DNA of 29,784 bases from a virus. The notes under the pieces were generated by a model. That model was not told the origin of the DNA. It ran no database searches and saw nothing but the letters and a program-made list of their open reading frames with translations. Position 1 is the first letter of the stretch, and each line of letters starts with the position of its first letter. Position numbers and translations under genes: made by a program. The DNA is taken from positions 1 to 29,784 of the IMG/VR virus record IMGVR_UViG_3300012920_000172. The stretch is one strand, 5' to 3'. Shown in pieces: positions 1 through 29,784 of this stretch.

Positions 1-1
1 T

Positions 2-781
2 CTTTACGAATCTCTTGTAAAGGAATTGACGAAAGCTGTTGTTTATCAGCAAGAAAATAAAAAAAAGGTTGTTCTCGGAATGCTCAAGGAGAACTTCCAC
101 AAAGGGTCTCCGCTCCACGAAGATCTACAACTTTACAAGTCAATCCTAGAAAACAAAGACAAGATGACCAAAGACTTCACAGACCGCTTTCTCGTTGAAA
201 CAAAGAAAGATTATGATGCTCTTGATCGCAAGTCTGTATTCAACGCTCAAACCAAACTGATCAATCAAATCAACAAGCAACTTGGAACAAATGTCTTTGC
301 AAATTTCGTGCCAAACTACAAAGAGATTGCAACTGTTGGTTCGTGGTTCCAAGACAACAAGTCTACAGCAAAGAACCGTCTTATCATCGAGACCAAAGTA
401 AAACAAATACTTGTCCCATCCCAGAAAGAAGAGAAGGAGATGAGACACATTGATAACCTTACATATAAGACATTTGTTGGGAAGTTCAATGAAACTTACA
501 AGAATACTCTCCAAGAGAACCAAAAGAACCTTCTCACGAATTACATAACATCGTTTTCAGACAATGGTCTTGGGCTTAAAGTTTTTATTAACGAAGAACT
601 CCAAGTTTTAAAGGAAAAACTCTCCGAAAAACTCTCGGTAGGCAAGGACACCTTAGAAGAAAGAAAACGCGTTCAACTCCAAAAAGTCTCAGTAATATTG
701 GAAGAATTTACTAAGAAACCATTGGATGGTAAAATGGTTGAGAAACTATTTTATATTCAAGGATTGGTGGAGGAAATTTAA
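2..781 (+). CDS. Conserved phage hypothetical protein, 5'-truncated by window edge
   Basis: The frame is open from base 2 to the TAA at 779-781, so the real start lies upstream. A TTG at 26 is in frame, but codons before it (reading LYESLVKEL) continue the protein, so TTG is not the start. About 259 residues are visible. They are hydrophilic, Lys/Glu-rich and probably mostly helical, with no membrane segment or signal peptide. The phrase VFANFVPNYKEIATV and a later TYKTFVGKFNETY segment are, from memory, like a hypothetical protein found near the head genes of marine T4-like phages; I know no function for it. The stop codon overlaps the next ATG (TAATG), so the two genes are translationally coupled. 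A role in head assembly is inference from position only. Confidence 0.8.
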   Translation, partial: LYESLVKELTKAVVYQQENKKKVVLGMLKENFHKGSPLHEDLQLYKSILENKDKMTKDFTDRFLVETKKDYDALDRKSVFNAQTKLINQINKQLGTNVFANFVPNYKEIATVGSWFQDNKSTAKNRLIIETKVKQILVPSQKEEKEMRHIDNLTYKTFVGKFNETYKNTLQENQKNLLTNYITSFSDNGLGLKVFINEELQVLKEKLSEKLSVGKDTLEERKRVQLQKVSVILEEFTKKPLDGKMVEKLFYIQGLVEEI

Positions 782-1425
782 TGCCTGTAAATATAAAAAT
801 AAACAAAGACATTGGTGTTGACGTTCAAACACCAGCAGAAAGAGATGCTGGACGGGTTGATGTTGGCATTGATAGAAACGTCGGGATTGATGTGAGACCA
901 ACCGTTGGGATAAAGATAACCAATAACAGCCTCTCAACATACAATTTTGATATGCTAGCTAGAGAGTCTTTGAACGGAGACATCATGATCTTCGAACACA
1001 AAGACATCGATATCGTTATCATGCAAGAGAAGAAGAAGGTTGTTGCCTTTGCAAAAGAGGTGTTGAATGACAATGTTTATGGTGCTGAGAAAAGATTGTT
1101 TGATCACCTGCGTAAGACTGGTATCATTCGATTTGATTCTATTCAAGGCGGGAATGTGTATGGCTCGATGGAAGCTATTGTATTGGATTCTAAGAAGTAC
1201 GACCCAATGAAGTCTGCTCTAGTTCAGATATATGAATGGTGTAAGAGTGAAAAGCCCAGCAACGAGTTCCTAGAATCTCATGACGATATGATGCAAGACA
1301 AAGTGTTAAACCCTGATGACGAACACGCAACAGAACTTGGAGAAGTTCCTCATGAGGAAGAGAAGGGGTCAATCCTTCAAAGAAACCTTTTCGCACCATA
1401 CTTATATGGTCGCTACACTTATTAG
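781..1425 (+). CDS. Hypothetical protein with GVDV/GIDV-rich N-terminus
   Basis: 214 residues. The ATG overlaps the upstream stop and is preceded by GGTGGAGG at a normal distance. The first ~45 residues hold short alternating repeats (IGVDV, VDVGID, VGIDV, VGIKI) that look like a small beta structure. The middle (about 50-145) looks globular, with alternating hydrophobics (DIMIFEHKDIDIVIM, then VVAFAKEVL). The C-terminal ~60 residues are acidic and low in complexity, ending in a basic-aromatic tail (FAPYLYGRYTY). No catalytic motif, membrane segment or family is recognised. It sits between another phage hypothetical gene and a kinase-fold-like gene in a head-gene neighbourhood; beyond that its role is unknown. 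Confidence 0.75.
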   Translation: MPVNIKINKDIGVDVQTPAERDAGRVDVGIDRNVGIDVRPTVGIKITNNSLSTYNFDMLARESLNGDIMIFEHKDIDIVIMQEKKKVVAFAKEVLNDNVYGAEKRLFDHLRKTGIIRFDSIQGGNVYGSMEAIVLDSKKYDPMKSALVQIYEWCKSEKPSNEFLESHDDMMQDKVLNPDDEHATELGEVPHEEEKGSILQRNLFAPYLYGRYTY

Positions 1426-1449
1426 TAAATTTTCTACTGGAGGATAAAA

Positions 1450-2628
1450 ATGATAATAAGAATTATTAAGAAAAAAAACTTAAATGAAGAATTTTATATG
1501 TATTCTGATGTGGACCCAGAAAGAATAGCAAACAATGACAGAAAATACAGCCCACCCAATCCTTTAACCGAATTAATAGTCAATGAGATATTAGCAAAGC
1601 TAGGAACTAAGCCTCCTGAGAAGATGCAAAGAATTAAAGCCTCCGGAGCTGAGGGGATAGTCGTATCGCTAAATGATGATAAGGTAATAAAAATTTTCCA
1701 TAGTTTAGACAATGCTGCCAAAAACCTTCCCCTGGTTGGCCAAGAATATTCCGGAACAGCCAATGTATCTGATATGGGTACAATTGAATTAAATACAGAG
1801 GTTGTCTATCACAAAAGAGGTTCTGTGCACAACAAGAAGACTTACAAAACACCGACAAGTAAACTATGGTTTATTATAATGCAAAGAGTAACCCCTGATG
1901 ACCACATTTATAAATATGTAAATGTAGCATGGGACAAGATCAACAGGATTACAACAGGTAATGCGCCAATGTTAAAAATGTTTTATGACCTAGAAATAGA
2001 GCCTTTGAAAGCAAGAATCGAAAAGATCTTTCGAGAAGTCTTAGAAACCGCCGGTTCAGCTTTGAATGCTAAGCTAGCAGCTCAAATATCGACGGGAGCC
2101 ATATCGAGTTTTGGAGACCTAACTTTAAAGCAAGTAAGACAGCTTGATACAGCGTACACGATTTATCGGAAACAACAAAAAGGCAAGTTTGTAGTGGCTA
2201 CGGACAATGAAGGCACACAAGGTGTCAATTTAAAAAAATTATTGTTAAATGCAATGGGCTCCGAAAATGATGTTGCTGATGCAGAGAAAATTTTATCTGC
2301 TTTTGCAAAATATCCAACTCTGCAAAAGAAAGCTCCCAAAAAATCAAATCTCAAAAAGAATAAAGATGCCACTTTAAGTCAAGATCTAGAAGAGATTTTC
2401 AACCTTATTAAAAAAATTAGAGTAGACCAAGGGCTAGATTGGCAAGATATTCATGAAGAGCAATTTGGAAGAGATGCTGATGGTAATTTGGTCGGATTAG
2501 ACTTGGGAGTAAAAGATCCAAACTTAAATCAAAAAACAGCAAATGCTGAATTTAGTAAAAAGACATACCGTGTTAATATCGAACGTATGAGTGATGGAGT
2601 CAAAGCAAGTACTCCTATGGCTAAATGA
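1450..2628 (+). CDS. Protein-kinase-fold-like phage protein
   Basis: 392 residues. The ATG at 1450 has GGAGG at 1439-1443. Kinase-fold landmarks appear in the right order: a Gly-rich loop (ASGAEGIVVSL, residues 64-74), a candidate ATP-binding Lys in VIKIF (Lys81), a hydrophobic hinge-like strand LWFIIMQRV (139-147), a long helical insert (about 175-320), a catalytic-loop-like DIHEEQFG (Asp333, His335), and a DFG-like GLDLG (Asp351). The D-x-H-x-x-N-x-G pattern is known from RIO, ABC1 and small-molecule kinases; here Gln338 replaces the usual Asn. It could be an active kinase of unknown substrate or a pseudokinase. It belongs to the same transcript as the two upstream genes, and its last codons overlap the longest form of the next ORF. 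The fold assignment is inference from motifs. Confidence 0.65.
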   Translation: MIIRIIKKKNLNEEFYMYSDVDPERIANNDRKYSPPNPLTELIVNEILAKLGTKPPEKMQRIKASGAEGIVVSLNDDKVIKIFHSLDNAAKNLPLVGQEYSGTANVSDMGTIELNTEVVYHKRGSVHNKKTYKTPTSKLWFIIMQRVTPDDHIYKYVNVAWDKINRITTGNAPMLKMFYDLEIEPLKARIEKIFREVLETAGSALNAKLAAQISTGAISSFGDLTLKQVRQLDTAYTIYRKQQKGKFVVATDNEGTQGVNLKKLLLNAMGSENDVADAEKILSAFAKYPTLQKKAPKKSNLKKNKDATLSQDLEEIFNLIKKIRVDQGLDWQDIHEEQFGRDADGNLVGLDLGVKDPNLNQKTANAEFSKKTYRVNIERMSDGVKASTPMAK

Positions 2629-2635
2629 GGCTAAA

Positions 2636-2965
2636 GTGGAATTAATATACTTTATTCTTGCCTGTTACGGCATGACCTTTATCATTGTCCATGGAAAGAT
2701 CTTCGAAGATCTGAGGCCTGAAAAAGATTATACCAAGAAATGGAACACACTATTTCATTGTCCGCTGTGTATGGGCTTTTGGGTTGGTGTATTTATGTGG
2801 GCGATAAACGGATTTACTGAACTATTTATGTTTGAATATTCATTGATTAACGCATTTTTGTGCGGCTGTATCTCTGCTGGTACATCATACATTCTATCTA
2901 TGTTAGTTGATGATTTCGGTTTTAGAAATGGAGTTAAGAATGACCAAGAAAAACTTTTGGATTAA
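2636..2965 (+). CDS. Small DUF1360-like membrane protein with CPLC motif
   Basis: I place the start at GTG 2636, because TGAGG at 2626-2630 lies 5 nt upstream; this gives 109 residues. A longer frame opens at GTG 2591/ATG 2594, inside the kinase-like gene, and lacks a convincing ribosome site. The protein opens with a membrane segment (VELIYFILACYGMTFIIVHG). A loop holding HCPLCMGFWVG follows and runs into a second segment, then a third (about LINAFLCGCISAGTSYILSMLV). The CPxCxGFWxG signature at the edge of a membrane helix resembles DUF1360 proteins, whose function is unknown. It is the last gene before the terminator at 3015. A role in the host membrane during infection is possible but only inferred. 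Confidence 0.7.
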   Translation: MELIYFILACYGMTFIIVHGKIFEDLRPEKDYTKKWNTLFHCPLCMGFWVGVFMWAINGFTELFMFEYSLINAFLCGCISAGTSYILSMLVDDFGFRNGVKNDQEKLLD

Positions 2966-3014
2966 GAAATTTACATTGCAGCCTGTGAGACGTTGCTGCT
3001 CAGGAAGCTGACTC

Positions 3015-3042
3015 GAGCGGGTAACGCCCGCTCTTTTATTTG
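3015..3042 (+). terminator. Intrinsic terminator after the membrane-protein gene
   Basis: A perfect 7-bp GC-rich stem, GAGCGGG (3015-3021) and CCCGCTC (3027-3033), with a 5-nt loop TAACG, is followed by TTTTATTT. It separates the kinase/membrane-protein unit from the protease unit. The T-tract runs straight into the GGAG ribosome site of the protease gene. Confidence 0.88.
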
Positions 3043-3051
3043 GAGAATTAA

Positions 3052-3666
3052 ATGTCAAAACAATTATTAACAGAATTTCATGAACTTTGCAAAGATGGTA
3101 TTTGTCGTGATCTTCTTTCCGAGAGAGAAAAGAGAGAGGTTGACAATGGTACTGTTTATTTGTCTGGTCGTATTCAAACTGCTGATAAGAAGAATGGAAA
3201 CGGAAGATCCTATCCCTATAAGGTATTGAAGCGCGAAGTTGACAACTATAGCAAGATTGTTAAAGATAATCGTGCATGCGGAGAGCTTGACCACCCTGAT
3301 GACTCCGTTATCAATCTTAAGAATGTCTCCCACATCGTCACAGATGTATGGTGGGAAGGTAAAGATGTTATGGGCAAGATCAAAGTACTAGATACACCTT
3401 CCGGTCGTATTCTCAAGGACTTGATTAATGCTGGTGTTAAACTTGGAATATCATCTCGTGGTCTTGGCTCTGTTAAGGAATCTATGGGCGGAGTAACAGA
3501 AGTTCAAGAAGACTTTGAACTTATTTGTTTTGACATTGTCTCCGAACCTTCAACGCCAAATGCTTATGTATACCCCAAAGCACAGCGTGGAATGTACGAG
3601 AACAAAATTAACGAAGCCAAAGAAAACATCGTTGATGATTTATTTAAGAAGATCTTAGAGGATTAA
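3052..3666 (+). CDS. gp21: Prohead core protease (T4 gp21-like, peptidase family S80)
   Basis: 204 residues, close to T4 gp21 (212 aa). The enzyme is the serine protease inside the prohead that cleaves scaffold and capsid proteins before DNA packaging. The catalytic His is in CGELDHPDD (His81), the nucleophile is in GISSRGLGS (Ser134/Ser135), and an Asp is in LICFDIVSEPS (Asp161), in the order expected for the herpesvirus-assemblin-like fold of S80. The early segment GRIQTADKKNGNGRSYP is also typical. The ATG has GGAG at 3042-3045. It begins a protease, hypothetical, hypothetical, bS21 gene run with very small gaps. In T4, gene 21 is directly followed by 22 and 23; here those lie 10 kb downstream. 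Confidence 0.95.
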   Translation: MSKQLLTEFHELCKDGICRDLLSEREKREVDNGTVYLSGRIQTADKKNGNGRSYPYKVLKREVDNYSKIVKDNRACGELDHPDDSVINLKNVSHIVTDVWWEGKDVMGKIKVLDTPSGRILKDLINAGVKLGISSRGLGSVKESMGGVTEVQEDFELICFDIVSEPSTPNAYVYPKAQRGMYENKINEAKENIVDDLFKKILED

Positions 3667-3669
3667 ACA

Positions 3670-4413
3670 ATGAAACTTACAACTGAACAAATAAGGCAAA
3701 TTATTGCCGAAGAACTACAAAAAGTTCTAATGACAGAGGGAATACAGAATCTTGTAAGATACCCACAGACCAATGGCTGGGAACTTTATGCCAAGCTTGT
3801 TGCTGATGCTTACAAAGCGGCTCCTTTACATGATGAAAAAGCTGTTGAGTCTTTCAAGATATTGGGAGCATTCTATGAGAAGATGTATCCAAAGATCACT
3901 AGAAAAGCTGTGAAGCCAAGACCTGTTGACTATCACCCTTACGATGTTGGTGGTGGCGTTGAGGATACAACTTCCGTGCATCGCTTGAGAAAAGACTATA
4001 AAGACACTGGAGGGTTTGAAGTTGCAAGAATTGATTCGGAACACCCTGTGTATTCTCCGGATGAAAACGTAAGAGCTCGTGTTATTCATGACTATATGTC
4101 TCACATACAGCCCAAACACGCGGCCGGTTTTGCTTCTCCTACTGAGCCGGGCTCTATACTTCAAGAGATCAAAGCATACAATATACACTTAAAGACAATA
4201 CCACCCAAAGGTGCACCTGCTCTCTTTACCGAGGTCCTCGGGCAAGTGTGTCATTTTTATGTATACGGTGATTTTATTGAACAGAAGGTTGCTTTCTTGC
4301 CCGGTTTTGATTATCACAATCCTGGGATAGTATATCCTGAGACCGGCTACAGAAACTCTGGTAGAATTCTTACGCCTATCCAAAAGCAACTACCCTTAGA
4401 CTCCGGAGAATAA
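3670..4413 (+). CDS. Unrecognised protein with amphipathic N-terminal helix; candidate head protein
   Basis: 247 residues, starting 3 nt after the protease stop, with GAGG within the protease's last codons. Residues 1-24 form a strongly amphipathic helix (LTTEQIRQIIAEELQKVL) ending in MTEG. This resembles the short capsid-targeting leaders that T4-type proteases remove from internal head proteins. The rest looks globular: a PRPVDYHPYDV segment, ENVRARVIHDYMSHI near residue 140, and a C-terminal core with TEVLGQVCHFYVYGDF and FLPGFDYHNPG. These His/Asp/Tyr-rich motifs look conserved, but I do not recognise an enzyme family. Position next to the prohead protease and the leader-like helix suggest an internal head or core protein; this is inference. 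Confidence 0.8.
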   Translation: MKLTTEQIRQIIAEELQKVLMTEGIQNLVRYPQTNGWELYAKLVADAYKAAPLHDEKAVESFKILGAFYEKMYPKITRKAVKPRPVDYHPYDVGGGVEDTTSVHRLRKDYKDTGGFEVARIDSEHPVYSPDENVRARVIHDYMSHIQPKHAAGFASPTEPGSILQEIKAYNIHLKTIPPKGAPALFTEVLGQVCHFYVYGDFIEQKVAFLPGFDYHNPGIVYPETGYRNSGRILTPIQKQLPLDSGE

Positions 4414-4836
4414 ATGAGCAATAAAAACGATTTAAAGAAAATATTGAAGCCTCTAATTAAAGAGTGTATCAAAGAAGTAATCTTTGAAGAGGGAGTCCTT
4501 TCGACTGTCATAACTGAAGTCATGAAAGGAACCTCTGGTTCTCAACGAATTGTTGAGACCGAAAGACCAAGACAAAAACAACAAAACTTTGTTGATCGTG
4601 AGAAGAAGTTGAAAGAAGCAAAAGCTAGAAAAAAGAAATTACTTGACTCAATTGGAAAAGATGCTTACAACGGTGTTGACCTGTTTGAAGGGACAACTGC
4701 GGCACCTGCACCCAGAACTGGTCAAGGACAAGGACCTCTAGATAGTGTTGCTCCTAACGATCCCGGTGTTGATATCTCCGGTATCTTCTCCGGCCATTCA
4801 GCAAAGATTTGGAAGAAACTATCAGGAAAGGATTAA
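4414..4836 (+). CDS. Small protein with basic-amphipathic N-terminus; putative head/core protein
   Basis: 140 residues, directly abutting the preceding gene; GGAG lies in CTCCGGAGAATAA just before the ATG. Residues 1-28 (LKKILKPLIKECIKEVIFEEG) form an amphipathic helix like that of the preceding protein. Residues 45-75 are highly charged and probably helical (coil). The C-terminal part is Pro/Gly-rich and ends in VDISGIFSGHSAKIWKKLSG, a tail I associate with hypothetical proteins beside head genes in marine T4-like phages. No catalytic motif is seen. A minor core component cleaved by the protease is a reasonable guess, unproven. The stop overlaps the bS21 start (TAATG). Confidence 0.78.
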   Translation: MSNKNDLKKILKPLIKECIKEVIFEEGVLSTVITEVMKGTSGSQRIVETERPRQKQQNFVDREKKLKEAKARKKKLLDSIGKDAYNGVDLFEGTTAAPAPRTGQGQGPLDSVAPNDPGVDISGIFSGHSAKIWKKLSGKD

Positions 4837-5051
4837 TGGCTTCAAGACTTACAATGAGACCTCGTCGCAACGAGAGCGGAGAACGTTTGATCAAACGATT
4901 CAGACGAAAAGTAAAAAAATTAGGATTGATGGAAGAGCAACGTGAAAGACGTTACTACACCAAGAAGTCCGACAAGAAAAGAAGAGCCAAGCAAAAGGCC
5001 ATAGCTCGTCGTAAAAAGCAAGAGCAAAAAGAAAAGAAAAACACTAATTAA
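4836..5051 (+). CDS. rpsU: Phage-encoded ribosomal protein bS21 homologue
   Basis: 71 residues. I start at ATG 4836, which overlaps the upstream stop (TAATG); a longer frame from 4809 is unnecessary. Ribosome site GGAAAGGA precedes it. The bS21 pattern is clear: ESGERLIKRFRRKVKKLG (helix 1, about 13-30), then LMEEQRERRYYTKKSDKKR (31-49), then a basic helix AKQKAIARRKKQ. It parallels cellular bS21: an acidic residue, xALRRFKR, xGxxxExRRRexYEKP, xRKRAK. bS21 sits on the 30S platform next to the anti-Shine-Dalgarno end of 16S rRNA and helps mRNA recruitment. bS21 genes have been reported in several aquatic phages. Placement inside the late structural operon suggests it alters host ribosomes when virion proteins are made; that role is inference. 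Confidence 0.88.
   Translation: MASRLTMRPRRNESGERLIKRFRRKVKKLGLMEEQRERRYYTKKSDKKRRAKQKAIARRKKQEQKEKKNTN
5043..5050 (+). promoter_or_regulatory. ACTAATTA box, variant of the candidate late-promoter motif
   Basis: One mismatch from ACTATTTA, found at other transcription-unit heads. It lies at the end of the bS21 gene, 28 nt before the ATG at 5071, the same spacing as the other boxes. It also forms part of a weak AT-only hairpin (ACTAA/TTAGT followed by Ts), so its meaning is uncertain. Confidence 0.35.
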
Positions 5052-5070
5052 GTTAGTTTTTGGAGAAATT

Positions 5071-5472
5071 ATGTCAACATTTAAATATACAGCGGGACTG
5101 AACAATGTCGGGTCCTATCAGGTATCGGGGGCACCATATGCCACAGGAAGCTTGGATGCCACAAGTACTATTTCCATAGAATTTCCATACGTGACTCAGT
5201 GGATAACAATTGTAAACCACGACAACAATCATTTGCGCATTGGTTTTTCAGAACTTGGTGTTGAAGGTACAAATTACTTTAGATGTGGACCACAAGCAGG
5301 AAATGAACATTCCCAGAACCTAACTATCAACGTTAAGGTTTCGGAAATTTGGCTTTCAGGCTCTACCGATTTTGATGTCGTTGCCGGCCTTACAAATTTA
5401 CCGGTAGCTAGAATAAACAATCTATCCGGTACTCTTGGGAATAACTGGTCTGGCTCCGTTGGCGTAGGCTAA
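5071..5472 (+). CDS. Putative virion structural protein (beta-rich)
   Basis: 133 residues, ATG with GGAG at 5062-5065. The sequence is rich in Gly, Ser, Thr and Asn with short alternating hydrophobic stretches (TSTISIEFPYVTQWITIVNH; LTINVKVSEIWLSG), pointing to a compact beta-sandwich. There is no membrane helix, no coil and no catalytic motif. It opens the fibre-like block, 10 nt before the 1296-aa gene, and shares its low-charge, Ser/Thr/Gly-rich composition. A decoration or fibre-base protein is likely by context, but I do not recognise the family. Confidence 0.72.
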   Translation: MSTFKYTAGLNNVGSYQVSGAPYATGSLDATSTISIEFPYVTQWITIVNHDNNHLRIGFSELGVEGTNYFRCGPQAGNEHSQNLTINVKVSEIWLSGSTDFDVVAGLTNLPVARINNLSGTLGNNWSGSVGVG

Positions 5473-5482
5473 GGGAGGTTAG

Positions 5483-8400
5483 ATGGCTGAATTCGGCTGG
5501 GCATATGTAGCTGGTGGTGCTATAACCGGGGCCCTAGGTCCTACTGGTTCTATATTACTTAAGAAAGGGGACACGGAGATAAGTGGCTCCCCTAGGCTTG
5601 TATTTGATACGGGATCATATGAACTACAGTTACAAGGAACCCTCTCAGCTAGTTCCGCGATTACGGCATCCAATCTAAATCTATATGGTGTCTCAGCAGG
5701 AACTCCCCCAAATACCTCAAGCTACCTTGCTGTTGACTCAAATTATAACCTGGTTTTGACATCTGCTGCTGGTGGAAGTGGTGGTGGAGGATCTGGTACG
5801 ATAGGTGCTGCGGAAGACGGAGATTATACAGACGGACTGTATACTGACTTTGTAACGACAACTCCGGTTGGCACAGCAATTGATAGGTTCAACGAGGTCC
5901 TTAAGATTCTTGCTCCAAGTCCAGCGCCGGCTCTTACCGAGATCAACTATGACAACTCCGCAGGTGTATCAGCTAAACTTTCATTCGGAGCATCAGCGGC
6001 TATAACTGATTATACATCCTCTGGTACAGCGGCTGGTTTTGATGCTGTTGATATTGGCGAAGTATATGAGAGCGACACCTCTGGCTCTAACTTTAGACTT
6101 GGCATCTACGATGGAACAACAGACGTAACTGGTTTCTTAAATTATTCAACGGTTGAATCTGTCAGCAATGGAAACCTAGCTTACTCTAATGATGCGTTTG
6201 GAAACGCCAATGAAGGCACACTCAAACTTGAACTCAATGGAACTATTATCCACTCTATTGCTCTATCTGGTCTTGCTGGATCTGGTGATCCAAACAGCGG
6301 ATCTGCTAACTCTTTAACCGGAGACTCTGGTTTTACGAACGTTTCCGTCACCGCTTCTTCCATCGATGGGAATGGGGCTGAATGGTACATCTTCAAACAT
6401 AGAACAGCGAAATATAAAATCGATGTAAATGAACAACTGGTCGGCTGGAACTATGCGAGAGTAATTCATACAATTGGTTCAACAGACTACGAGACCAACT
6501 ACGTTGAGTGGATTAACGATCCCTCAGGTGCAGTTGATGATTTGTCAATTACAAATGCTCGAATCGAAGACATCACAACAGAAGGTAGTGTGTACCTCTC
6601 CGGAGTTAAATATAATACACAACTTACTGCTAGCTACAAGGGCGAACTCAATAACATCTATAGAAACGTGTATCCAGATGGGACTCCCGTATCATTCAAC
6701 GCAACAAGAGCCACAACTCCAAGCGCTCAAGCATTGACAGATCTAACTGCTGGTAGCAATGATGAAACAGGGATTTTTCCAATAACGGGCACTTTCAATC
6801 TAAACGGGGTATTGAACCCTTCTCAGACGATTGGGCAAGGCATATCTGTTACACATCCATTAAAAGCAAATTTAGTTAATCAAGGATCGGCAACAGCAAC
6901 AGGCTTTTTGATTTACGACAGTACCCCTCCAACAACAACAAATCTTATCGAGACTTTCATCGATGAAGATTATCGCATTACATCAGCATCCTATATATCA
7001 CAACTTGAAGCCTCAAATGGTACATGGGACTCTGAGGTTCATCTAACATCAAGTGGATTATCCGGATACAATGATGGACTGGTTCAAATTGGAACATCAC
7101 AATACAGCGGCAGACTTTATAGTCCCATTGCCTCTGCTCTCCCTAACAGCGGAGACTTTTCTGCTCTTGCAAATGGAGACGCTGGAAACCCAGACTACTC
7201 TTCCGAGAGCGGAACAAGAACATACTTTAGAAAAATACAAAACACCTCGGGTGCTACCAAGTATGACATGGAGATCTCGACAACAAAGAATGGCACAACA
7301 TTCAATAACTCTGCTCTTGGAACTGGAAACGCACACTTTTACATAAAGATTCCCGGTGTAACCGGCTGGATGGACATCTCTCAAAACTTTGTCTACGGAT
7401 CTATAACAGATGGTGATGGTGCCTTGGTTTCTGGGGCTTCTAACGATACAGACTCTGGTAACAATACCCACCATATAACATTCGGTACAGCAGCAGTTGC
7501 AAATAATCAATACGTTGTTATAAAAATGGAAGCAGATGAGTCGTGGACAGGATACCTAGCACAGCTTCAATTCACATTCGGAGCCTCAAGTGAAACAGCG
7601 GCAAGTCCACAAGCCTTATCTGACATAGACGCAAATGATACTGGGACTAGTGCAAAGCTATCATTTGGCTCTTCAAATACAATTACTGATTATAGCAACG
7701 CGACAGGTTCTTCAATCTCGCTGACTAACTTTGACTCCAACGACTTATACTCTGTCTCCGGAGATAGACGAGGTATATTCTCCTCTGCTCCAACAATTGA
7801 CGGAGAGATAAACGATGGTATATCGGCTGATGGTGGTGGAGACTATCCATCCAAAGCTTTTGGCGATGCTTACGATGGTGATCTAATATTAGAAGTCAAT
7901 GGCTCTGAGGTTCACACAATAGATATTTCGAGCACATTATCGGCGATCAATACAACCAATGGTAATGGATCACGACTTAACGTAAGTGCTGTAAGTTTCT
8001 CGACAACATCAGATAGTATACCTGATTACAACAAACCTTATCGTACCGGTACTTATGAGATCGATCCAGCAGATCACAATGTTGGCTGGAATTATGCTCG
8101 TTTAATCCACAGAACAGGTGGCGGGGATACAGTTACAAATTATGTTGAGTGGGTTGTCGACCCCTCTGGTTCAACTGACGATACAGCTTTTGGAACAGCT
8201 ACATTAGCAAACTTCGATCACAATGATGTCTATTACCAATCAGGCATCGGCTACTTTGCTTCGAGGCCATCAGCTAGCTTTGATTTTCTAGCTAGAAATT
8301 TTTATCGCAATGTATACCAAAACGGTACAGCCATTAGTTTCCCAACAACAACAAACTGCTCTATCTCTAATATCCGCATAACTGGATCTGGGATTAATAC

Positions 8401-9373
8401 GTTTAACTCGGGTGTTTCATCAACATCAATGCCGGCACTAAATGACACTGCTGGTTGCGAAGTAGCTGACATTCATATAACTGGTACAGTTTTATTTGAT
8501 AGCCTTACTTCGATAAGCGGCGGACTTGGATTGTTTACTGACTATGATGTTTCGGTAACTGGTCGTGTTCTCCATCCATTCAAATCAGACAGAACAACAC
8601 CAACCACTTCTAAAACAGCATTCATGGTTTATTCAGGATCTATTGGGAGTACCAATCTTAATACCAATGAATACTTCAATACAGAGGACTATCGTATAGT
8701 TTCTGGGAACTATATCTCACAGTCTAATACAACATCATCGGCAAACGCTTGGGATTCAACATTATCAGTCAACGATGCTGGTGGAGAAGCCGCACATAGT
8801 GATGGCATGGTAACTGTTAATGGGTATGCCATTTCACCTCTTATGATTGGAAACGCTGGTGACACAAGAAACGCTGCTGATGGTGGTTCGCTTCAAGCCC
8901 CAAGTAGCAATCCAAACTACTCAACTTTGTCAAACAGCACGAGAACTTACTATAGATACTTTAGGAATAATTCTGGTCTTGCAAAAGCCACGTTCACCTT
9001 GACGCTGTATGGAGATGCGAATCTTATCTCAAAGTCTGGTGCTTTCTATACTGGTACACTTGGGGCAAATAAAAACATCCAAGTTGAACTTAAGGTTCCA
9101 TTTGATCCGGCCTTTACAGGATTGGATGACACTTCAACGGCATGGGGAGACTGTATCAAACCATATAGTGTTGGAACACAACCAGATTCAGATGGAGTTG
9201 GAATATTTAATGGGGGAGGAAGCGATCTCAATCAAACCGTGGGAGGATCTGGTCGAGACATAGCACTACAATTACAAGGCAAGCAAGTCAGAAGTAACCA
9301 GTACTTTGTTGTTAAGATATCAGCACATGAAGATTGGACTGGGTATCTATCTAGAATTGCGATAACATATTAG
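5483..9373 (+). CDS. Giant two-module fibre-like virion protein
   Basis: 1296 residues, ATG after GGGAGG (5473-5478). Architecture: an N-terminal ~95-residue region with beta-type fibre-like sequence; a GGSGGGGSG hinge (97-105); a linker containing TIGAAEDGDYTDGLYTDF and TAIDRFNEVLKILAP (106-145); then two homologous modules, residues 146-707 and 708-1296. Paired landmarks include SAKLSFG, VGWNYARVIH/VGWNYARLIH, TNYVEWINDPSG/TNYVEWVVDPSG, YRNVYPDGT/YRNVYQNGT, EDYRITSASYISQ/EDYRIVSGNYISQ and DESWTGYLAQL/HEDWTGYLSRI. Charge is low, with no membrane segments. The composition and the neighbouring fibre-like genes suggest a tail-fibre or head-surface protein, perhaps contacting the host. The N-terminal part would attach to the virion and the modules would project; this is inference. 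Confidence 0.85.
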   Translation: MAEFGWAYVAGGAITGALGPTGSILLKKGDTEISGSPRLVFDTGSYELQLQGTLSASSAITASNLNLYGVSAGTPPNTSSYLAVDSNYNLVLTSAAGGSGGGGSGTIGAAEDGDYTDGLYTDFVTTTPVGTAIDRFNEVLKILAPSPAPALTEINYDNSAGVSAKLSFGASAAITDYTSSGTAAGFDAVDIGEVYESDTSGSNFRLGIYDGTTDVTGFLNYSTVESVSNGNLAYSNDAFGNANEGTLKLELNGTIIHSIALSGLAGSGDPNSGSANSLTGDSGFTNVSVTASSIDGNGAEWYIFKHRTAKYKIDVNEQLVGWNYARVIHTIGSTDYETNYVEWINDPSGAVDDLSITNARIEDITTEGSVYLSGVKYNTQLTASYKGELNNIYRNVYPDGTPVSFNATRATTPSAQALTDLTAGSNDETGIFPITGTFNLNGVLNPSQTIGQGISVTHPLKANLVNQGSATATGFLIYDSTPPTTTNLIETFIDEDYRITSASYISQLEASNGTWDSEVHLTSSGLSGYNDGLVQIGTSQYSGRLYSPIASALPNSGDFSALANGDAGNPDYSSESGTRTYFRKIQNTSGATKYDMEISTTKNGTTFNNSALGTGNAHFYIKIPGVTGWMDISQNFVYGSITDGDGALVSGASNDTDSGNNTHHITFGTAAVANNQYVVIKMEADESWTGYLAQLQFTFGASSETAASPQALSDIDANDTGTSAKLSFGSSNTITDYSNATGSSISLTNFDSNDLYSVSGDRRGIFSSAPTIDGEINDGISADGGGDYPSKAFGDAYDGDLILEVNGSEVHTIDISSTLSAINTTNGNGSRLNVSAVSFSTTSDSIPDYNKPYRTGTYEIDPADHNVGWNYARLIHRTGGGDTVTNYVEWVVDPSGSTDDTAFGTATLANFDHNDVYYQSGIGYFASRPSASFDFLARNFYRNVYQNGTAISFPTTTNCSISNIRITGSGINTFNSGVSSTSMPALNDTAGCEVADIHITGTVLFDSLTSISGGLGLFTDYDVSVTGRVLHPFKSDRTTPTTSKTAFMVYSGSIGSTNLNTNEYFNTEDYRIVSGNYISQSNTTSSANAWDSTLSVNDAGGEAAHSDGMVTVNGYAISPLMIGNAGDTRNAADGGSLQAPSSNPNYSTLSNSTRTYYRYFRNNSGLAKATFTLTLYGDANLISKSGAFYTGTLGANKNIQVELKVPFDPAFTGLDDTSTAWGDCIKPYSVGTQPDSDGVGIFNGGGSDLNQTVGGSGRDIALQLQGKQVRSNQYFVVKISAHEDWTGYLSRIAITY
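5918..7603 (+). repeat. Module copy 1 (residues 146-707) of the giant fibre-like protein
   Basis: First copy of a ~570-residue protein module, aligned by eye from SPAPALTEI to GASSETAA. It is divergent from copy 2 at DNA level, so this is an old duplication rather than a recent tandem repeat. Confidence 0.8.
7604..9370 (+). repeat. Module copy 2 (residues 708-1296) of the giant fibre-like protein
   Basis: Second copy, from SPQALSDID to the C-terminus. Landmark motifs keep the same order as in copy 1. It is slightly longer (589 versus 562 residues) because of extra loops, e.g. around residues 945-1000 and 1215-1255. Confidence 0.8.
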
Positions 9374-9381
9374 AGGATAGA

Positions 9382-10479
9382 ATGAGCACAGGAAAGACCA
9401 ATTTAACATCAACGCAATTCGCAGCCAAAAAGCTTTTGGGTAAAGCACAAACCTCGAACTTGAAATCGGACGTTAACGAAGTAATACCTTCAAATGTCTC
9501 GATGCCCTCAGAGGGTATTTTTGCTGAAGCTATTCCAAATGATCCGGGTGTCGCTTTTTATACATTGTATTCGGCATCGGCTGGTGGACCAGCAACCGTT
9601 GAACAAGTTTATTTTGATATTGTCTCTATTTCTGATACAATATATGATGCTAATGATTCTGGTGGTGGTGGAGATGAGGCTTCTGCTCAAGGCCCTCACG
9701 GTTATTATTTAAAACTACCTTCTGACTATGAAACCACCTCATCTAACCCCAATGCTGGGAATGATGTTTTCACCAATGGCAAGCGAGTATATGATTCTCG
9801 TGGTGGCTTGCAGATAATTCCTCCTTTGATTTCAAATGCATCGCCTAATCGATATGTAATGAAAATCTACAAAGGTGATCCATCTGATGCTGCTAATGAG
9901 ATAACATCCGGAGATTCAATCGACTGGCAAGTTGATTACTATGCCGGTACGATCTTTATTCAAGATTACGATGCATCAAAAGTTCCCTTAACCGCATCAG
10001 CATACCTTTATGTTGGTAAATTCCTAGACGAAAAGATTTCGGATATCTCCTCTTCTGCTGGCGCGATAGTGGCTAAAGATGAGGGTTCAAATCTTACAAC
10101 TACCGCTGCATCCTTTAATTTCGTCGGCTCTGGTGTCACTGCTACAAACTCTGGTAATGATGTAACTGTAACAATTGCTGGAGGTGCCTCTTATTCTAGA
10201 AGAGCAGTTACGGCGACTATTACAGCTTCTGTTAGTGATGTTATACTTGGTGTCTCTGGAACAGCTGCGATTGACATACGACTCCCCTCTGCTGCTGATT
10301 ACGATGCTGGACAGCATTTTACCGTTAAAGACGAGAGTGGAGCAGCCAATACAAAGAACATCACAATTCTCGCTAGCGGCTCTCAAACAATTGATGGAGT
10401 TGCCTCTGTAGTACTCGAGAGCCCATATTCTGCTGTCAATATATACTCAGACGGCACATCGAAATTCTTCATCTACTAG
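9382..10479 (+). CDS. Fibre-like virion protein with shared C-terminal SQTIDG module
   Basis: 365 residues, ATG at 9382 after GAGG (9373-9376). The N-terminal ~60 residues hold AAKKLLGKAQTSNL and an AIPNDPGVAFYTLYSAS segment. The middle (70-215) is beta-rich with an acidic GGGGDE loop and a DSIDWQVDYYAGTIFIQDYD stretch that looks like a globular virion domain. Then follows a repeat-type segment (AIVAKDEGSNLTTTAASFNFVG). The last ~80 residues (DIRLPSAADYDAGQHFTVKDESG, ITILASGSQTIDGVASVVLESPYSAVNIYSDG) match the C-terminus of the next gene product. Such C-terminal modules are common in phage fibre and surface proteins. The exact location on the virion is unknown. Confidence 0.8.
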   Translation: MSTGKTNLTSTQFAAKKLLGKAQTSNLKSDVNEVIPSNVSMPSEGIFAEAIPNDPGVAFYTLYSASAGGPATVEQVYFDIVSISDTIYDANDSGGGGDEASAQGPHGYYLKLPSDYETTSSNPNAGNDVFTNGKRVYDSRGGLQIIPPLISNASPNRYVMKIYKGDPSDAANEITSGDSIDWQVDYYAGTIFIQDYDASKVPLTASAYLYVGKFLDEKISDISSSAGAIVAKDEGSNLTTTAASFNFVGSGVTATNSGNDVTVTIAGGASYSRRAVTATITASVSDVILGVSGTAAIDIRLPSAADYDAGQHFTVKDESGAANTKNITILASGSQTIDGVASVVLESPYSAVNIYSDGTSKFFIY

Positions 10480-10499
10480 GTAAATTCATCAGTCATCAC

Positions 10500-10507
10500 A
10501 CTAGTTA
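10500..10507 (+). promoter_or_regulatory. ACTAGTTA, weak variant of the candidate promoter box
   Basis: One mismatch from ACTATTTA, but it lies upstream of the terminator at 10515 rather than after it, unlike the others. It is listed so that it can be tested; it may be chance. Confidence 0.15.
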
Positions 10508-10514
10508 TTACGGG

Positions 10515-10531
10515 AGACCTACGGGTCTTTT
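10515..10531 (+). terminator. Short intrinsic terminator with UACG tetraloop
   Basis: Stem AGACC (10515-10519) and GGTCT (10524-10528) is closed by a C(TACG)G tetraloop, a very stable UNCG-type loop in RNA, followed by four Ts. It is short, so termination may be partial. Confidence 0.65.
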
Positions 10532-10559
10532 GTCATATATATCTTGGAGGATTTTTTTT

Positions 10560-12044
10560 ATGGCTTATAAATTTCAATTAGGAGCTGCTCGTTTGAGTGG
10601 TTCTCTTACACAAGAAGGCGACATCAACGGCGAAGGCAATATTGCTATCGCTGACTCCGCTACTATCGGATGTGCTTCTGATGCTGACCTTATTACACTC
10701 GCTGACACAGCTGTTACTTTTGCTAGTAACGCTGATGTTAATATCGCAAAAGCTGGCGGTCTTCAGATCGGTGGTTCTGCTGTAACTTCTACAGCAGCTG
10801 AGATCAATTTACTTGATGCAATTACTCGTGGTTCAATTATCTATGGTGACGCTTCTGGAGCTTCTGCTCGCTTGGCTGTTGGTTCTGCCAACACTGTTCT
10901 TGCTACTGACGGAACTGACATTGGTTACTCTCAAATTGACAACGCAATGATTGACAATAGTGCTGCTATTGCTTTTTCTAAGTTAGCTTCTTTATCTGAT
11001 GGAAACATCTTAGTAGGTAATGGTTCTAACGTTGCAACTTCTGTTGCTATGTCTGGTGATATCGCTATCGATAACGCTGGTGCGACTACTATTCAAGCAA
11101 ATGCTGTTGAAGGTACTATGTTGAATGCTAACGTTGTTGATGATTCATCAATCGAGATTTCTTCTAATGCTCTTCAAGTTAAGGCTTCTGGTGTAACCAA
11201 TGCCATGCTTGCCAATTCTGACGTAACAATCGGTTCTACCGCTGTTGCTCTCGGTGCTACTCAAACTTCATTCTCTGGTCTTACTGGGCTTGACTTCACT
11301 GCTGCAAGTGCTGCTATTGCTTCATCTATTGGCGCAAATAACCTTACTCTTGGTGGCTCTACTTCTACCGTTATCGTTGCTGGTAACTTGACTGTTCAAG
11401 GAACAACAACAACTGTAGATTCTACAACTATCAACGTATCTTCATCTTTCACATTTGAAGGTGTTGCTGATGATTTCGAAACTACTCTCGGTATTGTTGA
11501 TCCGGCCGCTGATAGAACTGTTCTTTTGCCGAACAACTCTGGTGTTCTTGCAATTTTTGATCCATCATTAAGTGATAGTGAATTGGCAACTGCATTGACT
11601 GCTGCACCTTCTGAACTTAACTTGCTTGATGCTGGTGCTGGCTCTTCTGTAGCTCTTGCTTCTGGTGACGGACTTATCATATTCGATGCTACTGATTCAA
11701 ATAATGGTAAGAAAGTACTTATGTCTGATGTTTCTACATTTGTTGGTGACAACATTGCTGTAAACGTTCAGAACGTAGCTGCTGCTGGTACACTTCAAGT
11801 TGGTGTTAACTACTTCTCAGACATGGGTTCTGATGGTGAAGATGCTGTGACTCTTCCTGCTTCTCCATCTGTTGGACAGTCTGTTAAGGTTAAGGCTCCT
11901 TCTGATTGCTCCTCTGCTCGTTATATCACTATCAACCGCGCTGGTTCTCAAACAATTGACGGTGAAACCTCAATTCGTCTTGAGTCTCCTTTTGCTGCTG
12001 TTGAACTTGTTTATGTAGCTTCAGACCTTTGGAGAGTATTCTAA
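10560..12044 (+). CDS. Ala/Ser/Thr-rich fibre-like virion protein
   Basis: I use ATG 10560, 9 nt after GGAGG (10546-10550); a frame from 10530 begins inside the terminator and is rejected. 494 residues, almost devoid of aromatic and charged residues. Repeated phrases such as STAAEINLLDA and APSELNLLDA, DGNILVGNGSNVA, DNSAAIAFSKL and NLTVQGTTTTVDSTTINVSSSFTFEG are of a type I know from structural proteins of marine T4-like phages. The last ~70 residues (SVGQSVKVKAPSD, INRAGSQTIDGETSIRLESPFAAVELVY) match the C-terminus of the preceding protein. The codons favour GCT, TCT, CTT and GGT strongly, like the capsid gene and unlike its neighbours, suggesting high expression. It is probably an abundant fibre or surface protein. 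Confidence 0.82.
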   Translation: MAYKFQLGAARLSGSLTQEGDINGEGNIAIADSATIGCASDADLITLADTAVTFASNADVNIAKAGGLQIGGSAVTSTAAEINLLDAITRGSIIYGDASGASARLAVGSANTVLATDGTDIGYSQIDNAMIDNSAAIAFSKLASLSDGNILVGNGSNVATSVAMSGDIAIDNAGATTIQANAVEGTMLNANVVDDSSIEISSNALQVKASGVTNAMLANSDVTIGSTAVALGATQTSFSGLTGLDFTAASAAIASSIGANNLTLGGSTSTVIVAGNLTVQGTTTTVDSTTINVSSSFTFEGVADDFETTLGIVDPAADRTVLLPNNSGVLAIFDPSLSDSELATALTAAPSELNLLDAGAGSSVALASGDGLIIFDATDSNNGKKVLMSDVSTFVGDNIAVNVQNVAAAGTLQVGVNYFSDMGSDGEDAVTLPASPSVGQSVKVKAPSDCSSARYITINRAGSQTIDGETSIRLESPFAAVELVYVASDLWRVF

Positions 12045-12070
12045 TCTAAAGTCACATGTTTTATCATGGG

Positions 12071-12096
12071 GGGTCGGGCTTTGCCCGACCCTTTTT
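12071..12096 (+). terminator. Strong intrinsic terminator
   Basis: A perfect 9-bp stem, GGGTCGGGC (12071-12079) and GCCCGACCC (12083-12091), with a TTT loop is followed by TTTTT. It is the strongest terminator in the window and follows the highly codon-biased gene. Confidence 0.93.
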
Positions 12097-12103
12097 CTAT
12101 TTA
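12096..12103 (+). promoter_or_regulatory. TCTATTTA box, candidate late promoter
   Basis: It differs by one base from ACTATTTA. It begins at the last T of the terminator and lies 25 nt before ATG 12121, so the unit after it would have its own start site. Confidence 0.4.
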
Positions 12104-12120
12104 TAAAAAGGAGAATTTTT

Positions 12121-12993
12121 ATGTCGTATAAATATTCAAAAGGTTCCCAAGTTATTGGAGATCTTAAGGCCGCCGATGATGCTCAACGGAATACGGTGAT
12201 AGACTTTGGTGAAGACCAAATTGAATTTCAAACAAGTGGCTCTACAAGAATGACTGTGTCTAATCAAGGAGTTCAAGTTACAGGCTTGATGATTGGAGAT
12301 GAATATTCACTACCCGACACAGATGGTTCCGCCGATCAAGTTATTAAAACGGATGGGAATGGAACACTATCGTTTGCGACTATCTCTGGTGGTAGCGGCT
12401 CACCCGGTGGTTCCGATACACAGGTTCAGATTAATAATGGTGGTTCTTTTGGAGGGTCTAGCGGACTAACTTTTGATGGAGACACGCTTTTCGTTAGCAG
12501 TTCGCTTCAGTTGGTTGGAGATCAAAGATTATATGATCCTGACTTTGCTTCTGATAATGAGAGGAAAAGAAGCTTTACATACAAGTCACACCGACACTTT
12601 AGACTAATATCAGCTAATACATGGCATGATGTTGTTTCTTTCAGGCCATACAAGACCGGGACGACGACTGACCCTGAATCTAATTCATTTTACGCCGTGG
12701 TAGGCTTCAGACTTGAAATACATGGCAGCACAGGTGGTGTTGGTGCTGGTAGTAAAAGTAGAGTTGGTCATGTAGCGTACAATGGATCATCAGCTGATTC
12801 TGCAAATGCTTCGGATACATCTCTAGGAAACCCTATTAGTACTCGAGTAAACATGTCTGGGTGGACCACAACACTGCAAATTAATCCAAATCAAAGTGGA
12901 GCAAGCAGTTTTACTGGTGTTGTTTATGTAGAGATATATTTTACAAGAGGCGAAGGAAGTAACGGCAATAATATAGAATGGAGTATAACATAA
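12121..12993 (+). CDS. Fibre-like virion protein with Gly/Ser-rich linker
   Basis: 290 residues, ATG with AGGAG at 12109-12113. The N-terminal ~95 residues look like a shaft or adaptor (QIEFQTSGSTRMTVSNQGVQVTGL; ADQVIKTDGNGTLSFATISGG). A Gly/Ser-rich linker follows (SGGSGSPGGSDTQVQINNGG), then a FDGDTLFVSSSLQLVGDQ repeat. The C-terminal half (150-290) is a beta-rich globular domain with Arg/His/Trp residues (SFTYKSHRHFRLISANTWHDVVSF; FYAVVGFRLEIHG; VVYVEIYFTRG). This layout suits a short fibre with a terminal receptor-binding-type domain; which virion part it belongs to is not known. Its stop overlaps the next ATG. Confidence 0.78.
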   Translation: MSYKYSKGSQVIGDLKAADDAQRNTVIDFGEDQIEFQTSGSTRMTVSNQGVQVTGLMIGDEYSLPDTDGSADQVIKTDGNGTLSFATISGGSGSPGGSDTQVQINNGGSFGGSSGLTFDGDTLFVSSSLQLVGDQRLYDPDFASDNERKRSFTYKSHRHFRLISANTWHDVVSFRPYKTGTTTDPESNSFYAVVGFRLEIHGSTGGVGAGSKSRVGHVAYNGSSADSANASDTSLGNPISTRVNMSGWTTTLQINPNQSGASSFTGVVYVEIYFTRGEGSNGNNIEWSIT

Positions 12994-13307
12994 TGTCAGA
13001 TTCAACAATAGAAATAGGAAACGTACACATAGAAGGTGTAATTAAGCTTCACGCTCAATCAGAAGCACCGGCAACAGAAGATCATCATGCTCACATATAT
13101 GGCACTTCCTTAAGTGGCTCAACACAAATATTTGTACAAGATAGCGATGGAAATCAAACAAAAATCTCTCCTCACAATGAACAAGGCGAGTGGGAATACT
13201 ATTGTCGCAATACAAAAACTGGTAAACACATCAAGATTAATATGGAGAAAATGATCCGTAAGCTTGAAGAAATCACTGGTGAGTCTTTTATCGAGATCAT
13301 AGAATAG
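12993..13307 (+). CDS. Small conserved-type protein following fibre gene; possible fibre accessory
   Basis: I choose ATG 12993, which overlaps the upstream stop (TAATG) and has GGAG at 12980-12983, 9 nt away; an in-frame ATG at 12978 would sit on that ribosome site. 104 residues. The N-terminal part is beta-like (STIEIGNVHIEGVIKLHAQS) with an acidic-His stretch EDHHAHIYG. The C-terminal part SPHNEQGEWEYYCRNTKTGK followed by an amphipathic helix NMEKMIRKLEEITGESFIE looks like a family I recall only as hypothetical in aquatic phages. A chaperone or attachment factor for the adjacent fibre is a guess from position. Confidence 0.75.
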   Translation: MSDSTIEIGNVHIEGVIKLHAQSEAPATEDHHAHIYGTSLSGSTQIFVQDSDGNQTKISPHNEQGEWEYYCRNTKTGKHIKINMEKMIRKLEEITGESFIEIIE

Positions 13308-13323
13308 ACTTTAAAGTCTTTTT
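13306..13323 (+). terminator. AT-rich intrinsic terminator
   Basis: The perfect palindrome AGACTTTAAAGTCT (13306-13319; stem AGACT/AGTCT, loop TTAA) runs into TTTTTC. It overlaps the stop codon of the preceding gene. The stem is weaker than those of the GC-rich terminators. Confidence 0.7.
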
Positions 13324-13335
13324 CTTTGTTTTGTC

Positions 13336-13343
13336 ACTATTTA
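13336..13343 (+). promoter_or_regulatory. ACTATTTA box, candidate late promoter of the scaffold-capsid unit
   Basis: An exact ACTATTTA begins 13 nt after the terminator T-tract and 38 nt before the scaffold ATG at 13374. The same box recurs before gp13, gp18, the tail tube and the 25066 gene. Confidence 0.5.
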
Positions 13344-13373
13344 GAATGATACGTATACTAGGAGTAAGCATTA

Positions 13374-14570
13374 ATGTCTTCAATGTTAGAACAAGCTATT
13401 GTAGATGCACAAGCACTACGAGAAGCAGCACTTAAAAATGCTGAACAAGCACTTATAGAAAAATTTACACCTCAAATTAAAGAGGCTGTTGAAACTCTCC
13501 TTGAGGGAGATATGGCAGAGCCTAAACGAAAAGCTTCATACAATGGAAAGAACTACACTGTTCAAGATGTTGAAGATGGTAAAGCCACCATTATGCGAGG
13601 AGGTGAAAAGTCTTTCGTTGTTTCCGAAGGGGAGCTCGGAGAGGAACTCGATGAAGAGTTGCTCCAAGAAGAAGAGGGCGCTATGGGTGGAGGAGCAGCC
13701 GCTCCTGCTGCTAGTCTTTCAGCTCCTTTTGCTGGATCTCCTGTTGTTGATCCGAATCAAACAGTTGAATTTTCTGTTGATGTTGAAGAGCCTGTATATG
13801 AATTTGATCTTGAGGCCTTGAAATCTGAGATGGATGAGGAAGAACCAGCAGATGATGCTGATAAATCAGGTCCCGATCAATTACTTGGAGATCTTGATCT
13901 TGCTGGCGATGAGGATCCCTTAGCAGATCTTGATCTTGGTGATGAAGATGAAGAGGACGATCTTATTAATGAGATTATGGACCTCATGAACGAAATGGGT
14001 GAAGACGAAGTTATAGAAGAAGAACTTAAAGTCGACACCTCAGAGCAAAAACACGGTCACATCGTAACTGATGAAGCGACCAAAAAATATGATGAAGAGC
14101 TTCGTAAAGCCCAACTTGAGTCTGATGAAATGAAAGAAGAGTTGGAAGATGAGAAAAAGAAGAACGAAGATCTCAAAGAAACAATTAAACGATTTAAACA
14201 CAAGAATAAACAATACAAGGATGTTGTTGAGAAGCTTTCTCAAAAACTCAATGAGACTCTCCTCTCCAACGCTAAATTGCTTTATTCTAATAAAACTTTG
14301 AGCGATGCCTCCCTGAATGAGCGACAAAAGACAAAAATTGTTGAAGCCATCGCAAAGTCGAGAACTCCCGAAGAAGCGAAACATCTTTGTGAGACTCTTA
14401 ATGCTACGGTCACATCGAGTAGAGACGCAAAAGCTCCTCGAACCCTAAGCGAGTCAGTGCAAAGAAAGTCAAATCTTTCTGGAATTCTTAACACTAGAAA
14501 ACAGCGAGTAAATGAATCTGTTGAGCATACCTTTGCAGACAAGATGAAGAAACTTGCTGGGATCAAATAG
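13374..14570 (+). CDS. gp22: Prohead core scaffold protein (T4 gp22-like)
   Basis: 398 residues, ATG with AGGAG at 13360-13364. The protein is very acidic and helical: an N-terminal helix LREAALKNAEQALIEKFTPQIKEAVETLLEG (described in part here; residues ~16-46), then an Asp/Glu-rich middle (about 85-225) including LGDLDLAGDEDPLADLDLGDEDEE, then a long coiled coil (about 235-305), and a C-terminal basic tail ending in FADKMKKLAGIK. The coil, the acidity and the position directly upstream of the capsid gene match gp22, which forms the prohead core and is degraded by gp21 to make room for DNA. T4 gp22 is 269 aa, so this one is longer, mainly through the acidic middle. Sequence similarity itself is low-complexity, so the call rests partly on context. 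Confidence 0.82.
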   Translation: MSSMLEQAIVDAQALREAALKNAEQALIEKFTPQIKEAVETLLEGDMAEPKRKASYNGKNYTVQDVEDGKATIMRGGEKSFVVSEGELGEELDEELLQEEEGAMGGGAAAPAASLSAPFAGSPVVDPNQTVEFSVDVEEPVYEFDLEALKSEMDEEEPADDADKSGPDQLLGDLDLAGDEDPLADLDLGDEDEEDDLINEIMDLMNEMGEDEVIEEELKVDTSEQKHGHIVTDEATKKYDEELRKAQLESDEMKEELEDEKKKNEDLKETIKRFKHKNKQYKDVVEKLSQKLNETLLSNAKLLYSNKTLSDASLNERQKTKIVEAIAKSRTPEEAKHLCETLNATVTSSRDAKAPRTLSESVQRKSNLSGILNTRKQRVNESVEHTFADKMKKLAGIK

Positions 14571-14593
14571 ATATACTTTTGGAGGTTATTAAA

Positions 14594-16372
14594 ATGTCTA
14601 TAATTGAAACTCTTACAGAAGGCATCGTGAACCGCGACATGAAGAAAGAAGGCGCAGCTCTTCTTAATAAATGGTCAAAAACCGGTTTACTCGAAGGTCT
14701 TCAATCCGAGCATCAGAAGTCAACTATGGCTCGTCTGCTCGAGAACCAAGCGAAGGAACTCCTTCGTGAGGCAAACACAATGGAAGGTGGTAGCGTAGAA
14801 GGTTTTGCTGCTGTAGCTTTCCCAATCGTTCGTCGTGTATTCGCCGGACTTATCGCTAACGATCTTGTATCTGTTCAGCCCATGAGCCTTCCTTCTGGAC
14901 TCATCTTCTTTCTTGACTTCAAATTCGGTAGCCCTGCTGCTGGAAAGCAAAATACTGCTACCACAGATTCTATCTACGGTCAAGGAGTTCTTGGTTCACA
15001 AGTAACCGGTGGCGTTCAATTGACCAATGCCACAATGGACAAGCAACCATACGGCATGATGAGCGCTTATGCTTCTGCTACTGGTTCTGTCAATGGCACA
15101 AACCTTTGTGCTGATATTACAGAATATCTTGATGGAACTTCAATTACCACAGCTAACATTGATGGATCTCAACTGCTTTCAACCGTAATAGCTGGATCAG
15201 AAGGGGAGAAAGTAAAATCTCTCTTGAATTACGATCCTGATGTCCTTGCAAGTGGCTTTGCTTCAGCTAACTACGTTCGCTTTGTAACAATCACAAAGTC
15301 TGATCTTACTGACCTTAGCTCTGAACGTGGAAATCTTGAAAAGATCGATCTTAGCAATACCAATGCTGCACAGCTTGGTGGCGCTTCTGATGGAGCAACA
15401 CAAATTCGTCGTCTTCAGCGTGATCACAAAGGTCAATCTGGTGAGGTTCTAATGCCTATTTTTGGCACCAGTGCTCTTAACAGCCTTGACATCACTGATG
15501 TTACAGCTTCTTTCATGGTTAAGGATCATCTAACTCAATCAAACGCTCTTGGAAGTGTTATTGGTGGAAACTTCTTCCCTCTTGAAAATGAAACAGCAAT
15601 TCCAGAAATCGACATCAAAGTTGATTCAATCGCTATTACAGCTCAAACCAAGAAGCTGAAAGCAAAGTGGACTCCAGAACTTGGACAAGACTTGAATGCT
15701 TACCACAACTTGGATGCTGAAGTTGAATTGACTTCTATCCTTTCTGAGCAAATCGCTCTTGAAATTGATCGTGAGATTCTTTCTGATATCGTTAACGGTG
15801 CAACTGCTGGTACATTCTACTGGTCTCGTTCTCCTGGTCTCTTTGTTGATCGTGAAACTGGTGCTGAACTCGGTGCTGCTTCTGCTGCTCCTGATTTCAC
15901 CGGTACAGTTAGCGAATGGTATGAGACTCTCATTGAAACCATCAATGATGTTTCTGCTCAAATTCACCGTAAGACTCTTCGTGGTGGAGCTAACTTTGTT
16001 GTTGTTTCTCCTGAAGTTGCTAACATTCTTGAATTCACCAGCGGATTCCGTGCGAACGTAACTGCTGATGCTGACAAGGGTGATATCGGTGCTGTTAAGG
16101 TCGGCGCACTTAGCCGTAAGTTCGACGTTATTGTCGATCCTTACTTCCCACGCTCTGTGGTTCTTGTAGGACGCAAAGGAAGTTCTTTCCTTGAGTCTGG
16201 ATATGTATATGCTCCGTATGTACCACTCCAAACTACTCCTACAATCTTCGGACCAGAAGACTTTGTACCACGTAAGGGTGTCATGACTCGCTATGCGAAG
16301 AAAATGGTTCGCCCTGACATGTACGGTCTTGTTATCGTCCGTGGTCTTCTTGGTGAAGAAGGCGCTTCCTAA
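14594..16372 (+). CDS. gp23: Major capsid protein (T4 gp23-like)
   Basis: I start at ATG 14594, 8 nt after GGAGG (14581-14585); an in-frame TTG at 14579 overlaps the ribosome site and is rejected. 592 residues, HK97 fold expected. The precursor N-terminus holds LLNKWSKTGLLEGL and MARLLENQAKELL, like T4 gp23 (LLNKW, IFENQ). A likely gp21 cleavage lies near residue 64 (ANTMEGGS), ahead of FPIVRRVFAGLIANDLVSVQPM, the match of T4 MVRRAIPNLIAFDICGVQPM. Residues ~353-397 (KLKAKWTPELGQDLNAYHNL, ALEIDREIL) match T4's RQLKAAYSIELAQDLRAVHG region. The end GYVYAPYVPLQTTP and MTRYAKKM are also typical. Codons are strongly biased toward GCT, CTT and GGT, as expected for the most abundant virion protein. 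Confidence 0.97.
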   Translation: MSIIETLTEGIVNRDMKKEGAALLNKWSKTGLLEGLQSEHQKSTMARLLENQAKELLREANTMEGGSVEGFAAVAFPIVRRVFAGLIANDLVSVQPMSLPSGLIFFLDFKFGSPAAGKQNTATTDSIYGQGVLGSQVTGGVQLTNATMDKQPYGMMSAYASATGSVNGTNLCADITEYLDGTSITTANIDGSQLLSTVIAGSEGEKVKSLLNYDPDVLASGFASANYVRFVTITKSDLTDLSSERGNLEKIDLSNTNAAQLGGASDGATQIRRLQRDHKGQSGEVLMPIFGTSALNSLDITDVTASFMVKDHLTQSNALGSVIGGNFFPLENETAIPEIDIKVDSIAITAQTKKLKAKWTPELGQDLNAYHNLDAEVELTSILSEQIALEIDREILSDIVNGATAGTFYWSRSPGLFVDRETGAELGAASAAPDFTGTVSEWYETLIETINDVSAQIHRKTLRGGANFVVVSPEVANILEFTSGFRANVTADADKGDIGAVKVGALSRKFDVIVDPYFPRSVVLVGRKGSSFLESGYVYAPYVPLQTTPTIFGPEDFVPRKGVMTRYAKKMVRPDMYGLVIVRGLLGEEGAS

Positions 16373-16395
16373 TCTCTGATTTAGGTTGATCACCG

Positions 16396-16426
16396 AAACC
16401 CCCTTCCATTTTGGTTGGGGGTTTTT
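16396..16426 (+). terminator. Intrinsic terminator after the capsid gene
   Basis: Stem AAACCCCC (16396-16403) and GGGGGTTT (16417-16424) is followed by Ts to 16426. The 13-nt loop can add a small CC/GG pairing. It lies 24 nt after the capsid stop codon. Confidence 0.88.
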
Positions 16427-16577
16427 CATTTTTAGAAAACTAATTATAACAACTTGGATTTATTCTCCTTGGGACGGGGCGGCTGTCCCTAGAAAGATTC
16501 ATGCCGAGGCCGCTGGTATGTTTCATTGATTAAAAACGAGTTATTGCAATAATATTAAATTTATAAGGAGAAATATT
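16427..16577 (+). other. Noncoding leader with GC-rich structured segment
   Basis: The longest gene-free stretch here (205 nt from capsid stop to next ATG, including the terminator). It holds ACTAATTA at 16439, then a GC-rich island at about 16468-16516 in otherwise AT-rich sequence. The island can fold as GGGAC (16471-16475)/GTCCC (16485-16489), or with GCGGC (16479-16483) pairing GCCGC (16509-16513). The rest to the AAGGAG ribosome site is AT-rich. A 10-codon ATG frame at 16501 has no ribosome site. It is probably an mRNA leader or small RNA; I do not recognise a riboswitch class. Confidence 0.4.
16439..16446 (+). promoter_or_regulatory. ACTAATTA box, variant of the candidate late-promoter motif
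   Basis: It lies 13 nt after the T-tract of the capsid terminator, the same layout as before the scaffold gene. It is 139 nt before the next ATG, so it would give an unusually long leader. Confidence 0.35.
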
Positions 16578-17168
16578 ATGGGAAATCGTAGAATGGGAGC
16601 GCGAAGAATCAACGCTCTTCTTGGCTCAAATTTGGCTGAGGACAATAGAAATAGCGCTGGTGCAGGCATCAAAGATGCTATTGAATCTAGCACAGTGCAC
16701 AGACAAGGTTCGCAAATCACAACAGAAATAGTTGTCGATCTTGCTTCTAGCAAGGGCACTCTTAAGAGTCCTGGTACTATTAATCAAGTGATTGGAGTTA
16801 GTTCTTCTAGTGGCACTCACGCCGATGCTTATTTAACTCAATTGACTACCGCTATTAATGGTATCGTAACTGATGCTGAAATCATTTGTACCGAAACTCC
16901 TACAACTGGAGAACCTGACATTAACTTAGTTTACAACGCCAGTGCTACATTGGGATTTGGAGAAGCCGGTGGTACAGACACTTTGGTAGATACTGGTGCT
17001 GATTTTGTAATTGGCTACAATAAAGTTGGAGCTGGTGTAAATGACAATGCTGCGGCTAATGATTATGTATACTTAACCGCTGGTGTAGCATCCCCAGACA
17101 ACAATGAGTATGATACCGGTAAGCTAGTCATCAGAATATATGGTTACGCTGTTGGTTCTGATCTGTAG
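16578..17168 (+). CDS. Putative head structural protein of unknown family
   Basis: 196 residues, ATG 16578 with AAGGAG at 16565-16570. It begins with a basic segment MGNRRMGARRINALL, then AGAGIKDAIESSTVHRQGSQITTEIVVDLAS. The rest is a low-charge, Gly/Thr/Ala-rich beta-type sequence (TDAEIICTETPTTGEPDINLVYNAS; GEAGGTDTLVDTGADFVIGY; KLVIRIYGYAVG). No catalytic motif or membrane segment is present. It sits directly after the major capsid gene and before the neck genes, with the capsid gene's kind of codon use. A capsid decoration or minor head protein fits; I cannot name a family. Confidence 0.72.
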   Translation: MGNRRMGARRINALLGSNLAEDNRNSAGAGIKDAIESSTVHRQGSQITTEIVVDLASSKGTLKSPGTINQVIGVSSSSGTHADAYLTQLTTAINGIVTDAEIICTETPTTGEPDINLVYNASATLGFGEAGGTDTLVDTGADFVIGYNKVGAGVNDNAAANDYVYLTAGVASPDNNEYDTGKLVIRIYGYAVGSDL

Positions 17169-17175
17169 GCTCTAA

Positions 17176-17340
17176 ATGAATAAGCATAGAATTTTAAAGA
17201 TAAAAGCAAGACGTGAACAAGAGCAAAAAGCTCTTGCCGCTGAAGCCGAAAAGAAAAAAGCAGCCGAGGCTAAAAAGAAAGCCGAAGCCGCTAAGAAAAA
17301 GAAACAAGCTGCAAAGAAAAAACAGTCTGACTCTGAATAA
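17176..17340 (+). CDS. 54-aa Lys/Ala-rich basic protein
   Basis: A short ORF from ATG 17176 to the TAA ending at 17340. It begins MNKHRILKIKARREQEQKAL and continues with AEAEKKKAAEAKKKAEAAKK-type repeats, then a short acidic SDSE tail. The composition resembles TolA-like or histone-H1-like low-complexity helices; a single long, very basic alpha-helix is expected. A weak ribosome site (TAGG) overlaps the previous stop, suggesting coupling. It lies 7 nt after the putative head gene and just before a terminator, so it belongs to that transcript. A DNA- or RNA-binding internal head protein is possible. Low-complexity translation always needs caution, but intact frame, position and the terminator directly after it support a real gene. 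Confidence 0.68.
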   Translation: MNKHRILKIKARREQEQKALAAEAEKKKAAEAKKKAEAAKKKKQAAKKKQSDSE

Positions 17341-17359
17341 TCTTACAGCACAAATAACA

Positions 17360-17387
17360 AAGCCTCTCTCGTAGAGGCTTTCTCTTT
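17360..17387 (+). terminator. Intrinsic terminator upstream of gp13
   Basis: A perfect 8-bp stem, AAGCCTCT (17360-17367) and AGAGGCTT (17373-17380), with loop CTCGT is followed by a T-rich TCTCTTT tract. Confidence 0.9.
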
Positions 17388-17393
17388 ATCTAA

Positions 17394-17401
17394 ACTATTT
17401 A
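17394..17401 (+). promoter_or_regulatory. ACTATTTA box, candidate late promoter of the neck genes
   Basis: An exact box in the context TAAACTATTTAGATATGAT, 30 nt before ATG 17424 and directly after the terminator's T-rich tail. Confidence 0.5.
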
Positions 17402-17423
17402 GATATGATACGGAGGACTATGA

Positions 17424-18650
17424 ATGTCATTACCAACCTTAACACCAACATCTCAAACATCAGCGATTATATTGCCTGTGACAGGAACAATAACAAACGT
17501 TTCCGATGCTTGTCCCATGGGAGTCTACATAGGCTCTGATGAATTTCTGACAGGTGCTTTACAACAAGTCAAATATACCTACAAGAGATTAGGTGGTGAT
17601 GTTCTAGACATTGAACTCACAGAGCAAAATGTCTATGCGAATTATGAAGAAGCTGTTCTTGAATACTCGTATATTGTAAATCAACATCAAGCAAAGAATA
17701 TCCTTGGTTCGGCTCTCGGAGGAACCACGGGCTCCTTTGATCACAAGGGTGAGATAACCAGCGGCCCAGAGAACGTTCAACTTAAATACCCAAAGCTTAA
17801 CTTTGAGATTGCTTTTCAAATGGGCAACAAGTTTGCAACAGAAGCTGGTATTGGTGGAGAACAAACCATTTACTCTGCTTCGTTTGAACCAGAAGCCGAT
17901 AAGCAAGACTACGACCTTCAATCGATTGTATCCTCAAGCTTTCCTTCTATTGTTGGAGACAAAAGAGTTAAGATACGTCAAGTATTCTATGTGACACCAC
18001 GACAGATGTGGAGGTTTTATGGTTACTATGGTGGACTCAATGTTGTCGGAGATATGCATACATACGGTCAATATGCTGATGACTCAACATTTCAGGTCAT
18101 CCCAACATGGCAGAACAAGATTCAGGCTATATCATATGAAGATCACCTCTATACGAGAACATCTCACTACAGTTATGAAGTTATTAACAACAAGCTTCGT
18201 CTTTACCCAATACCAAGCACAGTTTCACCAGAGAAGTTCTGGTTTAGATTCACAGTTGATAATCAGGACATCTGGGAAGATGACAACAACGGTGGAGAAG
18301 GTGGTGTTAACAACATGAACACTCTTCCATTTGAGAATATTCCTTATGAAAATATCAACTCAATTGGTAAACAGTGGATCAGAAGATTCGCTCTCGCCTT
18401 GTCCAAAGAAACTCTTGGGCAGATACGTGGAAAGTTTGGTGGAAACGTGCCGATTCCTGGGGAGAATGTGAGCCTAAACGCGTCCGATTTGCTTTCACAG
18501 GCTAAGGCAGAGCAAGACGCTCTTCGAGAAGAATTAACCAAGATCCTTGACGAATTGACGTACAACAAATTGCTGGCTACAGATAAAGAAATGATCGACA
18601 ACGCCAAGGCTATTGTCACAGAGTCACCGTTGAAAATATTTGTAGGATAA
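17424..18650 (+). CDS. gp13: Neck protein (T4 gp13-like head completion protein)
   Basis: 408 residues, ATG with CGGAGG at 17411-17416. T4 gp13 (309 aa) forms the neck that closes the portal after packaging. The match with T4 is clear at both ends. DVLDIELTEQNVYANYEEAV parallels T4's NVELTPDQIYDCIQRAL. WIRRFALALSKETLGQIRGK, then PIPGENVSLNASDLLSQA and ALREEL parallel T4's VKDYATALAKELNGQI, LPGGVTIDGQRLIEEA and ALREEL. The extra length comes from an N-terminal ~50 residues and internal loops (e.g. the acidic Gly/Asn-rich loop near 283-295). It starts a gp13-gp14-gp15 unit in the same order as T4, though gene 16/17 do not follow as they do there. Confidence 0.88.
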   Translation: MSLPTLTPTSQTSAIILPVTGTITNVSDACPMGVYIGSDEFLTGALQQVKYTYKRLGGDVLDIELTEQNVYANYEEAVLEYSYIVNQHQAKNILGSALGGTTGSFDHKGEITSGPENVQLKYPKLNFEIAFQMGNKFATEAGIGGEQTIYSASFEPEADKQDYDLQSIVSSSFPSIVGDKRVKIRQVFYVTPRQMWRFYGYYGGLNVVGDMHTYGQYADDSTFQVIPTWQNKIQAISYEDHLYTRTSHYSYEVINNKLRLYPIPSTVSPEKFWFRFTVDNQDIWEDDNNGGEGGVNNMNTLPFENIPYENINSIGKQWIRRFALALSKETLGQIRGKFGGNVPIPGENVSLNASDLLSQAKAEQDALREELTKILDELTYNKLLATDKEMIDNAKAIVTESPLKIFVG

Positions 18651-18654
18651 TTGA

Positions 18655-19149
18655 ATGTCAGAAGATAATAAGTGGAAAAAACCCGGCTCTCCTCCACCTC
18701 CCATGTTCTTTGGGAAGAAGGAAAGAGACCTTGTCAAGCAGGTCAACGATGAAATCATTGAGAGAGTCGTTGGTCAACAGGTGTTATACTTCCCAATTGA
18801 CATTGAGCACACAAACTTTCACCCTCTATATGGAGAAGCAATAGAAAAGAACTTCCTTCCACCCATAAGAGTTCATGCTCTTGTTGAATTCCAAGGGGTC
18901 GAGACTACAGGTATCGAGAATCTGTACTTAGATAAGCTCACCAAGATAAAAATCAACTTTCACAAGCGAAGATTGACTGAAGATCAGAATTTATTCGTTA
19001 GAGAGGGTGATTTTGTGCGTTACGGAGAGGTATTTTATGAGATTGTAAAGCTTATAGAGCCAAAATTACTGTTCGGACAGGTTGAGCATCGCTTTGAGAT
19101 CCAAGCAGAGTGTATAAGATCAAGGGATGGACTGTTTAATGCCGAATAA
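18655..19149 (+). CDS. gp14: Neck protein (T4 gp14-like)
   Basis: 164 residues, shorter than T4 gp14 (256 aa). The ATG lies 4 nt after the gp13 stop. Similarity to T4 gp14 is visible in order: an early FFG motif; a helix ending in VGQQVLYFPIDIEHTNFHPL with LYGEAIEKNF (T4: MRGVECYYVPREYVSPDLI, FGEDLKNKF); the FQGVETTG strand; LTKIKINFHKRRL; and EGDFVRYGEVFYEIVKLIEP with FGQVEHRFEIQAE (T4: [33 protein letters not shown]). The N-terminal Pro-rich stretch (SPPPPMFFG) is specific to this version. gp14 joins gp13 in the neck linking head and tail. Its 3' end overlaps the gp15-like gene. Confidence 0.82.
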   Translation: MSEDNKWKKPGSPPPPMFFGKKERDLVKQVNDEIIERVVGQQVLYFPIDIEHTNFHPLYGEAIEKNFLPPIRVHALVEFQGVETTGIENLYLDKLTKIKINFHKRRLTEDQNLFVREGDFVRYGEVFYEIVKLIEPKLLFGQVEHRFEIQAECIRSRDGLFNAE

Positions 19150-19972
19150 AGTGATAGAATTGCAACCCTCAACCATCGAGACCATCGATACGGGTATTTA
19201 CAAGTTTGTGGACGAGAAATTAGCTCTTCACACAACAACAAATGCAGGATTCAAGAAGGTTCCGGTGCTTTGGCTTGGATCAGAGAGGGCCCATCAGATA
19301 AAAAACAACAAAGAGATCCGTGATGGAGTCGGAAAGCTTAAATTGCCATTGATTTCAATCAATCGAGAGTCAATAGCCAAGGATCCAAGCTTCAAAGGAT
19401 CCTTTCAGGCACATGTATTTGAAGAAGGAGACTACAAAGGTGGTGCTATCACTAGAGTTCGTAGAATCCAACAAGAAAAGACAAGAAATTTCGCCAATGC
19501 TGACTTTGCTCGTGGCGTAGACAACGTTCAAGACACAGGGAGAAGTGACAATAAGAAGATAGTCTATGAGCATCTCACCTCTCCCATACCAACCTACATA
19601 ACCGTTATGTATAATGTAACTTTGAGAACCGAATATCAACAACAAATGAATGATCTCATGACACCTTTCATAACAAGGACAGGGCAATTAAATAGCTTCT
19701 TATTTTCTGAGGGTGGACATCGATATGAGGCATTTATTGACCAGAGCTTCTCTGAAAGCAAGAACACAACCAACTTGAATGAAGATGAGAGAATGTTTGA
19801 GACAAAGATATCAATCAAGGTATTGGGTTATCTAATTGGCGAGGGTGTCAACAGGGACAAGCCGCAAATAACAATTAGAGAAAATGCTGTTGAGGTTAGG
19901 ATATCTCGAGAGAGAGTTATAACAGGGGATAAGGCCCCATGGAAAAAGAAAGACAAGGACTATCGAGAATAA
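19139..19972 (+). CDS. gp15: Tail terminator / sheath stabilizer (T4 gp15-like)
   Basis: I prefer ATG 19139, because AAGGGA (19122-19127) then lies 11 nt upstream; the other in-frame ATG at 19127 sits on that ribosome site. 277 residues, near T4 gp15 (272 aa). Order of T4-like landmarks: KKVPVLWLGSERAHQIKNN (T4: IRVPITYASKEHFMMKLN), LKLPLISINRESI (T4: LPRINLHLVD), IPTYITVMYNVTLRTEYQQQ (T4: PIKMIYELSIFTRYEDD), a region of DQSFSESKNTTNLNEDERMF, and ISIKVLGYLIGEG. gp15 caps the tail tube and sheath and makes the contact with the neck. It overlaps the gp14 gene by 11 nt, and its own stop lies within the next terminator. Confidence 0.85.
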   Translation: MPNKVIELQPSTIETIDTGIYKFVDEKLALHTTTNAGFKKVPVLWLGSERAHQIKNNKEIRDGVGKLKLPLISINRESIAKDPSFKGSFQAHVFEEGDYKGGAITRVRRIQQEKTRNFANADFARGVDNVQDTGRSDNKKIVYEHLTSPIPTYITVMYNVTLRTEYQQQMNDLMTPFITRTGQLNSFLFSEGGHRYEAFIDQSFSESKNTTNLNEDERMFETKISIKVLGYLIGEGVNRDKPQITIRENAVEVRISRERVITGDKAPWKKKDKDYRE

Positions 19973-19980
19973 GTCCTTTT
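19955..19980 (+). terminator. Intrinsic terminator overlapping the end of gp15
   Basis: Stem AAGGACT (19955-19961) and AGTCCTT (19972-19978) with a 10-nt loop is followed by Ts to 19980. The upstream arm lies in the last gp15 codons. Confidence 0.72.
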
Positions 19981-19993
19981 GAAATACAAAGAC

Positions 19994-20001
19994 ACTATTT
20001 A
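19994..20001 (+). promoter_or_regulatory. ACTATTTA box, candidate late promoter of the tail sheath
   Basis: An exact box 14 nt after the terminator's T-tract and 40 nt before ATG 20034, in an AT-rich leader that ends in AAGGAG. Confidence 0.5.
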
Positions 20002-20033
20002 CTTGAGAATAATAGTTTTAAGGAGAATTTTTA

Positions 20034-22877
20034 ATGCCTAGCAAATTTGATTTTATATCACCCGACATCCTTCTTCGTGAAGTCGATTTGAGTGAAGTAC
20101 AACAAGACGTACAAGATGATGGTATTCTTATCATAGGATATGCCAAGAAAGGACCTGCTATGAAGCCAGTAAGAGTTTCTAGTATAGACGATCTTGAAGC
20201 AATCTTTGGTGCACCTCAACCTGGTGTTGATGTTGACGATGTTTGGAGAGATGGGAATTACGCCAATCCCACTTACGGTCTTTATGCAGCCAAAGCATGG
20301 CTTGCGTCTGAGACATCACCGGTTACGTTCATTCGTTTAGTTGGAGAGTCAACTAGTACAACTACCAAAGCCGGTTGGACTTTAGGAGGTGGAGCTTTCT
20401 CTGCTACTGATCCTGCTGCAAATACCACAGCTTATGGACTGTGGGTATGCCCTTCCGCTTCTTCTGGTAACAGTGCTGGTGGTTTGGCTGCTATTTTATA
20501 TGCCGAAGCTGCTGCTCTTACCCTCTCTGGAACAATAGCTGGTACATCTGACTTAACATCTTCCGCTGGTATGATGATCGTATCTGATGGGTCAGATTAT
20601 GGTGGGTTCACTTTAGAGGTTCACACTGCTGCTGGTACTAGTACAAAGCATAGCTTCTGTTTGGATCCCAATTCAAACCAAAACTTCATTAGAAGTGCTC
20701 TGAACACAAACCCACACGCACTCGCAAGTGCTGCTCAGAAAGACACAACTTATAAGTATTTCTTAGGTGAAACATTCGAAACTGACCTATACGAAAAGCT
20801 AAACACCGCCGGATCAGCATCTGCTGGTAAGCAATTTGGTATGATTCTTCCACTGGCTAAGCAAAGCGCAGCTGCAAACTGGATCAAGCATGAACGTGCG
20901 GCTGCTACTTCAAAGACTGGTTGGTTTATTGCTAATGATGCAGCTCCTCAATTAAACACAGGTTCTTTTGATTCCTCAAGTTTACAGAAGCTGTTCCGCC
21001 TAGAATCACTTCATGAAGGAGAAGACTTCCAAAAGAATTACGCTGTTCGTGTTAAGCTTGAGAAGGTTGGTACAAACGCTTCACCAGACTCTTTGTTCGG
21101 AATTGAAATCCTACAGAAGGACGCTCTAGGAACCTTCCGTGTTGTTGAATCCTACAGCTCTTGTAACTTAAATGAAAATAGTGATGACTTCATTGCCAAG
21201 AAGATTGGTGATATGAGCATGTCATATGACTCTACTAAAGAAAAATATATAACCACAGGAAAGTATCCTAACAGATCAAGCTATGTTCGTGTTGACATGG
21301 ACACCAACTACAAATCTGTTGGGCGCGGTGCTCTTCCGTTTGGCTTCTATGGCCCAACTAAACCTAAAGCATTCAGTATCACATCAGGCTCTGCTGCTCT
21401 AGCTTCGGGCGCAAGTACAGCATACGTAATGTCAGCTATCAATTCATCCATCTATGGTGGTCACGATGCGGCTTCACAATTTGCAAAGTTTGAATCAGAC
21501 GTTACAGCTTCTTTCTCATGGCCAGAACTCAGATTAACAGACAGTGGCTCCAATAATGGTAACCACTACAGCAAAACCAAAGACTTCGGTATTCGTCATT
21601 ACCGCTCTAATGTTTCTCAAGGTCCTCGACTCTATGGAAACATAAGCAACGATTATCTAGATCTAGTAAGAATATTGCCTAGTGGACTAGACATTCACAC
21701 AGCAGGTACAGATCTCGAGAATTCTTTCATCTTTAGCTTTGATGAAATTGTACAAGATGCTACCAACTCAAACAAATACTATTATAAAGAAGGCTCTCAT
21801 GCCGACGGAACAGCTTACACAGCTTTGAATGGTACTGCTGCTCTTATCGAGACAGCTGAGGTAACTAAGTTCGTTGCTCCTTTCTTTGGAGGATTCGATG
21901 GAACAAACGTGTCTCATGTTGACCCATTCTCAAGTCCTAAGCGCCTTGCTTCACAAAGCGAGATTAGTCATTATGCTTATGCTGCTATGCATAAGATGAT
22001 TGACTCTGTTAAGAATGCTGAGACAATACAATATGAAGTTGTTTCTATTCCCGGTCTAACTAACACTAGTCTTGTACAAGACCTAATCGACAATACAGAA
22101 GAAAGAGGAGACTCTTTAGCTATCGTTGATGTTGACTCTGGTTACAAAGGGTCTCATGAGTACAACACTGCTGGTAAGAATGACGGATCAGTTTCTACTA
22201 TCGTTACCAATATCAAAGCTCAAGATTATGATACAAGCTATGCTGCTTGCTACTATCCAGAAATACAGTTAACTTCCGAAGAAGGTAGCGCTATACTTCC
22301 ACCTTCTGTTGCTGGTATCGGTGCTCTAGGTTCATCGGATGCTGCTTCTGGTGCTCCTTGGTTTGCCCCAGCTGGGTTTAACCGTGGTGGTATCAAAGAG
22401 CTTGGTGGCTCTAAAGGACCAAAAGTTGCAAAGGCTCGCGAAAGTCTTTTGAAGTCTGATCGTGACAAGCTTTATCAAGTTGATATCAACCCAATTGCTA
22501 ACTTCCCAGCGGAAGGACCAGTTGTGTTCGGACAGAAGACTCTTCAACAGACTGCTTCTGCTCTTGATCGCATCAATGTTCGTCGTCTTATGATCTATCT
22601 GAAGAAGCGTATCGGCGCTGTTGCTCGCACAATCCTGTTTGACAACAATGTGAACGCTACTTGGAATCGTTTCAAGGCTGGTGCTAACCCAATCCTTTCA
22701 GACGCTAAGTCTCGCTTTGGTTTGGCTGAGTACAAGTTGATTCTTGACGAGACAACAACAACACCTGATTACATCGATCGTAACATCATGTATGCTAAGG
22801 TTTTCATCAAACCAGCGTATGCAATTGAGTTTATCGCAATCGATTTCAACATCACAAGCTCCGGAATTGAGTTCTAA
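20034..22877 (+). CDS. gp18: Contractile tail sheath protein (T4 gp18-like), enlarged
   Basis: 947 residues against 659 in T4, ATG with AAGGAG at 20020-20025. The N-terminus (SPDILLREVDLSEVQQDVQD, GILIIGYAKKGPAMKPVRV, DDLEAIFG) and the C-terminal domain (about 827-947: DRINVRRLMIYLKKRIGAVA, TLFDNN-type strand, DYIDRNIMYAKVFIKPAYAI, FIAIDFNITSSG) are the conserved sheath core, matching T4's SFDRINVRRLFIVLEKAI and FYVKPVKPIEYIILNF. The C-terminal subdomain lies against the tube and interlocks neighbouring sheath subunits. The extra length is in the middle (about 115-640), with Ala/Ser/Thr-rich stretches that probably form surface domains on the outer sheath. It is transcribed from its own candidate promoter. 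Confidence 0.95.
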   Translation: MPSKFDFISPDILLREVDLSEVQQDVQDDGILIIGYAKKGPAMKPVRVSSIDDLEAIFGAPQPGVDVDDVWRDGNYANPTYGLYAAKAWLASETSPVTFIRLVGESTSTTTKAGWTLGGGAFSATDPAANTTAYGLWVCPSASSGNSAGGLAAILYAEAAALTLSGTIAGTSDLTSSAGMMIVSDGSDYGGFTLEVHTAAGTSTKHSFCLDPNSNQNFIRSALNTNPHALASAAQKDTTYKYFLGETFETDLYEKLNTAGSASAGKQFGMILPLAKQSAAANWIKHERAAATSKTGWFIANDAAPQLNTGSFDSSSLQKLFRLESLHEGEDFQKNYAVRVKLEKVGTNASPDSLFGIEILQKDALGTFRVVESYSSCNLNENSDDFIAKKIGDMSMSYDSTKEKYITTGKYPNRSSYVRVDMDTNYKSVGRGALPFGFYGPTKPKAFSITSGSAALASGASTAYVMSAINSSIYGGHDAASQFAKFESDVTASFSWPELRLTDSGSNNGNHYSKTKDFGIRHYRSNVSQGPRLYGNISNDYLDLVRILPSGLDIHTAGTDLENSFIFSFDEIVQDATNSNKYYYKEGSHADGTAYTALNGTAALIETAEVTKFVAPFFGGFDGTNVSHVDPFSSPKRLASQSEISHYAYAAMHKMIDSVKNAETIQYEVVSIPGLTNTSLVQDLIDNTEERGDSLAIVDVDSGYKGSHEYNTAGKNDGSVSTIVTNIKAQDYDTSYAACYYPEIQLTSEEGSAILPPSVAGIGALGSSDAASGAPWFAPAGFNRGGIKELGGSKGPKVAKARESLLKSDRDKLYQVDINPIANFPAEGPVVFGQKTLQQTASALDRINVRRLMIYLKKRIGAVARTILFDNNVNATWNRFKAGANPILSDAKSRFGLAEYKLILDETTTTPDYIDRNIMYAKVFIKPAYAIEFIAIDFNITSSGIEF

Positions 22878-22885
22878 ACTATTTA
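22878..22885 (+). promoter_or_regulatory. ACTATTTA box, candidate late promoter of the tail tube
   Basis: An exact box starting at the last base of the sheath stop codon and 32 nt before ATG 22910. No terminator precedes it, so the tube gene could be expressed both from here and by read-through. Confidence 0.48.
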
Positions 22886-22909
22886 CAGTATAATAGGAGA
22901 AAATATACA

Positions 22910-23473
22910 ATGGCTAATTTTTGGACAAGCAATAATGTAGAACCCAAGAGAAATTTTAGATTTAAAGTGCAAATCACAGGACTTGGAGGCGCTGATGTTC
23001 TTTGGTGGGCTAAGACAGTCACCACACCATCTTTCGATGTTTCTGAAACAGAGCACAACTATCTGGATAATAAATTTTATTTTCCTGGTCGCGTTTCTTG
23101 GAATGAAGTATCTTTGTCTCTTGTGGATCCGATCTCCGTTGATGCTGTGGCGTTGACTAATGAGTTGCTCACTAGCCAAGGATATGTGGTTCCAACAAAT
23201 GCTGATGACAACGTTACAATGTCTAAGGCTAAAGGAACTGTAGCTCTTGGCGACATCACTATCACAGTATTTGGTGCTGAGGGTGATGAGATAGAAGTAT
23301 GGACTTTGAGACACCCGTTCATCAAGTCTGCTAAGTATGGTGACTTAGATTACAGCAATGATGATCTACGAACCGTAGAGATGACCTTGCGATACGATTG
23401 GGCTTCCTGTACGATAAAAGGTACTAAGAGTCCCAAATCAGGAACAAACTACTTCTCAGGCCCTGGTATCTAG
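22910..23473 (+). CDS. gp19: Tail tube protein (T4 gp19-like)
   Basis: 187 residues (T4 gp19 has 163), ATG with AGGAG at 22894-22898. Typical tube-protein order: an N-terminal NNVEPKRNFRFKVQITGLGG strand; VLWWAKTVTTPSFDVSETEH; the loop NKFYFPGRVSWNEVSLSLVD; a long helix-loop with NELLTSQGYVVPTN; WTLRHPFIKSAKYGDLDYSN; and a final strand VEMTLRYDWASC. Hexameric rings of such proteins stack into the inner tube of the tail, under the sheath encoded just upstream. The C-terminal ~20 residues (KGTKSPKSGTNYFSGPG) extend beyond the paralogue that follows. Confidence 0.92.
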   Translation: MANFWTSNNVEPKRNFRFKVQITGLGGADVLWWAKTVTTPSFDVSETEHNYLDNKFYFPGRVSWNEVSLSLVDPISVDAVALTNELLTSQGYVVPTNADDNVTMSKAKGTVALGDITITVFGAEGDEIEVWTLRHPFIKSAKYGDLDYSNDDLRTVEMTLRYDWASCTIKGTKSPKSGTNYFSGPGI

Positions 23474-23484
23474 TAGAGGTATAG

Positions 23485-23976
23485 ATGGCTTTCTGGTCAA
23501 ATAACACACTTGAACCACTACGCAAGTTTCGTTTTAAAGTGACATTTGCAGGCGATACTATATGGTATGCTAAGTCTGTTACACAGCCCTCTCCAGAGGT
23601 TTCTATGTCCGAGCATCAGCTTATCAATCATAAGATAAAGTACCCCGGTATTGTAACTTGGAATGACATTGATATTGTTATTGTAGACAGTGTTGATGAA
23701 GGTAGGGGTAAAAATTATTATGGTAATCTTTTAAATTCCGGATATAGATTTGACGGACAAACTGCGGACGGAATAATGAAGAAAGCCAAGCATACAAACA
23801 ATAATGTAACAAATGTTTTAATAGAGCAGTTGAGAGCAGATGGAGATGTTCATCAAACATGGGAACTTATAAATCCATTTGTAAAATCAGTTAAATTTGG
23901 AGACCTTGATTATTCTTCAGATGATCTCCTTGAAATAACAATAACCGTTGCATATGACTCAGCAACATTAACTTAA
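23485..23976 (+). CDS. Second tail-tube-fold protein (gp19 paralogue)
   Basis: 163 residues, ATG with AGAGG at 23474-23478, 11 nt after the tube gene. It is clearly paralogous to the preceding protein: NNTLEPLRKFRFKVTFAG, IWYAKSVTQPSPEVSMSEH, KIKYPGIVTWNDIDIVIVD, LLNSGYRF, WELINPFVKSVKFGDLDYSS, LEITITVAYDSA. Divergence is substantial, so this is an old duplication. In T4 the tube-fold proteins gp54 and gp48 start the tube on the baseplate; one copy here could be the bulk tube subunit and the other an initiator or minor ring protein. Which is which cannot be told from sequence alone; the stronger ribosome site and candidate promoter favour the first copy as major. Confidence 0.88.
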   Translation: MAFWSNNTLEPLRKFRFKVTFAGDTIWYAKSVTQPSPEVSMSEHQLINHKIKYPGIVTWNDIDIVIVDSVDEGRGKNYYGNLLNSGYRFDGQTADGIMKKAKHTNNNVTNVLIEQLRADGDVHQTWELINPFVKSVKFGDLDYSSDDLLEITITVAYDSATLT

Positions 23977-23985
23977 GAGGTATAA

Positions 23986-24837
23986 ATGAGCAGAAACAAA
24001 GATAGACTTGGAGGACACTCTCCACAACCAGCAGAGGCCCCGGCACAAGCCGTTGAGAAAGCCTTTGATCCATTAAGCTTCGTAGCCCCAACAGAGTTCG
24101 TTGAGCTTCCATCAAAAGGAAACTACCCCGAGGGTCATCCCTTGTGCGGAGAAGAAGTTCTTGAGATTCGTTTTATGACTGCTAAAGAAGAAGACATCCT
24201 CTCGTCTCAGACACTCTTGAAGAAAGGGATAGCAATTGAACGTATGCTTGACTCCCTTATAATAGATAACAGAATTAAAGCTCAGGATCTATGGATTGGA
24301 GACCGCAATGCTCTTATTATTGCTGCTCGTATCTCAGGATATGGAGCTAACTATAAAACTCAAGTTGGTTGTCCAGCTTGTGGAGAACGCAACCATATGG
24401 ACTTCGATCTCACCAAGAAGCAGATCTTGGAATCAGAAACAGATGACTCCATCCCTTTAACTCTAGTGGATAATGGGAACTTCGCCTGCAAGATGCCTTT
24501 CTCTAAATTTAACATTGAGTTCCGTCTCCTCAACGGAAAGGACGAGCAAACTCTAGCTAAGTTGATGGCTGATAAGAAGAAACGAAAGTTAGCCGAATCA
24601 AATCTCACAGATCAGTTTAAGATGATGATCGTTGCTATTGAAGGTCACAAAGACAAGCAGATTATATCAAAATATGTCGATAATATGCCAACTTTGGACT
24701 CCAGACACCTCAAAGCTTGCTACAAGCTGGCTGCGCCCGATATAAAAGTTAAAGACGATTTTGAGTGTAGATCTTGCGGATATGGGCAAGAAATGGAGGT
24801 TCCGTTTAATACGGACTTTTTTTGGCCTGACCGATAA
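23986..24837 (+). CDS. gp26: Baseplate hub / tail assembly protein (gp26-like) with zinc ribbon
   Basis: 283 residues, ATG with AGAGG nine bases upstream. Domains: a disordered N-terminus (1-33); FVELPSKGNYPEGHPLCGEE followed by IRFMTAKEEDILSS and GIAIERMLDSLI; DLWIGDRNALIIAARISGYG (101-120); a split zinc ribbon with CPAC (Cys129/Cys132) and CRSC (Cys261/Cys264); and the end FNTDFFWPDR. This architecture is what marine T4-like phages carry as gp26, a hub-assembly factor in T4 (208 aa there). It precedes the tape measure by two small genes, the position where other tailed phages encode tail-assembly chaperones. Its end overlaps the next ORF in the +1 frame at a T7 run (24817-24823). Confidence 0.75.
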   Translation: MSRNKDRLGGHSPQPAEAPAQAVEKAFDPLSFVAPTEFVELPSKGNYPEGHPLCGEEVLEIRFMTAKEEDILSSQTLLKKGIAIERMLDSLIIDNRIKAQDLWIGDRNALIIAARISGYGANYKTQVGCPACGERNHMDFDLTKKQILESETDDSIPLTLVDNGNFACKMPFSKFNIEFRLLNGKDEQTLAKLMADKKKRKLAESNLTDQFKMMIVAIEGHKDKQIISKYVDNMPTLDSRHLKACYKLAAPDIKVKDDFECRSCGYGQEMEVPFNTDFFWPDR

Positions 24838-25012
24838 ATATTCTGAGGCTCTCTACGAACAGTTCTTCATAATGAAACACTTTGGAGGCTGGTCGTTTAC
24901 TGAGATGTACAACCTACCTATAGGACTGAGGAATTGGTTTTGCAATAGAATGCAGAAACAGTACGAAGAAGAGAGCAAACAGATGGAGAAAGCTTCCAAA
25001 GGAAGAAAGTAA
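24782..25012 (+). CDS. Small tail-assembly protein overlapping gp26; possible frameshift product
   Basis: The frame is open from TTG 24761; ATG 24782 (76 aa) and ATG 24872 (46 aa) are also possible starts, and none has a convincing ribosome site. The convincing protein sequence begins near TDKYSEALYEQFFIMKHFGG (from 24830) and continues WSFTEMYNLPIGLRNWFCNR, then a charged helix. The phrase YNLPIGLRNW resembles a YNMP-type small protein that follows gp26 in marine T4-like phages (from memory). The missing ribosome site, and a T7 run in the overlap, raise the idea that it is made as a gp26 fusion by +1 frameshifting. Either way it probably assists tape-measure or hub assembly. It ends directly at the next terminator. 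Confidence 0.65.
   Translation: MGKKWRFRLIRTFFGLTDKYSEALYEQFFIMKHFGGWSFTEMYNLPIGLRNWFCNRMQKQYEEESKQMEKASKGRK
24817..24823 (+). promoter_or_regulatory. T7 run, candidate +1 frameshift site
   Basis: In the gp26 frame this reads TTT TTT TGG, then CCT GAC CGA TAA. Slipping forward by one base gives GGC CTG ACC GAT AAA TAT and enters the overlapping ORF, yielding a fusion of about 341 residues. A -1 shift reaches a TGA within three codons, so only +1 (or -2) would be productive. Confidence 0.3.
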
Positions 25013-25033
25013 TGCCCTGATGGGCATTTTTTT
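25011..25033 (+). terminator. Intrinsic terminator before the tape-measure unit
   Basis: Stem ATGCCC (25012-25017) and GGGCAT (25022-25027), extended by an A-T pair, with loop TGAT and a T7 tract. The upstream arm overlaps the stop codon of the preceding ORF. Confidence 0.88.
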
Positions 25034-25039
25034 ATGCAA

Positions 25040-25047
25040 ACTATTTA
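25040..25047 (+). promoter_or_regulatory. ACTATTTA box, candidate late promoter of the tape-measure unit
   Basis: An exact box, AAACTATTTA, 7 nt after the terminator's T-tract and 26 nt before ATG 25066. Confidence 0.5.
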
Positions 25048-25065
25048 TGTTAAGGAGAACTGCTT

Positions 25066-25416
25066 ATGCTTGTAATTGATCTGGAAAAACTAAAAACCCA
25101 ACTGAATGAGACGACTTATGAGGCTACCGCTTGGTGGACCAAGAAACTTCTCAAACTTCTTTATGGAAAAGATGTTCAGGTTGTTGCGAATATCAACGAA
25201 GAGAAGGAGGAGCCTGAATTCGTTATTAAGGGTAAATACAAAGATGTCAAAGCATACGCCATGGCTGTGGTGGCTGAGAAAGAATTCTTGGATGCCTATC
25301 GTCATTATGGCACAGATCATCCACAGACTGAGAAAAAGAGACACGAATTGAGAAATAAGGTTGATGGCTTTGAGCAAACAACTGGTCTCGTGTGGCCCTT
25401 TAAAGACGAGGACTAA
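25066..25416 (+). CDS. Conserved-type hypothetical protein upstream of tape measure
   Basis: 116 residues, ATG with AAGGAG at 25052-25057. The N-terminus is a helix with TYEATAWWTKKLLKLLYG. A short beta segment follows (VQVVANINEE, EFVIKGKYKDVKAYAMAVVA), then the helical tail AEKEFLDAYRHYGTDHPQT-KKRHEL, ending in TTGLVWPFKDED. The AEKEYxDAxxxxGxDHPxT and GLxWPF phrases seem familiar from hypothetical proteins of marine T4-like phages, with no known function. It starts the transcript that contains the tape measure, so a tail or baseplate assembly role is likely. Confidence 0.78.
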   Translation: MLVIDLEKLKTQLNETTYEATAWWTKKLLKLLYGKDVQVVANINEEKEEPEFVIKGKYKDVKAYAMAVVAEKEFLDAYRHYGTDHPQTEKKRHELRNKVDGFEQTTGLVWPFKDED

Positions 25417-25420
25417 ATGA

Positions 25421-27823
25421 ATGGATTTAAAAGCACTAGTCGATGCGATCACAAAGCTTGAAGGTGAAGATCTCAAGAAAGTTCAGAAGGCTCTTAAGGT
25501 TGAGGCTGAATCTAAATCAAGAGTCGATGATGAATCGATTAAGAGATTTAAACAACTAGGCCTTGAGGCAGATGAAGCAGCTTCCGCTGTCGAGAGATTA
25601 AAACTAGCAGAAACCGAGTATCTTGACTTACAAGCTAGAATAGCTCAAAGGAACGGAGATAACATCAAGTTTCTCAAGAACATGAGCAAGCTGTACGATG
25701 AGACGGTTGCCAAGCTAGATATGCTGGAACAAGCCTATGTTGATGTTGAAAACTTAAGTCAAGAGCAAGTAGAGCAAAGAGCAAAAGAAAGACAAGAGAT
25801 TCTAAAACGTATCGACGCTACCGGTTTCGAGATAGATACGTTGAGAGACCTCAAATTACAATATGAACAATTGTCCCCTGTTTACGAAGAGGCGGTTGAG
25901 AAAGGCGAAGAGTTAAGCAAGGGATTTGCTACTGCTGTTTCAAAGGTCTTTCCAATGTACTCGAGAGCATTTACAGGCATCCTAAAGAAGTCAAAAGAGT
26001 ATCTTGAAATTGTGAAGACTCCCGGTGGCTTTCAAGGGTTGCTAGATGGTGCTCGTAAAGTCATCAATGTAAAGAACATTATGATCGCTGTAACCGGACA
26101 GGTTATACTGGCTTCCTTGCAGTTGGCCATGGCCGCAGATAAAGCCTCAGCAGCATTTGCTGCTCAAACTGGTGCTGGGCGTGAAATGACCGCTGTTATC
26201 TCAAATGTCGCTGGTGCAAATAGAAACTTGGGTCTATCGGCGGAGTTAGCTGGTAAGGCGGCAACAGATTTGTATGAGAATTTCTCAGGCTTCATGCAGC
26301 TAGGACAAGGTGCACAAGAGTCTCTAACTGAGACAGTAGCTCTCCTAGGAAGAATAGGTATTGATGGAGCAACAGCAGCCAAGACCTTAACTCTATTCAA
26401 TAAGAATATGGGTCTATCTATTCATGAGTCCGAGAGACTTACTAAGCAACTTGCTATGATGGGTACGGAGATTGGTATCTCATCATCAAAGATGGTCAAG
26501 GGATTTGCGGAAGCTTCCAAGTCACTAGCGGTGTACGGGAAAGGTGCTGTCAAGGTATTCTCTGATATGGCTGCACAAGCCAAAGCAGCCAATGTTGAAG
26601 TTGGAACTTTGATGGGACTAGCCGAAAAGTTTGACACCTTTGAAGGAGCGGCAAACTCAGCGGGTAAGCTTAACGCCATCTTGGGTACTAACATCTCTGC
26701 TACTGAGATGCTTAACATGAAAGAGAATGAGAGAATAGAGACTCTCATCAGGTCCATTCAAGCTCAAGGAATTGCTTTTAAAGATATGGACAGGTTCTCG
26801 CAGAAAGCTGTTGCCAACGCTGCTGGTATATCAGACATGGCAGAAGCCCAAAGGATATTTGGTATGTCAGTTAACGACTATCGCAAAGGCTTAAAAGGTA
26901 ATGTCGAAGAGGAGAAGTTCCAGCAAGCTCTTAAAGATACCATGGACATCATGGAGAAGCTGAAGAAGATCGGACAAAGCTTTGCTATCTCTCTTAAGGG
27001 CACGATAGATGTTGTTGCAGGATTCCTTCAGAAGATACTGGATCTTAATGACCTACTTCAAGGCTATTTAATCCCAACCGTTTTTGTTGTGGTCACAACC
27101 ATGGTAGCGTTGGGCAAGGTGTTCGCTCTATTGGCTCCTTTATTGCCGGCAATCGGTACAGGATCTGGGCTGGCAGCACCAGGACTAGCAGCCCTAGGAA
27201 AGGCTCTTGGATCCAATGTGGTTAATTTCGTTAAAGGTGGTGCTGGTTTAGCTGTTGTGGGTATAGCTATGGGTATATTTGCTATAGGGATCGCAAAAAT
27301 GGCTTCCTCTATGGGCGCTGGTGGTTCTATCGGTATGTTCTTGGGAGAACTGGCTGTTGGTCTTGTTGCTCTGGGTGGCGCATTCTTAGTTCTCGGATTG
27401 ATGGTTGCAGGTCCTCAAGGGCTAATATTTGCCGCAGGGCTTACAGCAGCCGCTTCTTCTATAGCCGCTATTGGACTGGCGATTTCAGACATTAATGGAG
27501 AGAAGCTAAAAAACCTCGCTGATATCTTTAATATTCTTGCAGGAAGAGAGATCAAAGCGGGAGCAACCATTTCGTTTGCAACGGATCTAAAATCATTCAC
27601 AGATGCTTTGATAAACAAAGAAGCGGTCCTTAAGCCTATGTTAGGAGACCTTGCTCTCATAGCAACAGGAAAGACCACACAGGCAGTCACCACATCAGCA
27701 ACAGCTTACAACTTCCAACAATTCTCAGCCAAGTTTGACAACATCTTCCAGCCAAAGATCACGGTGAAGATCGGAGAGAAAGAACTTAAACACGAAATCA
27801 TGAAAACACAGAGAGATCAATAA
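25421..27823 (+). CDS. gp29: Tail tape measure protein
   Basis: 800 residues, ATG 25421 just after the preceding stop, with CGAGGA at 25407-25412. The N-terminal ~175 residues are a charged coiled coil (e.g. SIKRFKQLGLEADEAASAVE). The middle (about 240-540) is helical and Ala/Gly-rich (GAGREMTAVISNVAGANRNL; KTLTLFNKNMGLSIHESERL), as in tape-measure proteins. Hydrophobic segments lie near 219-240, 548-578, 606-628 and 641-689, typical of tape measures that later insert in the host membrane. The C-terminus (FQPKITVKIGEKELKHEIMK) would contact the hub. At about 1.5 angstrom per residue, 800 residues suggests a tail near 120 nm (inference). T4's counterpart gp29 has 590 aa; the symbol is by role, not by strong sequence match. 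Confidence 0.88.
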   Translation: MDLKALVDAITKLEGEDLKKVQKALKVEAESKSRVDDESIKRFKQLGLEADEAASAVERLKLAETEYLDLQARIAQRNGDNIKFLKNMSKLYDETVAKLDMLEQAYVDVENLSQEQVEQRAKERQEILKRIDATGFEIDTLRDLKLQYEQLSPVYEEAVEKGEELSKGFATAVSKVFPMYSRAFTGILKKSKEYLEIVKTPGGFQGLLDGARKVINVKNIMIAVTGQVILASLQLAMAADKASAAFAAQTGAGREMTAVISNVAGANRNLGLSAELAGKAATDLYENFSGFMQLGQGAQESLTETVALLGRIGIDGATAAKTLTLFNKNMGLSIHESERLTKQLAMMGTEIGISSSKMVKGFAEASKSLAVYGKGAVKVFSDMAAQAKAANVEVGTLMGLAEKFDTFEGAANSAGKLNAILGTNISATEMLNMKENERIETLIRSIQAQGIAFKDMDRFSQKAVANAAGISDMAEAQRIFGMSVNDYRKGLKGNVEEEKFQQALKDTMDIMEKLKKIGQSFAISLKGTIDVVAGFLQKILDLNDLLQGYLIPTVFVVVTTMVALGKVFALLAPLLPAIGTGSGLAAPGLAALGKALGSNVVNFVKGGAGLAVVGIAMGIFAIGIAKMASSMGAGGSIGMFLGELAVGLVALGGAFLVLGLMVAGPQGLIFAAGLTAAASSIAAIGLAISDINGEKLKNLADIFNILAGREIKAGATISFATDLKSFTDALINKEAVLKPMLGDLALIATGKTTQAVTTSATAYNFQQFSAKFDNIFQPKITVKIGEKELKHEIMKTQRDQ

Positions 27824-28548
27824 TGCCAAAATATCACGTAGAAGACAGTCCCTTAAACACCCAAGCCAAGGAGTATATCAAGAACACCAATTCAAAGCTT
27901 AATATAAGAAGTGTAACCACCGGCAACTCAGTTGAGTTCCCCGCTTTCCTAACAGACTTCTCTCAAACGTTTGATGCGACTTGGAACACAGAGGACGTCT
28001 TTGGTAGAATGGATCCCATAGCAACATATCAAGGTACCAAGAGAACGATGTCTCTAGGTTTTGATGTACCGGCTGGTAGCATCAAGGAAGCCAAGTGGAA
28101 TTTGCAAGCGTGCTCGTTGTTGACCTCTATGGTCTACCCGGTCTACAATAACATTGCTGGTTCTCAAGTGCTTTCCAAGCCACCTCTTGTGAGAATACAA
28201 TTCGCTAATCTGATACAGACAAGTGTAGAAGTGGGTAGTGTATCTAAGCAGGGCAAACAGACACCCCAACAAAAGCTTAATAAACTAAAAGCAAATAGAT
28301 CTGAATTTAGCGATTTTGAATTGGGACAGGAAAGAGGTAGTCTAGTTTCCGTTGTCGATCCCTCTGGTGGGCTTTTGGGTTGGATATCCGGTCTCAGTTG
28401 GAAGCCCAATCTAGAGATGGGGATGTTCACAGAGAATAAGCAATTGTATCCAAAGATTATATCGATCTCCTTCTCATTCAACATACTTCACGAGAAGGTG
28501 CTAGACCAAAATAGAATAGCCAGCACGAACTGGCCATTTGGAGATTAA
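27823..28548 (+). CDS. Baseplate tube-cap/initiator-like protein (gp48/gp54-type)
   Basis: 241 residues; the ATG shares a base with the tape-measure stop (TAATG). The layout is that of a tube-fold baseplate protein: VEFPAFLTDFSQTFDATWNT and EDVFGRMDPIATYQGTKRTM at 38-78, FDVPAGSIKEAKWNLQACSL, the PPLVRIQFANLI strand, a basic insert (about 143-165), and ISGLSWKPNLEMGMF followed by PKIISISFSFNILHEK. This pattern (peptide plane, strand, GLSW/YPK strand) is what I associate with proteins in the tube-initiator position between tape measure and gp53. A match with gp48 or gp54 themselves is not evident, so the exact counterpart is uncertain. It probably sits where tail tube meets baseplate. Confidence 0.6.
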   Translation: MPKYHVEDSPLNTQAKEYIKNTNSKLNIRSVTTGNSVEFPAFLTDFSQTFDATWNTEDVFGRMDPIATYQGTKRTMSLGFDVPAGSIKEAKWNLQACSLLTSMVYPVYNNIAGSQVLSKPPLVRIQFANLIQTSVEVGSVSKQGKQTPQQKLNKLKANRSEFSDFELGQERGSLVSVVDPSGGLLGWISGLSWKPNLEMGMFTENKQLYPKIISISFSFNILHEKVLDQNRIASTNWPFGD

Positions 28549-28550
28549 TT

Positions 28551-28883
28551 ATGTCAAGATATTTAAAGAGAGAAACAGCAGTCAACAGAGACGAACAATA
28601 TGATAAGCTATTTGAGAAGAGAGGTATCAAGAAGGTGATCCAATATCGCTCTCCAAAAGCAAAGTACGTAACAGACGAGCAATTGGCTTCAATCGAGTGC
28701 TATGAGTACATATGGGCATTTGGTGATTCCTTTCAGAAACTAGCTCAAAGGTTCTATGGAGACCCTCGTGAATGGTGGGTGATTGCTTCATTTAACAGAA
28801 CGCCAACCGAGAGTCACGTCAAGATGGGAGACAAGCTTAGAATACCAATATCTCTAGCTGATGCATTACAGGTGGTGTCCTAA
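28551..28883 (+). CDS. gp53: Baseplate wedge protein (T4 gp53-like, LysM-like fold)
   Basis: 110 residues, shorter than T4 gp53 (196 aa). The ATG lies 2 nt after the preceding stop, with GGAG in the last codons of that gene. The core YEYIWAFGDSFQKLAQRFYG and DPREWWVIASFNRTPTESHV matches T4's IKGSPRPEELANAIYGNPQL, YWVLLMCN. It is also a LysM-type motif (GDSxxxLAxRFYGDPxxWWVI and MGDKLRIPIS). The N-terminal 45 residues are basic and probably extended. gp53 completes the baseplate wedge and binds the tail hub. The stop overlaps the next start (TAATG). Confidence 0.85.
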   Translation: MSRYLKRETAVNRDEQYDKLFEKRGIKKVIQYRSPKAKYVTDEQLASIECYEYIWAFGDSFQKLAQRFYGDPREWWVIASFNRTPTESHVKMGDKLRIPISLADALQVVS

Positions 28884-29784
28884 TGGCTGAAACAGTATTG
28901 CAAGAAGCCGGATTAACCGGAGATGAAACTGATAAGGCGAGTGCTGACAAGTGGTACGACAATTATAAAGATGAGTATACTGCTTATGGTATAGTCGACA
29001 AGGAAGTTGATTTTTTGATCGAAAATTTTAAGCATTACTCTTTGTCAGATAAAGCTTATATCTTTGCCTTTCCCAATGAAGTTGCTTATGGTGGTATTAG
29101 GAGAGTCGCGGAGATCTTGGAGGGCAAGAAGCAACTAACTCCAAATGACAAAAAGTTCTTCCTAATGTATGGCGGGGCTTGGCTTAGTTATGGCAAGGGG
29201 CAATGGGGCAAAGAAGATATAAAGAATGTCGAAAACCTGATGCAGAAATTCATCTTTGATAAACTTGGCGGTGGAACAGACCTGTTTGCCGGTGTCGATG
29301 CTTCATATGCAGATTTTTCATTTAATCAATTTAAAGCCAAATCAGCTGATGAGATAAATGCGTGGCTTGAAACAGACCCAGAGATAAACGGTCTCAACAG
29401 AATAGCATACTCAGGTGGAACCTCTCGGACTTGGTATTGGTTTCAGAATCCAATTAAAGAAATACCATCTAATGTCAAGAAAGGAGACTTTACTTTCACA
29501 GACGCAGAGAAAAAAGTTTTAAAACATAACTTTTTGTACCTTCCAAAAGTAAAATATAAGTCTTATGCTCCGGGTCAAGACAATACGGTGAGAATAAACA
29601 GCAACTTAGAGGCAATTGGAGTAGGCGCGGGAACCGAGGGTGGTTTTTTCACAGACGAGAGGCAAAATTATGTTCGAAGGATTTATTATCAGGCCTTTTT
29701 GCGCCTTTTAATCACCAAACATTACAACATACTTGTAGCAAAAGAGGCCAACGATACAGCTGCGGAAGCGCAGATACGCGCTCA
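28883..29784 (+). CDS. Unrecognised baseplate-region protein, 3'-truncated by window edge
   Basis: ATG 28883 overlaps the gp53 stop, with AGGTGG 7 nt upstream; the frame stays open to the last base, so 300 residues are visible and the end is missing. The N-terminal ~70 residues are acidic and helical (KASADKWYDNYKDEYTAYGI; NFKHYSLSDKAYIFAF). Then comes a region with YGGIRRVAEILEGKKQLTPN, FFLMYGGAWLSYGKGQWGKE and a Gly-rich GGGTDLFAG. Later NGLNRIAYSGGTSRTWYWFQ and NNTVRINSNLEAIGVGAG-type stretches look beta-rich and aromatic. No lysozyme or OB-fold signature is evident. By position after gp53 it is probably a baseplate hub or wedge component; I do not recognise it. Confidence 0.75.
   Translation, partial: MAETVLQEAGLTGDETDKASADKWYDNYKDEYTAYGIVDKEVDFLIENFKHYSLSDKAYIFAFPNEVAYGGIRRVAEILEGKKQLTPNDKKFFLMYGGAWLSYGKGQWGKEDIKNVENLMQKFIFDKLGGGTDLFAGVDASYADFSFNQFKAKSADEINAWLETDPEINGLNRIAYSGGTSRTWYWFQNPIKEIPSNVKKGDFTFTDAEKKVLKHNFLYLPKVKYKSYAPGQDNTVRINSNLEAIGVGAGTEGGFFTDERQNYVRRIYYQAFLRLLITKHYNILVAKEANDTAAEAQIRA

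Follow-up and report, generated by a model that had tools for sequence, protein, structure and literature searches.

A bS21 Gene Among the Head Genes of a T4-Like Phage

The stretch of DNA analyzed here (the window), a virus record of 29.8 kb, comes from a T4-like phage. In it, a gene for ribosomal protein bS21 (rpsU; 4836..5051, + strand; 71 aa plus stop) lies downstream of the gene for an S77 prohead protease and upstream of that for the major capsid protein. The T4-like assignment is based on the S77 protease, a gp23-type capsid protein, and a gp18-type sheath in the window, together with a gp17-type terminase and a gp20-type portal in a 141-kb relative (IMGVR_UViG_3300033273_000658, hereafter G004). 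All genes named here are on the + strand. The protease, a prohead core protease of the T4 gp21 family (3052..3666; PF03420, 117.9 bits; PHROG 207), is followed by a gene for a PHROG 3170 protein of unknown function (3670..4413; N-terminus MKLTTEQIRQIIAEEL), a gene for a 140-aa protein that we call the partner (4414..4836), and bS21. Next comes a gene for a virion-like protein (5071..5472; Shine-Dalgarno [SD] site TTGGAG), whose product matched no Pfam or PHROG family. Farther downstream are the major capsid protein (gp23 family; 14579..16372; PHROG 138, E 6e-74), the tail sheath (20034..22877; PHROG 23, E 2e-55), which together with the tail tubes spans 20034-23976, and a baseplate hub. A first-pass annotation, made from the sequence, had placed bS21 inside the late structural region, and these neighbors confirm that placement.

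How secure is the identification of the 71-residue product? It matches the Pfam profile Ribosomal_S21 (PF01165) with an E-value of 8.8e-11 and 41.8 bits, well above the gathering cut-off of 27 bits, over positions 4-54 of the 55 in the profile. It also matches PHROG 21469, “ribosomal protein S21” (E 2.6e-8), and 27 distinct PDB chains, every one of them a bS21 (best E 2.4e-7). Like other members of the family, it is short and basic (computed pI 11.6, net charge +22) and built of helices and a turn: an AlphaFold2 model computed with nine relatives (mean pLDDT 78) has predicted helices at residues 15-29, 33-40, and 44-70, which is the helix layout of bS21. A Foldseek search of the PDB returned no match and is uninformative for a model this short and helical. 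Among relatives, dN/dS of the gene is 0.007-0.14 where computable, so the reading frame is not a chance one; it is under purifying selection. The product is thus a true bS21, and on this point the profile match and the predicted structure bear out the first-pass call.

The start codon of bS21 sits inside the stop codon of the partner gene (TAATG, a 1-nt overlap), and its ribosome-binding region (AGGAAAGGATTA, 4816..4835; duplex with the anti-SD -4.9 kcal/mol) lies within the 3' end of that gene. The same 1-nt TAATG overlap is found in 10 of 11 close relatives, the 11th having TGATG. What is the partner? Pfam and PHROG searches with the protein and its family gave no match, and an Rfam search yielded nothing useful. 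The partner carries an invariant [LI]FEG motif, which we take to resemble the cleavage consensus of T4 gp21, and the structure model is helical, of low confidence, with a disordered middle. A fair guess is that the partner is a prohead core protein. Translational coupling of bS21 to a head-assembly gene, as annotated at first pass, therefore stands as far as the overlap goes, while the head-assembly identity of the coupled gene is an inference for a protein that matches neither database.

Two further features of this region deserve mention. A very large virion-like protein (1296-1369 aa) is encoded directly 3' of the bS21 region (window 5483-9373; L005 10097-14206); it is conserved between the window and G004 and has no match in Pfam or PHROG. 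In addition, the peptide MKLTxxxL(K/R)xLIKEEL begins otherwise unrelated proteins, including the product of 3670-4413. It occurs at 9 of 187 starts in G004, compared with 1 of 707 internal methionines, and was not found at N-termini in Flavobacterium phage immuto, T4, or Pelagibacter phage HTVC008M. It may be a head-targeting peptide that the S77 protease removes.

Gene Order and Inheritance

Is the association of bS21 with these genes a peculiarity of one genome? bS21 identity is 67-99% in nine close relatives and falls to about 39% in more distant ones. The protease was present in 22 of 23 contigs searched, always on the same strand and 0.4-2.2 kb 5' of bS21; the 23rd contig is cut off. bS21 distances are correlated both with protease distances (r 0.84 over 18 sequences) and with partner distances (r 0.88 over 23 sequences); 0 of 5000 permutations was as high in either case. 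Such parallel divergence is more in keeping with vertical inheritance than with capture on several occasions.

A search of IMG/VR with the partner returned at least 581 related loci, which we sampled as two sets, each consisting of the best 80 listed. bS21 lay downstream of the partner wherever there was enough downstream sequence, at 78/78 loci of the first set and 76/76 of the second; these 154 loci represent 146 distinct contigs, and bS21 was codirectional with the partner in all of them. The two genes directly adjoin in 146/154 loci (78 in the first set, 68 in the second), and at the remaining eight, all in the second set, they are 1.1-1.5 kb apart. Within the first set, bS21 starts between -10 and +4 nt relative to the partner stop, with the 1-nt overlap in 45/78; start codons were picked nearest to that stop, which biases toward small offsets, and conserved N-termini (MA[TNS]N...) back the picks. 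Because each search started from the partner gene, the counts describe partner-bearing loci and not the frequency of bS21 among phages with other partners. Within that scope, the order protease, 140-aa partner, bS21 is essentially fixed. Because bS21 follows the partner at every testable locus and the two diverge in step, one could also read the partner as a dedicated helper, for instance by displacing the host's bS21 or by loading that of the phage, the pair forming a ribosome-remodeling unit across a large aquatic T4-like lineage; we regard this as a long shot.

By terminase, for which the G004 sequence was used, and by capsid, protease, and sheath, the closest isolated phages include immuto and the Microcystis phage Mel-JY01. 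A tblastn search of isolated phages with the window bS21 gave zero matches, which is not evidence of absence, because the query is short, K/R-rich, and filtered; annotated bS21s are present in that set and were retrieved with a different bS21 query. LR756508, a 484-kb uncultured phage related by capsid, terminase, and sheath, carries an unannotated bS21 (L148:31678-31953; Pfam 39.5 bits) ~2 kb 5' of its capsid gene. Several records labeled as phage (e.g., OR850381, OR847736, CAKLQH020000004, and AGRM01000002) resemble bacterial contigs, with a cellular bS21 or GroEL, and are tiny or very large unannotated pieces.

The gene content of G004 extends the picture of this lineage. Besides terminase, UvsX, and ribonucleotide reductase, this T4-like phage encodes a PHROG 405 phage DNA polymerase and its own GroEL (L021:8216-11641 and L021:17565-19139); GroEL is also found in immuto and in Bacteroides phages. 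A tmRNA (L021:5498-5883; tag ANNNNYFEVAQAA) is a second translation-related gene of the lineage.

Shine-Dalgarno Use and the Host

How do these phages mark their genes for translation? As had been noted at first pass, strong GGAG/GAGG sites precede most genes: one of the tetramers GGAG, GAGG, and AGGA stands ahead of 81% of window genes, and the anti-SD duplex is at least as strong as -4.5 kcal/mol at 78%, vs. 20% of internal ATGs. Use elsewhere is 7% in immuto, 33% in Mel-JY01, and, by core 4-mer, 57% in T4. In 49 loci that carry bS21, the share of genes at this duplex strength has a median of 0.73 (range 0.31-0.92). In G004, the late structural genes have a mean SD strength of -7.19 kcal/mol vs. 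-7.32 kcal/mol for the genes at 50-80 kb (replication/metabolism; p = 0.39) and -6.02 kcal/mol for all other genes (p = 0.09). This equality across gene classes makes strong SD sites a genome-wide trait and not a mark of virion mRNAs. Genes for DNA polymerase, uvsX, nrd, and groEL, whose expression is expected earlier than that of bS21, likewise have SD sites, so host ribosomes must be able to read them before any modification.

The bS21 sequence itself bears on the host. In Flavobacterium johnsoniae, Tyr54 of bS21 helps hide the anti-SD, and mutation or loss of bS21 alters SD preference (PMC9976891); the position is aromatic in 61/61 phage bS21s of Chen et al. (PMC9723584). An ungapped match to the bS21 of 7JIL places Ala57 of the window protein there, and its 63 unique relatives have Ala (49), Arg (12), Gln (1), or Ser (1). 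The aromatic residue of a Bacteroidia-type, anti-SD-hiding bS21 is thus found neither in the window nor in any of these relatives, and this absence, combined with the high SD use, speaks against a host in the Bacteroidota. Judging from these sequence features, the host probably uses SD sites and is not a member of the Bacteroidota.

Other host assignments were considered. Relatedness to immuto suggested a Bacteroidota host, which SD use and the Tyr54 position render unlikely. A bS21 with Ala in place of Tyr54 could unmask the anti-SD in such a host, which would account for both observations, but the SD sites carried by replication genes oppose it. A scan for genome contigs with bS21 turned up one metagenome-assembled contig only, Maricaulis NZMJ01000169.1, whose bS21 (L054:1262-1504) is of the phage type; a much stronger second bS21 match lies elsewhere in that genome. 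The contig is probably a phage contig binned with a host genome and, for that reason, does not identify the host.

What Might a Late Phage bS21 Do?

Viral bS21 is not new. Mizuno et al. (2019) found that, among ribosomal proteins encoded by viruses, it occurs most often, mostly in aquatic viruses, and reported that the bS21 of pelagiphage HTVC008M enters Escherichia coli ribosomes, which keep ~5% of their activity in vitro (PMC6375957). We consider it probable that the window bS21 substitutes into the host 30S subunit late in infection and sustains or retunes translation there, non-selective versions included. Inherited vertically, the protein would be made late, in an amount tied to the adjoining gene through translational coupling; it would enter the 30S at the bS21 site beside the anti-SD and, once there, keep or retune translation initiation while virion proteins are synthesized, sustaining phage translation generally. 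Late expression is inferred from the position of the gene and from transcripts of other phages (Chen et al.), and incorporation into ribosomes by analogy with the pelagiphage protein. A benefit to phage translation may follow, although E. coli ribosomes with the one phage bS21 assayed in this way retained so little activity.

The first-pass annotation had gone further, proposing that late phage bS21 replaces the host's and biases 30S subunits toward virion mRNAs. Its placement of a phage bS21 in the late block holds. The bias, by which the altered 30S would prefer virion mRNAs through their strong SD sites, has in its favor the position of bS21 next to the anti-SD, the shift in SD preference when bS21 is mutated or lost in F. 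johnsoniae (PMC9976891), and the strong SD sites on most window genes. In G004, however, late and replication genes are equal in SD strength (p = 0.39), and SD sites also precede genes due for translation ahead of bS21. The residue that hides the anti-SD is missing, leaving no obvious switch. SD use is similar in T4, for which no bS21 is known (none was detected in the 50 kb searched). There is thus no support for the idea that virion mRNAs are preferred to the other mRNAs of the phage, and we judge selective reprogramming of this kind unlikely. Simple maintenance fares better: bS21, which joins the ribosome late and is loosely held, could become limiting once host expression stops, and the phage would replace it without selectivity. 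The uniformity of SD sites over phage gene classes is consistent with this, and coupling to the adjoining late gene could supply many copies, but the protein is considerably unlike the cellular copies compared, a difference that plain replacement does not need. We give maintenance somewhat less than an even chance; as it is the non-selective version of the preferred reading, the two estimates overlap.

Two further roles place the action of the protein elsewhere. bS21 could be enclosed in the head with core proteins and act on the next host at entry, as put forward by Chen et al. (PMC9723584); its place beside the prohead protease region and a possible core protein, and its strongly basic character, would suit packaging. 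Yet bS21 lacks the MKLTxxxLKxLIKEEL-type N-terminus seen on other proteins of these phages, and we think packaging improbable. Poisoning of host ribosomes to halt host translation would draw on the loss of activity seen with the pelagiphage protein, but that loss may reflect a mismatch with E. coli, according to the authors (PMC6375957), and a gene in the late block would bring shut-off when it hurts virion production; of the roles discussed in this section, we hold this one the least probable. Substitution of the phage bS21 into the host 30S, selective or not, is the reading that we retain. A bS21 that is the fixed, co-transcribable neighbor of head genes in a widespread lineage suggests that late control of the host ribosome is a core function of these phages and not an occasional acquisition.

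Comparison with Known Phage bS21 Systems

Much of this has precedent. Chen et al. (2022) described phage bS21 near terminase, portal, protease, and capsid genes, with late transcription alongside structural genes, and proposed that the protein substitutes in ribosomes, favors phage mRNAs, and may be packaged in virions (PMC9723584). The literature thus already included phage bS21 genes beside head genes, their late expression, and the model in which the phage protein replaces host bS21 in favor of phage mRNAs; the first-pass hypothesis is essentially the mechanism of Chen et al. A prohead protease is nearby in 310 of the 900 published bS21 phages that they surveyed (PMC9723584), a survey that probably includes the window lineage. 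What is new here is the near-invariant gene trio, the departure from the Bacteroidetes model, and the recognition of Mel-JY01 as an isolated test phage with a named host.

The Bacteroidetes lake phages of Chen et al. resemble the window phage in having bS21 close to TerL, portal, prohead protease, and capsid genes. In their clades, however, bS21 and the structural genes occupy opposite strands, whereas they share a strand in the window and at 154/154 loci. The Tyr54 position, always aromatic in their phages, is never so in the window lineage, where bS21 is coupled to the upstream gene and most loci are SD-rich. Because the hosts of this lineage apparently use SD sites and the Bacteroidia residue is absent, the hidden-anti-SD model based on Bacteroidetes is not simply transferable to it. 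The Pelagibacter phages HTVC008M and Mosig also encode bS21, but beside CobS/AAA, Hsp20, and clamp-loader genes rather than head genes. Immuto (MW353175) ranks among the closest isolates by TerL (45%), capsid, and protease and differs in its near lack of SD sites and in bS21, which was not found. A parallel among isolates is the T4-like Mel-JY01 (PP395634), in which an S77 protease gene, one small gene, an annotated rpsU, and a capsid gene follow one another on the same strand. Its bS21 is divergent, its SD use is weaker, and its small upstream gene had no BLAST match to the window partner. Even so, because it has been isolated and its host (Microcystis) is known by name, Mel-JY01 makes the role of bS21 in this lineage a question that can be taken to the bench.
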